A DNA stretch of 64,000 nt, taken from Methanomicrobium antiquum (GTDB lineage: Archaea; Halobacteriota; Methanomicrobia; Methanomicrobiales; Methanomicrobiaceae). Where the stretch lies: the NCBI RefSeq assembly GCF_029633915.1, contig NZ_CP091092.1, positions 1,922,001 to 1,986,000 of the forward strand, read 5' to 3'. Below the pieces are notes generated by a model that saw only the letters and a list, made by a program, of their open reading frames with translations, was not told where the DNA came from and ran no database searches. The translations under genes and the position numbers were made by a program. Below are positions 1 to 64,000 of this stretch, piece by piece. How positions within the stretch are numbered: position 1 is the stretch's first letter; every line of letters starts with the position of its first letter.

Positions 1-189
1 GGGGTAATCAAGAATAAAGACAAGATCGCTTGTATTATCAAGAGCAATTCTAAAGCGCTTAAGCTCGTCCTCTCTGAACTGAAGCATAGGATAATAACTT
101 TTTCTAAAAGATTCCTCACCAAAACCGATGATTCTCTTCCTTATTTCCAAAAGGTCCTCTTTTATTAATTCATCATCACCAGGCGCCAT
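1..189 (-). CDS. PAS-domain sensor protein, N-terminal part (runs off the window)
   Basis: This reading frame opens with ATG at 189 and stays open to the window edge, giving 63 residues (MAPGDDELIKEDLLEIRKRI...). The last visible stretch, RFRIALDNTSDLVFILDYP, is the typical beginning of a PAS sensory domain, so this is probably the cytoplasmic start of a PAS sensor histidine kinase or PAS-containing regulator common in methanogens. The alcohol dehydrogenase gene on the same strand stops 47 bases upstream, so the two could be cotranscribed. Only the first PAS residues are visible; the output domain cannot be judged. Confidence 0.6.
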   Translation of the reverse strand, partial: MAPGDDELIKEDLLEIRKRIIGFGEESFRKSYYPMLQFREDELKRFRIALDNTSDLVFILDYP

Positions 190-236
190 TTGATTACCAC
201 ATAATTGTAAAGAGAATGCTGTTTTTCATTTAGTAT

Positions 237-1412
237 TCATAAGACCTGCATAACTTCTGCAAATAATTCTTCAACATCAGTATATGAAGGTAATTTGGGA
301 TTTGTTGCAATGCAGGGATCTGTCATTGTATTTTTAACAAGAAGCGGTATATCCTCATAACGCCCGCCATGATTAGAAAGTGATTCTCCTTTAGTAAATG
401 AACCTCCAAGGGAAAATATTTTTTCAATAAGTATATCCAAAGCCTCAGAATCTGTTTTACCGCCTGTATCCGCCAAAAGCGCCTTTGAAACATCCCTGTA
501 TCGCTCAGGCTGACTAGAAAAGTTATAGCGTATAACAGCCGGCATCACAAGAAAACTTGAAAGACCATGAGGTGTTGAATAAACGCCGCCTATTGCATGC
601 GACATTGAATGTATTAGTCCAAGTCCTGCGTTTGAGAAAGAAATGCCTGCATAAAGACTGGACAGAAGAGTTTTGTAACGGAAATCAAGGTCATCTTTTA
701 ATGAAGAGTCATACGGAAAAGATTCTGCAATATTTTTTATCGCCTCTATTGCCAAAAGATCGCTCCAGTGTGACTGACCATTTGATAGATAGGCCTCAAT
801 AGCATGGGAAAATGCATCAATTCCAGAATATACAGTAATTTCATCAGGTTGTGTAGTTAAAGGAACAGGATCCAGTAAGGATACATCTGGAACGAGGGAT
901 TTTGATGTTATCAGGTTTTTCTTAAGATTATGCTTTGAACTGATTACTGCATACTGCGATACATCTGCAGAACTTCCTCCTGTTGTCGGAATGCAGATCA
1001 AAGGCGGCATCGGTTTTTTCACAAGATCCACCCCGATATAGCCGGCGATATCACCGCCGTTTGCGGCAACGATTCCTATTCCTTTTGCGCAGTCCAAAAC
1101 ACTGCCTCCACCTGCCGCAACTATTGCTGAGCACTCCTCAGCTTCATAAACAGCCGCTCCTTCCATAACCTCTCTGTCGGAGGGATTTTGCGATATATTT
1201 GTATAAACCTCAAAATCAATTCCTGCATTTAAAAGACTTTCAGTTATATCCTCCATCCAGAACTGGTTAAGCATATTTTCATCGGTTGCCAGAAGAATTT
1301 TATCAGAATGAAAATTAGACGCATATCTTCCGGCAAATACTCTGGAGTTGTCCCCTGTAATAAATTCAGGAGCTACAAATTTTCGAAGCTCCCGGTTAAG
1401 TTTCACTGGCAT
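237..1412 (-). CDS. Iron-containing alcohol dehydrogenase
   Basis: 391 residues, the usual length for group III Fe-dependent alcohol dehydrogenases, which oxidise or reduce alcohols and aldehydes with NAD(P). The N-terminal half carries the dinucleotide-binding loop GGGSVLDCAKGIG and the second family signature PTTGGSSADVSQYAVIS. The C-terminal helical half has the metal ligands in DAFSHAIEAY (Asp and His) and in HSMSHAIGGVYSTPHG (two His). Fermentative bacteria use such enzymes for ethanol, butanol or 1,3-propanediol; in methanogens a role in alcohol oxidation or aldehyde detoxification is possible, but the substrate cannot be read from sequence. The start at 1412 is the first ATG of the aligned N-terminus. 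Confidence 0.9.
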   Translation of the reverse strand: MPVKLNRELRKFVAPEFITGDNSRVFAGRYASNFHSDKILLATDENMLNQFWMEDITESLLNAGIDFEVYTNISQNPSDREVMEGAAVYEAEECSAIVAAGGGSVLDCAKGIGIVAANGGDIAGYIGVDLVKKPMPPLICIPTTGGSSADVSQYAVISSKHNLKKNLITSKSLVPDVSLLDPVPLTTQPDEITVYSGIDAFSHAIEAYLSNGQSHWSDLLAIEAIKNIAESFPYDSSLKDDLDFRYKTLLSSLYAGISFSNAGLGLIHSMSHAIGGVYSTPHGLSSFLVMPAVIRYNFSSQPERYRDVSKALLADTGGKTDSEALDILIEKIFSLGGSFTKGESLSNHGGRYEDIPLLVKNTMTDPCIATNPKLPSYTDVEELFAEVMQVL

Positions 1413-1978
1413 AGATATCTATCCCGAATAAAGATAGGCTTCTATATAGAATGCAATGTAAAAAAGATTTTCTCTCATTTTAGAAAAACATCCATTTTTT
1501 TCAAAAATTAGATATTTAAAGAAATAAATTTCTGAAATTAAAGATTTTAGAGAACATATGACTTTTCAATATTGATTTACCATGAAAAAGTTCATGAAAT
1601 TATATTTCATGAAACAGTTTCATGTAAGTTACAGAGTAACTTTCATGGAAAACCAAATCTGATTTTCATGAAACACTGCATGAAAAATTAGTTCATGAAT
1701 GTTTTTATAAAAAAGACAGACAAAACTAATCATTTTCGGAAAGAATTTATAACTACCTAATAGTGATACATAACTTATCACACAAAATTACATGACTACC
1801 TGACTCTAAGTATACATTAAGCATAGTTGCTATCAAAATCAACGCAAATCTAAAACATGAAATCCTATTAATAGAACGGGAAGTTACAAAGTTTTTTGTC
1901 TGGATTTAGATTTTTAACCAGAGGTGTCTGGAAAGTCTTAAAATCAAGGATTATTTTGAAGAATTAAAGGGATGAAGC
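1413..1978. other. Long intergenic region between divergent adh and copA
   Basis: 566 bases with no convincing coding frame, strongly A+T-rich. It holds the divergent promoters of the alcohol dehydrogenase and of copA, and a conspicuous cluster of TTCATGAA palindromes (listed separately). The copA start lies about 280 bases beyond that cluster, leaving room for a second promoter or a small transcript that I cannot identify. Confidence 0.5.
1580..1700. promoter_or_regulatory. Dense array of TTCATGAA palindromes (probable operator array)
   Basis: About 120 bases hold eight CATGAA/TTCATG motifs. Two are perfect TTTCATGAAA palindromes (1605-1614, 1664-1673), and TTCATGAA occurs at 1591-1598 and 1692-1699. 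A larger inverted repeat at 1618-1651 carries the perfect inner arms AAGTTAC and GTAACTT around AGA. The motif recurs in other intergenic regions of the window. Palindromes at this density upstream of a copper ATPase gene suggest binding sites for a dimeric regulator, but the protein and target are inferred. Confidence 0.55.
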
Positions 1979-4441
1979 ATGAACAGTGAAAATACATCTG
2001 ATAAAAATTTTGGAGATAAAAAAGAGATAAATCTTAAAGTTTCAGGAATGCACTGTGCAATGTGTGCGGCAGGACTAGAGGCAACACTAAAAAAAGCCAG
2101 AGGAATTTATTCCGCTTCTGTTGACATTGCATCAGAACGTGCAGATATTTTTTACAACGAAGATGAAACTGACATAAGAGATATTGAAAAATTAATCAAT
2201 TCTGCAGGATACGGGATTATAAAATCTGAAATAAAAATAAAAATTTCCGGAATGCACTGTGCTGTCTGTGCAGAAAAGACAAAAAATGAGCTTTTAAAAA
2301 TACCGGGCATAATATCAGCTGATATCAATCTGATTGACAATTCAGCATTCATCACATTTATCAAAGAAAATGTTAAACTTTTGGATATAAAGGCGGCAAT
2401 AGAAAAAGCCGGCTTTGAATATATGGGAACAGATGAAGAGGTTTCAACCGACTCTGAGAATCAAATATTCTTAAAAGAGCAAAAAGAAAGGATAAAAAAA
2501 ATAATAATTGGTCTTTTTATATCAGGAGTTTTAATTGCACTGATGTTTTTTGGACAATCTCTGCCCCTGAACTTCCCTGTCTCATACCTTATGTTTATCA
2601 TCACAACTCCGGTATTTCTCTATCTTGGATATCCGATATTTAAAGCCGCATTCAAGGCCCTTTTGAATCATTCTCTCACAATGGATGTTATGTATGCAAT
2701 GGGAATCGGTGTTTCATACCTTTCATCTGTCTTTGGAACATTTGGGATAATCCTTACAAATGATTTCATGTTTTACGAAACATCGGTGATGCTCGCTACA
2801 TTTTTAACCCTGGGCCGTTTCCTTGAGGCAAAGGCAAAGGGAAAAACAAACGATGCCGTAAAAAAATTAATTGAACTTCGTCCAAAGACAGCATTTGTTA
2901 AAAGAAACGGCGAATTTGTTGAGGTCTCAGCAGATGAACTTTTGACAGACGAAGAAATTATGGTAAAGCCCGGAGGACGAGTGCCTGTTGACGGGCTTGT
3001 GATCTCAGGCGAAGGTTACATTGACGAATCTGCAATAACAGGCGAATCGCTCCCTGTTAGAAAATCAAAAGGAGACAGTGTAGTTGGAGGGACACTAAAC
3101 ACAGCAGACTCATTTGTATTCAGGTCAACAAAAGTCGGTCGTGAAACTGTCATATCTCAGATTATAAGACTTGTTGAGGAGACACAGCGGCAAAAACCGC
3201 CGGTGCAAAGACTTGCTGACACTGCTGTTTCATGGTTTATACCGGTAATACTTGCAATTGCATTAATTGCATCTTTTTCATGGTATTTTATCCTTGGAAG
3301 CAGTAGTCTTTTTGCACTTACTGTCTTTATCTCAATAATTGTAGTTGCATGCCCGTGTGCACTCGGACTTGCAACGCCAACAGCAGTTACAGTTGGAATT
3401 GGACGCGGAGCAGGCCTTGGAATTTTAATAAAGAACGGTGAGTCCCTTGAAGTTTCAAAAAAACTAAAGTGCATAATTTTTGACAAGACTGGAACTTTAA
3501 CAGTTGGAAAACCGTTTGTGACCTCTGTTAAATCATATAAAACCTCCCATGATGAACTCTTAGCAATTGCGTCAGGTGTTGAGATATCATCTGAACATCC
3601 AATAGCAAAGGCGATTGTCAAAAAAGCAGAAGATGAAGGCATAAAACCATTGCCTCTTTTAAGCTTTAAGTCGTTTGCAGGCGGAGGTGTTTCTGCTGAA
3701 TATGAGGGTAAAAAAGTTCTCATAGGAAATCAGGATTTTATTTTAAAAAGCGGTCTATTAATACCTGATAACATAAAAGATGAGCTTTCAGATTCCCAAA
3801 ACTCAGGAGAAACTGCGGTTTTGGTTGCTCTTGATAGTGAAATAACAGGAATTATATCTATTTCAGATGTTTTAAAGAGAAGTGCTCCTGTTTGTGTTGA
3901 AGAGATTAAAAAAATGGGGCTTTCTGTTGCGATGGTAACAGGAGATAACGAAAAAACTGCCAGGCATATTGCACAAAAAGCAGGAATAAGCGATGTCTAT
4001 GCAGGCGTTCTCCCGGATAAAAAAGCAGAGATTGTCAAAAGGATTCAGCAAACAACCGGCCCCTGTTCATTTGTCGGTGACGGAATAAATGATGCACCGG
4101 CGCTTGCAAAATCCGATGTAGGTATAGCCGTTGGAAGCGGAACGGAGATTGCCATTGAAAGTGCAGATATTGTTCTTATGCATGACAATCTTCTGGATGT
4201 ACCGGCGGCAGTTCAGCTTTCAAAAAAGGTAATGGGCAGAATCAGGTTAAACCTGTTCTGGGCGTTTGCATACAACACTGCACTTGTTCCAATAGCCGCA
4301 GGAATTTTGTACCCGGGATTTGGAATTATATTCAGACCGGAATATGCAGGTTTTGCAATGATTTTGAGTTCAGTAACGGTAATATCTCTCTCACTGCTTC
4401 TAAAAACGTACACTCCACCGGCAATATCGAAAGAAAGCTGA
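1979..4441 (+). CDS. copA: Copper-translocating P1B-type ATPase with two N-terminal metal-binding domains
   Basis: 820 residues. Two heavy-metal-associated domains open the protein, with GMHCAMC (Cys26, Cys29) and GMHCAVC (Cys94, Cys97). Membrane helices follow, then the actuator motif TGESLPV, the transport motif CPC (458-460) within ACPCALGLATP, the phosphorylated Asp502 in DKTGT, the HP dipeptide in SSEHPIAKA and the hinge GDGINDAPAL. CPC together with HMA domains defines Cu(I)/Ag(I) exporters, which pump metal out of the cytoplasm. The gene stands alone; its long upstream region holds a palindrome array that may be its control region. ATG at 1979 lies 10 bases after AAGGGATG, a weak ribosome site. 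Confidence 0.95.
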   Translation: MNSENTSDKNFGDKKEINLKVSGMHCAMCAAGLEATLKKARGIYSASVDIASERADIFYNEDETDIRDIEKLINSAGYGIIKSEIKIKISGMHCAVCAEKTKNELLKIPGIISADINLIDNSAFITFIKENVKLLDIKAAIEKAGFEYMGTDEEVSTDSENQIFLKEQKERIKKIIIGLFISGVLIALMFFGQSLPLNFPVSYLMFIITTPVFLYLGYPIFKAAFKALLNHSLTMDVMYAMGIGVSYLSSVFGTFGIILTNDFMFYETSVMLATFLTLGRFLEAKAKGKTNDAVKKLIELRPKTAFVKRNGEFVEVSADELLTDEEIMVKPGGRVPVDGLVISGEGYIDESAITGESLPVRKSKGDSVVGGTLNTADSFVFRSTKVGRETVISQIIRLVEETQRQKPPVQRLADTAVSWFIPVILAIALIASFSWYFILGSSSLFALTVFISIIVVACPCALGLATPTAVTVGIGRGAGLGILIKNGESLEVSKKLKCIIFDKTGTLTVGKPFVTSVKSYKTSHDELLAIASGVEISSEHPIAKAIVKKAEDEGIKPLPLLSFKSFAGGGVSAEYEGKKVLIGNQDFILKSGLLIPDNIKDELSDSQNSGETAVLVALDSEITGIISISDVLKRSAPVCVEEIKKMGLSVAMVTGDNEKTARHIAQKAGISDVYAGVLPDKKAEIVKRIQQTTGPCSFVGDGINDAPALAKSDVGIAVGSGTEIAIESADIVLMHDNLLDVPAAVQLSKKVMGRIRLNLFWAFAYNTALVPIAAGILYPGFGIIFRPEYAGFAMILSSVTVISLSLLLKTYTPPAISKES

Positions 4442-4471
4442 TTTTTTTAAATTTAAAAAATCTTTTTTTTT
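4440..4471 (+). terminator. Palindrome plus T-tract after copA
   Basis: Directly at the copA stop codon an A/T-rich near-palindrome (4440-4462, GAT...ATC arms) runs into nine consecutive T. A T-rich stretch at a gene end is the usual archaeal termination signal. It lies between convergent genes (copA and the response regulator). Confidence 0.5.
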
Positions 4472-4565
4472 CACAGGTTGTTAATGACTTTAAAAAACGT
4501 TCATGAAACTAATTTTTGATGCTCTGTTTTATGAAAATCATGATTTGAATTTATATGGTAAATGA

Positions 4566-4946
4566 TTATTCCAAATCTAAAATATCTGATATCTCTTTCA
4601 TCAGATCTTTCATTTCATATGGTTTTCTAAGAAAAACAGAATTTTCAATAAGTCCGGCTCTTTTCATAGTGCTCTCCTCAGTGCTTGCAGAAGAAAAAAT
4701 AACCGGCGTATTTACTCCTTTTGCCCTTATCCTCTCACATGCATCGATGCCGTCACCCTCTCCAATCAGTCTTATATCCATTATTATCAGATCAGGACTG
4801 TTTTCAAATGTCTCCCGGAAGGCATCTTTGCATGTGGCAACAGGCCCTATGCTTTCAAAAGACATAATCTCGGTGACTACCGTTTTTATGAAATGACCTA
4901 TTAAATCATCATCTTCTACAATTAAAATTACAGGCTTTTTAATCAT
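4566..4946 (-). CDS. Receiver-only response regulator
   Basis: 126 residues consisting of a single CheY-like receiver domain: acidic pocket EDDD (11-14), phosphoacceptor Asp57 in LIIMDIRL, the conserved Ser/Thr in FSSAST, and the Lys in LRKPYE. There is no output domain, as is common in archaea. Its start overlaps the stop of the upstream histidine kinase gene (4943-4946), so the two are translationally coupled and very likely a cognate pair. The downstream target is unknown. Confidence 0.88.
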   Translation of the reverse strand: MIKKPVILIVEDDDLIGHFIKTVVTEIMSFESIGPVATCKDAFRETFENSPDLIIMDIRLIGEGDGIDACERIRAKGVNTPVIFSSASTEESTMKRAGLIENSVFLRKPYEMKDLMKEISDILDLE

Positions 4947-6061
4947 ATATTATCAATACTGTCTCCATTCTCTTGTTTTCCTTTAATAAATTCAGTTTTT
5001 ATTGTAATTATCCATGACGTTCCTCTCTCCATATCAGTGCTCTCAAGAGTTCCGGATATTTGTTTTGTTATTATATCACGAGCGTTTCTAAGTCCAAAGC
5101 CTGTTTCTCCGATGCATCTTTGCTTTTTCATTCCAACTCCGTCATCACAGACTTTAATGATTACTTCTTTTTTGTCCTCTTTTAAGCTGATTTCTATATT
5201 TCCGCCGGTTTCATCAAATGCATGATCAACTGAATTTTTTAAGAGTTCATACATTGCTGTGCTCAAAAGAACTGCATTTGAAAGTTTTGCCTCAATTTCG
5301 TCACCTGATATTTTTATAGATATTTTTTCTCTTTTTTCCTGTTTCAACCCGTCAAGGATTAATTTTGCAAGAGATTCGAAATTCTCTTTTAAAAGAAGAG
5401 TTGCCTTATCCTCTTTATTATAAAGGTCATCATGAATAATTCCAAGATATTTTATCCTGTTTGTAGCTTCGTTTATTACATCAAGGGCAATTTCATCTTT
5501 GATTCTGAGAGATTTTATTCCAAGCAGGCTTATTATATACTGAAGGTTGTTTTTTACCCGATGGTGAAGTTCGCCTATTAATTCAGATTTTTTATCAAGA
5601 ACCCTGCTGAGTTCGAGGTTTTTCTCTTCTAAGCTCTCAACACTTCCCTGTATTTTATCAAGAAGAATATTTGCGGAGCGGATGATAGATGATATTTCAT
5701 CGTCACCTTCTTCTCTTAGCCTTACATTATAATTTTCGTTTTCGGCAATTTTTTCAAGCTCATATGAAAAAAATTCCAGACGTCTTGTGATTATTGATTC
5801 CAGGAAATAGCTGATGATGATTACTACTACGATGCAGGTTATTATTGCAAATATAAAATTAAGGAGAAGAGACCCAAAGCCAAGCCTGAATAGTTCTCTT
5901 TCATTTGTTACTTTTATGTATCCGGCAATTTCATCCTCAATACTGTAAACAGGAGATATAAGAGATATTTCATCATCGCCTTCACTGTAAACTATTAAGG
6001 GTTCAGAAAACTCAGATGGCAGATTCAGCTTTTCATATGAATCTAAATCCAAAAATCCCAT
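4943..6061 (-). CDS. Sensor histidine kinase, C-terminal part (HisKA_2/HATPase); 5' part lies in another frame
   Basis: 372 residues: the remaining extracellular sensor segment, a transmembrane helix (about 75-100), a HAMP-like linker, a coiled coil, the phosphoacceptor box GELHHRVKNNLQYI of the HisKA_2/LytS-like class, and an HATPase domain with N-box ELLKNSVDHAF and G-box CDDGVGM and GFGLRNA. The apparent ATG at 6061 is internal: the CHASE4 sensor domain belonging to the same protein is encoded just upstream in a different frame (6070-6666). One missing base near 6071-6075, in an A-rich run, would join them into a normal kinase of about 570 residues. It is probably the partner of the receiver gene that overlaps its 3' end. 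Confidence 0.85.
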   Translation of the reverse strand: MGFLDLDSYEKLNLPSEFSEPLIVYSEGDDEISLISPVYSIEDEIAGYIKVTNERELFRLGFGSLLLNFIFAIITCIVVVIIISYFLESIITRRLEFFSYELEKIAENENYNVRLREEGDDEISSIIRSANILLDKIQGSVESLEEKNLELSRVLDKKSELIGELHHRVKNNLQYIISLLGIKSLRIKDEIALDVINEATNRIKYLGIIHDDLYNKEDKATLLLKENFESLAKLILDGLKQEKREKISIKISGDEIEAKLSNAVLLSTAMYELLKNSVDHAFDETGGNIEISLKEDKKEVIIKVCDDGVGMKKQRCIGETGFGLRNARDIITKQISGTLESTDMERGTSWIITIKTEFIKGKQENGDSIDNI

Positions 6062-6069
6062 CTTCTGAT

Positions 6070-6666
6070 TTATTTCCTTTGAAATTCCTGCAAATAATCA
6101 CCGGACAGCTTTTTTGCCATCACGAATACCCCATTGACAGGACCATCAAGATTGCTCTTCAGGAGAGGATTTATTGTAACAATGTAGATATCTCCGTCTG
6201 CATCAATTATTCCGGCCCTGTTGCTGTAAAAAGAGGGTGTTTTAACATAATTGCTTTCTTTAACTTTTTTTATGAAATTTCCGGGAATTTCTGTAAATTT
6301 ATTTTCTTCAAAATCATAGTATCTCCCATAAAAAAATTCACCTTTTTTGTCAAAATAAAGTATTGCATCCAATTCAAGATTTGTAAATGTTGATTCAGGA
6401 AGATTCTCCTCAATATAGTAAGAATCCATATCATCCATAAAATAATATGAGGAATCCCAGTATGACCAGTCGCGATTTAGCTGATTTACAGAGGATATTT
6501 TATAATAGAGATAGTTCTCTGCCGCCAAAGAGTCTTTTTCTAATTCATGCTGTTCTATTTTTTCGAGATTTTCAATTCCAAAGAAGAAAAGTCCGAACAA
6601 AAAACCGGCAAGGAGCAGAGCAACCGTTAGTATAATCAGCAGATTTACTTTTCTTTTAATTCTCAA
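6070..6666 (-). CDS. CHASE4 extracellular sensor domain (5' part of the broken histidine kinase)
   Basis: 198 residues: a membrane helix at about 8-30 (LLIILTVALLLAGFLFGLFF) followed by a CHASE4 domain, with the typical YWDSSYYFMDD motif and the ending GPVNGVFVMAKKLS. CHASE4 is an extracytoplasmic ligand-sensing domain of prokaryotic kinases. The frame stops at 6070 just where family members continue into the second membrane helix, which here is in the next open frame. It is therefore best read as the N-terminus of the following kinase, interrupted by a -1 shift in the A-rich stretch near 6071-6075. The ligand is unknown. Confidence 0.75.
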   Translation of the reverse strand: MRIKRKVNLLIILTVALLLAGFLFGLFFFGIENLEKIEQHELEKDSLAAENYLYYKISSVNQLNRDWSYWDSSYYFMDDMDSYYIEENLPESTFTNLELDAILYFDKKGEFFYGRYYDFEENKFTEIPGNFIKKVKESNYVKTPSFYSNRAGIIDADGDIYIVTINPLLKSNLDGPVNGVFVMAKKLSGDYLQEFQRK

Positions 6667-7150
6667 ATTGAAAACCTCTCCCCCTTTTAAAATACAGGTT
6701 TTTATTCACTCAAATATCTGCTATATCCTGAAAAGGCAGATACAGACCACATATAAGCCAAAAAATATGGCATCCTAATATTTTTAAGCATTGCATATTG
6801 TGTCCTACTTTCTATTAATAATTAATCAATCTCTCATTCATATTTATTTGAAAAGCAGGGTTTAATATGAAATATTTTTTTCAGTGATAACTTAAAAATA
6901 ACTTAATTCTAAAAATAACCTAATTTTAAAATAACATAATCCTTAGGATTATTTTAACACATTTGTTTAATCTGACTTTATTTTTAGATTTTTTTGTTAT
7001 AATTATCTTAGCACCTTTTTTAATTTGGTACATTTTTACATTTTTTAACTGGAAAAAGATAATATTTGGATATTTTATCTGTTCTGAAATTTACCAGCCC
7101 TGAGATTTTTAGTCAATTCTGCTCTTTATAAATTCTTTTAGTAGTCAATA
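6667..7150. other. A+T-rich intergenic region with degenerate short repeats
   Basis: 484 bases without a supported gene, between the CHASE4 kinase start and the HTH regulator 3' end. Around 6888-6945 there are three to four degenerate 16-17-base units beginning AACTTAAT, AACCTAAT and AACATAAT, each followed by an A-rich run. The 11-mer AGTCAATTCTG occurs at 7111 and again at 7156. No hairpin or known RNA is evident. Confidence 0.4.
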
Positions 7151-7642
7151 TTAGTAGTCAATTCTGTTTTTAAGAGAGAAAAGAGCATCAGTTATTGTCT
7201 TCGTATCAGGCTTTATTATTGCAACAGGAACATCTACTACCTTTTCAATCATAGAGGCAAGTATTGGTGCACAAACAATCCCGCAGGCTCCTTCTTTTTC
7301 TGCACGGACGCCGGATACAATGCACTCTTCCATCGTATATGCCGGAAATCCTTTTATCCGGTAGGTTTTTTTGCCGATATCAATCTTTTTGGACTCAACT
7401 TCGTCAAGCAAGAATTTAGCGGCGATAACTGCAATAAACCCCGATTCATGAGGCTCAAGAGTGTTTACGATAGCCTGAACCGTTGAGAAACGCGGATCTC
7501 TTTCGCCTGATGTTATCTTATATATAGTTGCGGCAGGAATGCCGGCATTGTCTGCAAGCTCTTTTATACTCACTCCCTTTCGAAAAAGCTCTTCTTCAAG
7601 AGCGATTTTAAAGCCAACTTCAAAAATTCTCTTAGAGAACAT
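7151..7642 (-). CDS. HTH transcriptional regulator of a methanogen-type family
   Basis: 163 residues. The N-terminus is an XRE-like helix-turn-helix (VSIKELADNAGIPAATIYKITSGERDP, about 24-50). The C-terminal half, MEECIVSGVRAEKEGACGIVCAPILASMIEKVVDVPVAIIKPD, resembles a small ligand-binding alpha/beta fold. Proteins of this layout are found in methanogens; I know of no assigned function. The gene is divergent from the coenzyme M/methanogenesis cluster, with 269 bases between them, so it is a candidate regulator of that cluster or of itself. This is inferred from position only. Confidence 0.75.
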   Translation of the reverse strand: MFSKRIFEVGFKIALEEELFRKGVSIKELADNAGIPAATIYKITSGERDPRFSTVQAIVNTLEPHESGFIAVIAAKFLLDEVESKKIDIGKKTYRIKGFPAYTMEECIVSGVRAEKEGACGIVCAPILASMIEKVVDVPVAIIKPDTKTITDALFSLKNRIDY

Positions 7643-7752
7643 AATTAATGAATACAGTTGTACAAATACATGCTTAATAATTTTCCTTCCTGTGAAAAAT
7701 CAATCCGTCTAAATGATACCGCTGATACGTTTTTTTTAGTATTCTATAAAAA

Positions 7753-7762
7753 TTTCATGAAA
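7753..7762. promoter_or_regulatory. TTTCATGAAA palindrome in the divergent promoter region
   Basis: A perfect 10-base palindrome in the 269-base gap between the HTH regulator and the first gene of the coenzyme M cluster, about 150 bases upstream of the latter. It is the same motif that is clustered upstream of copA. Confidence 0.4.
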
Positions 7763-7911
7763 AAAATGCAGAAAACAAATTCAGAATGCAAAATTTTTAT
7801 ATCATAAATTAATACAATGGTGGAATTTTTAATATTAACTTTTTCCTTAAAAGGGCATTTATTTTACTTATAGGGAAACATTTTAGTTTAATTATAACTA
7901 TAACAATTGTA

Positions 7912-8691
7912 ATGCATACATCCGAGATTAGGGAGATTACAATTCTTCCGGGGAAGAACAAAGATAATTCTTCTGAAAACTTCAGGGAAATAAAAATCCG
8001 GCCAGGAGATACAATATCAATAGTAGGACCTACAGGTTCAGGCAAAAGTGCATTTATCAATGATATTGAAATGTTTGCACAAAAAGATACAGTTACCAAA
8101 AGAACTGTTCTTGTAAACAGTCTCCCTGCACCTGAAGAATTCATTCGGGATCCTTCAAAAAAACCTGTTGCAATGATCACTCAAAATACAAAATGTCTTG
8201 CAGATTTAACAGTCAGGCAATTCCTTGACATGCATGTACGATCAAGAAAAATTGCTGATGAAACAGTTGTTGAAAAGACAATTGAGCTTGCAAACGAATT
8301 TACAGGCGAAAAGATTGTTGAAAATGTGCGTATGACTTCACTTTCAGGCGGACAGACCAGATCACTCATGATTGCTGATGCAATTGTTGTCTCAAACACT
8401 CCAATTATTCTTCTGGATGAGATAGAAAATGCCGGCATTTTTAAGGAAAATGTCATAAAATGCTTAAAAACTCATAAGAAAGCACTTCTATTTGTAACTC
8501 ATGATCCTCTTGTTTCACTTCTTTCAGAGAGAAGAATTGTAATGAAAAACGGGGCAGTATCAGAAGTAATTTGTCCGGGAGATTCTGAAAAAGAAGCATT
8601 GTCTGAAATATTAAAGATAGATTTGACAATGTCTGCTCTACGTGAAAGAATCCGCTGTGGTGAAATAATAAAAAACATTCAGCCGGCATGA
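7912..8691 (+). CDS. ABC-type ATP-binding protein of the coenzyme M/methanogenesis cluster
   Basis: 259 residues with all nucleotide-binding elements of an ABC ATPase: Walker A GPTGSGKS, Q-loop ITQNT, signature LSGGQTRSLMIADA, Walker B IILLDEIEN and the H-loop in FVTHD. There is no membrane partner nearby, so it is more likely a soluble mechanical or assembly ATPase than a transporter subunit. It heads a run of coupled genes and overlaps the next gene by the ATGA arrangement at 8688. Related soluble ABC proteins act in methanogens on methyl-coenzyme M reductase (component A2), but this protein is shorter and has one ABC domain, so a direct equivalence is not claimed. Confidence 0.8.
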   Translation: MHTSEIREITILPGKNKDNSSENFREIKIRPGDTISIVGPTGSGKSAFINDIEMFAQKDTVTKRTVLVNSLPAPEEFIRDPSKKPVAMITQNTKCLADLTVRQFLDMHVRSRKIADETVVEKTIELANEFTGEKIVENVRMTSLSGGQTRSLMIADAIVVSNTPIILLDEIENAGIFKENVIKCLKTHKKALLFVTHDPLVSLLSERRIVMKNGAVSEVICPGDSEKEALSEILKIDLTMSALRERIRCGEIIKNIQPA

Positions 8692-9395
8692 AACTTATAG
8701 TTATAGCAGGGCCACCCTCTGCAGGAAAAACTGCTGTTGTCAGGCAGATAATATCAAAATTTCATCCGGATAAAAAATGTTCATACCTAAAAATTGACGT
8801 TGTAAGAGCTTTTGAAGACGAAGAGCTAAGAAATGAATTTAATATACCTACAAAAAAAGTTTATTCAGGAGATGTCTGCCCGGACCATGCCGGAATTTTG
8901 GTTATGAAAGATGCAATAAACTGGGCAGAAAAAAACAACTCACAAATTCTCATTGTTGAAAGTGCAGGTCTTTGTCTCAGATGTTCTCCATACACAACGC
9001 AGTCACTTGGAATTGTTGTATTAAGTGCAATCTCAGGCACAAATTCACCTCTTAAGATGTCTTCAATGCTTGCATTGTCAGACATATCTGTTGTCACAAG
9101 AATTGATCTGGTATCCCAGGCAGAAAAGGAGGTTTTCCGCGAAAAAATAAAGGAAGTAAGAGAAGACCTCGATATAATTGAGACAAACGCTATCTTTGGA
9201 ACAGGCCTTAAATATCTTTTCAGAGCAATTGAAAACCTCACCGACATAACTAATCCGGATGAAATCACATTAAGAGGAAATCCCCCGCTTGGTGTCTGCA
9301 CAGTCTGTGCCGGTAAAAAAGAAATAGGCTGGGAAAACCATTTTGGTGTCATCAGAAAACTGGACTCGGATGATTTTTTCTTTAGGGGAGACTGA
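8688..9395 (+). CDS. HypB/UreG-like P-loop GTPase of the coenzyme M cluster
   Basis: 235 residues. The P-loop is GPPSAGKTAVV at the N-terminus, then SGDVCPDHAG and VESAGLCLRCSPY, which correspond to the switch and metal-binding segments of the HypB/UreG/CooC-like (SIMIBI) GTPases, and TRIDL in the base-recognition position. Two CxxC pairs (LCLRC near the middle, CTVCAG near the end) could bind metal or an Fe-S cluster. Such GTPases help insert metals into enzymes. Tight coupling to an ABC ATPase and two Fe-S proteins suggests a maturation factor for the neighbouring Fe-S or metal enzyme. The client is inferred. Confidence 0.75.
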   Translation: MKLIVIAGPPSAGKTAVVRQIISKFHPDKKCSYLKIDVVRAFEDEELRNEFNIPTKKVYSGDVCPDHAGILVMKDAINWAEKNNSQILIVESAGLCLRCSPYTTQSLGIVVLSAISGTNSPLKMSSMLALSDISVVTRIDLVSQAEKEVFREKIKEVREDLDIIETNAIFGTGLKYLFRAIENLTDITNPDEITLRGNPPLGVCTVCAGKKEIGWENHFGVIRKLDSDDFFFRGD

Positions 9396-9396
9396 G

Positions 9397-10092
9397 ATGG
9401 AAACCGGCATTTTGGATGAAAAAATCCTCAAAGGATGGAAAAATCCGGGGAAAAATTGCGGGGCATGTGGTGAAAAATCCTGTGAAATGTTTGAAAAATC
9501 CGTAATATCAGGAGAAAAAGAACTAAAAGACTGTCCCTTTTATAAAGAAAATAATTCCGGATTTTTAACTGATACAAAACAGTCTGATAATCCAACAGAA
9601 AAGTCCTGCAATAATCAGGTATACTCAGGATATGACATACTAAATATACAGTATGACTTTGTTCTGCATCCTATCCCGGATGAGCCCTCAGCAAGGAAAA
9701 TAATTCTTCCGTTCAGGCCTGAACTTGCTGAAAAGCTAAACATTCAAAAAGACGACATTTTGCTTGGAAGACCTCAGGGTGCAGGCTGTCCTGTTCAGCA
9801 CATACTCTCAGTAATAAAAGCTGATTTTCTGACAGGAGTTATCACATCGCATGTTGTAAGTCCGGTTATTGCAAGAGAAAATCCCGACAGAGTTAAAGAA
9901 ATACGTGCATATCATATTATTGGTTTTGAAGGAATAGCCCAAAACATAAATTCAGAACCTCTGTTTGGGAGAAGACAGAGGTTTCTTCCAGGCTTTTGTA
10001 TGATGAATCTTTGCCATACCGGCGTTGTCAATATGTGTGTCAATAAAAAAACCGGCCTGCATGTCAGAGTGGAGGATATAAGAATAATATGA
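9397..10092 (+). CDS. Methanogen Fe-S protein with N-terminal 4Fe-4S motif
   Basis: 231 residues from ATG 9397, chosen over the longer frame from 9343 because AGGGGAG (9384-9390) lies seven bases upstream and the previous gene stops at 9395. The N-terminus GKNCGACGEKSCEMF...DCPFY is the CxxCG-x3-C...C pattern of the 4Fe-4S domain found at the start of acetyl-CoA synthase/corrinoid proteins. The remaining 170 residues, with PQGAGCPVQHILSVI and PGFCMMNLCHTGVVNMCV, are a domain I recognise only as methanogen-associated. It overlaps the next gene by four bases and may supply electrons or a cluster to it. No precise function is claimed. Confidence 0.7.
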   Translation: METGILDEKILKGWKNPGKNCGACGEKSCEMFEKSVISGEKELKDCPFYKENNSGFLTDTKQSDNPTEKSCNNQVYSGYDILNIQYDFVLHPIPDEPSARKIILPFRPELAEKLNIQKDDILLGRPQGAGCPVQHILSVIKADFLTGVITSHVVSPVIARENPDRVKEIRAYHIIGFEGIAQNINSEPLFGRRQRFLPGFCMMNLCHTGVVNMCVNKKTGLHVRVEDIRII

Positions 10093-11315
10093 AGAGTATT
10101 TCAGAGATTAATGAAAAAATAAAGAAAGGCTGTGCCACCGTTTTAACAGCAGAAGAATTCAAGACGCTTGTAAGGGAGGGAAATACACCGTCTTTTAATG
10201 ACGTTGATGTTGTAACCTGTGCAACATGCGCAGTTATGTCAGGAACATATGCACAAATGACAATTCCGGTTGAAAAGCCCGGCCTTTTCAGGAGAGTTCA
10301 GAAAATGACACTGAACGGTGTTTCTGCATTCTGCGGGCCGTGCCCGAATGAAGGACTTGGAACGGCGGATGTAATTGTCTACGCTACAGAAAAAGCCTCA
10401 AAAACATACGGCGGAGGACATCTTTTCAGGGATATTGTAGAAGGAAACGAGATTGAAGTCATTGCAGAGGCAGAAGGAAAAACATATGAAAAAACAATCT
10501 TTGGCGATGAAATAGAATCTGCACGGATGCTTACCACAAGAAGCGCCTTTAAGAACTATTCCGCTTTCGTAAACGAATCAAAAGAACCATTTGATACAAT
10601 ATTTTCAGTTCTTCCTTTAAAGGGTGGACTTTCAGAGGCGACAGTCTCAGGATGTGGTGAGATAAACCCGCTTCAAAACGACCATGATATGAGATATTTG
10701 AAATCAGGCGCTAAAATTTTATTAAACGGCTCCATTGGAAGGATAATCGGGCAGGGAACAAGAAGCAGTCTGAAAAAACCAAATCTTTCAGTATATGCTG
10801 ATATGTCTGATATGATGCCGGAATTTATGGGGGGATTTGTCACATCAAAAGGCCCTGAGTGCATAACAACAATTGCAACAGCACTTCCGGTGACTGATGA
10901 AAGAGCAATTGAATGTCTGTCTGTTCTTGATTCGGATATTATTCTCCCTGTTGAAGATGTTATTAAAAGAAGCCACAAAGGAGATTCAGATTATGGACAA
11001 ATCTGGCAGGGAACAGACATAAAGCCTGAAGTAAACCCTATGAACTGTCTGTTCTGCGGAGAGTGTCCGGCAGGGCTAAGTTGTCCCACACGTGCAATAA
11101 TGCCTGGCGGAGGCATAATATCCTCAAGGTGTGTTTCATGCGGAACATGTGTTTTTACATGTCCGGGTGAGGTTTACACAATGAATATGGGGAATATTGA
11201 ATACAACGGAAATTCTTCTCCTGTAAAACTAAGGCAGTCTGACAAAAGCCGGGCAAATGAGATGACAGAGATTTTGAAGGATATGATAGAAAAAGGAGAT
11301 TTCACTTATTTCTAA
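10089..11315 (+). CDS. DUF39/COG1900-type protein with two ferredoxin clusters (methanogenesis marker 16-like)
   Basis: 408 residues. The first 330 match the DUF39/COG1900 (HcyBio) family, with conserved cysteines in DVVTCATCAVMSGTYAQ and FCGPCPNEGLGT. The C-terminus has a bacterial-type ferredoxin pair: CLFCGECPAGLSCP and CVSCGTCVFTCPGE. This architecture is the putative methanogenesis marker 16 metalloprotein. COG1900 relatives take part in sulfide incorporation into aspartate semialdehyde to give homocysteine. Next to the coenzyme M genes, the analogous reductive thiolation of sulfoacetaldehyde to coenzyme M is an attractive inferred role. The start overlaps the previous stop (ATGA), with GGAGGAT upstream. 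Confidence 0.8.
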   Translation: MKSISEINEKIKKGCATVLTAEEFKTLVREGNTPSFNDVDVVTCATCAVMSGTYAQMTIPVEKPGLFRRVQKMTLNGVSAFCGPCPNEGLGTADVIVYATEKASKTYGGGHLFRDIVEGNEIEVIAEAEGKTYEKTIFGDEIESARMLTTRSAFKNYSAFVNESKEPFDTIFSVLPLKGGLSEATVSGCGEINPLQNDHDMRYLKSGAKILLNGSIGRIIGQGTRSSLKKPNLSVYADMSDMMPEFMGGFVTSKGPECITTIATALPVTDERAIECLSVLDSDIILPVEDVIKRSHKGDSDYGQIWQGTDIKPEVNPMNCLFCGECPAGLSCPTRAIMPGGGIISSRCVSCGTCVFTCPGEVYTMNMGNIEYNGNSSPVKLRQSDKSRANEMTEILKDMIEKGDFTYF

Positions 11316-11345
11316 TTATTAAGAAATTAAAACTGAGGTGATGAT

Positions 11346-12620
11346 ACGGGAGAATACAAACTTGTATGTCCAAAGTGTAAAGCAGGATTTTTGGACAATT
11401 ATGAGAATAAGTGCATTAATGGCTGTAATTCTCTCATAAAAGCTGATTATAAACAAAAAAAACTGACAGTTAGAAATCTTCCCGGAATGTTTAAGTTTCA
11501 TGACTGGCTTCCTGTGAGAGGTTTTAGTGAGACTGAAGCATCGCCTGTTACATATAAAAGCAGTGCTTTATCAAAAGAGCTTGGAATACCAGGTCTTTAT
11601 ATTACATTCAACGGTTACTGGCCGGAGATAAATGCAAAAATTAAAACATGCTCTTTTAAAGAGCTTGAAGCTGTTCCTACAATGCTCAGGATGGAAGAGA
11701 GCAAAAGTAACGATACAATTCTGGTCTCATCCGCCGGAAACACAGGTCGTGCATTTGTTGAGGTTTCAGCACAGACAAAAATTCCGGCAATTGTTGTTGT
11801 GACAAAATCAGCTTTAAAAAACATATGGACAACAAAACCTGCAGAGAATGCGATATTAATCGCAGTTGATGGTGACTACACCGATGCAATTGAGTTTGGA
11901 AACAGACTATGCAATACTCAGGGTATAGTTTCGGAGGGAGGAGCAAAAAATCCTGCAAGACGTGACGGGATGGGAACTGCTTTTCTTGACGGTGCAGTTT
12001 TTGCAGGCAATATTCCTGACTGGTACTTCCAGGCTGTCGGAAGTGGAACAGGTGCAATTGCCGCAGTTGAGATGGCTGAAAGGCTTATCTCAGACGGAAG
12101 GTATGGAGATACACTTCCAAGACTTTATCTTTCACAAAATGAAGGCTTTTCTCCGATGGTTAACGCATGGAATGAAAACAGACGTGAGATAATAGAAGAA
12201 TTAGATATGCCAGATGCAAAAAATTCTGCACTTGATGCATATTCTCCTGTTCTTACCAACAGAACTCCGCCATACTCACTCACAGGCGGACTTTATGACA
12301 CACTTTTGAAATCAGACGGAATAATGACTGCAGTTTCAAAGAGAAAAGCAGAAAATGCAGGCAGGATTTTTGAAGAAACAGAGGGCGCTGATTTGGATAA
12401 AGCGGCACAGGTTTGTCTGGCATCACTCATTGAGGCATCAGAAAAGGGACTTATTAAAGCTGACGAAACTGTTCTTTTAAATATCACCGGCGGAGGCTAC
12501 AAATTTGCAAAAGAAGAGCTTCTTTTAATTGAAACAAAACCTTTTGCAGAGGTTTTGCCGGGCGATGACGTAACAGGACTACAAAAAGATATTTTTGAGA
12601 GGCTAAAACAGCATGCATGA
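11346..12620 (+). CDS. Cysteate synthase (coenzyme M pathway), non-canonical start
   Basis: A PLP enzyme of the threonine synthase superfamily that makes L-cysteate from O-phosphoserine and sulfite. The PLP lysine lies in KTCSFKELEA, the phosphate loop is SSAGNTGRAF, and the C-terminal glycine motif is NITGGGYKFAKEE. The Zn-ribbon-like N-terminus VCPKCKAGF...CINGC is in frame upstream of the first usual start (TTG 11391), so translation must begin earlier. An excellent ribosome site, GAGGTGAT (11335-11342), sits just before ACG at 11346, giving TGEYKLVCPKC where an initiating Met would be expected. Either ACG is used, or an ATG was mutated or misread. It overlaps the decarboxylase gene downstream. 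Confidence 0.88.
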   Translation, partial: TGEYKLVCPKCKAGFLDNYENKCINGCNSLIKADYKQKKLTVRNLPGMFKFHDWLPVRGFSETEASPVTYKSSALSKELGIPGLYITFNGYWPEINAKIKTCSFKELEAVPTMLRMEESKSNDTILVSSAGNTGRAFVEVSAQTKIPAIVVVTKSALKNIWTTKPAENAILIAVDGDYTDAIEFGNRLCNTQGIVSEGGAKNPARRDGMGTAFLDGAVFAGNIPDWYFQAVGSGTGAIAAVEMAERLISDGRYGDTLPRLYLSQNEGFSPMVNAWNENRREIIEELDMPDAKNSALDAYSPVLTNRTPPYSLTGGLYDTLLKSDGIMTAVSKRKAENAGRIFEETEGADLDKAAQVCLASLIEASEKGLIKADETVLLNITGGGYKFAKEELLLIETKPFAEVLPGDDVTGLQKDIFERLKQHA

Positions 12621-13725
12621 AAAGAGATTTTCAGAAATTTTAAAAGAATCAGATATTGAATTTGCAGTATCACTTCCATGTGACAGAACTAAAGAGCTCT
12701 GTAACTTTCTTGAGAGAGATTTTAATTACATCAATATAAACCGGGAAGAAGACGGAGTAGGGATATGTGCCGGACTTGCACTTTCAAAACGAAAATTTAT
12801 TCTTCACATGCAAAGCTCCGGTCTTGGAAATTCTCTTAATGCAATAATGTCACTAACACATCTATACGGCCTTCCTCTTCCTGTGATTGCAAGCTTCAGA
12901 GGATTTTACAATGAACAAATTTCCGCCCAGATTCCGTTTAACAGCAAAATACCAGGCATACTGAGTCTTTTCGATATAAAATACACAATAATTCAGGAAG
13001 CACCAGAACTTGGGAGAATAAAAGATATTATCAGGTGCTGTTTCCTAAATTCAGAAATTCATGTTGTTTTAATATCACCGAAAGTCTGGGAAAAAAATTC
13101 GTCTCCGGCTGATTCATCATTCCCAAAAAGAAGCAGAAAACTAGAACTTTCCTTTAAAAGAGAGATCAAAGAGCCTTTGATGAGCAGAAACGATGCAATT
13201 AAAATATTATCTGAATATCTTTCAGATGAACTTTTAGTCTGCAATCTGGGTGTTCCGTCAAAAGAGCTTTACAAGGCATGCGACAGGCATGAAAACTTCT
13301 ACATGCTTGGAAGCTACACACAGGCATCACCGATAGGCCTTGGAATTGCACTTGGACAGGATAAGAAAACATTTGTGCTTGACGGAGATGGAAGCATTCT
13401 TGGAACGGCTGTTCTTCCGGTGGTAGCTTCAAAAAATCTTAAAAATTTAACAATATTTGCGCTTGACAATGGTGCTTTTGGAAGTACAGGTATGCAGATG
13501 ACTCATGCATGGACAAACTGTAATCTGGAACTTATGGCAAAAGCGGCAGGAATTGCAGACACTGCATCTGTTCAGACCGAAGATGCTCTAAGAAAACTTA
13601 TGGAAGAGAAAAAAGACAACCTGCCCCAATTTGTTCATGTTTTGATAAAGCCCGGAAATTCCGATGCAGGAAACATTCCTCTTACACCTTCTGAGATAAA
13701 AGAGAGATTTTTAAATTGTTTTTAA
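12613..13725 (+). CDS. comDE: Sulfopyruvate decarboxylase, fused alpha and beta subunits
   Basis: 370 residues. The N-terminal 165 resemble the ComD alpha subunit (PYR domain, with REEDGVGICAGLALS carrying the catalytic Glu and LHMQSSGLGNSLNAIM). The C-terminal part matches ComE, with the thiamine-diphosphate motif beginning DGDGSILGTAV and ending DNGAFGSTG. The enzyme decarboxylates 3-sulfopyruvate to sulfoacetaldehyde, the penultimate stage of coenzyme M synthesis. In Methanocaldococcus the subunits are separate; fused forms occur in the cysteate synthase lineages. The start overlaps the cysteate synthase stop by eight bases. The transaminase needed between the two steps is not in the window. 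Confidence 0.92.
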   Translation: MHEKRFSEILKESDIEFAVSLPCDRTKELCNFLERDFNYININREEDGVGICAGLALSKRKFILHMQSSGLGNSLNAIMSLTHLYGLPLPVIASFRGFYNEQISAQIPFNSKIPGILSLFDIKYTIIQEAPELGRIKDIIRCCFLNSEIHVVLISPKVWEKNSSPADSSFPKRSRKLELSFKREIKEPLMSRNDAIKILSEYLSDELLVCNLGVPSKELYKACDRHENFYMLGSYTQASPIGLGIALGQDKKTFVLDGDGSILGTAVLPVVASKNLKNLTIFALDNGAFGSTGMQMTHAWTNCNLELMAKAAGIADTASVQTEDALRKLMEEKKDNLPQFVHVLIKPGNSDAGNIPLTPSEIKERFLNCF

Positions 13726-13757
13726 TTTTTAAATTTTTTTAAGAGATTTTTAATATA

Positions 13758-13806
13758 CCATGAAACTGTTGCATGAAATATATTTTTCATGGACGTTTTT
13801 TGGCAA
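13758..13806. repeat. Palindromic CATGAAATATAT...TTTCATG element, copy 1
   Basis: Between the convergent comDE and pgk ends. The core GTTGCATGAAATATAT then TTTCATGGAC and TTTTTTGGCAA matches a second copy at 15857-15905 in the same order. The core is an inverted repeat (CATGAAA/TTTCATG) with a TATA-like centre. Because no gene starts here, a dispersed palindromic repeat is as likely as an operator. Confidence 0.5.
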
Positions 13807-13825
13807 GCTTAAAAACAGATGTATT

Positions 13826-15055
13826 TCAGGAGCATTTTTCTCTGTAAAGCTCCCAGCTTTTTTCAAGCGCTGATATTGCCGGAAGCATTTTCCCGGTAAG
13901 GAATTCTATGCATGCACCGCCTCCAGTTGAGATGTGGCTGAATTTTTCATTTATTCCAAGAGATTCAACAACAACTGCAGTGTGACCTCCGCCGACAACA
14001 GAAAAATCCGCTTCTGCTGAGGCCTTTAAAAGCTCAAAAGTTCCTGTCGAAAACATACTCTCCTCAAAAAGTCCGGCAGGCCCGTTGAAAACAACAGTTC
14101 CTGAATTCTGAAGAATATCACAAAAGGATGCAACCGAATCGATTCCCAAATCAAGAACAGGAGACTTCTTTGGTATTTTATCAACAGAGACCTCCTCTCT
14201 TTCTCCATCGCTGTTTCTTACTGCGACATATTCCGGAAGAACAACTCTGTCTTTGAATTTTGAAAGAATTTCAGCGGCTTTTGACACCTCATCTGAATAT
14301 CCGAGCTTCTTTATAAGATCATATGACGGATCCCCAATGTTTATTCCTTTTGCAGTCAAAAACACATTTGCAACAACGCCGACTATCAAAATTTTATCGG
14401 CAGTTTTGCATTCAAGAACGTTTTTTGCAACACTTAAAGAGTCATCTACTTTTGTTCCACCAAGAACAAAAGTAACCGGCTTTGGAGAATCACTAAACAC
14501 TCTTGAAAGGCATGACACCTCTTTTTCCATGAGTGTTCCGGCGACAGATTTCATTGCAAGCGGAATTCCGACAATTGTCGGCTGGGAACGATGAGCTGTT
14601 CCAAAGGCATCGTTTACATAAAAGTCGGCCATTGATGAAAGGCCTCTTGCAAGATGAGTTGATGCTCCGTCTTCAGGAGACATTTTTATGTTCTCCTCTG
14701 CATTGAAACGTAAATTTTCAAGCATCAGTACATCTCCGCACTCCATTCTTTTGACAGCGTCTCTTGCACATCTGCCGAAAATGTCGTCTATGTATTCAAC
14801 CGGCCGGCCGATTAAGCGCTCAAGCCTTTCAGCATGAGCCTTTAAGGTTGTAAAATCCTTCTTTAGCGGCCTGCTCTGATGTGTTGCAATAATTAGTTTT
14901 GAATCAGAAAGATTCCGGACTGTTGGTGCATGCTCACGGAATCTTTTGTCGTCCAGAATTATATTTGACGCCGGATCTATTGGAGAGTTAAAATCCACAC
15001 GCAAAAGGACGGTTTTTTTATTTGTCTCTATATCATTAAGCGTTCCAAATCTCAT
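13826..15055 (-). CDS. pgk: Phosphoglycerate kinase
   Basis: 409 residues, full archaeal length. It carries the N-terminal signature VLLRVDFNSPID, substrate-binding arginines (HQSRPLKK, ENLRFNAEE, FGTAHRSQPT), the nucleotide side GGTKVDDSLSV and FNGPAGLFE, and the C-terminal glycine loop VVGGGHTAVV then STGGGACIEFLTG. It interconverts 1,3-bisphosphoglycerate and 3-phosphoglycerate with ADP/ATP, in methanogens mostly in gluconeogenesis. It supplies 3-phosphoglycerate, the precursor of the phosphoserine used by the neighbouring cysteate synthase, although the two genes are convergent and not in one operon. Confidence 0.95.
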   Translation of the reverse strand: MRFGTLNDIETNKKTVLLRVDFNSPIDPASNIILDDKRFREHAPTVRNLSDSKLIIATHQSRPLKKDFTTLKAHAERLERLIGRPVEYIDDIFGRCARDAVKRMECGDVLMLENLRFNAEENIKMSPEDGASTHLARGLSSMADFYVNDAFGTAHRSQPTIVGIPLAMKSVAGTLMEKEVSCLSRVFSDSPKPVTFVLGGTKVDDSLSVAKNVLECKTADKILIVGVVANVFLTAKGINIGDPSYDLIKKLGYSDEVSKAAEILSKFKDRVVLPEYVAVRNSDGEREEVSVDKIPKKSPVLDLGIDSVASFCDILQNSGTVVFNGPAGLFEESMFSTGTFELLKASAEADFSVVGGGHTAVVVESLGINEKFSHISTGGGACIEFLTGKMLPAISALEKSWELYREKCS

Positions 15056-15289
15056 ATAAATACACCCGCAAAGGGATTGGAAGATTTCCTTATCTATTAA
15101 TTATAGTTTGACAGTATTGGAATTATTGGTTGCTGTCTTAAAAATCAGTTGAGTCTTTTTATGATTTTTTTTAATTTACTTTTTTTTTCACTAATTTTTT
15201 TCACAATTCAAAATATATGCAATAAAACCTGATATATTAAGGCGAATATCCGGGATAATTCCGGAAAAATTTTAGGAAATATTTTAAAT

Positions 15290-15802
15290 ATGGATAATCA
15301 GGGAAAACTGGAGAAATACTTTGAACGTGCACTTTGGAATATACGCTTCGTTGTTATACTTGGAGTGATATTTGGTGCACTTAGTGCCATAGTCCTGTTC
15401 ATCTCAGGTTCAATGGAAATATTTGATCTTCTTGTTGAATACACATTTTCATCAGATCTCCATATGACACATGAAGATATTCTGATTGGAATAATTGGTG
15501 CTGTTGATTTTTACTTAATCGGGCTTGTCCTTTTGATATTCAGCTTTGGAATATACGAACTGTTTATCTCAAAGCTTGAGATCGCAAGGTTAGGAGGGAA
15601 TTTCGGAACGATTCTTGAAGTGACAAACCTGGATGATCTAAAGAACAAAATTATAAAGGTCATAATAATGGTTTTAATAGTAAGTTTCTTCCAGAGGATT
15701 CTTTCAATGAATTTTACCACTTCCCTTGATATGCTTGCAATGGCAATCTCTATAAGCGTCATCTGCATTGGCGTCTATTATATGGGAAGACATAATATCT
15801 GA
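15290..15802 (+). CDS. YqhA/UPF0114 family membrane protein
   Basis: 170 residues, matching the length and layout of the UPF0114 (YqhA-like) family: a short N-terminal amphipathic stretch KLEKYFERALWNIRFVVIL, three or four membrane helices (about 20-40, 65-90, 125-145, 147-165), and the family-typical FGIYELFISKLE and LDDLKNKIIKVIIMVLIVSFFQ. Function is unknown throughout the family. The gene stands alone, preceded by an A+T-rich promoter region and followed by a palindromic repeat element. Confidence 0.8.
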   Translation: MDNQGKLEKYFERALWNIRFVVILGVIFGALSAIVLFISGSMEIFDLLVEYTFSSDLHMTHEDILIGIIGAVDFYLIGLVLLIFSFGIYELFISKLEIARLGGNFGTILEVTNLDDLKNKIIKVIIMVLIVSFFQRILSMNFTTSLDMLAMAISISVICIGVYYMGRHNI

Positions 15803-15856
15803 ATAATTTTTGAATGTATAATTAACTGATTTGCATTGAAAATTACTTCGTAGTTT

Positions 15857-15905
15857 AAATGAAAAGTTGCATGAAATATATAATTTCATGAACACATTTT
15901 TGGCA
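15857..15905. repeat. Palindromic CATGAAATATAT...TTTCATG element, copy 2
   Basis: Shares GTTGCATGAAATATAT, TTTCATG and a following TTTTTGGCAA with the copy at 13758-13806. It lies 130-180 bases upstream of the flavoprotein start, and its TATA-like centre could be part of a promoter there. Confidence 0.5.
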
Positions 15906-16035
15906 ATTCATATTTTTGCATACAAAAAGATTAACATCTTCAGGCACACATTGAGCCTCATGTAAGATTCGGGCAGAATCACAAGTGCCTGATGAAAACA
16001 AAAATTTATTTGCATTTAAAGAGGAGGAAGCAGAA

Positions 16036-16614
16036 ATGAAGGTTGTTGCATTCAACGGAAGCCCGCGAAAGCACGGCAATACCTACCGGATGCTAAAAGA
16101 GGTCCAGGCAGGACTTCGGGCTGAGGATATCGAGATGGAGATTGTTCACGTCGGAGGAAAAAAAATAATCGGGTGTATTGCGTGTGACAAGTGTATTGAA
16201 AGAAAAGATGAGAAGTGCATTCTTGAAAAGGATTTCATAAACCCGGCTATTTTAAAGATGAAGGAGGCTGATGGAATTATAATTGCATCTCCGACATACT
16301 TTGCAGATGTTACATCTGAAATTAAGGCTTTGATTGACAGGGCAGGCTATGTAGGACTTGCAAACGGCGGCATGTTTGAAAGAAAGGTTGGAGCGGCGGT
16401 TATAACTGCAAGACGCGGCGGTGCGATTCACGCTTATGATACGATTAATCATCTTTTTGGAATTTCAAATATGATAACAGTCGGCTCTTCTTACTGGAAT
16501 CTGGGAATTTCAGGCAATGAGAACAATGTTGAAAATGATGAAGAAGGCCTTGAGACTATGAGGACTTTGGCGTCTAATATGGCATGGATTTTAAAGAAGA
16601 TTCATGCTGAATAA
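16036..16614 (+). CDS. Iron-sulfur flavoprotein (NADPH-dependent FMN reductase fold)
   Basis: 192 residues from ATG 16036, which has GAGGAGG eight bases upstream; an in-frame ATG at 15985 has no such site. The protein starts with the flavodoxin-like phosphate loop VVAFNGSPRKHGNTYRML. It has the compact cysteine motif of the Methanosarcina Isf family, Cys47-x2-Cys50-x2-Cys53-x7-Cys61, which binds a 4Fe-4S cluster. SPTYFADVTSEIKALIDRAG is the usual FMN site. Family members are dimeric electron carriers implicated in oxygen and peroxide reduction. It appears monocistronic. Confidence 0.88.
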   Translation: MKVVAFNGSPRKHGNTYRMLKEVQAGLRAEDIEMEIVHVGGKKIIGCIACDKCIERKDEKCILEKDFINPAILKMKEADGIIIASPTYFADVTSEIKALIDRAGYVGLANGGMFERKVGAAVITARRGGAIHAYDTINHLFGISNMITVGSSYWNLGISGNENNVENDEEGLETMRTLASNMAWILKKIHAE

Positions 16615-16650
16615 TTAAAATAAGCCAATTTTTTTAAATCCTGAATAGTT

Positions 16651-17136
16651 TTAATCCTGAATAGAATAGCCGCTGTTTTTCAGGATTTCAAATGCCGCGT
16701 CATCAAAGGCTTTCTGTGTCGGCGCTTTTATATTTCTTATTTTTTCATCCCATAATTTTTTTAGGTCTTTGTCTTCTGTCCGCAGAAAGTGCGGGCCCAT
16801 GATGCGGCCTTTTATCTTCCCTTCAGGTGTTTTTATAAGAATTCTCCAGCATCCATAGCTTCTGCACATGTCAGGGCGTGTTAAGTGAACACTGCAACAG
16901 ATTCTCCCCGGCGTTTTTGGATCAGCTCTTAGAAACGGGCATGCTTCAGGCCACTTATCATAGATGCTTTTGTCTTTGTACCACTCTGTCTTATCCGGGT
17001 CAAGTTTGACAATATTTTCCTCGTTTGTGTATTCGTTTCTTACCAGAAATTCAATTTCAGATATTTCACGGACAAGTGTATGAACCTGACCTAAATAACT
17101 GCAACACTCCCCGCACTGGAGGCATTCAAACGCCAT
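16651..17136 (-). CDS. YkgJ-like cysteine-cluster protein (putative zinc/iron-chelating domain)
   Basis: 161 residues. It shows the family's cysteine pattern: CLQCGECCSYLGQ at the N-terminus, CPFL and CCSVHLTRPDMCRSYGCW in the middle. These cysteines are thought to chelate zinc or iron; the biochemical role is unknown in general. AGGAGA lies a few bases before the ATG at 17136. The gene is convergent with the flavoprotein and otherwise isolated. Confidence 0.82.
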   Translation of the reverse strand: MAFECLQCGECCSYLGQVHTLVREISEIEFLVRNEYTNEENIVKLDPDKTEWYKDKSIYDKWPEACPFLRADPKTPGRICCSVHLTRPDMCRSYGCWRILIKTPEGKIKGRIMGPHFLRTEDKDLKKLWDEKIRNIKAPTQKAFDDAAFEILKNSGYSIQD

Positions 17137-17459
17137 AATTTCTCCTAAGACCTCTTTTTAAATTTTAATTGGATGGTATTTAACCTGATTGGAGGGTGTG
17201 GGAAGGTGAGTTTGGATTTAAAAATTCTTCATACTGAAAATTAATGATCTCTGAAGTTCTCTATTTAATCGCAGTAATTTTTCTCCTCAAAAAATAAAGC
17301 TTTGGAAAAAAAGCCTTCAGATAATCATATCTAAATACCTCTTTTCCAATATCCGGACAAAAGTGCTTAAATTTTATGTCGCATTTAAGAGAATCAAAAA
17401 ATATGGCTGTGTAAACAATTTTATTCGGAAAAAAATAATCAGTTGGATATTTTTAATAA
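17137..17459. other. Intergenic region, nothing recognised
   Basis: 323 bases between the YkgJ-like gene and the 3' end of the transglutaminase gene. It is A+T-rich and presumably contains the YkgJ promoter near 17160-17210. I see no convincing small gene, hairpin or repeat. Confidence 0.4.
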
Positions 17460-18986
17460 TCAGATATTATCAACCGCCCAAAGCTCAATTTTAAATCCCT
17501 CTCCTGAATATAAGTCAATATCGAAATCAGCCTCGTCACATAAAACGGCAGGCATTTGCCTTACAACCCGAAATACAGCCGCGTCAGCTGGAATTGCAGG
17601 CGACATTTCAGCATCGACATCCTTTTGAATCACAAACCTAGTATTGTCAAGGTTGTGTGCAAAATACTCCTTAAAAGCCACTCTTTTATCTTCAGAAACC
17701 TCAACCCAGTCGGCGGCATCAGCAACTGTCGGATCGCACGGAATCCAGCCGTACCCTTCAATATAATACATCGCCCAAAAGTGCGTTCCGGGAGTATCAG
17801 TTATAATCATCTGATAACCGCCGGGTGCACGTGCCGGAATTCCAAGCGATCTGCAAAGTGCTGAAAAGAGCATACTCTGTGTTCCGCAGTCGCCACGTCC
17901 TGTATTTAGCATATGGGTTGACTCAGCAGTCTTTGGCTCAATTGTATCAAGCGACAAGTGCGGAACGTGGCTGTACGGATAAGTTTCAATGATGTGGTTG
18001 TATATCATTACAGCCTGAAGATACGGATTTTTCTCATCTCCGACAATCTCGCGGGCCAGTTTTGATATGTCCTCATTAATCTCTATATTCCGATCAGACT
18101 TTGTATAAAGGATATACTCAGGTGTGGTCTTGTTATACGGCATTACTTTTGCAGGGTCTACATAAAATCCCTGCTCATAAGAGGTAAACGAAATATCAGC
18201 CGAGATTAGTGTATCTCCGCTTAACTTATCGGCAGGAAGCTCATAATAGACATAACCAATCTGCCCTTCTGTTACAGGCCCGTACACGATGTATTCGCTG
18301 TATGATAAATTTGTAACAGTCACATTAGTCTGTGACTCAGTAACAAGCGGAAGAGGCATCCAGACTTTTATTATTGCGCCATCTCTTAAAAAATCCTCAG
18401 GAATTAAAAGGGCCGATGTTCCCTCATAGGTCTTCGGGTTGAAATAAGGTGAACTTCCATCCGGCTTTTTGCCTGACAAAACATCGCGTGACAAAAAGTC
18501 AAAATCTATTCTGTCATCAATTACTCTGATGATTTCATAATTTTCATAAAGGTAGTTTGCGGCAGTGTCATAAAAATACAAAGTCTCGCCGTCAGATTCA
18601 ATCTTCTGGGCGGAATCTTCAAGCCAACCGGAAATTTCCTCATCCAAAATTTCAGGCACTTTTTCTTTTAGGGAAGCATAAGCTTCTGATTCATTAAGTG
18701 AATACTCCACATATGATCTAAGTGAGACAAAGCTTTTTGTCATTGCTTTTTTGGCATCATCTAAAAGACCTGCGCTTTCGTAAAGGCTTTGTGCCTCTAA
18801 AAACTTCTCCTCGGCGGTTCTATAATCGCCATTACTGTATGAAACAACACCTTCATCATAAATGGCATCAGCCCTGGATTTCGCATCATCAGAAACAACA
18901 TAAATATCATCTGTGCCCGTGCAACCGCAAAACAGCACAAGACATAGAGTAAATACAGATAAAACGAGGAATAAAACCGACTTCAT
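17460..18986 (-). CDS. Lipoprotein with transglutaminase-like (cysteine protease fold) domain
   Basis: 508 residues if started at MKSVLFLVLSVFTLCLVLFCGC (18986), which gives a clean lipoprotein signal; the frame is open to 19064, but that adds a basic stretch before the signal and overlaps the ABC gene. An N-terminal helical, TPR-like segment (EGVVSYSNGDYRTAEEKFLEAQ) precedes a beta-rich region. The transglutaminase core follows, with catalytic Cys in GRGDCGTQSMLF, His in GTHFWAMYY and Asp in IPCDPT. Such domains act as proteases or amide-transfer enzymes outside the membrane. It closes an operon with a MacB-type transporter and a COG1361 protein, suggesting an exported envelope enzyme. Confidence 0.82.
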   Translation of the reverse strand: MKSVLFLVLSVFTLCLVLFCGCTGTDDIYVVSDDAKSRADAIYDEGVVSYSNGDYRTAEEKFLEAQSLYESAGLLDDAKKAMTKSFVSLRSYVEYSLNESEAYASLKEKVPEILDEEISGWLEDSAQKIESDGETLYFYDTAANYLYENYEIIRVIDDRIDFDFLSRDVLSGKKPDGSSPYFNPKTYEGTSALLIPEDFLRDGAIIKVWMPLPLVTESQTNVTVTNLSYSEYIVYGPVTEGQIGYVYYELPADKLSGDTLISADISFTSYEQGFYVDPAKVMPYNKTTPEYILYTKSDRNIEINEDISKLAREIVGDEKNPYLQAVMIYNHIIETYPYSHVPHLSLDTIEPKTAESTHMLNTGRGDCGTQSMLFSALCRSLGIPARAPGGYQMIITDTPGTHFWAMYYIEGYGWIPCDPTVADAADWVEVSEDKRVAFKEYFAHNLDNTRFVIQKDVDAEMSPAIPADAAVFRVVRQMPAVLCDEADFDIDLYSGEGFKIELWAVDNI

Positions 18987-19032
18987 AAAAGGAGATTGAT
19001 TTAAAAGACATAATATTTTTCCATGCCACTTC

Positions 19033-19719
19033 TTAAAGATACGAATCAGAAGATACTTTTCCATCTCTTAAAAGAATCAGCCTTTCAAAAAACTCCTTAT
19101 GCCAGGATTCATGAGAGACCATAATAACAGTCCTTTCAGTCTCCTCGTTAATCTTTTTAAAAAGCTCAAGAACAGCCCTTGAATTTTCCGTATCAAGATT
19201 TGCACACGGCTCATCTGCAAAAATAATCTCCGGGCTGTTTACAAGCGCCCTTGCTATTGCAACTCTTTGCTGTTCACCTCCGGAAAGCTCGGCCGGAATA
19301 TGATTAGCTCGTTCCCCAAGCCCGACAAGGCTTAGGTATTCCATTCCTTTTTTTTCAGATTCTGCAAGAGACAGACCTTTTGCCATTGCAGGAAGAATAA
19401 CGTTTTCAAGCGCTGTAAGTTCAGGAACAAGTGCATAATCCTGAAATATAAAGCCAAATTTTGAGAGACGGAATCGTCCCTTGCAGTCATCGCTCATAGA
19501 AAGAACGTCTTTTCCAAAAATCCTTATACTTCCTTCTGTCGGTCTGTCTAAAAGACCCAGAATGTGAAGAAGTGTCGATTTCCCGGAGCCTGAAGGCCCC
19601 ATAATCCCGACAAAATCCCCCCTTTTAATCTCAACCGAAACTCCCCTTAAAGCACGGACCTCAACAAGCCCCATCATATAGGTTCTTGTAATATCTTCTG
19701 CGGATATAATTTCAGACAC
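19033..19719 (-). CDS. MacB/LolD-type ABC transporter ATP-binding protein
   Basis: 228 residues with Walker A GPSGSGKST, Q-loop FIFQDYALVPEL, signature LSGGEQQRVAIARAL, Walker B IIFADEPCANLD and switch His in MVSHE. The ALVPELTALENVILP segment is typical of the MacB/LolD/FtsE class, which drives mechanotransmission to an FtsX-like permease rather than classic import. The start overlaps the end of the permease gene by eight bases, so the two form one complex. Confidence 0.9.
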   Translation of the reverse strand: MSEIISAEDITRTYMMGLVEVRALRGVSVEIKRGDFVGIMGPSGSGKSTLLHILGLLDRPTEGSIRIFGKDVLSMSDDCKGRFRLSKFGFIFQDYALVPELTALENVILPAMAKGLSLAESEKKGMEYLSLVGLGERANHIPAELSGGEQQRVAIARALVNSPEIIFADEPCANLDTENSRAVLELFKKINEETERTVIMVSHESWHKEFFERLILLRDGKVSSDSYL

Positions 19720-20923
19720 CTCTCATCGCATCAAGAATGTTCTCCCGCGTTATCCTCCATGCCGGAATATATCCTGCAATAGCCGATGAAACAAATAAAA
19801 GAACTGTATTTTCTACAAGTGCTTTATAATCCACAATAGGAATTACATCTCCGTCAGGAAACTCCATAGGATATGCTGTAAAATAGGCAGTCATCATCTC
19901 AAGCATCAAAAATCCAAGTAGTGAGCCAATCAGGCATAAAAAAATCACCTGTATTACATATGAATTTATAATAACACTTTTTTTTATCCCGATTGCCTTT
20001 AAAATTCCAATCTGCTTTCTGTTGTTAAAGGCTCTTATAGTGGTCATGATAAATATCAAAACAACGGCAATGAGAAGGCTTCCGGCAACGCTTATCTGGT
20101 TTATTATATTAAAAGACTCAACAGACTCTGTAACTGCATCGGGAAGGGATTCCTCCCAGGTCTTTACATCCTCGCCGATGCCAAACTCAAGTATATTTCT
20201 TCTGACAGCATCTACATTCACATCGTTTCGGTATGTTTTTACAAGCACTTTGTCTGCAACGTTGTTTTCGTATCCAAGAACAGAGTTCATCTCATCCCAG
20301 GTTACAATCGCCATATAATCAGCAGTCCAGGATTTTGTATTGAAAATTCCCTTAATCCTGTATTCACGTACAACTCCGTTAGAGTAGTCAACAATTACAG
20401 TATCACCAACCTCTGCACCACCAAGAGAAGGATAAAAATCCCCGGTTTTGTCCTTTTCACCTGCAACAAGCCTACCGAGAATTATAGAATCCATATCCCC
20501 GCTTCCAAGGTAATTGCCTTCTTTCATCACCTCATGAAATTTCGTGACCTCCTGTTCATCCCTCGGATCAATTGCTGTAATCCCTATAGTCACGGATTCT
20601 TCCTCCAGCTGAATTGATGCAGGAGATTCATACCAAGCCGATGCTCTGACAACACCGGGGATACGATTCAAAGCAGGCATAAGTTCATCGAGATTTTCGA
20701 TATACATGTCATTTTCGCGGGGCTCGATTACTATATCCGATGTCAGATAGTCAATATTCTGCTGATTGAAAATTGCGATTGAACCTGCGATGATTGAGGG
20801 CAGAAATATCATATTTGTAAGGACAAGGGCAATTATGAATATATTCATAAACAACCTCCCGATGCCTCCGCGTTTGGTTGCCCTGACAGCCAGAAAAAAA
20901 GATACCCTCACGTCATCAAGCAT
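19712..20923 (-). CDS. MacB/FtsX-type ABC transporter permease
   Basis: 403 residues. One N-terminal helix (about 23-45) and three C-terminal helices (about 275-300, 320-345, 365-385) flank an extracytoplasmic MacB-like periplasmic-core domain with SAWYESPASIQLEE and VDYSNGVVREYRIKGIF. The cytoplasmic loop FNNRKQIGILKAIGIKKSVI is the classical FtsX/MacB coupling motif. It is encoded between a COG1361 surface protein and its ATPase, the usual archaeal arrangement for a membrane-stress or export complex. The substrate is not evident. Confidence 0.88.
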   Translation of the reverse strand: MLDDVRVSFFLAVRATKRGGIGRLFMNIFIIALVLTNMIFLPSIIAGSIAIFNQQNIDYLTSDIVIEPRENDMYIENLDELMPALNRIPGVVRASAWYESPASIQLEEESVTIGITAIDPRDEQEVTKFHEVMKEGNYLGSGDMDSIILGRLVAGEKDKTGDFYPSLGGAEVGDTVIVDYSNGVVREYRIKGIFNTKSWTADYMAIVTWDEMNSVLGYENNVADKVLVKTYRNDVNVDAVRRNILEFGIGEDVKTWEESLPDAVTESVESFNIINQISVAGSLLIAVVLIFIMTTIRAFNNRKQIGILKAIGIKKSVIINSYVIQVIFLCLIGSLLGFLMLEMMTAYFTAYPMEFPDGDVIPIVDYKALVENTVLLFVSSAIAGYIPAWRITRENILDAMRGV

Positions 20924-20929
20924 ATTTAA

Positions 20930-22162
20930 TCAGACCTTTTCTTCATCTCTCTTTTTGTAAATAAAGTAGTAATACCCGCCGGCCGCCAGTGCGATTATAA
21001 CTAATAGTAAGACAATCAGACCTGTTTCATCCTCTTTTTTCCGGACAACAAGTGATAATTTATTTTTCGATTCATGAGTGCCTGTGTCGTCCTCCCACGA
21101 TACTGTAAAATTATATGTGTATTCCCCTGCATTTCCGGCATCAAGCATAAATACGGCAGGAGCATCATTTCCGGGACGGATTTTTCCGATAAATGCTTCT
21201 CTCCCTCCTGTAAACGGCAAATCTATCTCTGCTTTTGTTGATTTGGCATCACCAGTTCCTGTGTTTTCAATCCTGACTGTAAGGTCAAACCTGTCGTTTT
21301 CCATAACCCTTACAGGATCGGTTTTTAATGATGCAATGGCAATCTCGCTTTTTCCCAAAACATTAAAGACAATCGCAGAATCATGCCTTTCAGTTGTTCC
21401 GTCAACAACGCTGTATGTGATAATCAACGGTATTTCAGAAATTCCGGTCTCAATATTTTTATCTGAAATGAATGAGACATCAAACGATTCTGATTCACCT
21501 GACCGAAGAGAAGATATATGAAACGAAGAATTCCCTACCGGTGCAATGGATGGAGAATCTTCAGCAATTTTTATGAGAATATCTTCTGCTGTGCTCTTTC
21601 CACTGTTGTAGATATTTAATGAGACAAAACTGTCTTCTCCGGCGCCAAAAGATGTTGTGCCGATGCGGGAGATTAATAATACCGGTTTTTTAAGCGATGA
21701 TACCGGCATGTCAACATTGACAGGGATTGGATAGACAAGATTTCCCGAGTCTTTTACTCCGACACGAAGGGTCACATAAAAAATTCCCTTCTTCTCAGGC
21801 GCTTTAATTGTAAATGCCAGCTTTACAGACTGCTTAGAGCCAAGTTCACCTGAGAATGCAGAGTTTCCGCCTGTGACCTCTATGTCTTTTCCGCCGTCAA
21901 GAAAAACTCCGGTTATCGCCGGATTTATATCAGTCTGAGTTGTCACAAGAGAGTCTGAAACAGTCTTTGTAGAAATAGATGCTGTGTTAGAAAGTGTAAC
22001 AGTAATCATGCCTGTATCGCCGGGCATCAAAACAGAAGGTGACACTTCATAGTCAGAGAGTATCACAGTCGGCTCATTTAATCCGGCCTGGGACATTCCG
22101 GCCAGAAATAAAGCAGACAATATCAAAAGTGCAGTTAATTTTCTCAATTCTATCCCCCGCAT
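20930..22162 (-). CDS. COG1361/CARDB-type secreted protein anchored by a C-terminal helix
   Basis: 410 residues. A signal peptide (LTALLILSALFLAGMSQA) is followed by three immunoglobulin-like repeats with NSG/NTG-type turns (LNIYNSGKSTAEDILIKI, RIENTGTGDAKSTKAEIDLP), and a membrane helix near the C-terminus (LIVLLLVIIALAAGGYYYF) before a basic tail. This is the S-layer-like COG1361 architecture found with MacB-type transporters in methanogens. GGGGGA precedes an in-frame TTG at 22147, which could be the true start instead of ATG 22162. It is the first gene of the operon and probably the extracellular partner of the ABC complex. Confidence 0.8.
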   Translation of the reverse strand: MRGIELRKLTALLILSALFLAGMSQAGLNEPTVILSDYEVSPSVLMPGDTGMITVTLSNTASISTKTVSDSLVTTQTDINPAITGVFLDGGKDIEVTGGNSAFSGELGSKQSVKLAFTIKAPEKKGIFYVTLRVGVKDSGNLVYPIPVNVDMPVSSLKKPVLLISRIGTTSFGAGEDSFVSLNIYNSGKSTAEDILIKIAEDSPSIAPVGNSSFHISSLRSGESESFDVSFISDKNIETGISEIPLIITYSVVDGTTERHDSAIVFNVLGKSEIAIASLKTDPVRVMENDRFDLTVRIENTGTGDAKSTKAEIDLPFTGGREAFIGKIRPGNDAPAVFMLDAGNAGEYTYNFTVSWEDDTGTHESKNKLSLVVRKKEDETGLIVLLLVIIALAAGGYYYFIYKKRDEEKV

Positions 22163-22439
22163 ATTACCGGATTATGCCGGATTATTATTAAAGATGAAGT
22201 TCGGGTGCTCATATAAAAAATAATGACTCTTGTTTAATATAATAATTTTTGGTCATTTTTATAAATAATGTTTAAATAAATTGATGAATCTCATATGTAA
22301 AAAGGAATAAATCTGCCGCGAGTAATCCCTGAATATAAAAAAGAAAAAAGAGGCCGGAAAAATCTCAGACCAGGAGATGGAAAGGTACAGATAAATTAAA
22401 GAGAATCTTTTTTATTTCTGAAAACGACTTAATGATTTG

Positions 22440-22898
22440 ATGAAAAAAAATTATATTATCGTATTTTTTTCAGGGGTTTTAATATCTTTATTTCTATACT
22501 TAATTTCAGCTTACTTAACAGCAACAGGACTCATTGTTACAGGAACACTTGCACTCCTTTTTTTTATGTCCGAGTCTGCCGAAAATATAATGCAAAGACC
22601 AATTCTTTCAGCGTATCCAAAACCGGGCAATAAAAGCTTTACAGTTGTAAATCTTGGAAATAAATCTGCACTTGATATTTCAATTAAGGTTTTGCCCCAC
22701 AATCTTGAATTTTTTATAACAAATCTGAACAGTGATGAAAATTACGATATCGAATGCGAAAAATTTCTTGGAAACAGCCGCGTTTTTTTCACCTACTCTG
22801 ATGATAAAGGCAAAAGCTACGAAAAAAAACTCGAATTAAAATCAGATATAGTAACTGATTATGATCCAACAAAGCCCCTGATTCCAATATTTGAATGA
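22440..22898 (+). CDS. Small membrane protein of unknown function
   Basis: 152 residues from ATG 22440. Two closely spaced membrane helices (about 5-25 and 30-45) are followed by a roughly 100-residue soluble domain with beta-sandwich character (FTVVNLGNKSALDISIKVLP, then YDDKGKSYEK-like strands), reminiscent of a single CARDB/DUF11-like fold. I do not recognise the family. It is divergent from the COG1361 operon and lies upstream of serS in the same orientation, with 178 bases between. Confidence 0.55.
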   Translation: MKKNYIIVFFSGVLISLFLYLISAYLTATGLIVTGTLALLFFMSESAENIMQRPILSAYPKPGNKSFTVVNLGNKSALDISIKVLPHNLEFFITNLNSDENYDIECEKFLGNSRVFFTYSDDKGKSYEKKLELKSDIVTDYDPTKPLIPIFE

Positions 22899-23076
22899 AA
22901 TCTTTTCCCTCCTGATTTTAGATATAACCTTCATTTTTCTGTTTTTTTTCTTTTATTCTTCTATTCATCTGTTATATTGGTTGTCTGAATTTTTTTCAGT
23001 ACTCGCTTTTAACAGTTTTATCTGTTTTTGCTCAAAACAATAATCCCATATTATTTACATAAATGGTTACTCAAGT

Positions 23077-24354
23077 ATGCTTGATCTGAAATTTATCCGA
23101 AACAGCCCCGATATAGTAAGAGCAGATCTTAAGAAAAGGGGAGATGCTGAAAAGCTTTCATGGATAGATGACCTTCTCTTAAAAGACATCAAATCCCGTG
23201 AGATGCAGACTGAAATAAATACTCTCAGAAACCGCAGAAATATAATAAGCAAAGAGATAAAAACTGCCAAAAAAGAAGGAAAAGACATCTCCACTCTTCT
23301 TGAAGAAGCCAAAAATCTCCCTGCCAGAATTAAGGATATGGAATCAGAACTCGAAGAGATAAACAAACAAATAAAGTTCTACCAGATGCGGATTCCAAAC
23401 ATCCTCCACGAAAGCGTTCCTGTGGGAAAGGACGATTCCGAAAATGTTGAGGTTAAACGCTGGGGCGAGCCGAAAGTTCCTTCATTTGAGCTTAAAAACC
23501 ACGGTGAACTTATTGTAGAAAAGGGCCTTGCCGAGTTTGAAAGAGCGGCAAAAATCTCCGGCGCCGGTTTTTATATGCTGAAGGGGAACTTAGCGTTAAT
23601 GGACTTAGCCCTTCAGCGCCTTGCAATCGACACCCTCACACAGCGTGGCTACATACCTGTAATTCCGCCTTACATGATGAACCGTGCCGCATATGAGGGT
23701 GTAACCGATCTCGCCGATTTCGAAAACGTGATGTATGCAATTGACGGCGAGGACGAGTTTTTAATTGCGACAAGCGAACATCCGATGGCGGCTATGTACA
23801 TGGGCGAAATCTTTGAGGAAAAGGATTTACCCTTAAAGCTTGCCGGAATTAGCCCGTGCTTCAGGCGTGAGATAGGATCGCACGGACTTGACACAAAGGG
23901 CTTATTCCGCGTTCACCAGTTCCACAAGGTCGAACAGTTCATCTACTGCAAACCGGAGGATTCATGGGCACTACATGAGGAGCTTTTGAAAAACGCTGAG
24001 GATATCTTCCAGATGTTAGGTCTATCCTATCACGTTGTAAACATCTGCACAGGAGATATCGGAACGGTTGCGGCGAAGAAATACGACATAGAGGTCTGGA
24101 TGCCACGTGAGAGTGCATACAGAGAGGTTGTCTCATGCTCAAACTGTACTGCATACCAGTCGGTCAGGCTTAATATCCGGGCAAGGGATGCTCACGAATT
24201 TGAAAAAAAATACAGTCTGCACACCTTAAACAGCACAGCGGTTGCAACAACAAGGACTCTTCGTGCAATTCTTGAAAACTACCAGGAAGAGGACGGAACG
24301 GTTGTAATTCCTGAAGTTTTAAGGCCGTATATGAACGGTGCAGAGACTCTCTAA
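23077..24354 (+). CDS. serS: Seryl-tRNA synthetase, common (bacterial/eukaryotic) type
   Basis: 425 residues. The N-terminal long coiled coil (LKKRGDAEKLSWIDDLL to about residue 105) binds the tRNA long variable arm. The class II catalytic core carries motif 2 in ISPCFRREIGSHGLDTKGLFRVHQFHKVEQ and motif 3 in NSTAVATTRTLRAILENYQ ending VIPEVLRPYM. Its presence distinguishes this organism from methanogens that have only the rare methanogenic SerRS. It charges tRNA-Ser, and tRNA-Sec where present. It is monocistronic and convergent with the following membrane-protein genes, only six bases apart. Confidence 0.96.
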   Translation: MLDLKFIRNSPDIVRADLKKRGDAEKLSWIDDLLLKDIKSREMQTEINTLRNRRNIISKEIKTAKKEGKDISTLLEEAKNLPARIKDMESELEEINKQIKFYQMRIPNILHESVPVGKDDSENVEVKRWGEPKVPSFELKNHGELIVEKGLAEFERAAKISGAGFYMLKGNLALMDLALQRLAIDTLTQRGYIPVIPPYMMNRAAYEGVTDLADFENVMYAIDGEDEFLIATSEHPMAAMYMGEIFEEKDLPLKLAGISPCFRREIGSHGLDTKGLFRVHQFHKVEQFIYCKPEDSWALHEELLKNAEDIFQMLGLSYHVVNICTGDIGTVAAKKYDIEVWMPRESAYREVVSCSNCTAYQSVRLNIRARDAHEFEKKYSLHTLNSTAVATTRTLRAILENYQEEDGTVVIPEVLRPYMNGAETL

Positions 24355-24360
24355 ATTTTT

Positions 24361-25236
24361 TTATAAATACTGCCCGCCAAATCCGAAAAGAAACAAAAGA
24401 ATAACAGAAATACAAAACGATAATATGAATAATACAATTTCAGCCTGTTTTATGGGTTTTTTCAATTTGAATAAATAAACAAACCCTGTCGATACAAGTG
24501 AGACAGAAACCACCGGACTTATCCATATCGGAAATAAATTCAGGACGCAGGGTATTTCATTTAAGTATTGCCATGGCAATGCAAAAATCACTGCTGAAAT
24601 AAGAAGAGCTGACGGGACAATGATTCCGGCACATTTTTTAAATTCTTTCTTCGTTTCATTTAAAGATAAAAATACCAGTACTGCAACCGATGCCGATGCA
24701 ACAGACCAGCCTGAAAAAGTTATTGCAGGAATTAAAAATATTAAAAGAAAAACAAAAACTTTTTTTGACTTCTGACTGTCAAAAACTCTCCTGGCAAAAA
24801 TAAAAAGACCCATTGCCGATAATGAAAGAAAAAGCGGACCCGCAATATCACCTAAAACTGTCAGATAACGTGGGTAATATCCACTGCACATAAACTGTGC
24901 TGACTGAAAATAACAGGGATATATGACGGATGCAATAAATACTGCAGGAATTATATCTTTTTTTTGCAGGTATCCTTTGAATGCGATAACAGGTGTGAGA
25001 ATTATTAAAACTGCTCCTGCCGTCTGGAAAATACTGCCTGTGAGATTCGATTCAAATAAAAGACCGGATGCTCCGGTAAACAGCACCCCTGCTCCAGAAG
25101 TTATCAGCAACTGTATTTTTTCATCTTTTATCTTCATTAAAACAAGATATGAAGTAACAGAAACTATCCCAAAGACTATGCTTAAAAGAACAAGCGAATT
25201 TACGATATTATCAAAAATATTAATCAGAATATTCAT
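24361..25236 (-). CDS. Polytopic membrane protein of unknown function
   Basis: 291 residues with about nine predicted membrane helices spread over the whole length and no recognised catalytic motif. The start overlaps the stop of the upstream 128-residue membrane protein (ATGA at 25233-25236), so the pair is probably made together. It ends a six-gene same-strand run (27049 to 24361) of lipoprotein, FxxYP protein, stand-alone propeptide and membrane proteins. A transport or anchoring role for that group is only a guess. Confidence 0.6.
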   Translation of the reverse strand: MNILINIFDNIVNSLVLLSIVFGIVSVTSYLVLMKIKDEKIQLLITSGAGVLFTGASGLLFESNLTGSIFQTAGAVLIILTPVIAFKGYLQKKDIIPAVFIASVIYPCYFQSAQFMCSGYYPRYLTVLGDIAGPLFLSLSAMGLFIFARRVFDSQKSKKVFVFLLIFLIPAITFSGWSVASASVAVLVFLSLNETKKEFKKCAGIIVPSALLISAVIFALPWQYLNEIPCVLNLFPIWISPVVSVSLVSTGFVYLFKLKKPIKQAEIVLFILSFCISVILLFLFGFGGQYL

Positions 25237-25619
25237 TTACAAACCCCTGACTTTTTGAAAAGATAATAAAACCCAATCATTACCAAAAATCCGGCAAGGA
25301 CGGGATAAATGCCATAGTCATCTGTTTGAACATTCACAAGAAAAATTACGGTTAAAAAAACCAGCCATCCAACAAATCCTGTGAATAATCCAATAATTTC
25401 CCATTTCTCACAACTTTTAAAGAGATACATTCCAAATGTGATGAAGAGTGGAACAGAACCTATAATAAGCCACTGCATCGCTAAATTTGAAATCCAGATG
25501 AGATGAGTTGAAAAGCATACTTTTGCAATATAGTTTCCGATGACTGAAAACAGAAGTACATATGCGAAATAAAACACGAATCCAACCGCAATTCCAGTTA
25601 CTTTTTGATTATTTTCCAT
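25233..25619 (-). CDS. Small four-helix membrane protein
   Basis: 128 residues with four membrane helices (about 8-28, 40-62, 72-95, 103-122) and a short basic C-terminus. No family is recognised. It is encoded 22 bases after the stand-alone propeptide gene and overlaps the next membrane protein by four bases, which places all three in one operon. Confidence 0.6.
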   Translation of the reverse strand: MENNQKVTGIAVGFVFYFAYVLLFSVIGNYIAKVCFSTHLIWISNLAMQWLIIGSVPLFITFGMYLFKSCEKWEIIGLFTGFVGWLVFLTVIFLVNVQTDDYGIYPVLAGFLVMIGFYYLFKKSGVCK

Positions 25620-25641
25620 TGATTTACCCTTCAGTTATCTG

Positions 25642-26271
25642 TTAATTATCCAAACCTTCAGAATTATCTGCATGGGCAAGATAGTCCTGTACTGCAGGCA
25701 GTGGCTCACCTTCAATCCTTACATCGCCTGTCCTGTATTCAAAATGATATACTTCTCCATCACTATTTGAATACGAGGCGCTGTCAACGATATACTCCTC
25801 ACCGAATGCCCGAATTGATGCCACAACCGAATGCTCGCCTGCCGTCAGAACTATTTCACTTTCAGGAAAGCCGTCAAGGTATCCGGTGTAGGAATAAATG
25901 CCTGAAACCTCCCGCGGTGTTTTTATTGTAAAACCTTTAAGAACCATCAGATACGGTTTTCCTTCAATTTTAACAGACAAATTATCCCCTGCAAACAGCT
26001 GTTTTCTGATCTTTTCTATATCAAGGATCACGAGATCGCAGTTTTCAATGGTGCTCTGTATATTGAGTTCAGTTCCATTTTTATGCGATTTTACAAGCGT
26101 CGTTGCACCTGTAAAATCAACAAGAGGAACTTCTGATTCACCCTCTCCCGATAAAAAACAACAGGATTGCATTGATTCACCACAAAAATATACCACACAT
26201 CCGATTATAACTAAAAATATAAGCGCCAGAAAAATTCCAGTCACAACTGGTTTTTTATCAGTCCATTTCAT
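25642..26271 (-). CDS. Membrane-anchored stand-alone metalloprotease propeptide-like protein
   Basis: 209 residues from ATG 26271, whose ATGA overlaps the stop of the FxxYP gene; a longer frame from 26310 is unlikely. One membrane helix (about 9-30) is followed by a domain that aligns along its length with the propeptide of the protease at 41713-43047. Both have CDLV/YDLV-x-xDI...IR, V-x-IEGK-x-Y-x-x-x-L, a Y-x-GYL-x-G turn, IVLT, GEEY-x-xDS and IEG followed by DYLAH. There is no protease domain. By analogy with reprolysin propeptides, which keep the enzyme latent, it may inhibit or chaperone a protease in trans (inference). Confidence 0.7.
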   Translation of the reverse strand: MKWTDKKPVVTGIFLALIFLVIIGCVVYFCGESMQSCCFLSGEGESEVPLVDFTGATTLVKSHKNGTELNIQSTIENCDLVILDIEKIRKQLFAGDNLSVKIEGKPYLMVLKGFTIKTPREVSGIYSYTGYLDGFPESEIVLTAGEHSVVASIRAFGEEYIVDSASYSNSDGEVYHFEYRTGDVRIEGEPLPAVQDYLAHADNSEGLDN

Positions 26272-26651
26272 GATCTGGCCATAAGAATAAAGTAATAATC
26301 CCCGTTCCAAAATAGGGCCTTTCTTATGTGGTTGCCCTGACTATCCCTTTCAACGGAATATTTTGACATTATCTCATCTGTCGCCTTTCCCCGGACTGAC
26401 GCATGGCTTATAAACTCCCCACCGTCATCGTTGATGTTTTCAAAAAGCTCTCTTAGGGCCGGGTATCTGTTGAAATCATCATCTGTTATCTCTACAATTT
26501 CATAATAATCCAGGTTCTCCTCTGACACTTTTGCAAGCGACATCGATCCTCCAAGATCGCCTGAGAGCAGATGCAAAAAGAACATAAATCCGGATATTAC
26601 GACAATGAATATTATTAAAACTGCCAGAGCAGTCTTCTGTAATTTTTCCAT
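26268..26651 (-). CDS. FxxYP-family membrane-anchored protein, paralog 1
   Basis: 127 residues: one N-terminal membrane helix (about 8-28), then a small extracytoplasmic domain with ITDDDFNRYPALRELFENI and the C-terminal FWNGDYYFILMA. The same framework (F-x2-YP-x-L-x2-L, then W/Y-x-G-x-YY-x-I at the C-terminus) is present at 38370-38780, 39017-39421 and, more divergent, 41226-41720. This defines a paralogous family of unknown function in this window. This copy is translationally coupled to the stand-alone propeptide gene; the other three each follow a metalloprotease gene or relic. An inhibitor or immunity role is possible but unproven. Confidence 0.65.
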   Translation of the reverse strand: MEKLQKTALAVLIIFIVVISGFMFFLHLLSGDLGGSMSLAKVSEENLDYYEIVEITDDDFNRYPALRELFENINDDGGEFISHASVRGKATDEIMSKYSVERDSQGNHIRKALFWNGDYYFILMARS

Positions 26652-26674
26652 ATTAACTCCTCCTAAAAATAATC

Positions 26675-27049
26675 TCAGCTTGCAATACTATTGTTTTTAA
26701 TGCCAATAACAACCGTAGCAGAGTCTATTGTTCCAAATTCATTTTTAACCATCATCACATACCCTGATTTATCTATAAACACCTGATAAGCCCTTTTTTT
26801 TCCCTGCTCATTTGTAACTGATATTTTTACAGAATAAATATCTACACCATTCATCTTCACAGGTCCTGAGCCTGTAACTTTGTAATCGCTGTTATTGATA
26901 AGAGAAACAACCTCCGGATTGTTTGTTGCAATTGAAATCAGTTCATCATCTGTAAACTCTTTATCAAAAACACACCCTGAAGAGAGGATTATTCCGGCAA
27001 TAAAAAATGCCAGCAACCAATTTTTAGTAATTCTTTTTGTAAACATCAT
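26675..27049 (-). CDS. Small lipoprotein with PepSY-like domain
   Basis: 124 residues. A lipoprotein signal with lipobox LSSGC is near residue 26, followed by a roughly 90-residue domain (DDELISIATNNPEVVSLI, VKISVTNEQGKKRAYQVFIDKSGYVM) whose pattern resembles PepSY-type domains, often found as protease inhibitors or next to proteases. This assignment is tentative. It is the first gene of the operon that contains an FxxYP protein and the stand-alone propeptide, ending 23 bases before the FxxYP gene. Confidence 0.55.
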   Translation of the reverse strand: MMFTKRITKNWLLAFFIAGIILSSGCVFDKEFTDDELISIATNNPEVVSLINNSDYKVTGSGPVKMNGVDIYSVKISVTNEQGKKRAYQVFIDKSGYVMMVKNEFGTIDSATVVIGIKNNSIAS

Positions 27050-27254
27050 CTAAATCACATATAAACTGCTTAATACCTTCATATCTGAATACTGAAATCA
27101 GAAAAATTTCCCACAATCCTTTTTTGATTAATGTCCTCTGATTAAAATATAAATTAGAATTATATATTTTTTTACATTGGTTCACTGAACTGTTCATAAA
27201 AAAACAGGTTGATTTTTGTCCAGAGACTTATATTTTGTATATTGAAAGAATTCA

Positions 27255-28826
27255 TCAGTCGCCGCGGATCACCCTGAGTGTGAAAGGCGCAAAATCAAAA
27301 CCTCCTGTGGGTGTTCTTAGCTGTGCACTAAAACAATAATCCCCTGGTTTTACCGAAGAGTCAACATAAAAAGACATATCAAGAAAATAATCAGCAAAGC
27401 TACGGGCTGTAAATTTCTCAGGAGTCACAGATACCTGTATTCCTTTTGGCCAAGAGGGACGTTCATCCTCCCCAATAGGACCGTGATTCAGATTACAGGG
27501 CACTGTTGTTAAGTTCATTGTTACTATACCTGTGTCAAGTTCACCGGTGTGGACAATAAACTGAGCTACTCCGGTTTTTCCCTGTGGAACAACAAGCATA
27601 TCCTGAGCATAATCTCCTGATCCCTGATAAAAATGATAAAGTCCCGCACCACTCATAGGCGTGCCGTCATTAATCGCCACTCTTACCCAGTCGTCAGTAA
27701 TCGCATCAGGCAACTCTTCGATGTCAGCATGTATATACAACCACAGATTATCATAGTCTAAATCAGGCTGCATGTGAGCAGTCACCTTTGATGTGTATGT
27801 CTTCCCAGGCTCTGCTTTGAATTCGTCCGGTTCGATGGTTACGGTAAAATTACGGGGCAGAGGAAGAGGACTTGTCTCATACAATCCGGCCACACGCGTT
27901 ATCTTATACTTCACAGTTCCGGGTTTCATGTTCCTGGAATAGAAGGTATAATTTATGGAGGCAGACGGATCGGGCTTTTTTACCCATTTTGTTCCGTCAT
28001 AATCAAACAGGTAAATTAAAAATCTCTCCCCGTTAAAACCTCCGATGGGCAGTGTCAGCAGATCAGAGGTATAGTCAGTACTGCCAGAAACAAGAGCAGG
28101 GTGTAGTGAGTCAGAGTAATTTTCTGTTTTAATTATTCCGGGCTTTTCAACAGCACCCCGGGGTTTTGATCCAGATGGCGGGAAAAGGGAGAATCTGCTT
28201 TCAGGAATATTGGTATTCACTTCAATGCGGTTATATTCGATGACATCGTTTACGGTATCCGACGGGTAATATGTGGTGATGTTCCATACGAGGCCTGATT
28301 TTGGATCTATCCAGGCTTCTATTTTTGAGCTTATATAATCAGTGTATTTATCCGACCAGGGTTCTGTTAAAATTTCTATTTCATACAGCATCCGGCCATC
28401 AGCCGTTTTTGTATTGGTTATTTTAAATTCCTCATCCCTTACAGCTCTTTGAATGACAGCCTGATAATCATGACGGGGAAGATACGCTATTTCCGGCTGG
28501 ATTTTGTAAGTATTTTCTTTGGCGTCATAGCTAACTCCTGTTGTTTTGTTCATTAAAAGAAGTGTTCCGGGTGCATTCTTTTTACTGTCCATATATTCCA
28601 TACGATATTCTGCGGGAGATTTCCAGTCAAACAGAATAGTGCCGTCTTTTGAGGAGGAATATTCTGACTGATAATCCTCAATTTTTCCTGCATTTTCCAG
28701 ATACTGAATTTTTAGTTCACCTGCTGAAAGGTTGTCGTACTGACCGGATGTACAGCCTGAAAGAAGAGAAAATGTCACAAGAAGCAGAAATAAACAGGTT
28801 AAAATTAAATTTTGGAAAATTTTCAT
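27255..28826 (-). CDS. LolA-like (outer-membrane lipoprotein-sorting domain) archaeal lipoprotein
   Basis: 523 residues with the lipoprotein signal LLLVTFSLLSGC. Residues about 35-215 resemble the LolA/COG2834 fold seen in archaeal lipoproteins (YRMEYMDSKKNAPGTLLLMN, then YEIEILTEPW, AWIDPKSGLVWNITTYYP). The remaining 300 residues look like two or three immunoglobulin-like beta domains (FTVTIEPDEFKAEPGKTYTS, VSVTPEKFTARSFADYFLDM). It is anchored on the outside of the cell membrane; its ligand is unknown. It stands alone in the accessory envelope region. Confidence 0.7.
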   Translation of the reverse strand: MKIFQNLILTCLFLLLVTFSLLSGCTSGQYDNLSAGELKIQYLENAGKIEDYQSEYSSSKDGTILFDWKSPAEYRMEYMDSKKNAPGTLLLMNKTTGVSYDAKENTYKIQPEIAYLPRHDYQAVIQRAVRDEEFKITNTKTADGRMLYEIEILTEPWSDKYTDYISSKIEAWIDPKSGLVWNITTYYPSDTVNDVIEYNRIEVNTNIPESRFSLFPPSGSKPRGAVEKPGIIKTENYSDSLHPALVSGSTDYTSDLLTLPIGGFNGERFLIYLFDYDGTKWVKKPDPSASINYTFYSRNMKPGTVKYKITRVAGLYETSPLPLPRNFTVTIEPDEFKAEPGKTYTSKVTAHMQPDLDYDNLWLYIHADIEELPDAITDDWVRVAINDGTPMSGAGLYHFYQGSGDYAQDMLVVPQGKTGVAQFIVHTGELDTGIVTMNLTTVPCNLNHGPIGEDERPSWPKGIQVSVTPEKFTARSFADYFLDMSFYVDSSVKPGDYCFSAQLRTPTGGFDFAPFTLRVIRGD

Positions 28827-28988
28827 AGTTAAGGACTCACGATATTATTATCAAATGATTTGAATCTAAATCATATAATAATTTTCACACATTTATATTT
28901 GAATATCAGACGGATTCTCTTATTTAATGAAAATATATTCAGGAATTAAAAGAAGACACTCCGCCTTTAAGGTGGCATTCTAAAATTT

Positions 28989-29954
28989 TCAGGATTTTAT
29001 AGCATAAACATATTCAGTAAATGAGTCTGTTAATTCACCTCTTGCTTTAGTTCCGCTAAAAACATATACGGGAACTACCTTTTTTTGTTCATAGGTTCCT
29101 GGTTCCATCCAGTAACCAAGAGAAATGTTATTAATAGTAATTTTGTCATATTCGGCAAGGTTTACCGGATATACAGTATTTTGTCTGCACAAATCTTCAT
29201 ATGCATCCTGAGCTTTTCTTAACTCAACATTTCCTGCCGGTTCAACCTCTCTCCAGGATTTTACCATCCCTAAAACTTCTCCGCTGTCACCAACAATTAC
29301 AGAAAATTCATCACCATAAACCGGGATTCCGTCAAAATTTCTGGCATAACGAACAGCATTTGTTACATCATAGGATTTTTCCGGCTCAACTGCTCCGCTT
29401 TTCCAGACCTGCTGCTTCTGATTTACTTCTACATTTTTAACAAAGGCATCTTTTTGATAAGCCCCTGTCTTTAAAAGGAATTCATTCGCAATTTTTATTG
29501 CTTCTTCTTTTAAAGGAAGAACCGGCTGTTCTTCAACACTGTTTGGAAATTGTTTATCAGGAATTGAATAGACTATTGCACCTGATTTTGAATGATATGA
29601 AAACTGCCTTTGAGGGTCATAAGAATTATCAATAATTCGCATTTCACCTGTTTTTTCATTGCAGTATTCCAACTCTCCATTCAGACCAAACAACCCGGCA
29701 ATATCGGCTATCTCTTCTGAACTCATTTTTTTGTTTTTTACGTTATATGACAAAATTTCTGTTTTATTTTTTGGATAACCTGTTTTTAGTATAAATTCAG
29801 GAGTAGAGCTGCTCCTTGTGTTTGGTGAATTTTCAGAACTATAAGCAATTATTTCAGCCTGTTCAGACATGTTTGCAATTATTTCCATTGATATTGCAAA
29901 ACATCCTAATAAGGTAATTGCAAGAAATGTTCCAACAATTAATTTTTTTCTCAT
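28989..29954 (-). CDS. Secreted or membrane-anchored protein of unknown function
   Basis: 321 residues with an N-terminal hydrophobic signal or anchor (KLIVGTFLAITLLGCFAISM). The mature part is mixed alpha/beta with FSVIVGDSGEVLGMVKSWREVEP, a stretch reminiscent of PepSY or peptidase-propeptide folds. No catalytic motif is seen. Its first codons and the DNA just upstream closely match the start of the unrelated META-domain gene at 45142, so this gene has been joined to a duplicated leader (see findings). It directly follows a truncated copy of the 45185-45886 gene. Confidence 0.55.
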   Translation of the reverse strand: MRKKLIVGTFLAITLLGCFAISMEIIANMSEQAEIIAYSSENSPNTRSSSTPEFILKTGYPKNKTEILSYNVKNKKMSSEEIADIAGLFGLNGELEYCNEKTGEMRIIDNSYDPQRQFSYHSKSGAIVYSIPDKQFPNSVEEQPVLPLKEEAIKIANEFLLKTGAYQKDAFVKNVEVNQKQQVWKSGAVEPEKSYDVTNAVRYARNFDGIPVYGDEFSVIVGDSGEVLGMVKSWREVEPAGNVELRKAQDAYEDLCRQNTVYPVNLAEYDKITINNISLGYWMEPGTYEQKKVVPVYVFSGTKARGELTDSFTEYVYAIKS

Positions 29955-29989
29955 TTTCTATATTCATTTGATCATTACAATTTCTCATT

Positions 29990-30403
29990 TCAGTGCCAGC
30001 TGTCTGATATATGATAATTAACACTCATATTGGAATATCCCATATTTTCAAAAGATACGGATGCATTTTTAAAAGATACGGATTTGTGGACTGATGACTT
30101 CCATATCGGCTCGACGAACATAAATTTTTTATTTCCTCCGCCGACATACTGGAGATTGAAATCTATCGGCTCATCATATGAAGAAAAACTGCCGTTGATA
30201 TACACACAGCTTTCATATTTTCCAGACTCTTTTTTTGTGAATTCTTCCAAAGTAAGATCTCCGGGAATATTAATGACAGGCATCAGGAGTCTTGGTATAA
30301 ATTCCCTGTCAAGTTCTGCCAATAAAATATTCAAATCTGAAAGCTCAGATTTGGTAGTTCTTAAAACTAGCATCTCACCATATTCCGTATCTTCAATTGA
30401 TTT
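29990..30403 (-). pseudogene. Truncated copy of the 233-residue membrane protein at 45185-45886
   Basis: From about 30403 to the stop at 29990 the translation (IEDTEYGEMLVLRTTKSELSD..., ending ...NYHISDSWH) aligns with the C-terminal half of the protein at 45185-45886, including FIPRLLMPVINIPGDLT and NLQYVGGGNKKFMF. The N-terminal half and membrane anchor are missing, and an in-frame TAA precedes the homologous region. The ATG at 30373 is internal. The following intergenic bases are also duplicated. It is probably a recombination remnant rather than a working gene. Confidence 0.7.
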
Positions 30404-30502
30404 TTACATCCATCATTGCAAACCAAAAATATTACAACAGTTAAAATTAACAAAACTGTTTCATTCCCTCCTCCAAATATTTGATAAATACTCCCCATTC
30501 CA

Positions 30503-30931
30503 TTATTCCAAATAGTTTCCTCTGAGTTTTTCGGCAAGTGCTTCATACTGGGAATTAATTTCTATTGCTTTTTGGAGGCATTCTTCTGCTTCGTCGTATT
30601 GTTTCAGATTGAATAAAGAAACAGCCTTAGAATAATATGCAGGAGCAAATTGAGCGTCACCTTCGATTGCGGTATCAAAATACAAAAGCGCCTCGTCATG
30701 CCCATTATTTGCAGCACACTGCAACCCTTTCAGTGTCCATTCCAGCGGGTTTTCCGGATCATTTAGATATTTTTTCGGGTTTTCTTCGTATTGCGTCATC
30801 CACTTCTGATGGGTCACATTCTCATCTGATATGTATATCCTTCCATCCATGGGAGGCATACTATTAGTGCATCCTGTTGAAAAGACCACTAACAATATCA
30901 GGATATATATGATGCATCTTTTTTTCATCAA
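30503..30931 (-). CDS. TPR-containing small lipoprotein
   Basis: 142 residues, with a lipoprotein signal ending VVFSTGC. Two or more tetratricopeptide units follow: HDEALLYFDTAIEGDAQFAPAYYSKA and YDEAEECLQKAIEINSQYEAL. TPR domains mediate protein-protein contacts, so this is likely an extracytoplasmic scaffold. A similar TPR lipoprotein is at 53974-54441. A 25-base repeat containing GAACTGTT lies 38 bases upstream of its start and is shared with two other loci. Confidence 0.72.
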   Translation of the reverse strand: MMKKRCIIYILILLVVFSTGCTNSMPPMDGRIYISDENVTHQKWMTQYEENPKKYLNDPENPLEWTLKGLQCAANNGHDEALLYFDTAIEGDAQFAPAYYSKAVSLFNLKQYDEAEECLQKAIEINSQYEALAEKLRGNYLE

Positions 30932-30968
30932 TACTCATGAAAAGTTGAATCCAGGTCTTTATAACGTC

Positions 30969-30993
30969 TCTCACCATGTACTTGAACTGTTGT
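30969..30993. repeat. 25-base repeat TCTCAC-ATGT-TTGAACTGTT, copy 1
   Basis: TCTCACCATGTACTTGAAC followed by TGTTGT, nearly the same as 43507-43531 and 53909-53933. On the minus strand it lies immediately upstream of the TPR lipoprotein gene. It includes the half-palindrome GAAC-T-GTT. It may be a regulatory element. Confidence 0.45.
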
Positions 30994-31159
30994 CAGGAAA
31001 AAACAGAATAATCCGCGATTTTGTAAAATCTGATTTATCTAAAGAGAAAATAATCCGAATAACTACAGTAAAAAAACTAAAAAGAGATATTTACAGGAAT
31101 TATCTGACCTGCGCTTTGGTAAACCCAGATCTTTGGTAAAACCACATAACTAAGATAAC

Positions 31160-32572
31160 CTAAAGCCCCGTAAAATCCTCACTGTCCCACTTTTTAAACC
31201 CGCTTTTCATTAAAAGCCATGCCGGAATCAGCATAAGAGCTGAAAGATATGCAAAAACAGGATTTGCGAACGTAAGCCCAAGGAGAATAAGGATAACTGG
31301 GCCGGTTACAAGGATGTACACCAGGAAAACCCTCACATTATAAATCATAGCCCCTGGTGAAAGACCGCAGAGCCTCACCATCAGAGAAAGCTCAAAGAAA
31401 GATATTGAAAGGCACAGCACAGCGGCGTTTGGAAAACTCCCCACACTGTCTGACAATACAGCGACAAATGCCAGGAAAATCAGGGGAACAACCTGTAAAA
31501 CAGTGAAAGTCTTTACCTTTGCCGAAATTACCGATGATAGCTTCAATGGAAGGAAGTAGTAGGCAGAAATTGAGTCAAACTCCGTAAGCCATGTGTACAT
31601 CGTTGATGCAATAACGCCTGTTACAACAGCAAGTGTGAACAAAATCCCGGTCTGCGGAAGATACTGATTTACAAACGACATCACAAGCCATATCAGGCAT
31701 AAGGGAAGCACAAATGAAAACAATGTCTGTCCGATTCCGATTCCGCTCCTGTATAAATCAATGAAATCCTTTGCAACAAGAGTGCTGCCGGAAAAAAACG
31801 AAATCTTCTCCGTAATAGAACTCAGCTGATTTTTATATCGCTTTTCTGATGCAGAATCATAAGGCGAGTAGAAAACAACCGACAGGAAGAACAGAACAAA
31901 AATTAACAGCAAAGAGATTAAAAGCCCTGAATATGAAAACGAAACGAAAAGGTTTGCCGGCAGAAAAATATATGAAAGAGCAGACACCGGACCAAACATG
32001 ATGCTTACAATAGCAAAACCTGCCAGTAAAAAGATGAGAACCAGATAAAGCGCTCTTTTGCATGCCGCATATACGGATGATAAGAGAAACACAGTGCAAA
32101 GCCCTGTCAGGAACGCAAGCGAAATTGTAAGGAATAACAGACACGGCCAGAACAGGCTGATGTTCATAAACGGCGATGCAATTAAAAATCCCATACAGAA
32201 AGGAAGAACCCAGAGGATGAAATAATATAAAATATCCTTTACAACAAAGTTTAAAAACAGAATTTTCTCAGAGACCGGAAGGCTTCTTGCCGAATATGCA
32301 ATCAGGCTTGACTGCCCGAATCTCCTGTTCATAATTTCTTTTCCAAGGATTCCAAACGAGCCGACCATTATTCCCATAAGGAAAAACTGGGCGTGGACAA
32401 CAATGCTTAAGATAAAAGTGTCCATCATATTGCTTATCAGGGGAAGAAGAAACGCACCCATAAATGCGATTGCAAAAATCAGCACAGGAAACAGGGCGAA
32501 ATTTAAATTTCCAAACATTGTTGAGTGCATCCGCCACTCTTCCTTAAACATTGCCTTAAAAATGGTAAGCAA
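31160..32572 (-). CDS. ABC transporter permease, polytopic
   Basis: 470 residues with about twelve membrane helices and no soluble domain beyond short loops, typical of large ABC-2-type exporter permeases encoded beside a CcmA-like ATPase. The start is TTG at 32572, with GGAGCTGA just before it overlapping the end of the ATPase gene; the next in-frame ATG is at 32551. It is probably an exporter or envelope-modifying transporter; the substrate cannot be inferred. Confidence 0.78.
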   Translation of the reverse strand: MLTIFKAMFKEEWRMHSTMFGNLNFALFPVLIFAIAFMGAFLLPLISNMMDTFILSIVVHAQFFLMGIMVGSFGILGKEIMNRRFGQSSLIAYSARSLPVSEKILFLNFVVKDILYYFILWVLPFCMGFLIASPFMNISLFWPCLLFLTISLAFLTGLCTVFLLSSVYAACKRALYLVLIFLLAGFAIVSIMFGPVSALSYIFLPANLFVSFSYSGLLISLLLIFVLFFLSVVFYSPYDSASEKRYKNQLSSITEKISFFSGSTLVAKDFIDLYRSGIGIGQTLFSFVLPLCLIWLVMSFVNQYLPQTGILFTLAVVTGVIASTMYTWLTEFDSISAYYFLPLKLSSVISAKVKTFTVLQVVPLIFLAFVAVLSDSVGSFPNAAVLCLSISFFELSLMVRLCGLSPGAMIYNVRVFLVYILVTGPVILILLGLTFANPVFAYLSALMLIPAWLLMKSGFKKWDSEDFTGL

Positions 32573-32577
32573 TTTAA

Positions 32578-33294
32578 TCAGCTCCGTTCGACAAGCTCCA
32601 TAAAGAAATCATCAAGGTGTGTGCCCTTCTCTTTAAGAGCGCTGACTGTACCGGTGTAAAGGAGTTTTCCCTTATGAAGAATCGCAAAATCCGAGCAGAT
32701 ATCCTCAGCGATTTCAAGGATGTGCGTCGATAGAAAAATCGTATTTCCGTCTTTCACATAATCTTTAAGGAAATTCTTGACCGTCCTCTGCATCACAGGA
32801 TCAAGATTTATAAGAGGCTCATCAATCAGTGCAAGCTTTGGTTCATGTAAAAAAGCCTGAGCAAACATAAGCTTCTGCCTTGTACCACGGGATAAATCCT
32901 TGCATAAGACATCTTTTTTATCAGCGAAATCAAGATAGTCAAACCACCAGTCTGCCTTTTCTTCAGCTCCATCAATGTTTCTGATTTTTGCAACGAAGGC
33001 CAGATATTCAGAGGATGTTAAAAAGCTCGGCGGAGTCTCCTGCTCGGGGATGATGCCGACTGCGGCTCTGACACTAATTCCGTCCGTTACGGGGTCTTTT
33101 CCAAGCACTTCACAGCTTCCGGATGCAGGTTTTATCTGACCGGTGAGCATCTTAATCATTGTTGTTTTTCCTGAGCCGTTTGGCCCTAAAAGCCCGAAAA
33201 GACTTCCCTTCTCAACACAAAGGCTTATAGAATCAACGGCTCTTAACTCCCCGTAAGTCTTTGTCAGTTCTGTTGTTTTTATAACCGGCGTCAC
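32578..33294 (-). CDS. ABC-2 type transporter ATP-binding protein
   Basis: 238 residues with Walker A GPNGSGKTT, signature LSRGTRQKLMFAQAF (a degenerate ABC signature typical of the CcmA/DrrA class), Walker B LALIDEPLINLD and switch His in FLSTHILEI. It is the first gene of a two-gene unit with the permease five bases downstream. The DrrA/CcmA class usually drives export. Confidence 0.9.
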   Translation of the reverse strand: MTPVIKTTELTKTYGELRAVDSISLCVEKGSLFGLLGPNGSGKTTMIKMLTGQIKPASGSCEVLGKDPVTDGISVRAAVGIIPEQETPPSFLTSSEYLAFVAKIRNIDGAEEKADWWFDYLDFADKKDVLCKDLSRGTRQKLMFAQAFLHEPKLALIDEPLINLDPVMQRTVKNFLKDYVKDGNTIFLSTHILEIAEDICSDFAILHKGKLLYTGTVSALKEKGTHLDDFFMELVERS

Positions 33295-33455
33295 TTCTCT
33301 CCTTCCTTTTGCTTAATTAGATAAATTAAGATAAATATCTGTTTATTGTTGCTTTATTTTGAGTTTCAGGATTTTAAGATTACCCGCCTCAAAACGATAA
33401 ATTCATTCTTTAAAGGTTTCAGCCGGAAAAAATTGAGAATTAAATAGGAAAAAAA

Positions 33456-34250
33456 CTAATCCTTAAGCATCCACTGCCTTATTTTAGACCCCGTTATGTA
33501 ATGTGTTGGGATGTTGTCGTCATCGACAACTACTGCAAGCCTCAGATTTTCCGAGTTCATCAGCTCATATACATATGCAAGTGAATTGTCCGGCCTTACC
33601 TTCCTGTATATGCCGGTTGTCTTCTTCTTAACAGCCGCGTTTTTATCCTCTTCAAGATACTTTTTTACATTGGCAACAGTTTCTTTTTCTTCATCTTCAG
33701 GTTCTTTTTTAGATTCTGAGACGCCTTCACTTTTCTTTTCAGTCCTTTCAATTCTGTATCTCCAGAATGCCTCTTCCTCATAAACATCAATGAGCTTTCC
33801 TTCTTTTGTGACTATGACAAAAAACCACCAGTCCTTAAATTCGTTCATCTGAGTGTAAATCTTATCAACAGAATCATTAAGGCACCAAACCTTCTCAATT
33901 TTATCAGGGTTTAAATCACGGATTTTTGCGTTCAGCAGTTTCTCTTTGGGAGACATCACCTTCATCTCAAGCATACCTTCTTTTGCAATCTTCATGCTTT
34001 CCTTTCCAAAGAAATACGCCGTTCCTGCTCCTATCCAGACACCAAAAACAGTAGTTATTGCCGCAATATAAGTTTCAGTAAACTTAAGGATTGAATCGGT
34101 TGTTGCATCAGCACCGGCGATGAAAATGCGGGGCAAAATCATGCCGGCAACAATCAAAAATGTCAGCAAAAACAAAAGCACTATAATTATCCAGTATTCC
34201 CGCTCACTGGAAATCTGTTGAATGAAATTTGACTTTTTTTCTTCAGCCAT
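33456..34250 (-). CDS. Membrane protein with cytoplasmic CBS-like domain
   Basis: 264 residues. Two membrane helices (about 20-45 and 58-80) are followed by a cytoplasmic part with a highly charged acidic/basic linker around 165-200 and CBS-type segments (EKVWCLNDSVDKIYTQMNE and YRKVRPDNSLAYVYELMNSE then RLAVVVDDD and YITGSKIRQWM). CBS pairs bind adenosine nucleotides and regulate attached domains. The CBS assignment is moderate. The gene is alone, between an ABC exporter and a surface propeller protein. Confidence 0.6.
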   Translation of the reverse strand: MAEEKKSNFIQQISSEREYWIIIVLLFLLTFLIVAGMILPRIFIAGADATTDSILKFTETYIAAITTVFGVWIGAGTAYFFGKESMKIAKEGMLEMKVMSPKEKLLNAKIRDLNPDKIEKVWCLNDSVDKIYTQMNEFKDWWFFVIVTKEGKLIDVYEEEAFWRYRIERTEKKSEGVSESKKEPEDEEKETVANVKKYLEEDKNAAVKKKTTGIYRKVRPDNSLAYVYELMNSENLRLAVVVDDDNIPTHYITGSKIRQWMLKD

Positions 34251-34690
34251 TAAAATATAACCCCCCTTTTGAAATTAATCCGCCTTGACAGAAAAAATGA
34301 TTTTACTGCTTATTAATCAGATTAATTTTTGTTTCTTAGAATTGAAACATAACTGGATAATATAATTCAAAGTATATATATATTTTTAGTGTCAAAATTT
34401 TAAATTCCCTTTCCTGTTACTCTCATTATTCCAGGAATTATATATCATGAAGACTTGTCAGTTTTCATGAAACAAAACGAGGATAAACCCGTCATCCTCT
34501 CCGGGCCGTATCAAAACCTGTAGATGTATCTTATCCTTCCATATAATTCCGGTAAATTTAAAAAATATGGATTTTTTAAAACATCCACGGCGACAGGCAG
34601 AAATTTAACCAGGAGTTTTTTAACAGAATATCTGAATTCAATATCTCCAGATTGAGATTTTTCAGGCGTAGAATCGTTAAAAAAATATAT
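34251..34690. other. Intergenic region with a TTTCATGAAA palindrome
   Basis: 440 bases without a supported gene, between two minus-strand genes. It contains a perfect TTTCATGAAA palindrome at 34463-34472, preceded by TCATGAA at 34445-34451, and a TATATATATT stretch near 34373-34384 that would suit the promoter of the CBS-like membrane protein. Nothing else stands out. Confidence 0.4.
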
Positions 34691-35890
34691 TTATTTTCTG
34701 ATTTTTCTTATTACAAACAGAGAGACTGTCAATCCGGTAAAAGCCACAATAGCACTAAAACCAGGGGATGCAGGTGTCTCTTCGGTTTTTGCAGACTCTT
34801 TTGAATAATAAAGAGTCTCGTCAAAAGACGGAAAATGGGACACCGTCCATATCATCTGATTTCCGTCAATGCGGATATTGCTGACCGATCCTGAAACATC
34901 GATTTTAGAGGTTTTTTGAGTTTCTGGATAAAGCATTATTATCTCTGAATTGTAATCTTTCTTTAAATATCCCCAGCCGACAGTTTTGCCGTCTGTAAAC
35001 GGCGAGTTGATTGATGACTCCTTCTCCTGCTTAGTAAGTGAATCCGCGAAAGCGCCTGTTTCCGGATTTAAAAGCTGTGATTTGCCTGTTGATATTGTAT
35101 ATAGATACGCCTCATAATAAGTACCCCTGTCATCGCCTTCAAAAACCACTGTTCTCTTGACATATACCACGTAATCGCCCGCCATAGCAAATGAATCTAC
35201 ACCTGAGGCGGATTCGTTTCCATGCTCATAATCAAAAATAGCAGTATCAAGACCGGATTTTACATTGTGAATGCGAAGGGATGTCATATTGTCATAGAGA
35301 ATATTTTCCCCGTCATATATGATTCCGGAATCATCTCCATTTGTTGAAAAGACCTTCTTTGATTCACCGGTTTTGATATCATATATGTTAAGTTCTGCAT
35401 CCATTGAGGTTTCAGATGAGTTAGACCATAATATCGTTTCACCGCTTATCTTGGGCCATTCGGCAGTCCCCGGAAAGGAAAGCGCCTTAACGGAATTTTC
35501 CGGAATATTCATAAGATAAATCACATTGGGCTTGGTCTCTGTTTCCACCTCTTCAAAATCAGGAAGAGGCGTCTCAACCCATACAGCATAGTCTCCTGAT
35601 ACGTCTTCGCCTGTAACAGACATTCCAGAAGACGGAGTCCCAATTATGCTTTTCTTACCGGTTTCTACATTATAGAGAACAATCCTGTTATCAGTGAGGT
35701 TCATGCCCTTAGCTGCCAGAAATACAATATAATCACCCGAAATCTCCCCGCCGACAACACTTGCATTTTCATAAGGTATTTCTTTTGTATCCCAGACTGC
35801 ACCTGCTGATACAGGCACTGCCAGAAGGACTAATACCAAAAATACAGAAATTAATACATTGAATCTGCATTTTCCAAGAATCTCTTTCAT
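34691..35890 (-). CDS. Surface beta-propeller protein with PGF-CTERM-like sorting signal
   Basis: 399 residues. A signal peptide (VLISVFLVLVLLAVPVSAGA) is followed by TolB-like beta-propeller repeats (GDYIVFLAAKGMNLTDNRIVLYN, SGDYAVWVE, GETILWSN, AGDYVVYVK, DGNQMIWTV) and a C-terminus TPASPGFSAIVAFTGL... ending in a basic tail. A PGF motif plus a hydrophobic helix and arginines or lysines is the layout of archaeosortase-processed PGF-CTERM proteins. It is therefore probably a cell-surface protein; the ligand is unknown. It appears monocistronic. Confidence 0.78.
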   Translation of the reverse strand: MKEILGKCRFNVLISVFLVLVLLAVPVSAGAVWDTKEIPYENASVVGGEISGDYIVFLAAKGMNLTDNRIVLYNVETGKKSIIGTPSSGMSVTGEDVSGDYAVWVETPLPDFEEVETETKPNVIYLMNIPENSVKALSFPGTAEWPKISGETILWSNSSETSMDAELNIYDIKTGESKKVFSTNGDDSGIIYDGENILYDNMTSLRIHNVKSGLDTAIFDYEHGNESASGVDSFAMAGDYVVYVKRTVVFEGDDRGTYYEAYLYTISTGKSQLLNPETGAFADSLTKQEKESSINSPFTDGKTVGWGYLKKDYNSEIIMLYPETQKTSKIDVSGSVSNIRIDGNQMIWTVSHFPSFDETLYYSKESAKTEETPASPGFSAIVAFTGLTVSLFVIRKIRK

Positions 35891-36053
35891 TGTCTAATTA
35901 ATCAGGGAAGAACAGAATAATAACTTTCTGTTTGTATAAGGCACAAAATGATTATATTTTTCTTTTCAATTCCGTATAAAATGACAAGGCCCTGATGATG
36001 CATATTTAAATTGCACAAAGGAGAAAATAAAGATTAAACATGGAGTCGTGACC

Positions 36054-36893
36054 ATGAATATAAAAAAACTCTCTGAAATATCAAAAAAACCAATACTATA
36101 TGAAAAAGGAAATGCTTTCATGTGGGATGATGAGCATATCTCAAAAATCCTTCTTGAGACACACTTAAATCAGGACACTGATCTTGCAAGCCGAAAGCAA
36201 CCTTCAATTGAAAAAACAGTCAGCTGGATTCTTGAAAAACTTGGAAGAGACAATGCGGACATTCTTGATCTGGGCTGCGGTCCAGGGCTTTACTGTGAAA
36301 TTTTTGCAGAGAAAGGTCATAGTGTAACAGGCGTTGACATCTCAAAGCGTTCAATTGAGTATGCAAAAGAAAAAGCTTCTGATAAAGGTCTTGATATCAC
36401 CTACATAAACAAAAATTACCTTGATATTAGTTTTGATGAAAAATTTGACCTGATTATGATGATATTCTGCGACATTGACGTTTTGATTCCGGATGAAAGA
36501 GACAAACTTCTGGATATTGTCTTTAAGGCATTAAAGCCCGGCGGAATTTTCATATTTGATACAATGAATGAAAAGACAGCTGAAATCATGAAAGACGGTG
36601 AAAAAAGCTGGGAGGTGACAGATGCAGGCTTTTGGAAAAACGAGCCATATCTGGCAATGTCTGAATCATTTTATTTCCCTGAAAATAAGGTCTTTTTAAA
36701 CCAGCATATTATCTATTCAGAGCCGGAAGATTACAGGACATACAGGTTTTGGACGCATTATTATGATTATTCAGATTTAAAGCCGGTATTAGAAAGAGCC
36801 GGATTTAAAGGTATAGCATCTCATAAAAATATCCTGAACCAGGAGGATTTCTATTGCAGTGAGGCAGTTACGTTTTATGTAGGAATTAAGTGA
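36054..36893 (+). CDS. SAM-dependent methyltransferase
   Basis: 279 residues from ATG 36054 (GGAG eight bases upstream; GTG 36048 is an alternative). The class I methyltransferase core shows motif I ILDLGCGPGLYCEIFAEKG, the acidic VTGVDIS, FDLIMMIFCDIDVL and LKPGGIFIFDTMNE. The acceptor substrate is unknown. A short relic matching the end of this gene occurs at 54516-54573. Confidence 0.85.
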   Translation: MNIKKLSEISKKPILYEKGNAFMWDDEHISKILLETHLNQDTDLASRKQPSIEKTVSWILEKLGRDNADILDLGCGPGLYCEIFAEKGHSVTGVDISKRSIEYAKEKASDKGLDITYINKNYLDISFDEKFDLIMMIFCDIDVLIPDERDKLLDIVFKALKPGGIFIFDTMNEKTAEIMKDGEKSWEVTDAGFWKNEPYLAMSESFYFPENKVFLNQHIIYSEPEDYRTYRFWTHYYDYSDLKPVLERAGFKGIASHKNILNQEDFYCSEAVTFYVGIK

Positions 36894-37162
36894 GGAAATT
36901 AGTGAGTTTTATTAACTAATTCCTTTCTTTTTTTTCCTATTTTTAGATTATAAATTACTAATTTCTACAAGCACCCGGAAAAATCAAAAATTCTAATCTG
37001 GATTTGTTTGGCATTCTGATAACAAAATATAATCCTCCCCATTTTCACCTTTTTTCATAGCCTGCAAAGAATCAGGGGATTTGAAGGGAACAGGATTGGT
37101 AATTTCAGTCCCTTCATTTTTAGTTTATACACTATTTTTTCAAGATATTTCTTTTTTTCATG

Positions 37163-37879
37163 TCACCAGATTGTAACTTTTTTCATTGTCAGGAAATCGT
37201 TGTCTCCAATCCTGATTGAACCACTACCTGTCTGATCAATAACTGGTCTTCCAGTGAGACCTATAACACTAAACCCTTCATATCCAAGTTTTGCATAGCA
37301 GACATTTTCCGGAAGCATTATTGACTGTAAGAATCCTGTGGATGTAGACCTGACATTGGTTCCTGAGGGTATTGATACTGAAATCCCTATTCCTCCTGCA
37401 TTAACGCCTGTTCCAACCTGTAGATTCTGGAATGTATAACCCGGTGCCGGCTCAAATGTTACTGTAGTATATCCATTTGATCTGATTTCTAATGGATATA
37501 GAATCGGTTTTTCTCCGTGAATATATGTTTTTACTGTCAAATTACCTCTTTCTGAGCAGTAAGTAGTAATTTCTCCGGTTGCTTCAGGATAAAATAAACC
37601 TCTCTTTTCGTCTGCTTTTTTTGTGTATTCTTCAAGAAGTTTTAATTCGTCTTCTACTAACGGACCGGTAATTCCAAAGGAATTTTCGTTAAATATTATT
37701 GCTCTGTCTCTTAATTCAGGAGGAATTTGATCTTCCGGTTCAGCAGCGATTTCTCTGACTGATTGACTATAAACCTTTGACTGATAATTATATTCGTTAA
37801 CTATTGATGCAAATAACACACATGCAATAATCAACAACATAAGCAGGCAAAAAACCCGTATGCCTTTTTTGATTTTCAT
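37163..37879 (-). CDS. Secreted protein of unknown function sharing the accessory leader
   Basis: 238 residues from ATG 37879 (AGAGGTG upstream; GTG 37888 is an alternative). Its N-terminus MKIKKGIRVFCLLMLLIIACVLF and the DNA before it match the leader cassette of the metalloprotease genes, although the mature part is different. The middle is beta-rich (YTTVTFEPAPGYTFQNLQVG, GIGISVSIPSGTNVRS). No enzyme motif is seen. It is the last gene of the run of protease relic, FxxYP gene and membrane-protein gene. Confidence 0.55.
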   Translation of the reverse strand: MKIKKGIRVFCLLMLLIIACVLFASIVNEYNYQSKVYSQSVREIAAEPEDQIPPELRDRAIIFNENSFGITGPLVEDELKLLEEYTKKADEKRGLFYPEATGEITTYCSERGNLTVKTYIHGEKPILYPLEIRSNGYTTVTFEPAPGYTFQNLQVGTGVNAGGIGISVSIPSGTNVRSTSTGFLQSIMLPENVCYAKLGYEGFSVIGLTGRPVIDQTGSGSIRIGDNDFLTMKKVTIW

Positions 37880-37911
37880 TATTTTCACCTCTTTTCGTTT
37901 TTAACAACCAG

Positions 37912-37924
37912 CATTCAAACTTTA
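37912..37924 (-). promoter_or_regulatory. Leader motif CATTCAAACTTTA (reads TAAAGTTTGAATG on the gene strand)
   Basis: A 13-base motif 33 bases upstream of the start of the secreted protein gene. Matching sites with one variable base lie at about the same distance upstream of both metalloproteases and the 47064-47927 secreted protein, and further upstream of the 45185-45886 gene. It is always followed by GTTAAAACGAAAAGAGG-like sequence in the leader cassettes. Confidence 0.45.
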
Positions 37925-37962
37925 ATTTGTAATAATAATCTCACATTTCATTCATTTTATCA

Positions 37963-38343
37963 CTACATAGTAATGGATAAACAAATTATCATCCAGAGAA
38001 AAGAAAAACCAAATGCAGCAGCCAGATATTTTTTTGTTTCAAAAGAAGCAAAATAGCCGCAAAGACCACCTACTCCAATAAGGCTCAGGAAATAGAGAAC
38101 AACTCCTAAAATCCAGTCTTCCTCCAAAGGACTCAAACCTTTCAGAAGAATACTGACAATCATAAGCACTGGAAGAGGTAATGCTCCCAGAAGAATTGCA
38201 TTTAACTTTTTTTTCGTATACCAGCCATAAAAAACTGCAATCAAAGGGAAAAATGCCAATATGAATATTATAATTGGCATGATTACAACCGGCAGAATCT
38301 GAATAAGATAGATTAAGAAATCTTTCATTCCTTCTGATATCAT
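37963..38343 (-). CDS. Small four-helix membrane protein
   Basis: 126 residues with about four membrane helices (13-35, 50-65, 75-92, 103-122), no recognised family and no catalytic motif. It is 26 bases downstream of an FxxYP gene on the same strand. It is similar in size and layout to the membrane protein at 25233-25619, which also follows an FxxYP/propeptide pair, although I cannot show homology by eye. Confidence 0.5.
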   Translation of the reverse strand: MISEGMKDFLIYLIQILPVVIMPIIIFILAFFPLIAVFYGWYTKKKLNAILLGALPLPVLMIVSILLKGLSPLEEDWILGVVLYFLSLIGVGGLCGYFASFETKKYLAAAFGFSFLWMIICLSITM

Positions 38344-38369
38344 AATTAAATCTATTTTTTATCTTTAAA

Positions 38370-38780
38370 CTATGACTGGCCTATAGGAATCTGGTAATAG
38401 GTGCCGTTCCAGAAAACATATCTGCCAATAAAAATGTTTTCTCCAGTGCTGTTAATTTTTATAACGGGGCCATATAGATTTCTGAAATCCTCTATCTGCT
38501 CATATTCAAATTTTTTAAATTCAACTGAGCCTCCCTGGGGAGTGTTTACAAGTTGATTTAGAACAGGGTATTGCTCAAAATCTGATTCAGTTAAATATAA
38601 AATTACTGCTTTTGTGTCTAAATCTGCTTTCTCAACTGGAAACGCACTGGCAAAATAGCTTAAATCCGGTTCAAATATCGCCGTATAAACTAAAACTGCA
38701 CAGTATGATGTCAGCGACAATACTACCACAGCCAGAATAAACAAAACGACTATTTTTACTGATTTAATTGCATCTTTCAT
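38370..38780 (-). CDS. FxxYP-family membrane-anchored protein, paralog 2
   Basis: 136 residues: membrane helix about 10-35, then an extracytoplasmic domain with LTESDFEQYPVLNQLVNTP, FRNLYGPVIKI and the C-terminal YVFWNGTYYQIPIG, the family framework shared with the genes at 26268, 39017 and 41226. It starts 20 bases after the stop of a metalloprotease C-terminal relic (38801-38971), so it keeps the protease-then-FxxYP order although its protease is lost. Confidence 0.62.
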   Translation of the reverse strand: MKDAIKSVKIVVLFILAVVVLSLTSYCAVLVYTAIFEPDLSYFASAFPVEKADLDTKAVILYLTESDFEQYPVLNQLVNTPQGGSVEFKKFEYEQIEDFRNLYGPVIKINSTGENIFIGRYVFWNGTYYQIPIGQS

Positions 38781-38800
38781 GGTTCTTTAAAAAAATGGAT

Positions 38801-38971
38801 TTAATTATATCTATAGCCCGCAACCGTGCTTTTTGCATCTTTAATAGCCAATGCATTATCATGTGTGGCATCTCCATGGTAATTTGGTGATGAATATTCC
38901 CACAGATTAAAATTGGTTCCATAATAACCACTTTGCATAACGCTATATTTGGGGATTATCTCTATTTCGCA
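38801..38971 (-). pseudogene. C-terminal relic of a third secreted metalloprotease
   Basis: Reading from 38971 to the TAA at 38801-38803 gives EIEIIPKYSVMQSGYYG..., then LWEYSSPNYHGDATHDNALAI, ending VAGYRYN. It aligns with the end of the protease at 39509-40894 (TTVMYSMYLGSG, then WEYSSPSYHGNSDCNNAGAI). Catalytic zinc site, propeptide and signal are absent; an in-frame TGA lies just upstream at 38972-38974 and there is no start codon. It is too short for a usual gene call but clearly recognisable, and it is the remnant partner of the following FxxYP gene. Confidence 0.75.
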
Positions 38972-39016
38972 TCAAATTCCTTCCTTGCAGCAATCTGAAA
39001 GGGAGTCTGATTTCTC

Positions 39017-39421
39017 TTATGGCTGCGCAATCAATATTCCGTAATATCCTCCCTTCCAGTATATTGTCCCGGGGCCAAATTCTTTTTGTATTTCCTCCGC
39101 TTTATCCTGACTTAGACTTATTTGATTAACAAATATCGTTTTTTCGCCGTTGAATTCGTCTTCACCGGTTGGAGTTACATTATAAAAAAGCTCTCTCAAT
39201 TCCGGATATTTGATGAATTTTTCTTCTGATAAACTAATTAATGTCCTGTTTTCAACATCCACCAGATTGCTGTTTATCTCAATTAAGTCCACCTGATATG
39301 AATCAGGAAAGATGAAACCCAAAATCAGGGCAGGTATTACAAGTAATGAATTCGTGTAGATCAAAACCGCAATTATAGCAATAATGATAATTCCAATAAT
39401 AATTTTAGTTCGTTTTTCCAT
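39017..39421 (-). CDS. FxxYP-family membrane-anchored protein, paralog 3
   Basis: 134 residues. The N-terminal hydrophobic region (about 7-40, probably one or two helices) is followed by LSEEKFIKYPELRELFYNV, KEFGPGTIYWKGGYYGILIA, the same framework as the other FxxYP proteins. The gene follows the metalloprotease at 39509-40894 on the same strand with an 87-base gap. Function is unknown; the fixed position after a protease gene is the only clue. Confidence 0.62.
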   Translation of the reverse strand: MEKRTKIIIGIIIIAIIAVLIYTNSLLVIPALILGFIFPDSYQVDLIEINSNLVDVENRTLISLSEEKFIKYPELRELFYNVTPTGEDEFNGEKTIFVNQISLSQDKAEEIQKEFGPGTIYWKGGYYGILIAQP

Positions 39422-39508
39422 TTTACTTCAATCCATTTAATGATGTGAAAAGAATTTGTAGTGAATATGAATTCAAATTACAAATTCTTCATTTAAATTT
39501 ATTCCGTC

Positions 39509-40894
39509 CTAAACAAGACCTGCTATATTTTGCTTGACTGCGTTAATGGCTCCTGCATTATTACAATCTGAATTGCCATGGTAACTTGGTGATGAATATT
39601 CCCAGGTTGTAATGCCACTTCCCAGATACATACTATACATGACAGTGGTCTTGAGACCAGGAGTAAACCATGTATATGCCTGATTAGGAACACCTGTGCC
39701 TTCGTGATTAGCGTCGAAGATATGTCCTATTTCATGGATAATACAATACAATCTCGCATGATATGATCCATCATAAAAGATATCGATGGCATTGGAATCG
39801 GCTACCATCTGTGACCATGCATAACGGCAATAATCATGCCATTCTGGATGTTCGGGGTTATCATAACAGCTATATCCCCATGAAGAGCCTTGTACTCCTG
39901 CATCATTTCCACTTCTATCATTTCCTCCAAGGTATATCGCAATATCTGCATTCTTACCATCAAGGTAATTTGGTGAAAATGTGTCTTTGAATAATCCTAA
40001 GGGGTCAGTAAATTTTCTGCTACTTGATGATAGAGTGTCTTTTTTTGATGAATCATACTTGGCAATATACAGGGACACACCTATATCCGACCTTTGGTAT
40101 TGATATGCTGCCTGAGCCATGTAACTTTGTGCAGCAGATACCCAATTTGATCCAAGACCATAAAATTCATTATCTGTCGCAACTAGAACATATACTGATT
40201 TCCAGCTTTTAGTTGAGTCTGAGGCGATCATCTGATCGCCAGATACTTTTGTGGGAAGATTCATAATCTTTTGTTTGTTCATATCAATCAAAGATTCATC
40301 AGGCTGCTCCATATCTTTTGAGGAATAAACAATATGAAGAGGCATTACAGTTTTCATTGTATATTCCCTGTTCTGAACTGGTTCTATGAATATAATTTCA
40401 TCTTTAAGCTGAATTGATCCATAAATCAGAGATTTGTCCATACTTTCATCAAATGTAAACAATGCTATGGAATCATCCAGTCCTTTTACGTATCCTGAAT
40501 ATGAATCAATTCCATCGTCAATATCTTCAAAATTCATTTTTTCAAGGATCAGATCATATTCTTTGCCATATATTGAAACTTTTAAAGAATTGGTTTTGTC
40601 TGTTTTAACATCTGCTTTGCTGAACTGAACAATATCGTATTTAAGAACAGTAGAAGGAATGTTCAATTTTCCATATTTATTTTCGAGAATGTCCGTACTC
40701 TTACTTTCAGGATCAACTTGTGTTTTTAAATCAGTTGTATTTCCAATAATCTCAAAAATAGCTTCTGAAGAATTCTGTAATAACAAATCTGAATTTTTCT
40801 CTTCCGCAGCACTAACCGCCGGAACAAACATCGCTCCTAATAGTGCCATTACCAATAGCAGGCAAAAAGCCTGCATACTTTTGTTTAATTTCAT
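39509..40894 (-). CDS. Secreted zymogenic metalloprotease (reprolysin/M12B-like metzincin), copy A
   Basis: 461 residues from ATG 40894, with the ribosome site GAGGTG upstream; the frame is open to 40930, but that is leader sequence. A signal peptide (FCLLLVMALLGAMFVPAVSA) precedes a propeptide of about 180 residues with YDIVQF, L-x-VSIYGKEYDLIL, YSGYVKGLDDSIALFTF, like reprolysin prodomains. The catalytic domain has the zinc motif HEIGHIFDANH (about residue 387), with Asp at the usual metzincin Gly position, and a Met-turn-like TTVMYS. It probably cleaves proteins outside the cell; the substrate is unknown. An FxxYP gene follows. Confidence 0.82.
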   Translation of the reverse strand: MKLNKSMQAFCLLLVMALLGAMFVPAVSAAEEKNSDLLLQNSSEAIFEIIGNTTDLKTQVDPESKSTDILENKYGKLNIPSTVLKYDIVQFSKADVKTDKTNSLKVSIYGKEYDLILEKMNFEDIDDGIDSYSGYVKGLDDSIALFTFDESMDKSLIYGSIQLKDEIIFIEPVQNREYTMKTVMPLHIVYSSKDMEQPDESLIDMNKQKIMNLPTKVSGDQMIASDSTKSWKSVYVLVATDNEFYGLGSNWVSAAQSYMAQAAYQYQRSDIGVSLYIAKYDSSKKDTLSSSSRKFTDPLGLFKDTFSPNYLDGKNADIAIYLGGNDRSGNDAGVQGSSWGYSCYDNPEHPEWHDYCRYAWSQMVADSNAIDIFYDGSYHARLYCIIHEIGHIFDANHEGTGVPNQAYTWFTPGLKTTVMYSMYLGSGITTWEYSSPSYHGNSDCNNAGAINAVKQNIAGLV

Positions 40895-40927
40895 TTTTTC
40901 ACCTCTTTTCGTTTTAACAAAAGCAGG

Positions 40928-40940
40928 CATACAAACTTTA
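40928..40940 (-). promoter_or_regulatory. Leader motif CATACAAACTTTA upstream of protease A
   Basis: The same 13-base site as at 37912, 43078 and 47958, here 33 bases upstream of the protease A start, embedded in AGCAGGCATACAAACTTTAG. Farther upstream the sequence diverges from the duplicated cassettes, so conservation is restricted to this proximal leader. Confidence 0.45.
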
Positions 40941-41225
40941 GTCTGCGAGAATGCTTCTAAGATAAAATGCCGGTTGTATCAATCGGTGGATAAATCACAG
41001 GAAAATAAGGGAAAAGGATTGGTTAAGTCAGTCCCTTCTTTTTTCTGAAATTTCACTTGATTCTTTTTTGGGACAAACCTTTAGGGCTGTCCACACTGAT
41101 GGTTTTGTAATGAGGTTATAAGTTTTTTATGTGTCAAAATTCGTCACGTTTAATTTAATCAGATTATGAATAATTTCCTTTTTTGTAATTAGAAAAAAAT
41201 TGAAAATCCTGTATTCTTATCCAAA

Positions 41226-41720
41226 CTAATTTTTAAAGCCATCAATAACGTAATTATGTCCCTTGTATCTGAAAGTGACTCCGTAAAAATTCTCAAAAAA
41301 TATTCTTTCTTCATCACCTGTCAGAGATTTTGTTGTCATATACTTTGGCTCCAGAATTTCTTTGATAAAAGGATAATCCTCAAAAGTTTTATCTGTGACA
41401 TTAATTTCTTCATATCCCTGGCTGACAAGCTCCTCAATAGTGCTGTTTGGCGGATACATCCATACAGTGCTTTCACTTACATTTATCAGCTCCATGTGAT
41501 AACCATGGAATGCCGGAGTAGATTCTGTAGTTTGTATAACAGCTGTCGTTTTTTCAGGATTGGATGTATTGATAATTTCACTTTCAGACTCATTACTGGC
41601 GTTTAAATCAGAAATAAACATAAAAACAGCTGCAATAATTATAACTGCCATAATTATAGCAGGTATTAGTTGATTTTTTTTCAGAATATCAAAAAAAAGT
41701 GAAATAATTTTTTTAGACAT
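41226..41720 (-). CDS. FxxYP-family membrane-anchored protein, divergent paralog 4
   Basis: 164 residues: membrane helix about 16-35, a Ser/Thr/Glu-rich linker (ASNESESEIINTSNPEKTTAV), then a domain with VTDKTFEDYPFIKEILEP, FYGVTFRYKGHNYVIDGF, the family framework in a longer and more divergent form. Its start overlaps the stop of the protease B gene by eight bases, so it is translationally coupled to that protease. This is the strongest direct link in the window between a protease and an FxxYP protein. Confidence 0.65.
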   Translation of the reverse strand: MSKKIISLFFDILKKNQLIPAIIMAVIIIAAVFMFISDLNASNESESEIINTSNPEKTTAVIQTTESTPAFHGYHMELINVSESTVWMYPPNSTIEELVSQGYEEINVTDKTFEDYPFIKEILEPKYMTTKSLTGDEERIFFENFYGVTFRYKGHNYVIDGFKN

Positions 41721-43047
41721 AATAATCTCTTACAACATTTCTGGTATTATATATTCTCAGCGCATTGTTATGGTAATAATCCCCATTGTAATCATTTGAT
41801 GAATATTCATAACTTGTACTTCTTAAAATTGGTGCCCATACAACAGACTGTGTTGTTGAGCCTGAGTTCCACTGGTATGCCCTGTTATAATTTTCCTGAA
41901 TTTGACCTGGCTTTAGGTATTGATGATCAGCATCAAACAGGTGTCCTATTTCGTGCAGAGTTGCAACAGTCCTGTCATGAATATTTGGATCATAAGGAGA
42001 AGGATCATCAGCCATCTGTACCCATGCGTATCTCCTCTTTCCAGCATTACTGTCATCATATCCATAGGTTGCCCCTACGCCCCAATCTGGATTTGTACAG
42101 TCATAGCCACCAAGATATACTGCAATATCTGCAGATTTTGAGTTCAGATAATTTACATCCACATGGCCTCTGAAGGTATCTAATGGATTTTGTACAAGAT
42201 TCTGGGCATCAGCAGCAAGTTCACTTGCTTTAGATGAATCATATGTGGCAATTAGATTTAATTGAATATCAGATCTTCCAAACTGGTTATTGGCCTGAGC
42301 AATTATAAGCTGAGCTTTAGATTGCCAGTCTGGCTCATCATAAATCCATTTGGCATCTGTCATAACAAGTATTCTTACATAAGTAATACTTTTTGTAGCC
42401 TTTTCTTTTTCCTCAATTTTAGCCTCTTCACTTCTAATTTTCAACTCATCATTAGACATTGTGGAATGTGCGAGATAATCTTCAATACCATAAAGGTAAT
42501 TTCCCTCGATTTTGATATCTTTTACCATATATTCAATGTGATACTTATCTCCGGATGGATCTTTTGCAGATAAACTATCAATGCAATATTCTTCTCCATT
42601 TATAATTATACTTGCAAGAAATACAGATTCACTTATAGTAAGAACAATATTACTATTATCAACACCTTTGAGATAACCATTGTATGAATGTGTTTCAGGA
42701 TTCACTCCTTTATCATTAACAAGTAATTCATTCAATATCATTGAATATTGCTTACCTTCAATACAAACTGGTAATTCCCCTTTTTTAAAAATTTCATTTC
42801 TAATTTCAGGAATATCAAATGATACCAGATCATATTTCTCAATAGTATTGTCAATTTTTAAATCTGATTTTATTTGATTAGCATCTATCTGCTTTGTATA
42901 TCCTTCAAAAATAATCAAAGGAGTTGATAAATATTCTTTGTCGTTCTCTTCCGCAGCACTAACCGCCGGAACAAACATCGCTCCTAATAGTGCCATTACC
43001 AATAGCAGGCTCAAAATCAAAACCCGCATGCCTTTTTTCATTTTCAT
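41713..43047 (-). CDS. Secreted zymogenic metalloprotease (metzincin-like), copy B
   Basis: 444 residues from ATG 43047 (GAGGT upstream; the longer frame to 43098 reads through leader DNA). Signal peptide MKKGMRVLILSLLLVMALLG...VSA, then a propeptide with YDLVSFDI, CIEGKQYSMIL, YNGYLKGVDNSNIVLTI, GEEYCIDS and IEDYLAH, then a catalytic domain with TLHEIGHLFDADH (about 365). The position of the Met-turn methionine of copy A is a Ser here (TTQSVVWAP), so this zinc site is atypical. The C-terminus EYSSNDYNGDYYHNNAL matches copy A and the relic at 38801. It is coupled to an FxxYP gene. Confidence 0.8.
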   Translation of the reverse strand: MKMKKGMRVLILSLLLVMALLGAMFVPAVSAAEENDKEYLSTPLIIFEGYTKQIDANQIKSDLKIDNTIEKYDLVSFDIPEIRNEIFKKGELPVCIEGKQYSMILNELLVNDKGVNPETHSYNGYLKGVDNSNIVLTISESVFLASIIINGEEYCIDSLSAKDPSGDKYHIEYMVKDIKIEGNYLYGIEDYLAHSTMSNDELKIRSEEAKIEEKEKATKSITYVRILVMTDAKWIYDEPDWQSKAQLIIAQANNQFGRSDIQLNLIATYDSSKASELAADAQNLVQNPLDTFRGHVDVNYLNSKSADIAVYLGGYDCTNPDWGVGATYGYDDSNAGKRRYAWVQMADDPSPYDPNIHDRTVATLHEIGHLFDADHQYLKPGQIQENYNRAYQWNSGSTTQSVVWAPILRSTSYEYSSNDYNGDYYHNNALRIYNTRNVVRDYYV

Positions 43048-43351
43048 TTTTTTACCTCTTTTCGTTTTAACAGCAGGCATACAAACTTTAGTCTGCAATA
43101 ATGCAGAAGGACCGGAACTGAATGTCCTGCTGGTTTTTTTACCAGTGTAAAATTTTTGTAAAAGAGAAAAAAAGATTAATTTGTGAAATCAGGTATCTCT
43201 CCTTCCCCTCGGAAAATTTCACTGGACTGGTTCTTAAGCAAATTAAAAAAGGGTTTAATCAAAGGATTATGCCTTTGGAATTTTCCCCCCGAACTAATTT
43301 TTGCCTAAGGAGTTATACCTGCTCTGACAGAATCATCGAATAACCAAAACC
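42955..43351. repeat. Leader plus signal-peptide cassette, copy 1 (of protease B)
   Basis: This 397-base block is nearly identical to 47841-48231: I count only a few substitutions and one six-base difference inside the signal peptide. It covers the signal-peptide codons, the ribosome site, the CATACAAACTTTA motif (43078-43090) and about 300 bases further upstream. The two copies drive unrelated mature proteins. Confidence 0.85.
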
Positions 43352-43688
43352 CAACTATACCAGTTGAAAAAAATAAGAATTTTCTTAGTGATATTTGAAT
43401 AGGTCAAATACAATCAGTATTAAGAACCATTTGCATTGAGCCAAACGGAAATATATATAGCCCGCCCTATCTCCGATTAAAAAGAATATAAAGTCATTTA
43501 TTCTTCTCTTACTATGTCCCTGAACTGTTCTCTGAAAAAAAATGGATGATTAAAATAATTTATACTGATCTTTAAGAATTAAACTGACTGAGTTTGATTA
43601 ATTTGGAAAAAGGAGATGTTTTAATGTTTTTTACTGCCTTTGCGCCTTTAGGATTTAAAAGTAATACTCCAGGACCTATTTTCTCGCA
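43352..43688. other. Intergenic region upstream of the protease B leader
   Basis: 337 bases without a gene. A long TATA stretch, AAATATATATAG (43449-43460), is a plausible promoter element. A 25-base repeat with TGAACTGTTC (43507-43531) is shared with 30969 and 53909. The sequence differs from the region beyond the second cassette copy. Confidence 0.4.
43507..43531. repeat. 25-base repeat, copy 2
   Basis: TCTTACTATGTCCCTGAACTG followed by TTCT matches 30969-30993 and 53909-53933 at most positions, including GAAC-N-GTTC arms. It lies upstream of the protease B leader on the minus strand. Confidence 0.45.
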
Positions 43689-43925
43689 TTAAGTCAGATT
43701 TGCTTTCTCAAATTCGAGATTTTCCTTTATTTCATCAGGAAGATTTTCAATGATAAAAGATTCAAGACCTGATTTAATATAGTAATGCCCTGATTTACCT
43801 GATTTTAGCACAGATAGAATTCCGGCATTATCTATTTTTTTAATATGCCATGTCACAGCACTTTTTGAAAGGTTTAGTTCATCCCTAAGATCAGTGTTTC
43901 TTATCCCCGGGTATTTTGTAATCAA
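43689..43925 (-). pseudogene. Truncated winged-helix regulator fragment
   Basis: 78 residues beginning at a TTG, with a single winged helix-turn-helix (GIRNTDLRDELNLSKSAVTWHIKKIDNAGIL, then GHYYIKSG). It resembles the C-terminal of the two winged helices of the membrane-bound regulator at 48797-49579. No ATG is available, an in-frame TAA lies 7 codons upstream of the TTG, and the membrane part and first winged helix are missing. It is probably a 3' remnant, although a small stand-alone regulator cannot be excluded. Confidence 0.55.
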
Positions 43926-43999
43926 TGTAGAATAATAACTATATTTTTACTTTGATGAATTGAGTTAATAAGGAAATATCAATAAAAAAAGATTTTAAC

Positions 44000-45142
44000 T
44001 CAAAAAATTGGAGGTTCGTTAAAACACTTTAGAATGTCTGTCTGATTATTATCATATATCTTCAGACAATTTTCAAAGATTGAATATGAACTTGTTTTTT
44101 CAAGTAATGAAAATAAATTTAATTCATCATCAGATTTTTCCAAATTTCCTTCAGATGTTGTCCTGGAGATAGCTATCTGATCAATTTTCATATTTTCTCC
44201 GTCAGCATAGTATGTGGCAATAAAACTAGTATTGAATAAATTGCCTGTAACTTTTCCATCAGGACTAAAGCACATTATTGGATATGAATCATCTGGAATT
44301 GGATTTTCCTGATTGTTATTAATAGTGTATGAAACAGGATACCAGTCATTAAAAAATAATTCATTTGGAAGATCTGAATAAGATAATATTACTTTCCCGT
44401 ATTTATCAAAAAAATCTATCTGATTAATCATAATAAAATAACTGTCAATTTTTTCAAGTAAAGAAAAATATAACTGTGTTTCATTATTTGTTTCTATAAG
44501 GATATCAGATTCATTATATGTTGATACAGAATTTAACTGAATGTTATCATCATTTAAGTGATATCTTCCGGAATACTTAATAGAGCCAATACTCCCTACA
44601 ATGCTGTTATTTTCCAAAAATATCAAACTTGTTGAATCATTTAGGAATAAGAAGGAAAATTCAGGATCACTATAATATAAGTGCCAATTTTTTTCTTTTA
44701 TAGATAAGGACTCGTTTTTAAAAATCAAAATTTCACAATAATTTTGGTCAAAAAGGATCAACGAGTTATTATCAACCGAATAATATGCGGCATTTAATAA
44801 TAATTCTTCATATCTATTCTCTAATGCCATGATTTTTTCATTTGATATCAAATTCGATGACTTAAAATTGGAAATATCAATTTTGTTTCCATTTAATTTA
44901 AAAGATCCAAAATAGTAATTGCAGCCAAGTATTCCACTTAATGTATTGTCATCAGTAAAAGCACATATCAAAGAAGTTTCCTGATTAACAGGCTCCAATT
45001 CATTGTCTAATAAATATTGAGACAATATCCATGGTTTTTCTCCCAGTTTTGATTCTTCACTGGAATCTGAAGAAACCAAGCAGAAGGATATTGCAACGAT
45101 AATAATTATTGCAAAAAAGAATACAATTAATTTTTTTCCCAT
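44000..45142 (-). CDS. Membrane-anchored protein with three tandem META-like domains
   Basis: 380 residues. An N-terminal helix (KLIVFFFAIIIIVAISFCLV) anchors or exports the protein. Residues about 37-145 are a clear META (HslJ-like) domain: W-x-L...TDDNTLSGILGCNYYFGSFKLNGNKIDI, with the characteristic GCN. Two more repeats of the same pattern follow from about 150 (NWHLYYSD..., SGRYHLNDDNIQL) and 265 (DWYPVSYTINN..., FSPDGKVTGNLFN), both lacking the GCN. META domains occur in envelope proteins; their role is poorly known. It follows the 45185-45886 gene with a 42-base gap. Confidence 0.72.
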   Translation of the reverse strand: MGKKLIVFFFAIIIIVAISFCLVSSDSSEESKLGEKPWILSQYLLDNELEPVNQETSLICAFTDDNTLSGILGCNYYFGSFKLNGNKIDISNFKSSNLISNEKIMALENRYEELLLNAAYYSVDNNSLILFDQNYCEILIFKNESLSIKEKNWHLYYSDPEFSFLFLNDSTSLIFLENNSIVGSIGSIKYSGRYHLNDDNIQLNSVSTYNESDILIETNNETQLYFSLLEKIDSYFIMINQIDFFDKYGKVILSYSDLPNELFFNDWYPVSYTINNNQENPIPDDSYPIMCFSPDGKVTGNLFNTSFIATYYADGENMKIDQIAISRTTSEGNLEKSDDELNLFSLLEKTSSYSIFENCLKIYDNNQTDILKCFNEPPIF

Positions 45143-45184
45143 TTCTCATTTCCTATATTCATTTAATCAATAAAATTTCTCATT

Positions 45185-45886
45185 TCAGTCCCAGCTATCT
45201 GATATCAGATAATTTACACTTGCATTGGAATATCCAATATTTTCAAAAGATACAGATTTCCTGATTGATGATTTCCATATCGGCTCTATAAACATAAACT
45301 CCTTATTTCCACCACCGACGTACTGGAGATTAAACATTATTGGTTCATCAAATGGAGAAAAACTGCCGTTAATATTCACACAGCTTTCATACGTTCCAGA
45401 CTCTTTTTTAGTAAATTCTTCAGGAGTAAGATCTCCAGGAATATTAATAACAGGCATTAAAAGTCTGGGTATGAATTTCCTGTCAAATTCTGCCAGTCTG
45501 ACATCTAAATCTGATAATTCAGATTTGGCTGTCCTTAAAATCATCATTTCACCATATGCTGTATTTTCTATTGATAAATTCCAGTCAGGATTTAATCTGT
45601 AAACATCAGGTTCATTATTAACTCTTTTCAGCAAACTTTCAGAAAATACAGATTCCCCATCAATGTAAACCGGAAGAGGAATCATGATTGTAGTTTCCCC
45701 ATTTGCCTTTACGGAATCAAGACCTGATATAGTTATGAAATAATTATTATTACCTACTGATCCTGAAACAAGCCAGGCAGGAATACACGAAGCAAATAAT
45801 AATAAAAAAAAACCAACAATTACTACGGTGGCAACAAAAAGTATTTCTTTAAGTCCAAATTTGTTTTTTTCAGATTTATCTGTCAT
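45185..45886 (-). CDS. Single-pass membrane protein of unknown function
   Basis: 233 residues: membrane helix about 14-36, then an extracytoplasmic domain with ISGLDSVKANGETTIMIPLPVY, FIPRLLMPVINIPGDLT and a C-terminus rich in aromatic strands (NLQYVGGGNKEFMFIEPIWK). No known family recognised. A truncated copy of its second half occurs at 29990-30403. An imperfect CATGCAAACTTTA leader motif (45915-45927) lies 29-41 bases upstream of the start. Confidence 0.6.
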   Translation of the reverse strand: MTDKSEKNKFGLKEILFVATVVIVGFFLLLFASCIPAWLVSGSVGNNNYFITISGLDSVKANGETTIMIPLPVYIDGESVFSESLLKRVNNEPDVYRLNPDWNLSIENTAYGEMMILRTAKSELSDLDVRLAEFDRKFIPRLLMPVINIPGDLTPEEFTKKESGTYESCVNINGSFSPFDEPIMFNLQYVGGGNKEFMFIEPIWKSSIRKSVSFENIGYSNASVNYLISDSWD

Positions 45887-45914
45887 AGTTTCACTTTAAT
45901 TCCTTTATAATAAA

Positions 45915-45927
45915 CATGCAAACTTTA
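45915..45927 (-). promoter_or_regulatory. Leader motif CATGCAAACTTTA upstream of the 45185-45886 gene
   Basis: It differs at one position from the sites at 40928, 43078 and 47958. Here it occurs outside the signal-peptide cassette, in otherwise unrelated sequence, which argues that the motif itself is maintained. Confidence 0.4.
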
Positions 45928-45997
45928 TTCTCCAATAGTTTTTTTAGTTCTTTTATTTTCACTCTCTTTCCTGAATCTCAATTTTATTAAAGGATAA

Positions 45998-46573
45998 TTA
46001 TGAACCAACATCATCAGCTGTCTCCTTTATTTTTCGCATAATAATGCACAGAATAAATAAAGAAATAAGAATTTCAAAAAATATGCCCAAATATGATATT
46101 AAGCCGACAATAATCGATGTATCGTAATTTATTGATAAGTTTGCATCCTTAAAGGCTAAATCAAATATCCATCCGAACAATGGGAGCATGCTTTGGAAAA
46201 AATCTGGGGGAAGCGGCTGACCTTCAATTAATTCCGGACGGATAAAAAATGCAAGATAGGGTATTGCTGCAAGCGGGAAAAATAAGGCTTCAATCATTTC
46301 ATATTTTTTCTGAAACGTTTTTTCAAAATAAAAAATGGTAATTACCGAAGGGCATGCAATCGATAAAGAAAGCAATAATAAACCTAAGAGAATTACAAAG
46401 TAATTTTCGAATTGCAGATGGTTCATGGAATATGCAATTATAATGAAGGTTACTGCATAAAAGGTGGAAACTAAAATTATTTTTTTAAATTTACTATTTA
46501 AATTCATTAATAAAACATATAGTGACAGAGATAATAAGAAGGGGAGAATTATTAAAATAAACATAGTGATCAT
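45998..46573 (-). CDS. Polytopic membrane protein of unknown function
   Basis: 191 residues with five to six membrane helices and no catalytic motif. It starts three bases after the stop of the upstream 166-residue membrane protein, so the two are probably cotranslated. The pair follows a secreted protein gene, forming a three-gene unit (47927 to 45998). Function unknown. Confidence 0.55.
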   Translation of the reverse strand: MITMFILIILPFLLSLSLYVLLMNLNSKFKKIILVSTFYAVTFIIIAYSMNHLQFENYFVILLGLLLLSLSIACPSVITIFYFEKTFQKKYEMIEALFFPLAAIPYLAFFIRPELIEGQPLPPDFFQSMLPLFGWIFDLAFKDANLSINYDTSIIVGLISYLGIFFEILISLFILCIIMRKIKETADDVGS

Positions 46574-46576
46574 GCT

Positions 46577-47077
46577 TTACCCCAACAGTAATTCATAAAG
46601 AGTTTGGATATTGATTACTATATATAAAAGCGATCCCAATATTAATATTGTTCCTGCTATTATGCAGTCATACCTTTTAAAGTAACTATATGATCCAATT
46701 ATTCCCAGACAAAAGCCAAAAATCAATCCTCCATAGATATACACTCTGAATGGACGATCAAAGGTTAATGTATACCATATTCCATCAAATATTGGACATA
46801 ATAATCCACAGATAAGCAATGGTATGAGAATTGATTGTAGAGGATTTTTGTTTTTCCCAAACATTAGAATTATAATTGCAGGAAAAATAAGTCCAAAAAT
46901 TAAATAAGTTACTGAAAAAAACATTGGATCCATGCCAATATTGAAAAAATAATCAAATGAAAGGACAATTCTTATCATTAATATGGATAGTAGTAATGCC
47001 ATTCCAAGCGAAAAATCTAGTAAAAAAGGATATTTTTTTATTTGATTCATAGTAATCAGGTACCTAGGACATTTCAA
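46577..47077 (-). CDS. Polytopic membrane protein of unknown function
   Basis: 166 residues with four to five membrane helices (about 14-36, 45-70, 75-95, 105-125, 138-160). The frame from 47077 overlaps the end of the secreted protein gene by 14 bases; an internal ATG at 47050 gives MNQIKKYPFLLDF and is an alternative. No family recognised. It probably works with the adjacent 191-residue membrane protein. Confidence 0.55.
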   Translation of the reverse strand: MKCPRYLITMNQIKKYPFLLDFSLGMALLLSILMIRIVLSFDYFFNIGMDPMFFSVTYLIFGLIFPAIIILMFGKNKNPLQSILIPLLICGLLCPIFDGIWYTLTFDRPFRVYIYGGLIFGFCLGIIGSYSYFKRYDCIIAGTILILGSLLYIVINIQTLYELLLG

Positions 47078-47927
47078 TTGTTATTCCATATCCATCATGG
47101 GTGTTGTACCATGGGCTTCCCGATTCTCTATTTTGGAGATTTACATAATAATCATCTGCTACATTTAGGTTTTGTGAAGTAAATGATTGAATATAATGTC
47201 TGCCGTCATTACACCCATCTTCGGGAACTACATGGGATAAAGGTAGTCTGAATTCATCAATATGGCAATTACCATAAGTCCAGTCTCCTTCAACGGGATC
47301 AGTAAATCCATCAAATAATACAAGATGGTACCTTAAAAATAAAGGATTGCCAGCTTCTAATTGGTCTCCAATAATACCACCACCATGTGAATCACGCCAT
47401 ACTAATTGACTTGTAGAAGGGCCACATAATCCATATTCAGTAAATCCTAAAGCTCCAACCCAATCTCCTGTATTTTTAAGGTCAGAAGTGATTTGTGTTC
47501 TATCTGTATTAAGAAAGATAACATTTACGGGTCCGGAATTTGGTGATGTAAGAGTGTCTCTGTTTCCATAAGGCCAGAAATAAATATTACTTGTTAAATG
47601 TGTAATTTGAGTGGAAACTTTTGCATCTCTGTTTTTTTCCAGCTCTGATGATATCTTTTTATATTCATCGGAAAAGAATTTTTCGGCTTCAGCTTTCCCA
47701 AACTTTTCGCTTAGATACTTGTAATATTTGGAATTTTCCAAACAGAAATCATTATAATTATCATATTGACTTTTTTGAATGATTGAGGAATATGTCCATT
47801 GTGCTTCCCTAATTTCTTTCTTTCCGTCATTGAAGATTTCCGCACTAACCGCCGGAACAAACATCGCTCCTAATAGTGCCATTACCAATAGCAGGCTCAA
47901 AGCCCGCATGCCTTTTTTCATTTTCAT
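47064..47927 (-). CDS. Secreted protein of unknown function with the protease-type signal peptide
   Basis: 287 residues from ATG 47927. The first about 33 residues (MKMKKGMRALSLLLVMALLG...VSA) are nearly identical to those of protease B, but the mature protein is unrelated. It has a helical segment (YSSIIQKSQYDNYNDFCLE, KYYKYLSEKFGKAEAEKFF) followed by a beta-rich domain with NVIFLNTDRTQITSDLKNTG, WRDSHGGGIIGDQLEAG and FLRYHLVLFDGF. No known catalytic motif was recognised. It starts a unit with two membrane proteins and uses the duplicated leader cassette. Confidence 0.62.
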   Translation of the reverse strand: MKMKKGMRALSLLLVMALLGAMFVPAVSAEIFNDGKKEIREAQWTYSSIIQKSQYDNYNDFCLENSKYYKYLSEKFGKAEAEKFFSDEYKKISSELEKNRDAKVSTQITHLTSNIYFWPYGNRDTLTSPNSGPVNVIFLNTDRTQITSDLKNTGDWVGALGFTEYGLCGPSTSQLVWRDSHGGGIIGDQLEAGNPLFLRYHLVLFDGFTDPVEGDWTYGNCHIDEFRLPLSHVVPEDGCNDGRHYIQSFTSQNLNVADDYYVNLQNRESGSPWYNTHDGYGITIEMS

Positions 47928-48231
47928 TTTTTTACCTCTTTTCGTTTTAACAGCAGGCATACAAACTTTAGTCTGCAATAATGCAGAAGAACCGGAACTG
48001 AATGCCCTGCTGGTTTTTTTACCAGTGCAAAATTTTTGTAAAAGAGAAAAAAAGATTAATTTGTGAAATCAGGTATCTCTCCTTCCCCTCGGAAAATTTC
48101 ACTGGACTGGTTCTTAAGCAAATTAAAAAAGGGTTTAATCAAAGGATTATGCCTTTGGAATTTTCCCCCCGAACTAATTTTTGCCTAAGGAGTTATACCT
48201 GCTCTGACAGAATCATCGAATAACCAAAACC
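47841..48231. repeat. Leader plus signal-peptide cassette, copy 2
   Basis: 391 bases matching 42955-43351. The identity ends at 48231, which is precisely the loop end of the hairpin at 48203-48252; copy 1 lacks the right arm. It includes CATACAAACTTTA at 47958-47970 and the ribosome site. Confidence 0.85.
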
Positions 48232-48252
48232 TTATTCGACGATTCTGTCAGA
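48203..48252. repeat. Long hairpin: 21-bp inverted repeat, 8-base loop
   Basis: The arms 48203-48223 and 48232-48252 begin TCTGACAGAATC and end GATTCTGTCAGA, with one mismatch over 21 bases and loop CCAAAACC. It lies between a leftward leader cassette and the rightward gene at 48286, so it could be a shared operator, a transcript hairpin or a recombination scar. Confidence 0.6.
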
Positions 48253-48285
48253 ACAGCAATAAAGAATTATTTAAAATTCATATTA

Positions 48286-48747
48286 ATGACAGGAAAAACA
48301 TCATTTTTACTGGCAGTCCTTTTGCTTGCGGCATTATTTATTGTGCCTGCAACAGCCGGCAATTTAATGGATAAAGTTGAGAACAATGAAATTATTGTCA
48401 TACCTTCAGTAGACAAATACAATCCTGAAATATTCGGTACAAAAGCACAAAACCAGATATCACAGGGAGAAACATTTATTCACTCAAGATATGTATGGCC
48501 GTTTACTTCAAAAATTGATGTTACACTGACCTGGAATGAACAGTATGGTGATCTTGAATTGTACGTTTATAAACCTGACAATACTCTCTTAGGACATTAC
48601 AATGATCTGTATGACAGCTCAGTTAAAGACGGTGTGATAGATATTGATATAAAAACGACTTCAGGTTTTCTTCCTATGGGAAACTGGAAAATTAATGTAT
48701 ACGGCAGGCAGGTCATTGGATCCTCCCTTAGTTATTCATTAACATGA
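48286..48747 (+). CDS. Small secreted beta-sandwich protein
   Basis: 153 residues. A signal peptide (SFLLAVLLLAALFIVPATAG) precedes a domain with IDVTLTWNEQYGDLELYVYKPD, DGVIDIDIKTTSGFLPMGNWKINVYG, resembling the bacterial pre-peptidase C-terminal (PPC) type fold, in which a WNE/D-L-x-L-Y-V motif is common. Such domains often accompany secreted proteases. Here it is alone and 49 bases upstream of a membrane-bound regulator gene in the same direction, so the two may form an operon. Confidence 0.62.
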   Translation: MTGKTSFLLAVLLLAALFIVPATAGNLMDKVENNEIIVIPSVDKYNPEIFGTKAQNQISQGETFIHSRYVWPFTSKIDVTLTWNEQYGDLELYVYKPDNTLLGHYNDLYDSSVKDGVIDIDIKTTSGFLPMGNWKINVYGRQVIGSSLSYSLT

Positions 48748-48796
48748 TAAAACTAATAAACAACAATTTTATATTTTAATTTTAAAATAATTCCAA

Positions 48797-49579
48797 ATGG
48801 ATCTGAAGGGGGTTGCAATAGCATTAATTCTCATTTTTATATTTGCTTATATCAATCAGACCTCAGTCAGCTCAAATATTGTTGTAACTCCAAGTGAAGA
48901 CCCCGTGGATTTTTCGAGGGAAGATGTGGTTACTGTATCGGAATGGTGGGAAATTCCATTAAATTTTTATGCAGTGTCATATATTGCGGAAAAAATTCCA
49001 TTTTTGATTCCACTGGCAAATCTCATTGCAGTAATGGCAGGTTTTCTTTTTGGAATCAGGTTTATAAAAAATAAAAATGTCCTCGATAATGAAAAAAGAG
49101 CTGAAATTTTCCAGATAATACAGGATAATCCCGGCATAAATAAAAAGGGTATTGAAAATTTAACCAAAATTAATTCTAATTCCCTTGAATACCACCTGAA
49201 AATGCTTGAAAGCAAAGATAAAATTACGTCCCAAAAAGAATCAAAAAAGAGACATTATTTTGAAAATCACAATAAATACAGTCAGGAAAACCAGCTTGCA
49301 AGAATGATTCTGGACTGCAGTAAAACAAAGGAAATTTTAAATTATATTTCCGTTAATCCGGGATGCACCCATAAAGATCTGCTTGAATACACAAAAATGT
49401 CAGGCTCAACAATATCCTGGCATACCGGAAAATTACGGATTGGAGATCTTATCGATATTAAAAAGGACAAAAATTCCAGCCACCATTACATAAAACCAAA
49501 AGCCGGATTCCTTTTAACTGAATCTCAAAATCCATATAATACTAAGGATTATTTTGACGATTCAGTCCACAATTTATAA
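48797..49579 (+). CDS. Membrane-anchored regulator with two winged-helix domains
   Basis: 260 residues. A signal-anchor helix (about 5-20) and a second helix near 70-92 flank a short outside loop. Two winged helix-turn-helix domains follow in the cytoplasm: RAEIFQIIQDNPGINKKGIENLTKINSNSLEYHLKMLESKDKI, and TKEILNYISVNPGCTHKDLLEYTKMSGSTISWHTGKLRIGDLI. This is the layout of archaeal membrane-bound ArsR/MarR-like regulators. It may sense an envelope signal and control the surrounding accessory genes (inference). Confidence 0.75.
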   Translation: MDLKGVAIALILIFIFAYINQTSVSSNIVVTPSEDPVDFSREDVVTVSEWWEIPLNFYAVSYIAEKIPFLIPLANLIAVMAGFLFGIRFIKNKNVLDNEKRAEIFQIIQDNPGINKKGIENLTKINSNSLEYHLKMLESKDKITSQKESKKRHYFENHNKYSQENQLARMILDCSKTKEILNYISVNPGCTHKDLLEYTKMSGSTISWHTGKLRIGDLIDIKKDKNSSHHYIKPKAGFLLTESQNPYNTKDYFDDSVHNL

Positions 49580-49604
49580 TCACTGCATTGAATTTTTATT
49601 CCAA

Positions 49605-51265
49605 CCTAACTTTGCCAGTTAGAGTTCAATCCCCCTCAAGATACTGTCCACTATCTCTATTCGATTTTTTCAAATTTTTGTCAGGAAATAGAATTTGACA
49701 GTTGGCTATTTTACTACTTTAAAATCATGAAATGCCCCAGTCATAGAGTAAAATCTTCGTATTTATGGAGTCAAAATTCGAGTGAATGTACTTTTTTGTC
49801 TTTCTTTTCCACAAATCAATGGTAACTGTCAAATTCGATAATGATTTTTTTATGAATTTTGTAGATGTATGCTTCATTTCCGGGATTTCAAATCGAATCA
49901 GTGAAATAAAAAGCTGTGCAATAAATCCGATGATTAACGCACCATAAATGCTGTTATCTGTCCAGACTCTCAATGGTTTAATTTCAATTTCATTCTTTAA
50001 AGAGTGGAATATCTTCTCAATCGAGTCTTTTTTTCGATATGTATTTAGGGCCTCAACAAGTGTCAAATTCTTACTTGATTTCAGACAGAAAAATCCTTCT
50101 CTGCCAGTGATTAATTTATCTTCAAGGAGTTTTACAGCTTCATCCTCTGAAATTTGAACAAGTTTTGTCTGGATGGAATAATCAACATCAACAAGCAAAT
50201 TATTTATACGAAACTTCTTAGGGAGTTTTTTATTTTTTTCAATACATTCCTGAATCGTTTTTGCTTCCTTAATCTGTTTCACAACTTTTCTCGCCCTGGA
50301 TTCAAGTTGTTCTTTCTGAAGTTTCTTTGAAAAATAGAAGTAATTGATGCTGTTTGGTTTCACAATTTTAATGCCGCGAATGCCGGCTTCATCATCAATA
50401 ATTTCAGGACTATATTCTTCGAATTTTGCAATTATCTTATCATCACTTTTGTTAAGCTTCTTTCCTGTGATATACTGCAGGTTATCGGAGCGAATCATCT
50501 GAGTATTATCAATGCTGTTTGCACCTTTGTCAAATATTACTAGAGAATCTTCTTTTAATCTATCTTTTACCTGAAGATACGTCTTTTTGAAATGTTTCTG
50601 ATCGTTGAGATTTCCGGGTTCAACAGTCATTCCTATCGGAATATTGATTGGATTAGCCAGTTCAGCCAATCCAATAGTTATCTGTTTTTTGTCAGGTCTG
50701 TGATCCCGACTATATCCATATTTACCAAGTTCTGCTTTATTTCCGTGAAGAACTATACTGGTCCAGTCCATGTTGATGTCGGTGAGATCAAAATCATACC
50801 TATCAAAGATTCTATCCTGAATATCTGAGATGATTTCTTCTCTGTTTGCTCCGATTGTTTCAAGAAGACGATAAATCGTTCTTTCACTGAAAGAAATCAG
50901 GTTAAATATCTGCAAAACCTCTAAGCGATTTATCCATCCATGTGAGCGCTTGATGCTGAAATTATCAGTCAGCTTGTAACTGATAAGCGCGATAAGTAAA
51001 TCATCGATACTTATTCCTTTTTTCTTATGCTTGCCAAAAATTTCTGAAAAATTAAGTATTTCATATAGTGTTTTGACAAGCAGGATGATGCCAATAGGAA
51101 AGGATATATTGTCATTAGGCTCAACTACATAGGTTCTTAGTTTTGTTTGCATGTTTGATCATTTGTAACATCACTAAGAACAGTCTTATTTCTTTTTAAT
51201 TGGATTTTTGAGCTATTTATTCAAATCATTTGATTGGTACTTTATACGTAAGTGGCAAACTTAGG
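49605..51265. mobile_element. Intact IS1634-type insertion sequence
   Basis: 1661 bases bounded by imperfect 17-base terminal inverted repeats (49605-49621, CCTAACTTTGCCAGTTA; 51249-51265, TAAGTGGCAAACTTAGG; two mismatches). The flanks carry the identical six-base direct repeat TTCCAA (49599-49604 and 51266-51271), as expected for the 5-6-base target duplication of this family. One complete transposase gene lies inside. The element sits between a regulator and a nuclease gene without interrupting a visible frame. Confidence 0.88.
49725..51152 (-). CDS. IS1634-family (IS4-like) DDE transposase
   Basis: 475 residues, apparently complete. The DDE catalytic core includes DINMDWTSIVLHG (first Asp), SLVIFDKGANS (second Asp) and the Y-(2)-R-(3)-E-(6)-K signature YRKKDSIEKIFHSLKNEI that defines IS4-like enzymes. 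The large insertion between the second Asp and the Glu is a beta-rich domain typical of the group. It cuts and joins DNA at the element ends. Start ATG at 51152 is 97 bases inside the right inverted repeat. Confidence 0.92.
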   Translation of the reverse strand: MQTKLRTYVVEPNDNISFPIGIILLVKTLYEILNFSEIFGKHKKKGISIDDLLIALISYKLTDNFSIKRSHGWINRLEVLQIFNLISFSERTIYRLLETIGANREEIISDIQDRIFDRYDFDLTDINMDWTSIVLHGNKAELGKYGYSRDHRPDKKQITIGLAELANPINIPIGMTVEPGNLNDQKHFKKTYLQVKDRLKEDSLVIFDKGANSIDNTQMIRSDNLQYITGKKLNKSDDKIIAKFEEYSPEIIDDEAGIRGIKIVKPNSINYFYFSKKLQKEQLESRARKVVKQIKEAKTIQECIEKNKKLPKKFRINNLLVDVDYSIQTKLVQISEDEAVKLLEDKLITGREGFFCLKSSKNLTLVEALNTYRKKDSIEKIFHSLKNEIEIKPLRVWTDNSIYGALIIGFIAQLFISLIRFEIPEMKHTSTKFIKKSLSNLTVTIDLWKRKTKKYIHSNFDSINTKILLYDWGIS

Positions 51266-51373
51266 TTCCAAATTATTTTTTTCTAAAATGTTACCGGGCA
51301 GAATTCAATATTCACCTTTAAATCCTGATTCAAAACCAAAAACAAGTTAATCCGGCAGAATAAAATCTCTACT

Positions 51374-52525
51374 ATGCAGGGAGAAATATTTCTTTTACAG
51401 GACGATAACAGCCTACTTGAGATGAAAGAGGAAAAATATGTATCCGAAGATCTTTTTCAGTCTCTTCTGGAGGATTATCCCAAACTTATCTCAGGGGCAC
51501 AAATAAATCCCAACTCACCAAGACGCTGGATTTTAATTAAAAGGGAGATGGGAATTCCTGACAAGGATAACGGGGCGATAAGATGGTCAATTGATCATCT
51601 CTTTTTGGATCAGGAAGCAGTGCCGACTCTTGTTGAAGTCAAAAGAAGCACTGATACAAGAGCGAGACGTGAGGTAGTCGCACAGATGCTTGACTATGCA
51701 GCCAATTCGATTCAGTTCTGGAAAATTGACGATATTATTGAGTCTTACCGGAATACCTGTTCTGAAAGGAGTCTTGATCCTGATTCTTATCTTGAAAATA
51801 TTCTAAAAACAGGAATGAGTCTGAATGAATACTGGGATCTTGTGGAAGCCAACTTGAAACAGGGAAAAATTCGGATGCTTTTTGTGGCAGACATAATCCC
51901 ACCTGAACTTCAGAGAATTGTCGAATTTTTAAATGAACAGATGAACCCTGCCGAAGTTCTGGCAATGGAAATTAAGCAGTACACCGGACATAATCTGAAA
52001 ACCATGGTCTCAAGGGTTGTCGGAAAGACGATGAAGGCTTCGGATATAAAAGCAGTTCGCCGCGGAAAACCAATAGAATGGGATAAAGAGTCAGTTATCG
52101 ACCAAATACGTGAGATGGATTTTGAAGAGGCGGCAGAAGTTGCAGAAAGGCTGATCAACTGGTGCGATGAAAAAGGATATACGGTTAAATACGGAAACGG
52201 ACCAAAAATCGGTTATTTAAATCTTGGTTTTACCTCAGAAGACGGTTCATTTTACAAATTCTTTGAAGTTGAAACAAAATACATCAGAATCGTCTTTAAT
52301 TATATCAGAAATTACCCGCCATTTGACAATACTGAAAACAGAATGGATTTGATTTCACGTTTTAATAAAATAGAAGGCGTCTCTTTTAAAGAAGATAAGC
52401 CGGATACTTATTCAAATTCACAGCTTTCCCTGCTTTCCGGGGAGGAAAATCTAAAACAGTTTTGTCAGATTTATGAATGGATGGTAAATCAGATTGAGAA
52501 GAATTTCTCCTCCATTAAAAAATAA
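51374..52525 (+). CDS. PD-(D/E)XK-type nuclease-like protein
   Basis: 383 residues. The N-terminal half has a NucS/PD-(D/E)XK-type core: SIDHLFLDQEAVPTLVEVKRSTDTRARREVVAQMLDYA, with the Asp and the E-V-K catalytic triad and a downstream QMLDYA helix. The second half (about 190-383) is a separate alpha/beta domain, with WDKESVIDQIREMDFEEAAEVAERLINWC and a TSEDGSFYKFFEVETKYIRIVFNYIR stretch. Such proteins are widespread and thought to act on DNA in repair or defence; the actual target is unknown. The gene begins just beyond the insertion sequence and stands alone. Confidence 0.72.
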   Translation: MQGEIFLLQDDNSLLEMKEEKYVSEDLFQSLLEDYPKLISGAQINPNSPRRWILIKREMGIPDKDNGAIRWSIDHLFLDQEAVPTLVEVKRSTDTRARREVVAQMLDYAANSIQFWKIDDIIESYRNTCSERSLDPDSYLENILKTGMSLNEYWDLVEANLKQGKIRMLFVADIIPPELQRIVEFLNEQMNPAEVLAMEIKQYTGHNLKTMVSRVVGKTMKASDIKAVRRGKPIEWDKESVIDQIREMDFEEAAEVAERLINWCDEKGYTVKYGNGPKIGYLNLGFTSEDGSFYKFFEVETKYIRIVFNYIRNYPPFDNTENRMDLISRFNKIEGVSFKEDKPDTYSNSQLSLLSGEENLKQFCQIYEWMVNQIEKNFSSIKK

Positions 52526-52556
52526 CTCTTCAATATTTTTTATAAGGGATTTCTCA

Positions 52557-53117
52557 CTAAGTTGATGTAATTTTTCGATATGTTTTTCCAGCTACAAACA
52601 ATGCACCGAATATTAGTGCGGAAACAATTACAATTTCTATGTAAAGAGAAACAGAATTCATGATAAGAAACCCTTCATCAGTAGAAGAAATTGAGGTTAA
52701 CAGCTGAAAAACAGGTGATCCTGAATCACCACTGCCACCGAATGCCATTCCAAATCCATATAAGAAACGTCCGGCTATTGCAATCGCGGACACGCAAAAA
52801 AGAATTTTTTTGAGATACCGGTCAGGAAAAAATCTCTTCATTATCAAAAAAGATGTCAGAACACCCATTATTTCTATTACCAGATTGATAATAAGCGAAA
52901 AATAGCTGAAATACGGTATAATGACACAGAGAAATAATCCAGATACAACCGGTACAGCCGTAGTAAATCTGCTCACAGGAAGCTGTAACTTTTGTAAGGC
53001 ATCATAAGCCAAAACAGACAGAGCTCCACAGCATACAGCAGGTAAGATTACCAGAAGAACCAAAAAAATAAACATTCCAAAAATGGCACCGGACAGGAAT
53101 ATTACAGATAAGTCCAT
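52557..53117 (-). CDS. Polytopic membrane protein of unknown function
   Basis: 186 residues with four to five membrane helices (about 8-32, 50-75, 78-95, 100-122, 155-178). No family recognised. It is 42 bases downstream of the propeptide-like gene at 53160-53834 on the same strand, repeating the order propeptide-like protein then membrane protein seen at 26271-24361. Confidence 0.55.
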   Translation of the reverse strand: MDLSVIFLSGAIFGMFIFLVLLVILPAVCCGALSVLAYDALQKLQLPVSRFTTAVPVVSGLFLCVIIPYFSYFSLIINLVIEIMGVLTSFLIMKRFFPDRYLKKILFCVSAIAIAGRFLYGFGMAFGGSGDSGSPVFQLLTSISSTDEGFLIMNSVSLYIEIVIVSALIFGALFVAGKTYRKITST

Positions 53118-53159
53118 GTTAAAATACCTGTTAAAAACATAAAAATAAGTGTCTAAACC

Positions 53160-53834
53160 TTATTCCCCCGGCAACGGCAGCATGTAGTCATGATTTATAT
53201 CATCTGACGAGTATATTGCATACAAAAGACGGGGTGATTTCATTGCAGACTCTGTTGCCTGAACGGGAATTATATATATACCAAAGCCATCACGATATTC
53301 AGACTGGAAATTGACATCAATCATGAAATAACTAAGACCTTCACCTGTGAGACTCCTTGCCTGAGCAATTATCACTCCACCATCTCCATAATTCCTGCTG
53401 TCTTCAATTTTGTGGAAATAATAATCAATATTGTTATTGGTCTCATCCCGGGGTTCAGGCAGGTAATAAGTTAAATTAATACTGTATTTTGTGTCATTAA
53501 TCCGCATCAGAAGAGTTGTGCTGTTGTCCTGTTTAAGCCCGAAATCATCGAACTCAACAAGATCACAGACCATAACATCGGCAGGTATATAGATCTCCCC
53601 GTATTTTTCCGTGATGTAATCAGGAACAGGCAGAGAAGTATTGTATCTTGCCTCAATTACATTGTTATAACCGATTATATCGCAGACAATGTCAGAATTA
53701 TTATGGTTTCCCTGCCCGAAAGCCGGTTTACTGCCATCCGATATTGTATCTCCTATAAAAAAAACTGCGAAAGCAACGATTACAATAACTGTCAATAAAA
53801 GACCTGATACCAAAATAATATTTTTTGACTCCAT
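53160..53834 (-). CDS. Second stand-alone metalloprotease propeptide-like protein, membrane-anchored
   Basis: 224 residues: membrane helix about 7-28, then a domain that aligns with the propeptide of protease A: YITEKYGEIYIPADVMVCDLVEF against ILENKYGKLNIPSTVLKYDIVQF-type sequence, followed by L-x-MRINDTKYSINL, and near the end LLYAIYSSDDIN against LHIVYSSKDME. There is no catalytic domain. The similarity is closer to protease A, whereas the 25642-26271 protein is closer to protease B. It may act as a trans inhibitor or folding aid; this is an inference. Confidence 0.6.
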   Translation of the reverse strand: MESKNIILVSGLLLTVIVIVAFAVFFIGDTISDGSKPAFGQGNHNNSDIVCDIIGYNNVIEARYNTSLPVPDYITEKYGEIYIPADVMVCDLVEFDDFGLKQDNSTTLLMRINDTKYSINLTYYLPEPRDETNNNIDYYFHKIEDSRNYGDGGVIIAQARSLTGEGLSYFMIDVNFQSEYRDGFGIYIIPVQATESAMKSPRLLYAIYSSDDINHDYMLPLPGE

Positions 53835-53908
53835 TAATCATTCATCCCAATAAAATTTATATTTCTATGTATATGAATAAAAGTTGAGAGCAGCAGTTAT
53901 TATTTTTT

Positions 53909-53933
53909 CTCACTATGTTCTTGAACTGTTCTG
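53909..53933. repeat. 25-base repeat, copy 3
   Basis: TCTCACTATGTTCTTGAACTG followed by TTCT, the best match to the consensus of the three copies, 75 bases upstream (minus strand) of the propeptide-like gene start. It contains perfect GAAC-T-GTTC arms. Confidence 0.45.
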
Positions 53934-53973
53934 AGCATTTTCTTCTTAAACCCGGAAAAGGATTTTTTTTATT

Positions 53974-54441
53974 TCATTCTGCCTTATAACTGACGGCTAC
54001 AAACTGTGACCCGCCTGTTTTAAAATTATCAATATCAGGTGTTGAACCTGCAAGTGAGGGATCGTACCTTGTGGCGTTTTCATAGCAGAGGGCAGCTCCC
54101 GTTTTATCTCCGGAATTCAGCAGAATAAAACCCTTTGTGTGCCATGAAAGCCCTAATTCAGGGTTTATTTCAAGAGCCTTATTCACACTGTATAAGGCCT
54201 CATCATACTGGTTGAAATTATTGTTATAGTACATTGCTCTGATAACCCAAGCCGTTGCATTTCCCGGATCAGATTCTACCATATTATCATAATGCTTAGC
54301 GCTTGCATTTGCCTTAGTTGCAAACTCCGCCATTGCCTTTAGATTTTCCTCACTGGAACGACCAGTACAGCCGGAGAAGAAAATAGCCGTAAACACCAGA
54401 AATAATAGACAGATTGTTATTAAAAATCGTTTCACATCCAA
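53974..54441 (-). CDS. TPR-containing lipoprotein
   Basis: 155 residues with a lipoprotein signal ending AIFFSGC, then at least two TPR units: YDEALYSVNKALEINPELGLSWHTKGF and DKTGAALCYENATRYDPSLAG. It is similar in design to the TPR lipoprotein at 30503-30931 and likewise lies near a 25-base repeat. It is probably an envelope scaffold; no partner is known. Confidence 0.72.
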   Translation of the reverse strand: MDVKRFLITICLLFLVFTAIFFSGCTGRSSEENLKAMAEFATKANASAKHYDNMVESDPGNATAWVIRAMYYNNNFNQYDEALYSVNKALEINPELGLSWHTKGFILLNSGDKTGAALCYENATRYDPSLAGSTPDIDNFKTGGSQFVAVSYKAE

Positions 54442-54515
54442 ATTTTTTGTTTAAGCAGGGATAAGTTTTTTGATGATTTTCGGACAGAATTTCTTATGAT
54501 AATCTTATAAGTCCG

Positions 54516-54573
54516 GAGGATTTTTGTTGCGGAGGATGCAGTTACGTTTTATGTGGCTGTTAAACCCGAATAA
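54516..54573 (+). pseudogene. Relic of the end of a methyltransferase gene
   Basis: The stretch GAGGATTT...GCAGTTACGTTTTATGT ending in TAA matches the last codons of the methyltransferase gene at 36054-36893 (QEDFYC, EAVTFYVGIK), with one extra base that shifts the frame. Only about 60 bases are left, so it is a degraded duplicate. Confidence 0.55.
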
Positions 54574-54696
54574 TAAATGCCGGAGAAGTCTCACCCAAAT
54601 TCTTCTTTTTTAGTCTCATGCCTACACAAGGAGCAAGTCCGATTATATCCTGCCAATAATTTTTATATTATAAAGTACAATTTTCATGAAATGCTC

Positions 54697-54731
54697 TGGA
54701 CAAATCCGAAATACAAATTCGGATCTGTCCA
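54697..54731. promoter_or_regulatory. 14-bp inverted repeat overlapping the promoter of the DUF4143 ATPase
   Basis: Arms TGGACAAATCCGAA (54697-54710) and TTCGGATCTGTCCA (54718-54731), one mismatch, seven-base loop. It sits directly downstream of a TATA-like TTTATATTATAAAG (54662-54675) and a TTTCATGAAA palindrome (54682-54691), and ends six bases before the ATG at 54738. The position suggests an operator or a 5' transcript hairpin controlling the gene. Confidence 0.5.
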
Positions 54732-54737
54732 AAATTT

Positions 54738-55922
54738 ATGATTAATATGATAAAAAGAGAAGCAGAAGAAAAACTAAAGCAGCTTGCAGAGGGCTTTCCT
54801 GCAGTATCTGTGACCGGGCCAAGGCAGTCGGGAAAGACTACCCTTGTAAAGGCAGTTTTTCCGGACAAACCCTATGTTTTGCTTGAAGAGCCGGACACAA
54901 GAGCATACGCTTTGGAAGATCCAAGAAGTTTTTTGAAGCAGTATGAAAATACCGGTGCAATAATTGATGAGATTCAGCATGTTCCTGAGCTTTTTTCCTA
55001 TCTCCAGGGAATACTTGACAGTTCATCAGAAAATGGCAGATTCATACTTTCGGGTTCACAGAATTTTCTCCTTTCTGAGAAAATATCCCAGTCTCTTGCA
55101 GGAAGGGTTGGAATCTTAAAACTTCTTCCTCTCTCAATGAGTGAGTTAAAAGCAGAAGGCTTTGGTCTGAAAACATACGAGGATTATTTGTTCAACGGAT
55201 TTTTCCCACGGATTTATGACAGCAAAATAAATGCACAGGACTATTACTCTTCATATGTTCAGACATATATTGAAAGAGACCTGCGAGAGCTTAAACAAAT
55301 AAAAAACCTCTCCACATTTCAGGATTTCCTGAAGATGTGCGCAAACAGAAACGGCCAGATAATAAATTTTACTTCAATTGGAAATGATTGCGGAATATCA
55401 GACAACACTGTGAGGGAATGGATTTCCCTTCTCTGTGCGTCATTCATAATAATCCTGACAAGAGCACATCACAAAAATTTCAACAAACGGCTTACAAAAA
55501 TGCCCAAACTTTATTTTACAGACCCGGGTCTTGCAGCATATCTTGCCGGAATACAGGACATCGATCAGGTAAAATTCCATCCTATGAAAGGAGGACTCTT
55601 TGAATCTCTCATTATCAGTGAAATGTTAAAATACAGGTTCAACAGATCAAAGGAGAACAATCTCTATTACTGGAGAGACAAATCCGGGCATGAGATAGAC
55701 TGCATTATTGATACAGGAGAAGAGAATCCGGTGCCTGTCGAAATTAAGGCAGGAAGAACAGTAAATGACGATTACTTCAAAAACATCTCGTACTGGAATA
55801 ATCTTTCAGGCAACGAGCCTGAGAGATCCTTTGTGGTTTACGGCGGTGACAGCCCACAGAACAGAAAGGCGGGAAGAGTTGTTTCATATGATGATTTAAG
55901 TCAGGTAATAGAATTTTTGTGA
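54738..55922 (+). CDS. DUF4143-type AAA+ ATPase
   Basis: 394 residues. The N-terminal ATPase domain has Walker A TGPRQSGKTTL, Walker B AIIDEIQHV, sensor GRFILSGSQNF and the family segment SLAGRVGILKLLPLSMSEL. The C-terminal part is the DUF4143 domain, including KLYFTDPGLAAYLAG and a PD-(D/E)XK-like end, YYWRDKSGHEIDCIIDTGE...PVEIKAG. These proteins are abundant in archaea and bacteria, often near mobile or toxin-antitoxin loci; their biochemical role is unsettled. A promoter-proximal hairpin suggests tight control. Confidence 0.85.
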   Translation: MINMIKREAEEKLKQLAEGFPAVSVTGPRQSGKTTLVKAVFPDKPYVLLEEPDTRAYALEDPRSFLKQYENTGAIIDEIQHVPELFSYLQGILDSSSENGRFILSGSQNFLLSEKISQSLAGRVGILKLLPLSMSELKAEGFGLKTYEDYLFNGFFPRIYDSKINAQDYYSSYVQTYIERDLRELKQIKNLSTFQDFLKMCANRNGQIINFTSIGNDCGISDNTVREWISLLCASFIIILTRAHHKNFNKRLTKMPKLYFTDPGLAAYLAGIQDIDQVKFHPMKGGLFESLIISEMLKYRFNRSKENNLYYWRDKSGHEIDCIIDTGEENPVPVEIKAGRTVNDDYFKNISYWNNLSGNEPERSFVVYGGDSPQNRKAGRVVSYDDLSQVIEFL

Positions 55923-56012
55923 TAATCATAGATATATGAAAACACACTCCTCAATTTTTTTGCCTGATAGAGGATAAAGTGATTTGACAGGAAAATAAAT
56001 GGTGATTAACCA

Positions 56013-56492
56013 ATGCAAAATAATGAAAAGAAGAATCAGTTATCTATCCATGATGAATTGACAGAATTTCTGCTATATACATCCCCTGACGGAGAGGTAA
56101 AAGTAGAGGTGTTTTTGCATAATGAAAACATCTGGCTTACTCAAAAGCGGATTTCTGAGTTGTTCGGTGTTGGAATTCCTGCAATATCTAAACATTTAAG
56201 CAACATTTTTGAGAGTTGTGAGTTGGTTGAAGATTCAGTTATTTCCATTTTGGAAACAACTGCCGCAGATGGGAAAACCTATAAAACCAGATATTACAAC
56301 CTCGATGCCATAATATCGGTAGGCTATCGTGTTAATTCATCCAAAGCAACCCGGTTTCGAATATGGGCAACAAAACTGCTTAAAGAATACATGATTAAAG
56401 GATTTGTTTTGGATGATAAGCGACTGAAAAATGTGAATAGGTTTTTTACAGAGCCATTTAGATTTCCCATGCAACAGGACAAACCTTATTAG
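56013..56492 (+). pseudogene. RhuM-family protein, C-terminally truncated
   Basis: 159 residues. The first 140 are a typical RhuM (virulence protein/Fic-associated) N-terminus: LLYTSPDGEVKVEVFLHNENIWLTQKRISELFGV, TRYYNLDAIISVGYRVNSSKATRFRIWATKLLKEYMIKGFVLDDKRLKN. Full-length members run to about 300 or more residues; here the sequence diverges after DDKRLKN and stops at 56492. It is probably a truncated remnant, although the DNA-binding part could still be made. It ends within the inverted repeat that precedes the XRE-ImmA gene. Confidence 0.75.
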
Positions 56493-56529
56493 TTTACAAA
56501 ACATAAGAAAAAATAACGTTTGTAAACTA
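56490..56529. promoter_or_regulatory. Perfect 11-bp inverted repeat before the XRE-ImmA gene
   Basis: Arms TAGTTTACAAA (56490-56500) and TTTGTAAACTA (56519-56529) separated by 18 bases. Position a few bases before the start of an XRE-type antitoxin gene is typical of an autoregulatory operator. It could also act as a transcript hairpin after the truncated RhuM gene. Confidence 0.55.
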
Positions 56530-56545
56530 AAGAGTGGTGATTGTG

Positions 56546-57592
56546 GTGAATCAGATTGGAGAAAGAATACTTGCCGCCAGAAAAGGAGCAGGACTTAGCC
56601 TGAGAGCTTTGGCAGACATTGCAGGGATTTCTCATACTGCCATCTCAAAATATGAAAAAGGAGAGATAACACCTGATTCCGACATGCTCATAAAAATAGC
56701 GAATGCTACCGGTAAAAGCATGGATTTCTTTTTCAGGGATATTACCATTGGGTCACTCAAGCCGAATTACCGGTGCAAAAAAAGCCTTGGAAAAAAAACA
56801 GAAACTAAAATACACGCAAAAACACTTGACTGGCTGGAAAGATATCTTGAGATAGAGCATATCAGCGATGAAAAAATAGCTGTTATACTGCCGGACAGAA
56901 AAGATTGCCATGTGGATTCTCTAAACGATATCGAAAAAGTTGCACTAAGAGTTCGTATGCAATGGAATCTGGGATTAGATCCAATCGATAATTTAATTGA
57001 CAGTTTTGAGATGCATGGAATTAAAGTAGGCATTATTGATGTCGATACAAAATTTGATGCACTAACATTCCATTATGATGATACTCCGGTTATTGCGGTT
57101 GCTAAAAACATTCCTGGCGACAGGCAGAGATTTAATCTGGCTCATGAACTGGGCCATATAATTCTTGATATAAATCCCGGACTGGATGCTGAAAAGGCTG
57201 CAAACAGATTTGCAGGAGCATTTCTGATCCCGGAAGAGATGATGAAATATGAGCTCCTCGAAAAGCGAAGAACAATTGATATTAATGAATTATACCGGAT
57301 AAAACACAAATATGGCATAAGTATGAAGGCCCTGATACACCGTGCAGCCGATCTTGAAATTATTACAGATAATATTGCAGAAAGGCTTTACCGCTTGTTT
57401 TCAAAAAATGGCTGGAATAAAAAAGAGCCGGGTAAAGGTTTTCCCAACGAAAGACCGATTCACATGGAGCTTTTAATCCTTCGTGCCCATGCCGAGGAAA
57501 AAATCACCAGATCACGTGCAGTTGAACTTTTCGGAGAGCCCCTGACAAACATCCTCAATGAATATAATGAGCCGGAGATGATTAATGGCTGA
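56546..57592 (+). CDS. XRE helix-turn-helix plus ImmA/IrrE-type metallopeptidase (COG2856) regulator
   Basis: 348 residues from GTG 56546 (earlier GTG codons at 56534, 56537 and 56543 exist; this one gives the family start MNQIGERILAARKGAGLSL). The XRE domain covers about 3-65. The ImmA/IrrE domain follows, with the zinc motif FNLAHELGHIIL, and FAGAFLIPEEMM. Such proteins are antitoxins or anti-repressors, commonly paired with a PIN-type toxin. The next gene overlaps it by eight bases and begins as a PIN-like protein, fitting a toxin-antitoxin pair. Confidence 0.88.
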   Translation: MNQIGERILAARKGAGLSLRALADIAGISHTAISKYEKGEITPDSDMLIKIANATGKSMDFFFRDITIGSLKPNYRCKKSLGKKTETKIHAKTLDWLERYLEIEHISDEKIAVILPDRKDCHVDSLNDIEKVALRVRMQWNLGLDPIDNLIDSFEMHGIKVGIIDVDTKFDALTFHYDDTPVIAVAKNIPGDRQRFNLAHELGHIILDINPGLDAEKAANRFAGAFLIPEEMMKYELLEKRRTIDINELYRIKHKYGISMKALIHRAADLEIITDNIAERLYRLFSKNGWNKKEPGKGFPNERPIHMELLILRAHAEEKITRSRAVELFGEPLTNILNEYNEPEMING

Positions 57593-57896
57593 TTCCAAAG
57601 AGGTCTGGATAAGCGATACCTGTATCATTATTGATTTATTTAACGCAGGCATCCTTTCTCATCTCTTTAGCCTTAAATATACAATTAAAACAACCGATTT
57701 TGTAATCAGTGAATTATTATCAGTCGATAAAAATCTCCTTAAGGATTTTGATGTGGTTGCAACTCCTGCTGAAGAGATTAAAGAAATTTCAACAATTCAC
57801 AAATCCCTGCAAAGCAAAAACTCAGTAATCGGCACAACCTCTATCTCCAAACCCTTCAAATTCATCAGCTCGCTTCTGCTTTCTGTTATTATATAG
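57585..57896 (+). pseudogene. PIN-like toxin partner, truncated at the 3' end
   Basis: The first about 80 residues look like the start of a PIN-fold RNase (VWISDTCIIIDLFNAGILSHLFSLKY, TTDFVISELLSVD), with the first catalytic Asp and Glu present. The frame then runs into antisense sequence of the convergent DUF4143 ATPase (from 57797), so the second half with the remaining acidic residues is lost. The start overlaps the XRE-ImmA stop, as in intact COG2856/PIN pairs. A functional nuclease is unlikely. Confidence 0.65.
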
Positions 57897-59104
57897 CCCC
57901 TATTTATCCCGAACTTTTTGCAGGCGGCAATTAAACCATTGATCTCTCTTTGCTGATTGCTATTATTAAGAGAATAGCAGACCTGAAAGGCGCCCTTAAT
58001 TTCATCCCTCTCCTTTATAATGAAATCACACTCACAGCCACTGTCATTCAGGAAAAATATCTCTTTTCCACGCCTTTTAAGCTCATTAAATACGACATTT
58101 TCATAAAGTCTCCCCACATTATCAGAGAACTTAAATGAAACAGCATTCACAAACCCGGTATCAACAGAATAAAACTTATTATCAGACTTAATCTGCTTTT
58201 TTAAGGAATAATTGTAATTCCGGATATCAAAAAGCATATAAACCTCTTTTAGCGCATTTACATAACTCTCAACAGTGGCGTAATTAAACCCTAAAGCTTT
58301 TGATATACTGTTAATATTATTTTGTTTTGTATCATTTGACAACAGATAATAGGTGAGAGTTTCGAGTTTGGAATAGTCAAAACCATGCCTTCCGACAATA
58401 TCCTTTATCAGTATTGTATTAAAATATGAAATTAAATCCTCATGTTTAAGCTCCGCTTTCATATTGGCAATCTTTGGAAAACCGCCAAACTCCAGATATT
58501 CATTAAACAGCCGGTTAATCTCAATTTTTTGGGAGGTATAATCAGGCAAATCTGTGCAGACTACGCCTTTAAATGAAATATACTCTAAAAAAGTTAGCGG
58601 ATATATCTCAATGCAAAGGTGCCTGCCGCTCAAGGCCGTTGCTATCTCGCCGGAAAGCATCTTTGATGACGAACCTGTCACATATATTTTTGCCTTATTT
58701 AATTCGTGAAGAGTATAAACCCATTTTTCCCACCCGGAAACATTCTGCACCTCATCTAAAAACAGATAAACTTCACCTTCAGGATTTATGTTTTCACGAT
58801 ATACAGTAAAAATTAAAGACAGAAGATCATCATTTTGAGCGTTTGAAAGCCTTAAGTCTTCAAAATTCACATATAACAGACATTTCCTCTCCACAATTTC
58901 TGAAAGAGACTCCATCTCCATCTTCAGAAGTGTTGACTTACCACTCCTTCTGATACCTGTAAGTACAATAATCTCACCGGAGTCCCGGAACAACTCTATT
59001 TTGCTCTGATATTTTGGCCGCCTGTGATATTCATTGAAATCTTTCTTCCAATAGTTCCAGTCATTGAGAATTTCCATGATCTGACTTTTGGTAAGCATGC
59101 CCAT
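57797..59104 (-). CDS. DUF4143-type AAA+ ATPase
   Basis: 435 residues from ATG 59104 (MGMLTKSQIMEIL; 59098 is another choice; the longer frame to 59146 starts at TTG inside an operator). Walker A GIRRSGKST, Walker B VYLFLDEVQNV, sensor YVTGSSSKML, LSGRHLCIEIYPLTFLEY, and a C-terminal nuclease-like FFLNDSGCECDFIIKE. Same family as the 54738-55922 protein but only distantly similar. Its 3' end cuts into the PIN-like gene, and a three-site palindrome array covers its promoter. The short distance from the TATA region to ATG suggests a leaderless transcript. Confidence 0.85.
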   Translation of the reverse strand: MGMLTKSQIMEILNDWNYWKKDFNEYHRRPKYQSKIELFRDSGEIIVLTGIRRSGKSTLLKMEMESLSEIVERKCLLYVNFEDLRLSNAQNDDLLSLIFTVYRENINPEGEVYLFLDEVQNVSGWEKWVYTLHELNKAKIYVTGSSSKMLSGEIATALSGRHLCIEIYPLTFLEYISFKGVVCTDLPDYTSQKIEINRLFNEYLEFGGFPKIANMKAELKHEDLISYFNTILIKDIVGRHGFDYSKLETLTYYLLSNDTKQNNINSISKALGFNYATVESYVNALKEVYMLFDIRNYNYSLKKQIKSDNKFYSVDTGFVNAVSFKFSDNVGRLYENVVFNELKRRGKEIFFLNDSGCECDFIIKERDEIKGAFQVCYSLNNSNQQREINGLIAACKKFGINRGYIITESRSELMNLKGLEIEVVPITEFLLCRDL

Positions 59105-59136
59105 GAGAGAGAGATCTGACTTAAAACCATAAAAAC

Positions 59137-59218
59137 TTATAGTCAACTATAACAAAATGCACCAAATTGTTATACCGCACTATAATAAAAATGGGATTTT
59201 TGTTATACTCCGGTATAA
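59137..59218. promoter_or_regulatory. Three TTATA-N6-TATAA palindromes spaced exactly 33 bases apart
   Basis: Sites of 16 bases at 59137-59152, 59170-59185 and 59203-59218 (TTATAGTCAACTATAA, TTATACCGCACTATAA, TTATACTCCGGTATAA). The constant 33-base period, about three DNA turns, puts them on one face of the helix. The first overlaps the likely TATA region of the DUF4143 ATPase. This is a good candidate for a cooperative repressor operator. Confidence 0.6.
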
Positions 59219-59339
59219 GTTCCTGACAAACAGATTATATTTAATAATTAATTTCAGTATTGCAACTGGTATTCTGGGGTTCACATAAAGCGTTGAACAA
59301 TCTCTCTTAGAATTCTCACAAAAACAAAATGTTCTTTAA

Positions 59340-60392
59340 AGCAAAATCCGCAATCTGATAATAGCAGCCAGAAAAACTGCTGCACAAAATATAAACACTC
59401 TTCAGGTAATCACAAACTTTGAAATCGGAAGAATAATCGTTGAAAATGAACAGTCCGGAAAAATAAAGGCTGAATATGGAAAAAATACCCTCATTGAGCT
59501 TTCCAAAAATCTGACTGAAGAATTTGGAAGGGGATTTTCAAAGAGCAATCTTGAATACATGCGCAGATTCTTTATAGATTACAAAAATGAATTCGCGGGA
59601 ATATCCCAGACACTGTCTGGGGAGTCTGTATATTCCAAAAGTCCGACAGCAATTGCCCAGACATTATCTGGGCAATTCATACTGCCAAATCTTAGCTGGT
59701 CACACTATGTTTTTCTGATGGGGATAAAGAACAGAGATGAACGCAGCTTCTACGAGATAGAATCCGGGGATAACAACTGGTCGCTTTCAGAATTAAAACG
59801 CCAGTTCAACTCCGGCTTATACGAAAGACTTGTTATGAGCAAAGATAAAACCGGAGTTTTAGAGTTATCACAAAACGGCCAGATCGTTCAAAAGCCCGAA
59901 GATCTGATTAAAGACCCATTCGTTCTAGAATTTCTTGGACTTGACGAGAAAGAAAGATATTCTGAAAGCGAACTTGAATCCGCAATAATAGACAAATTAG
60001 AGCATTTTTTACTTGAACTTGGCAAAGGATTCTTATTTGAAGCACGACAGAAAAGATTTACTTTTGACTCTGAAAATTATTATGTTGACCTTGTTTTTTA
60101 CAACAGATTACTTAGGTGCTATGTACTAATTGACCTTAAAATAGGCAAATTATCCCATGAAAACCTTGGACAGATGCAGATGTATGTTAATTACTACGAC
60201 AGGCATGTAAAACTGGACGATGAAAGGCCAACAATAGGAATAATTCTCTGCAAGACCAAAAACGATGCACTCGTAAAACTCACCCTCCCAGAAGACGGAA
60301 ATGTATACGCATCCCGTTATCAGTTATATCTTCCATCAAAAGAAGAACTTCGGGATAACCTTATAAAATGGTCTGAAGAAAGTAAAAGATAA
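59340..60392 (+). pseudogene. DUF1016 (YhcG-like) nuclease family gene with broken start
   Basis: From 59340 the frame reads SKIRNLIIAARKTAAQNINTL..., the DUF1016 N-terminal domain, and continues through SKSNLEYMRRFF (ATG 59559 is internal) to the C-terminal PD-(D/E)XK part: YVDLVFYNRLLRCYVLIDLKIGK and YVNYYDRHV. No start codon lies in frame before the domain. An ATG at 59329 (MFFK...) would connect if one A were added in the AAAG at 59338-59341. The family is linked to DNA restriction and recombination; its role here is unknown. Either a one-base loss or a read error broke the start; the C-terminal part is well preserved. Confidence 0.72.
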
Positions 60393-60414
60393 CAAGGATT
60401 AAGAGAAACTATAC

Positions 60415-60572
60415 GCAAAAAAAATTATTTCCCTTAGGTTTTGGCCCGATATTTTTTGAGACGGACGATTTCGTCACGTTCCATCTCATCAAGTCTCATC
60501 TTAATGAAGTCCTCGTGCCTGTTTGAGTTCAGGAATAACCATAAACTCAAGAGCATTTACACAGGCAGTTTG
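60415..60572 (-). pseudogene. Duplicated fragment of the atpD 3' end
   Basis: About 155 bases matching 62363-62515, the last codons and trailer of atpD, with long identical runs such as GAGACGGACGATTTCGTCACG. Several indels and substitutions destroy the frame. It is a direct repeat of the true atpD end about 1.95 kb away and encloses the regulator and serine-protease genes. Confidence 0.8.
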
Positions 60573-60591
60573 TGCTTATAGATTCACCCTA

Positions 60592-61068
60592 TCATCTCTT
60601 TAAAAGCTCCCTGTTTTTCCACAAAATAATGATCTGTAAGAATAATGCTCCCAGTGCTATCAAAAACAATGGAAAATATGGATCACCAATGAATGGAACA
60701 TTAAATCCCATGTGAAGACGAGGAATTGTATAATATGTGTAAATTGCAACAAATGCAGTCACAAATGTAAGAAAAGACGAAAGCATAATTGAAAACTTTG
60801 AATTTTTACTATCTCCTGCAACCGCTTTTCCAAAAGGAGTCAGTTCATAATATATCCATTTATGTCCATCATCTTTCGCATTAATAAGACCTGCCTCTTC
60901 CATTTTCTTAAGATGATAATGCACAGTTGATTCCTGAAGAGAGAGTTCCTTTGAAAGTTCAGAATTGGTTTTTTTCCTGCAAACAAGTAGTTTCAACAGA
61001 TTAATCCGGGTATCCGATGACAAAGACTCAATTATGTCTTTATTTATGATATATTCAGAATCCCCCAT
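60592..61068 (-). CDS. Membrane-bound ArsR-like winged-helix regulator
   Basis: 158 residues. The N-terminal winged helix-turn-helix (IIESLSSDTRINLLKLLVCRKKTNSELSKELSLQESTVHYHLKKMEEAGLI) ends at about residue 75; two membrane helices follow (about 92-112 and 128-148). The DNA-binding domain faces the cytoplasm, and the short outside loop could sense an envelope signal. It is divergent from the secreted serine protease gene 184 bases away, so it may control that gene. Confidence 0.78.
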   Translation of the reverse strand: MGDSEYIINKDIIESLSSDTRINLLKLLVCRKKTNSELSKELSLQESTVHYHLKKMEEAGLINAKDDGHKWIYYELTPFGKAVAGDSKNSKFSIMLSSFLTFVTAFVAIYTYYTIPRLHMGFNVPFIGDPYFPLFLIALGALFLQIIILWKNRELLKR

Positions 61069-61252
61069 AATATCATAATTGTTTGAAAAGGATAAAATTA
61101 TAGTGTTTCAAAAAAGTAACATCCCTGAGATACCACCAGAAAAATTAAAAAATGATTCGATGCACTTCTAAGGTTTTTGATATGCTTAAGATAATATAAA
61201 TTACAGCCTTTAATGGAGGAGTAAAAATCCTTCAAAATTGAGGTATATTTAA

Positions 61253-62318
61253 ATGAAAAAATGGAATATTACATTGAGTTTTCTCTTTGTGGTTTTATTT
61301 TGTGCAAATGTCTCAGGTGCAACAGTAGACGATAACGTCTATAATGCCCTTGCTCCATGCTACTCTGAGAATCTTATAGCGTCTTACGGTCCAGTACCGG
61401 TATTTGACGGAGATAATAAATTGAAATCAGCAGGAAAATCTACATTATTTACAGACAATGATACTTTTCAAAAAGAATGGTATCAAAAGATGCACCAATT
61501 GTATGAAAATACAAAATGTGAAATTGATGAAAAATACTCATATCCAAGAGGACCTGTAATATCTTACGGTACTGATGCTCTTGGATCTGTGATTATAGGA
61601 ATTTACGAGAAAGAAGAAACAGATAGTGCTTTTAGAGAGAAAATATATTCAACAATTAAATCAGAAGCAGACTTATTAGGCATTGATGATTTACCTGTTA
61701 TCTTTTTCATTGCACCCATGCCTGAATTACAATCATCACGAACAGATAATTGGCGACCTATTATTGGTGGAATCCAAGGTGGATCCGATATCGGACCCTG
61801 TTCAATAGGATTTGCAGCAACAAGAAATGGACAGAACGGATTTGTAACAACCGGCCATATTGGTGACACAGGAGCAACAGTATATCAACCAAATTTCAAA
61901 ACCCGGTGGGCACAATCACAGTCTCTTCAGGAGGGGCAACATCTGATTCATCATTTATCCAGTACAGCAATGTTGCAGCTAAAATCTTTGAAAGTTCTGT
62001 GAGTCAGCCCTCTGTTTATTCTTACTCAGATCCCTGGAATAATCTCTGGGTAATCAAATCAGGAATAAGTACAGGAACAACATCAGGACAGGTCATTGCT
62101 GAAACATCTCTTTGAATAGTTATTTTGGTGTAACACTTTATAACCAATGGTATGCAAGTTATTCCAGTGCTGAAGGAGACAGCGGAGGACCAATATATTA
62201 TAAAGATACCAATCACAAGATTCGTATTTCGGGAATTCATTGGGCAAAAGGAAGTTACTCCTGTTTTTCACCCATTACCAGTGTTATGAATGACCTGGGC
62301 ATTTCAGTTAAAACATAG
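61253..62318 (+). pseudogene. Secreted trypsin-like serine protease with two frame breaks
   Basis: The protein is spread over three consecutive frames. Frame 1 (61253-about 61902) has signal peptide WNITLSFLFVVLFCANVSG and the catalytic His in GFVTTGHIGDTG. Frame 2 (about 61903-62112) has the probable Asp in ATSDSSFIQYSN. Frame 3 (about 62112-62318) has the catalytic Ser in GDSGGPIYY. Both breaks are -1 shifts, in CCCGG and in CTTTG; adding one G and one T restores one reading frame of about 355 codons. All three triad residues survive, so this is either very recent decay or a read error. The fold is streptogrisin/S1-like. Confidence 0.8.
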
Positions 62319-62373
62319 AATTGAGTGATAAACTAAAATTAAACCTTTTTTGATATTATTTAAACAAAAAAAA

Positions 62374-63006
62374 TTATTTGGCCTGGGTTTTGGCCCGGAT
62401 CTTTTTGAGACGGACGATTTCGTCACGTTCCATCTCATCAAGTCTCATCTTAATGAAGTCACGTGCCTGCTTAAGTTCAGGAATAACCTTAAACTCAAGA
62501 GCATTTACACGGCGTTTTGTTGATTCAATCTCATCCAAAAGACGTTTCATGGTTGTCTCAATCTCAGCGGCCTCAATGATTGCCTCAACAAGCTCCTCAA
62601 AACTTGTTGCAGTCTCATCAATAACAGCAGATGATCCTAAAACACCATATCCTCGTTCGGTCAGAGTCTTTCGAACAGAAGAAGACTCGATATCAGGAAC
62701 AACAACGCCCATGATATTCTTCTCCTTTAAGGTGATCTGCGGGTTTTCCTTAACGGCCATCGCCGCTCCCTTAACCCTGATTGAACCCTCAACCGTGTTT
62801 GCAACCGCAATCATCGCAGTTGCACGGTCATAGCCCTCGACAAGAGCACCGCGGCTCTTTTTTGCGTCTTCGAGCACCTTGAAAAATTCAAGGATAAGTC
62901 CGTCGCGCTTCATCTTGAGGATGTTGTACCCGCGTTCGGAGAGCTTAATCTTCTTTTTAAGATCGATTAACTCCGAACGTGTTGGTTTTACATCTTTAAG
63001 CGCCAT
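62374..63006 (-). CDS. atpD: A-type ATP synthase subunit D
   Basis: 210 residues with the conserved V/A-type subunit D coiled coil: N-terminus KPTRSELIDLKKKIKLSERGYNILKMKRDGLI, middle GVVVPDIE, and C-terminus RRVNALEFKVIPELKQARDFIKMRLDEMERDEIVRLKKIRAK. It forms the central rotor stalk of the archaeal ATP synthase. It follows atpB by nine bases in the usual order. The 3' end is duplicated at 60415-60572. Confidence 0.95.
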   Translation of the reverse strand: MALKDVKPTRSELIDLKKKIKLSERGYNILKMKRDGLILEFFKVLEDAKKSRGALVEGYDRATAMIAVANTVEGSIRVKGAAMAVKENPQITLKEKNIMGVVVPDIESSSVRKTLTERGYGVLGSSAVIDETATSFEELVEAIIEAAEIETTMKRLLDEIESTKRRVNALEFKVIPELKQARDFIKMRLDEMERDEIVRLKKIRAKTQAK

Positions 63007-63015
63007 ATACCCAGA

Positions 63016-64000
63016 TCACTCCTTCTTTCTGTATTTCGGGTGATACTTCTGAATAAGTTCCCTGTCAATACGTGTAAGCTGTTCTTCAGGTAGGCTTGAC
63101 AAAAGCTCCCAGCCAAGGTTGAGTGAATCAGCAATAGAGCGATCCTCATCATGACCCTGACGGACAAACCTGTCCTCAAACATATCTGCAAATTCAAGGA
63201 AACGCTGATCACGCTCTGATAATGCATCTTTTCCAACAATTGCAACAAGACCGCGAAGATCCACACCTTCTGCATATCCTGCATACATCTGATCAGAGAC
63301 CTTCTTATGATCGTCACGCGTCTTTCCAGGTCCTATACCGAGGTTCATTAAACGTGAGAGTGAAGGCATGACGTTAATCGGCGGGTAAATACCCTTTCTG
63401 TGAAGATCACGGTTAACCACAATCTGTCCTTCTGTGATGTATCCGGACAGGTCAGGAATCGGGTGTGTAATATCATCACCAGGCATTGTCAGAATTGACA
63501 GCTGTGTAACTGAACCCTTCTTGCCCTTGATGATACCTGCACGCTCATAGATTGATGCAAGATCGGTATACATGTAACCAGGGTATCCACGTCTTCCAGG
63601 TACTTCCTCACGGGCAGCACCAATCTGACGGAGAGCCTCACAGTAGTTTGTCATATCTGTTAAGATAACAAGAACATGGTATCCAAGCTCAAATGCAAGG
63701 TACTCTGCTGTTGTAAGTGCAAGACGCGGTGTGATGATACGCTCAACAGCCGGGTCATCAGCTAAGTTTAAGAACACAACAGCGTGCTCAAGAGCACCTG
63801 TACGCTCGAAGTCAGCCATGAACTGGTTTTCTTCCTCTTTTGTGATACCCATAGCAGCGAACACAACAGCAAACTCCTCAGGTGATCCCGGAACCTTTGC
63901 CTGACGTGCAATCTGAAGAGCAATCTCATTGTGCGGCAGACCTGCACCGGAGAAGATAGGAAGCTTCTGACCACGTACAAGTGTGTTTGTCGCATCGATT
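63016..64000 (-). CDS. atpB: A-type ATP synthase subunit B (C-terminal part, gene runs off the window)
   Basis: About 328 residues are visible, beginning inside the window edge with [25 protein letters not shown] and continuing through [47 protein letters not shown] and [12 protein letters not shown], all diagnostic of the non-catalytic B subunit. With subunit A it forms the head of the ATP synthase. The roughly 130 N-terminal residues lie outside the window. An internal ATG at 63864 is not the start. Confidence 0.96.

Follow-up and report, generated by a model that had tools for sequence, protein, structure and literature searches.

An accessory Fe-S protein gene of the coenzyme M operon is more constantly linked to cysteate synthase than to methanogenesis marker 16

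The most constant genomic partner of an accessory Fe-S protein gene of the coenzyme M (CoM) operon is cysteate synthase (CS) rather than methanogenesis marker 16 (MMP16). We studied this operon in a 64,000-nucleotide stretch of the Methanomicrobium antiquum genome (the window). The locus is an ordinary methanogen CoM operon of a kind that is already known; the lead is the attachment to CS of its first three genes, which encode an ABC ATPase, a G3E GTPase, and an Fe-S protein with a PF04060 domain, and which we will call the trio. Our best explanation, to which we give slightly less than an even chance, is that the trio is an optional metal-plus-Fe-S module that would serve the CS step, perhaps by supplying sulfite, and that it is not part of the CoM synthase.

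CoM is required by methyl-coenzyme M reductase for methane formation. The last enzyme of CoM synthesis is now assigned; the findings here bear on the trio and perhaps on the source of the sulfite for the sulfonate group. PMC12068725 gives the role of the three genes as unknown. That the Fe-S member is tied to CS, and is singly absent from some sister species, now ties their role to a question about a specific step.

A six-gene operon for coenzyme M biosynthesis

The M. antiquum genome is a single contig of 2.44 Mb and is 99.7% complete. The operon comprises six packed genes on the + strand, at 7912-13725 of the window: a soluble ABC-type ATPase (7912-8691), the G3E (HypB/UreG-type) GTPase (8688-9395), the Fe-S protein (9397-10092), which is of the COG2000 type (a name taken from the passages of PMC12068725 used here), MMP16 (10089-11315), CS (11346-12620), and ComDE (12613-13725). 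The ABC ATPase and GTPase genes overlap by 4 bases, the Fe-S gene overlaps the start of MMP16 by 4 bases, and the end of CS (12620) overlaps the start of ComDE (12613) by 8 bases. An earlier note, made from the sequence alone, had described six genes with overlapping or near-overlapping starts, and its coordinates match ours. The same six genes are found in identical order in other loci (L003, L004, L005, and L008), and in 31 of the 48 surveyed genomes with the Fe-S gene, all three of MMP16, CS, and ComE are within 6 kb of it, so the grouping is not due to chance.

Divergent from the operon is a Cro/C1-type helix-turn-helix gene (7151-7642, - strand; PF01381, 33.9 bits). A homologue lies upstream of the ABC gene in L003, L004, L006, L131, and L160, and none was found upstream of it in L005, L007, L008, L130, or L132-L135. 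This gene is probably part of the locus, and its product would be a likely regulator of the operon.

In the pathway to CoM, proteins of the CS family make cysteate from O-phosphoserine and sulfite; an aminotransferase then forms sulfopyruvate, and ComDE forms sulfoacetaldehyde. The window's CS, a PLP enzyme, scores 555.4 bits against TIGR03844 (cut-off 324.9 bits). ComDE passes both TIGR03845 (187 vs. 148 bits) and TIGR03846 (227.3 vs. 221.5 bits) and is therefore a fused alpha-beta sulfopyruvate decarboxylase. The earlier note had named both enzymes correctly, as these curated cut-offs confirm. The pathway's aminotransferase is not among the operon genes. The locus is the operon for making CoM in a methanogen that uses the cysteate route: the pathway is known for these families, and the scores above establish that the window's proteins belong to them.

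The start of CS is probably a nonstandard codon. No ATG, GTG, or TTG start in the CS frame would retain the N-terminal pairs of cysteines. The codon that aligns with the ATG of the relatives is ACG (11346-11348), which is our predicted start, and the next standard in-frame start is a TTG at 11391.

MMP16 and the last step

MMP16 scores 498.2 bits against TIGR03287 (curated cut-off 363.95 bits). It combines a COG1900/DUF39 domain (PF01837, 316 bits) with a two-cluster ferredoxin domain (Fer4). The earlier note counted two Fe-S proteins in the operon; one is indeed the PF04060 protein, but the second is MMP16 itself, by way of its ferredoxin domain. MMP16 has eight cluster-type cysteines of its own; seven of these do not vary across the 42 rows of our alignment, and the eighth is present in 40 (G135 and G061 were each entered twice). 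A serine replaces the conserved C189 in 4 of the 42 rows, from four genomes that lack the Fe-S gene; we put this down to chance or shared ancestry.

The earlier note had proposed that the DUF39/COG1900-ferredoxin protein carries out the CoM-forming step. This was right and was already published: in the passages of PMC12068725 used here, genetic evidence identifies MMP16 (ComF) as the primary CoM synthase of Methanosarcina acetivorans, and L-ASST as a possible backup. By analogy with that work, the window's MMP16 is the enzyme that would make CoM from sulfoacetaldehyde by swapping the aldehyde for a thiol. According to a later paper, in the portion used here, the last step is believed to proceed without an enzyme or, potentially, with MA3299 as the catalyst (PMC12713407). 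According to the same passages of PMC12068725, cs, comDE, and MMP16 are consecutive in M. acetivorans (MA3297, MA3298, and MA3299) and are of the same families as in the window, where, however, the three trio genes precede MMP16. The L-aspartate semialdehyde sulfurtransferase (COG1900a, MA1821-22) shares the PF01837 domain and aldehyde sulfur chemistry with the window's MMP16, but the window's MMP16 scores above the TIGR03287 cut-off. The M. antiquum genome also has another PF01837 gene, separate from the operon (C1:1078838-1079851), which is probably L-ASST.

Genomes with the cysteate route but without the DUF39 paralogue were to count against the earlier note, and such genomes turned up: 7 of the 83 genomes with CS lack MMP16. 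All seven retain a weaker COG1900 match (best E values of 1e-42 to 1e-48), which is probably L-ASST, so these cases do not overturn the assignment of MMP16.

Sequence features of the trio

The ABC ATPase has the ATP-binding domain (PF00005, 57.5 vs. 25 bits), and its PTGSGKS, LSGGQ, and LLDE motifs are invariant in 7 of 7 aligned rows. It is above the cut-off of none of the 25 NCBIfam models listed of the 138 that it matched. No permease gene directly adjoins it; its neighbors in the window are the helix-turn-helix gene and the GTPase.

The earlier note called the second protein a HypB-like GTPase. Its membership in the G3E family holds (PF02492, CobW/HypB/UreG, 45.3 bits vs. a gathering score of 20.7 bits), but it is not a member of the HypB equivalog (TIGR00073, 57.7 vs. 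121.2 bits), and it also falls below the ureG cut-off. The HypB and UreG nickel GTPases belong to the same family, and the CPDH motif of the window's GTPase aligns over the region of the Cys-His of HypB and the Cys-Pro-His of UreG, which bind metal. Unlike HypB and UreG, the window's GTPase also has a CxRC motif and a C-terminal CxxC motif. All three motifs are conserved without exception in 18 of 18 rows, some of them from a paralogous group, and are candidate metal-binding motifs. A profile of the GTPase matched UreG and HypB structures in the PDB, ranked below three RecA P-loop matches. An AlphaFold2 model from an eight-row alignment had a mean pLDDT of 51.1, which is too poor for reading a metal site.

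The Fe-S protein has an N-terminal 4Fe-4S domain (PF04060, 42.7 bits) whose cluster cysteines (C21, C24, C29, and C46) are invariant across 21 rows. C131, H135, C201, and H207 are invariant in the same rows and could be a metal site. The profile's match in the PDB is 4djd_C (E = 6e-7), at the N-terminus only, and the C-terminal domain had no profile match among PDB sequences. The gamma subunit of the corrinoid iron-sulfur protein has only the N-terminal 4Fe-4S domain in common with the window's protein. The AlphaFold2 model (eight-row alignment; mean pLDDT of 53.5) is too poor for reading metal sites. Foldseek found nothing at E <= 0.001 for this model, and its high-probability matches were to the N-terminal domain of the corrinoid Fe-S protein.

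The legend of Fig 2 of PMC12068725 says that the COG2000 Fe-S protein, an ATPase, and a Ni-binding GTPase are often co-located with CoM genes. The MMP16-CoM clusters in its Fig 2B legend have the same kinds of neighbors as the window (ATPase, GTPase, and COG2000 protein); that the trio is attached to CS rather than to MMP16 is not stated in the passages of that paper used here. In the open-licence literature, we found no other paper on the trio.

Co-occurrence with CoM genes

We searched 196 genomes from the same phylum for MMP16, the Fe-S protein, the GTPase, CS, and ComE. (In the trio loci that we read, the ABC gene adjoins the GTPase, apart from L136 and L138, where a contig end truncates the locus.) MMP16 was scored as present in 91 genomes (above the cut-off, plus two fragments) and CS in 83 (above the cut-off). 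Matches above 60 bits put the Fe-S protein in 48 genomes, and matches above 140 bits put the GTPase in 53, a count that takes in every one of the 48 genomes with the Fe-S protein as well as a partial copy in G003. ComE was counted in 104 genomes, with sub-cut-off matches down to 131 bits included and, by judgement, a 136-bit match in G138 (from family f23, without MMP16) omitted. Fisher tests on these co-occurrences are descriptive, as they ignore shared ancestry, which inflates all of the association statistics.

The earlier note had recommended a check of the co-occurrence of the six genes. MMP16, CS, and the Fe-S gene occur together in 43 genomes; MMP16 lacks the Fe-S gene in 47 of its 91 genomes and has it in 44. 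The Fe-S gene is present in 45 of the 83 CS genomes and in just 1 of the 15 genomes with MMP16 but without CS, and 46 of the 48 Fe-S genomes also have ComDE. The other 38 of the 83 CS genomes have no full-length match to the Fe-S protein, so the trio is not a general requirement for CS.

Among the 35 genomes of the order of M. antiquum within the 196, all listed as at least 98% complete, the Fe-S gene is in 23 of 23 genomes with CS and in 1 of 12 without it. In a sample of 28 genomes from its own family (5 of which are also among the 196), 18 have CS, and 16 of these have the Fe-S gene; G202 and G218 do not. The Fe-S gene is in none of the 10 family members without CS, 6 of which are less than 90% complete.

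The Fe-S gene is most often near CS

We considered a gene to be near the Fe-S gene if it was within 6 kb. In the 48 genomes, some of which are draft assemblies, the Fe-S gene is near CS in 41, near MMP16 in 33, and near ComE in 33. It is near CS only in 8 genomes, all from family f22; in 7 of these 8, MMP16 and ComE are together at another site, and in the eighth (G171) a distance of 12.6 kb on one contig separates them. In two more (G056 and G176), it is near CS and ComE but not MMP16. Conversely, it is near MMP16 only in two draft assemblies (G179 and G170), and it is near none of the three in five genomes. The discordant cases favor CS: 10 are near CS and not MMP16 (the eight from f22, G176, and G056) versus 2 of the opposite kind (G179 and G170). 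Of the 48, G056, G079, and G009 are single contigs; several genomes with odd combinations (G047, G170, and G179) are drafts.

Within the family, 15 of the 16 Fe-S genes are near CS and 10 of the 16 are near MMP16. In genus g87 (G201, G203, G204, G206, and G207), the Fe-S gene is beside CS and MMP16 is elsewhere; G203 and G206 are single contigs, and G201 is 59% complete with broken frames for both the Fe-S protein and MMP16. The sixteenth case (G196) is split over contigs, and its MMP16 fragment adjoins the Fe-S gene but was scored as not near.

The earlier note had suggested instead that MMP16 is what the trio serves, drawing electrons from the Fe-S protein and relying on the GTPase and ATPase for maturation of a cluster or metal site. 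This would fit the overlap of the Fe-S gene with the start of MMP16 in the window, their proximity in 33 of the 48 genomes, and the two genomes (G179 and G170) with the Fe-S gene beside MMP16 and CS not nearby. But we think it unlikely. In 10 of the 48 genomes and in 5 of the 16 from the family, the Fe-S gene accompanies CS, and MMP16 is at another site or missing. MMP16 has two cluster motifs of its own, formed by the eight cysteines described above. About half of the MMP16 genomes lack the Fe-S gene (47 of 91), including a Methanosarcina-like genus, g63, in which MMP16, CS, and ComDE are present in 4 of 4 genomes with no full-length match to the Fe-S protein (best E of about 1e-4) and no match to the GTPase. 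(The best matches in the PDB for McrA of G139, from g63, are 8gf5, at 1234 bits, and 1e6y, at 1221 bits, both of which we take to be Methanosarcina structures; the next is at 924 bits.) Given these results for g63 and the consecutive MA3297-MA3299, MMP16 appears to work without the trio in Methanosarcina-like genomes.

The Fe-S gene also comes and goes singly. In G095 and G186, both from genus g49, CS is directly beside ComDE and the Fe-S gene is missing, while in six sampled sister species from g49 the Fe-S gene lies between CS and ComDE (as for G061 in L164 and G135 in L139).

G056 (one contig, 99% complete) has the order ABC-GTPase-FeS-CS-ComDE, with no MMP16 above the cut-off. G039 also has CS, ComDE, and the Fe-S gene with no MMP16 above the cut-off. 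So we considered that the trio itself might be an alternative sulfur-insertion system that converts sulfoacetaldehyde to CoM. However, this seems very unlikely, since MMP16, CS, and the Fe-S gene coexist in 43 genomes, and five genomes with CS and ComDE (G019, G118, G149, G188, and G191) lack both MMP16 and the Fe-S gene. Furthermore, an L-ASST-type COG1900 protein may stand in for MMP16, according to the passages of PMC12068725 used here.

A possible role at the cysteate synthase step

The trio is a separable module whose Fe-S member accompanies CS more constantly than it does MMP16. We propose, tentatively, that the GTPase and the soluble ATPase load metal into the second Cys/His site of the Fe-S protein, which would then carry out sulfur redox chemistry that feeds the CS step and might supply the sulfite that CS consumes. 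In favor of a module for the CS step, the Fe-S gene is lost together with CS in the family and order samples, metal-type motifs are conserved in both the Fe-S protein and the GTPase, and some other trios adjoin IscS-, IscU-, ThiF-, ThiS-, or LarE-like genes. Against it are the 38 CS genomes and the family members G202 and G218 that lack the Fe-S gene, as well as G179 and G170. Also, G182 has the trio, but none of CS, ComDE, and MMP16 is above the cut-off. The ComA route likewise needs sulfite, yet the Fe-S gene is in only that 1 of the 15 MMP16 genomes without CS.

The supply of sulfite is the boldest reading, and we make it because CS needs sulfite. Specifically, the three proteins might form an enzyme system, loaded with metal and dedicated to making or delivering sulfite for CS, and the copies beside IscS-, ThiF-, ThiS-, or LarE-like genes might do the same chemistry for other pathways. 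In this specific form we consider the idea improbable; it has against it the 38 CS genomes with no full-length match to the Fe-S protein, as well as two further points. In the portion of PMC6286981 used here, the in situ source of sulfite is called unclear, and a small sulfite reductase (alSir) operating in reverse is proposed for CoM synthesis. And a sulfite/nitrite reductase domain (PF01077) occurs in 32 of 32 chosen genomes, with one to five matches each, which makes it uninformative as a contrast between CS genomes with and without the trio.

Trios away from CoM genes bear on another explanation, which is that the trio is a general module for metal or sulfur homeostasis that only shares its regulation with the CoM genes and takes no part in their pathway. 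M. antiquum itself has a second trio (L130), far from its CoM genes, that adjoins ThiS, ThiF, and an NMT1-like protein. A paralogous GTPase-ATPase pair adjoins a DUF364/DUF4213 "heavy-metal chelation" gene (L140), with similar-looking genes elsewhere. G182 would also fit this explanation, as would a GTPase homologue beside apparent phage tail genes on an IMG/VR contig. Against it are the loss of the Fe-S gene along with CS in the family and the order and its presence with ComDE in 46 of 48 genomes, and we view this explanation as doubtful but not far-fetched.

Sulfur genes neighbor some other related trios as well. In G009 (L135), an IscS-type aminotransferase lies between the GTPase and the Fe-S gene; ThiF is also there, as are additional IscU- and IscS-like genes (the latter two were named by eye). 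In G011 (L133), the trio adjoins a PP-loop gene that, by eye, is LarE-like. In trees, the second trio of M. antiquum groups with those of G056, G011, and G047. A scan of genome contigs found 7 loci, all from Methanomicrobiaceae, Methanomicrobiales, or Methanospirillum. Among plasmid records, we found no homologue of the Fe-S protein and one distant GTPase, which is unannotated in its Fusobacterium record. Scans of viral contigs found the single IMG/VR contig mentioned above.

Trios and GTPase-ABC pairs in other gene settings

The trio that opens the coenzyme M (CoM) operon (ABC ATPase, GTPase and Fe-S protein) is found a second time in the same genome (L130, C1:444000-460000, at 4239-8756 of this locus). 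The second trio is divergent from the gene for an NMT1-like binding protein, whose reading frame lacks any standard start codon at the N-terminal end; genes for ThiS and ThiF are close by. Another genome of the phylum, G009, has a trio operon (L135, C1:1409000-1426000, at 7283-14613) with a gene for an IscS-type aminotransferase between the GTPase and Fe-S genes. Near this trio are ThiF, an NMT1-like protein and, judged by eye, more IscU- and IscS-like genes. And a diverged trio (L132, 6190-8549) is retained in G182, a one-contig genome in which neither cysteate synthase, nor ComDE, nor the methanogenesis marker 16 protein (MMP16, model TIGR03287) scores over its cut-off.

L140, L141, L142, L143, L144, L145 and L147 each hold paralogous GTPase and ABC genes as a pair, with no Fe-S gene. 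The pair in L140 adjoins a DUF364/DUF4213 gene, which Pfam describes as "heavy-metal chelation," and genes of similar appearance come next in L141, L143 and L144.

Diverged MMP16-like proteins

Two genomes from the window's genus encode full-length but diverged MMP16-like proteins that score below the cut-off of 364 bits (290 bits for G211, C4:326034-327275; 275 bits for G213, C50:5661-6914). Neither cysteate synthase nor the Fe-S gene was found in G211 or G213.

The start codon of cysteate synthase

The cysteate synthase of the window appears, from its sequence, to start at an ACG codon (11346-11348). An in-frame stop lies 12 bases upstream, the ribosome-binding-like GAGGTGAT precedes the ACG, and no ATG, GTG or TTG in this frame would keep the N-terminal cysteine pairs. 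In two other species (L041, which is the same as L003, and L043, the same as L004) the aligned codon is likewise ACG, and a GTG in the same frame lies nine bases upstream of it. Six loci from the family (L042 and L044-L048) have ATG at this position.

Decayed or possibly interrupted copies

In G003, a remnant of the CoM operon (L160, C1:610000-618000, at about 3879-5229) has the N-terminal half of the GTPase fused in frame to the C-terminal half of ComE, and its ABC gene matches in two pieces whose frames differ. Because the operon is broken, and because we found no match in G003 to the Fe-S protein, to cysteate synthase, or to MMP16 over the cut-off, this species probably depends on external CoM. 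The Fe-S gene of G047 (L134, 6469-7077) has one in-frame TAG.

An IMG/VR contig (L165, at 208-1154) encodes a GTPase that is 54% identical to the window's GTPase. It is followed by an Fe-S gene that is cut short and then, by eye, by phage-tail-like genes; L165 is perhaps a prophage inserted into the Fe-S gene of some host.

What the first reader, a model, noticed from the sequence alone, without database searches (positions are those of the whole stretch)
25642..26271. Stand-alone protease propeptide, translationally coupled to an FxxYP protein
The membrane-anchored protein consists only of the propeptide domain found in protease B, with conserved blocks IEGK-x-Y, GYL-x-G, IVLT, GEEY-x-xDS and DYLAH. 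Its ATGA start overlaps the stop of an FxxYP gene. In reprolysins the prodomain inhibits the catalytic domain; a free prodomain in the membrane would be a natural trans inhibitor. It also ties the FxxYP family to the propeptide independently of the protease domain.
Basis: partly seen in the sequence, partly recalled or inferred. Interest (0 to 1): 0.62.

Follow-up and report, generated by a model that had tools for sequence, protein, structure and literature searches.

The report
Free membrane-anchored ADAM-type protease prodomain (archaea)
A methanogenic archaeon encodes, as a separate membrane-anchored protein, just the 'safety-catch' part of a secreted protease that is related to the human ADAM17 prodomain, coupled to a small partner protein that in related archaea is fused to it; this suggests a dedicated cell-surface inhibitor of the archaeon's own secreted proteases.

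Summary
Window 25642-26271 (-) encodes a 209-aa protein: one N-terminal membrane helix, then a domain 42% identical over 154 gap-free residues to the propeptide of protease B. There is no catalytic remnant nearby. It overlaps the upstream FxxYP ('F') gene by ATGA, and the overlap is conserved in a 77%-identical ortholog pair under purifying selection (dN/dS 0.17). The domain family is homologous to the ADAM17 prodomain by sequence profile (E 6e-7; all five ADAM17 entries rank first in the PDB). Predicted protease B superposes on the ADAM17 zymogen (Z 25, 312 residues). The protein keeps a short C-terminal tail with an Asp at the spacing of ADAM17's zinc-binding Cys184. F genes lie within 200 bp downstream of 26 of 33 distinct proteases; in about three lineages F is fused directly to a free propeptide. 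Natural stand-alone prodomains exist (CpaB, SUB1-ProM), so this is a new variant of a known kind. Most likely role: tethered trans-inhibitor that protects the producer (about 0.5); a CpaB-like chaperone is the main rival. Inhibition itself is untested.

The parts
25642..26271 (-). P0001: stand-alone membrane-anchored ADAM-type prodomain, 209 aa
   Evidence: propeptide profile match 25660-26133, E 8e-51 (this sequence is itself a row of that profile)
26191..26247 (-). hydrophobic membrane anchor, residues 9-27 (VVTGIFLALIFLVIIGCVV)
   Evidence: Kyte-Doolittle mean 3.09, no second segment
25672..25686 (-). DYLAH tail motif; Asp196 lies 13 residues after the conserved Asp of the Y..xD motif, the same spacing as Cys184 in ADAM17
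   Evidence: tail dN/dS 0.03 between genera, 15 codons
26268..26651 (-). P0003: FxxYP (F) protein, 127 aa, one TM helix, overlaps P0001 by ATGA
41713..43098 (-). P0004: protease B, signal peptide + prodomain (42451-42924) + reprolysin-like catalytic domain (41722-42411, HEIGHLFDADH)
41226..41720 (-). P0008: FxxYP protein of protease B, overlaps its 3' end by 8 bp
39509..40930 (-). P0002: protease A, prodomain (40283-40735) + catalytic domain (39518-40222, HEIGHIFDANH)
39017..39421 (-). P0007: FxxYP protein of protease A
38810..38953 (-). C-terminal remnant (last ~47 residues) of a further protease catalytic domain, 5'-truncated
38370..38780 (-). P0006: intact FxxYP protein directly downstream of that remnant
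53160..53834 (-). P0005: second stand-alone membrane-anchored prodomain, 224 aa, related to protease A's; no F neighbour
   Evidence: 25% over 172 aa to protease A, E 4e-10; propeptide profile E 6e-14; dN/dS 0.24 vs G025 ortholog, with dS near saturation

Best explanation
The protein is a free ADAM-type prodomain held on the outer face of the membrane by one helix. It most likely binds in trans the catalytic domain of the archaeon's own secreted ADAM/reprolysin-like proteases, B-type first. The beta-barrel would dock on the enzyme and the short C-terminal tail (VQDYLAH) would lie in the active-site cleft, its Asp facing the zinc where ADAM17 uses Cys184. This would keep enzyme that has lost its own prodomain inactive at the producer's surface. 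The co-translated FxxYP protein, also membrane-anchored, would hold or strengthen the complex; in relatives both are fused into one protein. Shown: free conserved domain, ADAM17-prodomain homology of the family, coupling to F, fusions. Inferred: binding, inhibition, Asp-zinc contact, and the part played by F.
For: 42% identity over the whole protease B propeptide. The family profile matches the ADAM17 propeptide at E 5.7e-7, the next unrelated PDB chain at 0.033; a profile of stand-alone and fusion members only still gives ADAM17 first, E 8e-4. The protease B model fits the ADAM17 zymogen: Foldseek E 1e-10, Z 25.1 over 312 residues in both domains. Conserved switch-like tail: Asp in most proteases, Cys followed by Gly in Methanocorpusculum proteases at the same place; Asp kept in P0001 and its ortholog. 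Purifying selection and conserved ATGA coupling. F/P linkage: 26 of 33 proteases have F or P-F within 200 bp downstream; 5 of 5 strong F genes of this genome lie beside a prodomain gene or protease remnant; P-F fusions. A cluster protease-F-free prodomain exists in a congener, G013. Precedent: the ADAM17 prodomain expressed in trans stays bound and inhibits, and the membrane protein iRhom2 retains it (PMC11248996); stand-alone SUB1-ProM is a potent inhibitor (PMC6993865).
Against: No binding or inhibition data. P0001 is 13 kb from the nearest protease gene, and its G025 ortholog lies far from G025's proteases: about 50 kb from one and 1.76 Mb from the main cluster. Twelve genomes of 98% or more completeness have free prodomains or fusions but no match to the catalytic-domain profile, so some members may have no cognate enzyme. 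Most P-F fusions replace the Asp tail. P0001 alone finds no PDB relative.
Confidence: 0.5

Rival explanations
1. CpaB-like dedicated chaperone: the free prodomain folds the protease and escorts it to export, holding it inactive at the membrane until release; inhibition is a by-product.
For: Best structural match of the P-F fusion model is 6o38 chain H, deposited as a chaperone-substrate complex (CpaA is 6O38): Z 10.3, 108 of 118 residues. CpaB has one N-terminal TM helix, lies next to its protease CpaA, is needed for secretion, and its C-terminal tail blocks the active site (PMC4713064, PMC7542363). In G139 and G013 a free prodomain gene follows the protease gene, directly or after F.
Against: The archaeal proteases carry their own cis prodomain, so a trans chaperone is not obviously needed; free prodomains occur in genomes without a detected client. 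No sequence match to CpaB was found.
Confidence: 0.2
2. Immunity against proteases secreted by other strains: free prodomains, P-F fusions and F proteins protect the cell surface from non-self enzymes, so they persist after the cell's own protease is lost.
For: Free prodomains or fusions without a detected protease in 12 near-complete genomes; intact F genes directly downstream of protease fragments that in every case hold the extreme C-terminus; tandem F arrays; leader/promoter cassettes up to 97% identical at DNA level before different secreted proteins.
Against: The same fragments can arise by tandem duplication and 5' deletion with selection on F alone; the catalytic C-termini are not strikingly variable; no target or toxicity is known.
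Confidence: 0.15
3. Repurposed barrel: the domain lost protease binding and serves as a surface-binding or assembly module with FxxYP.
For: Long time since the split from the proteases (stem branch 0.65); P0005 and some others lack the switch tail; some genomes lack a detected protease.
Against: In P0001 the tail is the most conserved part (14/15 identical, dN/dS 0.03), which fits retained cleft binding.
Confidence: 0.12
4. Remnant of a broken protease gene.
For: Such remnants exist in the family (frameshifted L043 3659-4390, L037 3665-4372).
Against: dN/dS 0.17, conserved start overlap, own TM anchor instead of the family signal peptide, no catalytic remnant.
Confidence: 0.03

Closest known systems
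ADAM17 (M12B) prodomain, PDB 8snm/9o54
   Same: Homologous by profile (E 5.7e-7), same predicted fold and zymogen arrangement; tail with a switch residue at the same +13 spacing; known to inhibit in trans
   Different: Asp instead of Cys at the switch in P0001; naturally a separate membrane-anchored gene product; archaeal; below the PF01562 cut-off
CpaB, membrane chaperone of CpaA (Acinetobacter, PDB 6o38)
   Same: Single N-terminal TM helix, stand-alone domain of matching predicted fold (Z 10.3 for the fusion member), partner of a secreted metzincin, C-terminal tail
   Different: The CpaB gene is adjacent to its protease gene; no detectable sequence similarity; type II secretion; the archaeal proteases have a cis prodomain of their own
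SUB1-ProM (Plasmodium) and other propeptide-like inhibitors (MEROPS I9, I29: CTLA-2alpha, crammer, BCPI)
   Same: Stand-alone propeptide that inhibits the cognate protease in trans
   Different: Serine or cysteine protease propeptides of other families; no partner like FxxYP
iRhom2 as retention factor of the ADAM17 prodomain
   Same: Membrane protein that holds a cleaved prodomain on the enzyme, the role proposed here for FxxYP
   Different: Polytopic pseudoprotease; no detected homology to FxxYP; analogy only

Membership tests
ADAM/reprolysin (M12B) prodomain | Sequence homology to a characterised ADAM prodomain | tested here: met
   Family profile A6 vs ADAM17 propeptide E 5.7e-7; non-protease members only E 8e-4. 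P0001 alone as a single query finds nothing
ADAM/reprolysin (M12B) prodomain | Match to Pfam PF01562 above its cut-off | tested here: not met
   No family member over the cut-off; best weak hits E 0.016-0.037 fall on prodomains of this family. It is therefore described as ADAM-prodomain-like, not filed under PF01562
ADAM/reprolysin (M12B) prodomain | Prodomain fold packed on a metzincin domain as in the ADAM17 zymogen | tested here: met
   Model of protease B: Z 25.1, rmsd 3.7, 312 residues; fusion member without catalytic domain: ADAM17 prodomain Z 8.1-8.6. P0001 itself was not modelled
ADAM/reprolysin (M12B) prodomain | Cysteine switch | tested here: not met
   P0001 and protease B have Asp at the corresponding place; Cys-Gly occurs in Methanocorpusculum members
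ADAM/reprolysin (M12B) prodomain | Inhibits the catalytic domain | not testable with these tools
   Needs purified proteins
M12B-like catalytic domain of proteases A and B | Reprolysin profile above cut-off; HExxHxxGxxH; Met-turn | tested here: inconclusive
   Reprolysin_5/3 above cut-off; HExxHxxxxxH present but Asp replaces Gly; Met of the presumed Met-turn present in most members (TVMW) but Val in protease B
CpaB-type membrane chaperone | N-terminal TM helix plus prodomain-like ectodomain | tested here: met
   One helix, residues 9-27; fold match Z 10.3 shown for a fusion relative, not for P0001 itself
CpaB-type membrane chaperone | Encoded next to its client protease | tested here: not met
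   P0001 lies 13 kb from protease A; adjacency is found in relatives G013 and G139
CpaB-type membrane chaperone | Required for secretion or activity of the protease | not testable with these tools
   Needs genetics

The most novel reading that the evidence does not exclude
Free ADAM-type prodomains, FxxYP proteins and their fusions are membrane immunity proteins of a secreted-protease conflict system in methanogens: the protease attacks surfaces of non-kin, the prodomain/FxxYP module protects kin, and orphan modules (C-terminal protease fragment + FxxYP, free prodomains in protease-less genomes) are kept as protection against other strains, as in polymorphic toxin systems.
Probability: 0.15. 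Interest if true: 0.82.

Novelty: new variant of a known kind. Interest (0 to 1): 0.64.

Why it matters
A 2025 cryo-EM paper stated that the ADAM17 prodomain had no homologous structure in the PDB (PMC12184519). Methanogens turn out to have both ADAM17-type zymogens and naturally free, membrane-tethered versions of that prodomain. This gives a prokaryotic system in which trans-inhibition by a prodomain, the Asp-versus-Cys switch, and membrane retention of a prodomain can be tested with small proteins. It also gives a first functional handle on the FxxYP family, which no Pfam or NCBIfam model covers, and suggests that CpaB and the ADAM prodomain may share a fold.

Tried and rejected
Pfam, NCBIfam and PDB sequence searches with P0001 or P0005 alone: no relevant hit. 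PF01562 across 60 genomes: nothing over cut-off. FxxYP: no Pfam/NCBIfam family, no credible PDB match; the matches listed are to its TM segment or look like chance; its part of the fusion model drew no fold match, but the list was filled by the prodomain, so its fold is untested. Remnant-of-a-protease reading rejected. The CpaA-CpaB structure paper itself is not in the library. No coordinates of the models are available, so zinc distances and the path of the tail could not be measured; that stretch has low confidence (block 201-210 pLDDT 52).

Full report
CHECK OF THE OBSERVATION. The window is bases 1,922,001-1,986,000 of a single-contig 2.44-Mb genome. Its relatives in named collections are Methanomicrobiales such as Methanoculleus and Methanocorpusculum. 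The ORF at 25642-26271 (-) encodes P0001, 209 aa. Its ATG overlaps the stop of the FxxYP gene P0003 (26268-26651, -) as ATGA. P0001 residues 48-201 align to the propeptide of protease B (P0004) without a gap, 42% identical, E 3e-34, and weakly to that of protease A. Searching with both catalytic domains finds nothing beside P0001. An ortholog pair in another genus of the family (G025) has the same gene order and the same ATGA overlap. P0001 is 150/190 identical with dN/dS 0.17; F has dN/dS 0.21. The gene is real, selected, and not a protease remnant. A second stand-alone prodomain of the protease A kind, P0005, lies at 53160-53834 (-), E 4e-10 to protease A.

WHAT THE DOMAIN IS. A profile of 31 such domains (A6) was searched against all PDB sequences. 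The five best hits are all ADAM17 (best E 5.7e-7, the isolated ADAM17 propeptide 8snm); the next, unrelated, is at 0.033. A profile made only of stand-alone and fused members, with no protease, still ranks ADAM17 first (E 8e-4). An AlphaFold2 model of protease B (37-sequence alignment, pLDDT 83, pTM 0.82) has zymogen ADAM17 as best Foldseek match (E 1e-10). VIA-align gives Z 25.1, rmsd 3.7, 312 residues across both domains, against about Z 17 for catalytic domains alone. A model of a prodomain-FxxYP fusion (pLDDT 89, pTM 0.58), which has no catalytic domain, again finds the ADAM17 prodomain first by Foldseek, though only at E 0.013 and probability 0.98, and at Z 8.1-8.6 by VIA-align; the top VIA-align row is chain H of 6o38, Z 10.3 over 108 of 118 residues. 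6o38 is the CpaA-CpaB complex; that chain H is CpaB is inferred from its length and the entry title. The Pfam propeptide model PF01562 is not reached above its cut-off by any member, so I call the domain ADAM-prodomain-like, not a PF01562 member.

THE SWITCH TAIL. In ADAM17 the zinc-binding Cys184 (PMC11248996, PMC12184519) lies 13 residues after Asp171 of the matched motif VYKSED. In protease B and its clade the tail GIEDYLAH puts an Asp at +13; in most other family proteases an Asp (I-D-x-G) is at +11; in Methanocorpusculum proteases the same place reads C-G. P0001 keeps the Asp at +13 in VQDYLAH, and this tail is the most conserved part between genera: 14/15 residues, dN/dS 0.03 (few codons, so the ratio is rough). 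That this Asp touches zinc, like the aspartate switch known for profragilysin (own knowledge), is inference. Most P-F fusions have a different tail and P0005 has none, so not all free prodomains need work alike.

THE FxxYP PARTNER. The family (about 95-aa ectodomain, motif IxLTxxDFxxYPxL ... YxGxYY, one TM helix) has no Pfam, NCBIfam or credible PDB relative. It is tied to this protease family. Of 33 distinct intact proteases with room downstream, 26 have an F or P-F gene within 200 bp on the same strand, including one in a Deltaproteobacteria MAG (L078). All five strong F genes of this genome lie beside a prodomain gene or a protease remnant. Of 150 listed F hits in the order, 91 lie within 5 kb of a prodomain; about 1% would be expected by chance (lists cut by the tool). 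On a tree of 65 prodomains the fusions need three changes and intact stand-alone forms six. P0001 and its ortholog form one clade (100/99), sister to B-type protease prodomains (98/88). In a congener (G013), at the corresponding locus next to serS, the order is protease, F, free prodomain.

MECHANISM. The best reading is a membrane-tethered trans-inhibitor for self-protection, with FxxYP as the membrane partner that holds the complex (0.5). The strongest precedents are: the ADAM17 prodomain expressed in trans stays bound and inhibits while iRhom2 retains it (PMC11248996); SUB1-ProM, a stand-alone propeptide next to subtilase genes, is a potent inhibitor (PMC6993865); and CpaB, a single-TM chaperone next to CpaA whose C-terminal tail blocks the active site (PMC4713064, PMC7542363). 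Against a pure chaperone role: the archaeal proteases have their own prodomain. Against a simple cognate-inhibitor role: twelve near-complete genomes have free prodomains or fusions but no catalytic-profile match. Broader protease searches were not done there, and elsewhere in the list some long frames may hide divergent enzymes. That pattern keeps an immunity reading open (0.15). Domain family and gene linkage are shown here; binding, inhibition, the zinc contact and the action of F are inferred.

NOVELTY. Free propeptide inhibitors and a free prodomain-like chaperone are known, so this is a new variant of a known kind. New, as far as I could find, are the ADAM17-type prodomain in archaea, its membrane-tethered free form, the FxxYP partner and fusions, and the Asp/Cys exchange at the switch. 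I found no paper describing any of these in the library searched; subscription journals are largely missing from it.

Noticed in passing
window 38370-38953 (-); also L123, L124, L125, L126, L127, L045: Short fragments of the protease catalytic domain that always include its extreme C-terminus (profile end 226-228); most are followed directly by an intact FxxYP gene. Looks like 5'-truncated proteases with retained F genes, or orphan toxin-tip/immunity units.
   Followed up: partly
window 42956-43250 vs 47842-48130, 40797-40954, 37842-37936: Leader and upstream region of protease B is 97% identical over 295 bp to that of an unrelated 304-aa secreted protein (47064-47978) and 86-90% to parts of two others; G025 (L037) has many copies. 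A recombining leader cassette before different secreted proteins.
   Followed up: partly
window 53160-53834 (-): Second stand-alone membrane-anchored prodomain (P0005), with an ortholog in G025 only 1.8 kb from the P0001 ortholog (L036 5858-6544).
   Followed up: yes
L030 778-2217, L072 5800-7158, L074 5815-7191, L071 6046-7377: Methanocorpusculum-group proteases carry Cys-Gly where the other archaeal proteases have Asp in the switch tail: a possible Asp-to-Cys switch exchange inside one family.
   Followed up: partly
PDB 6o38 chain H and 8snm chain A, through the model of L039:4654-5502: CpaB (chain H inferred) and the ADAM17 prodomain both match the same archaeal model, which suggests that CpaA-CpaB is a split ADAM-like zymogen; the two were not compared directly.
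   Followed up: partly
L129 (G048) 3477-7632, L071 and L072: Tandem arrays: three near-identical prodomain-like matches in G048; four to five FxxYP genes in one locus in Methanocorpusculum.
   Followed up: no
L050 6137-6913 (+): Prodomain-only protein with a signal peptide and a C-terminal hydrophobic segment, 168 bp downstream of a protease gene: same gene order as cpaA-cpaB.
   Followed up: partly
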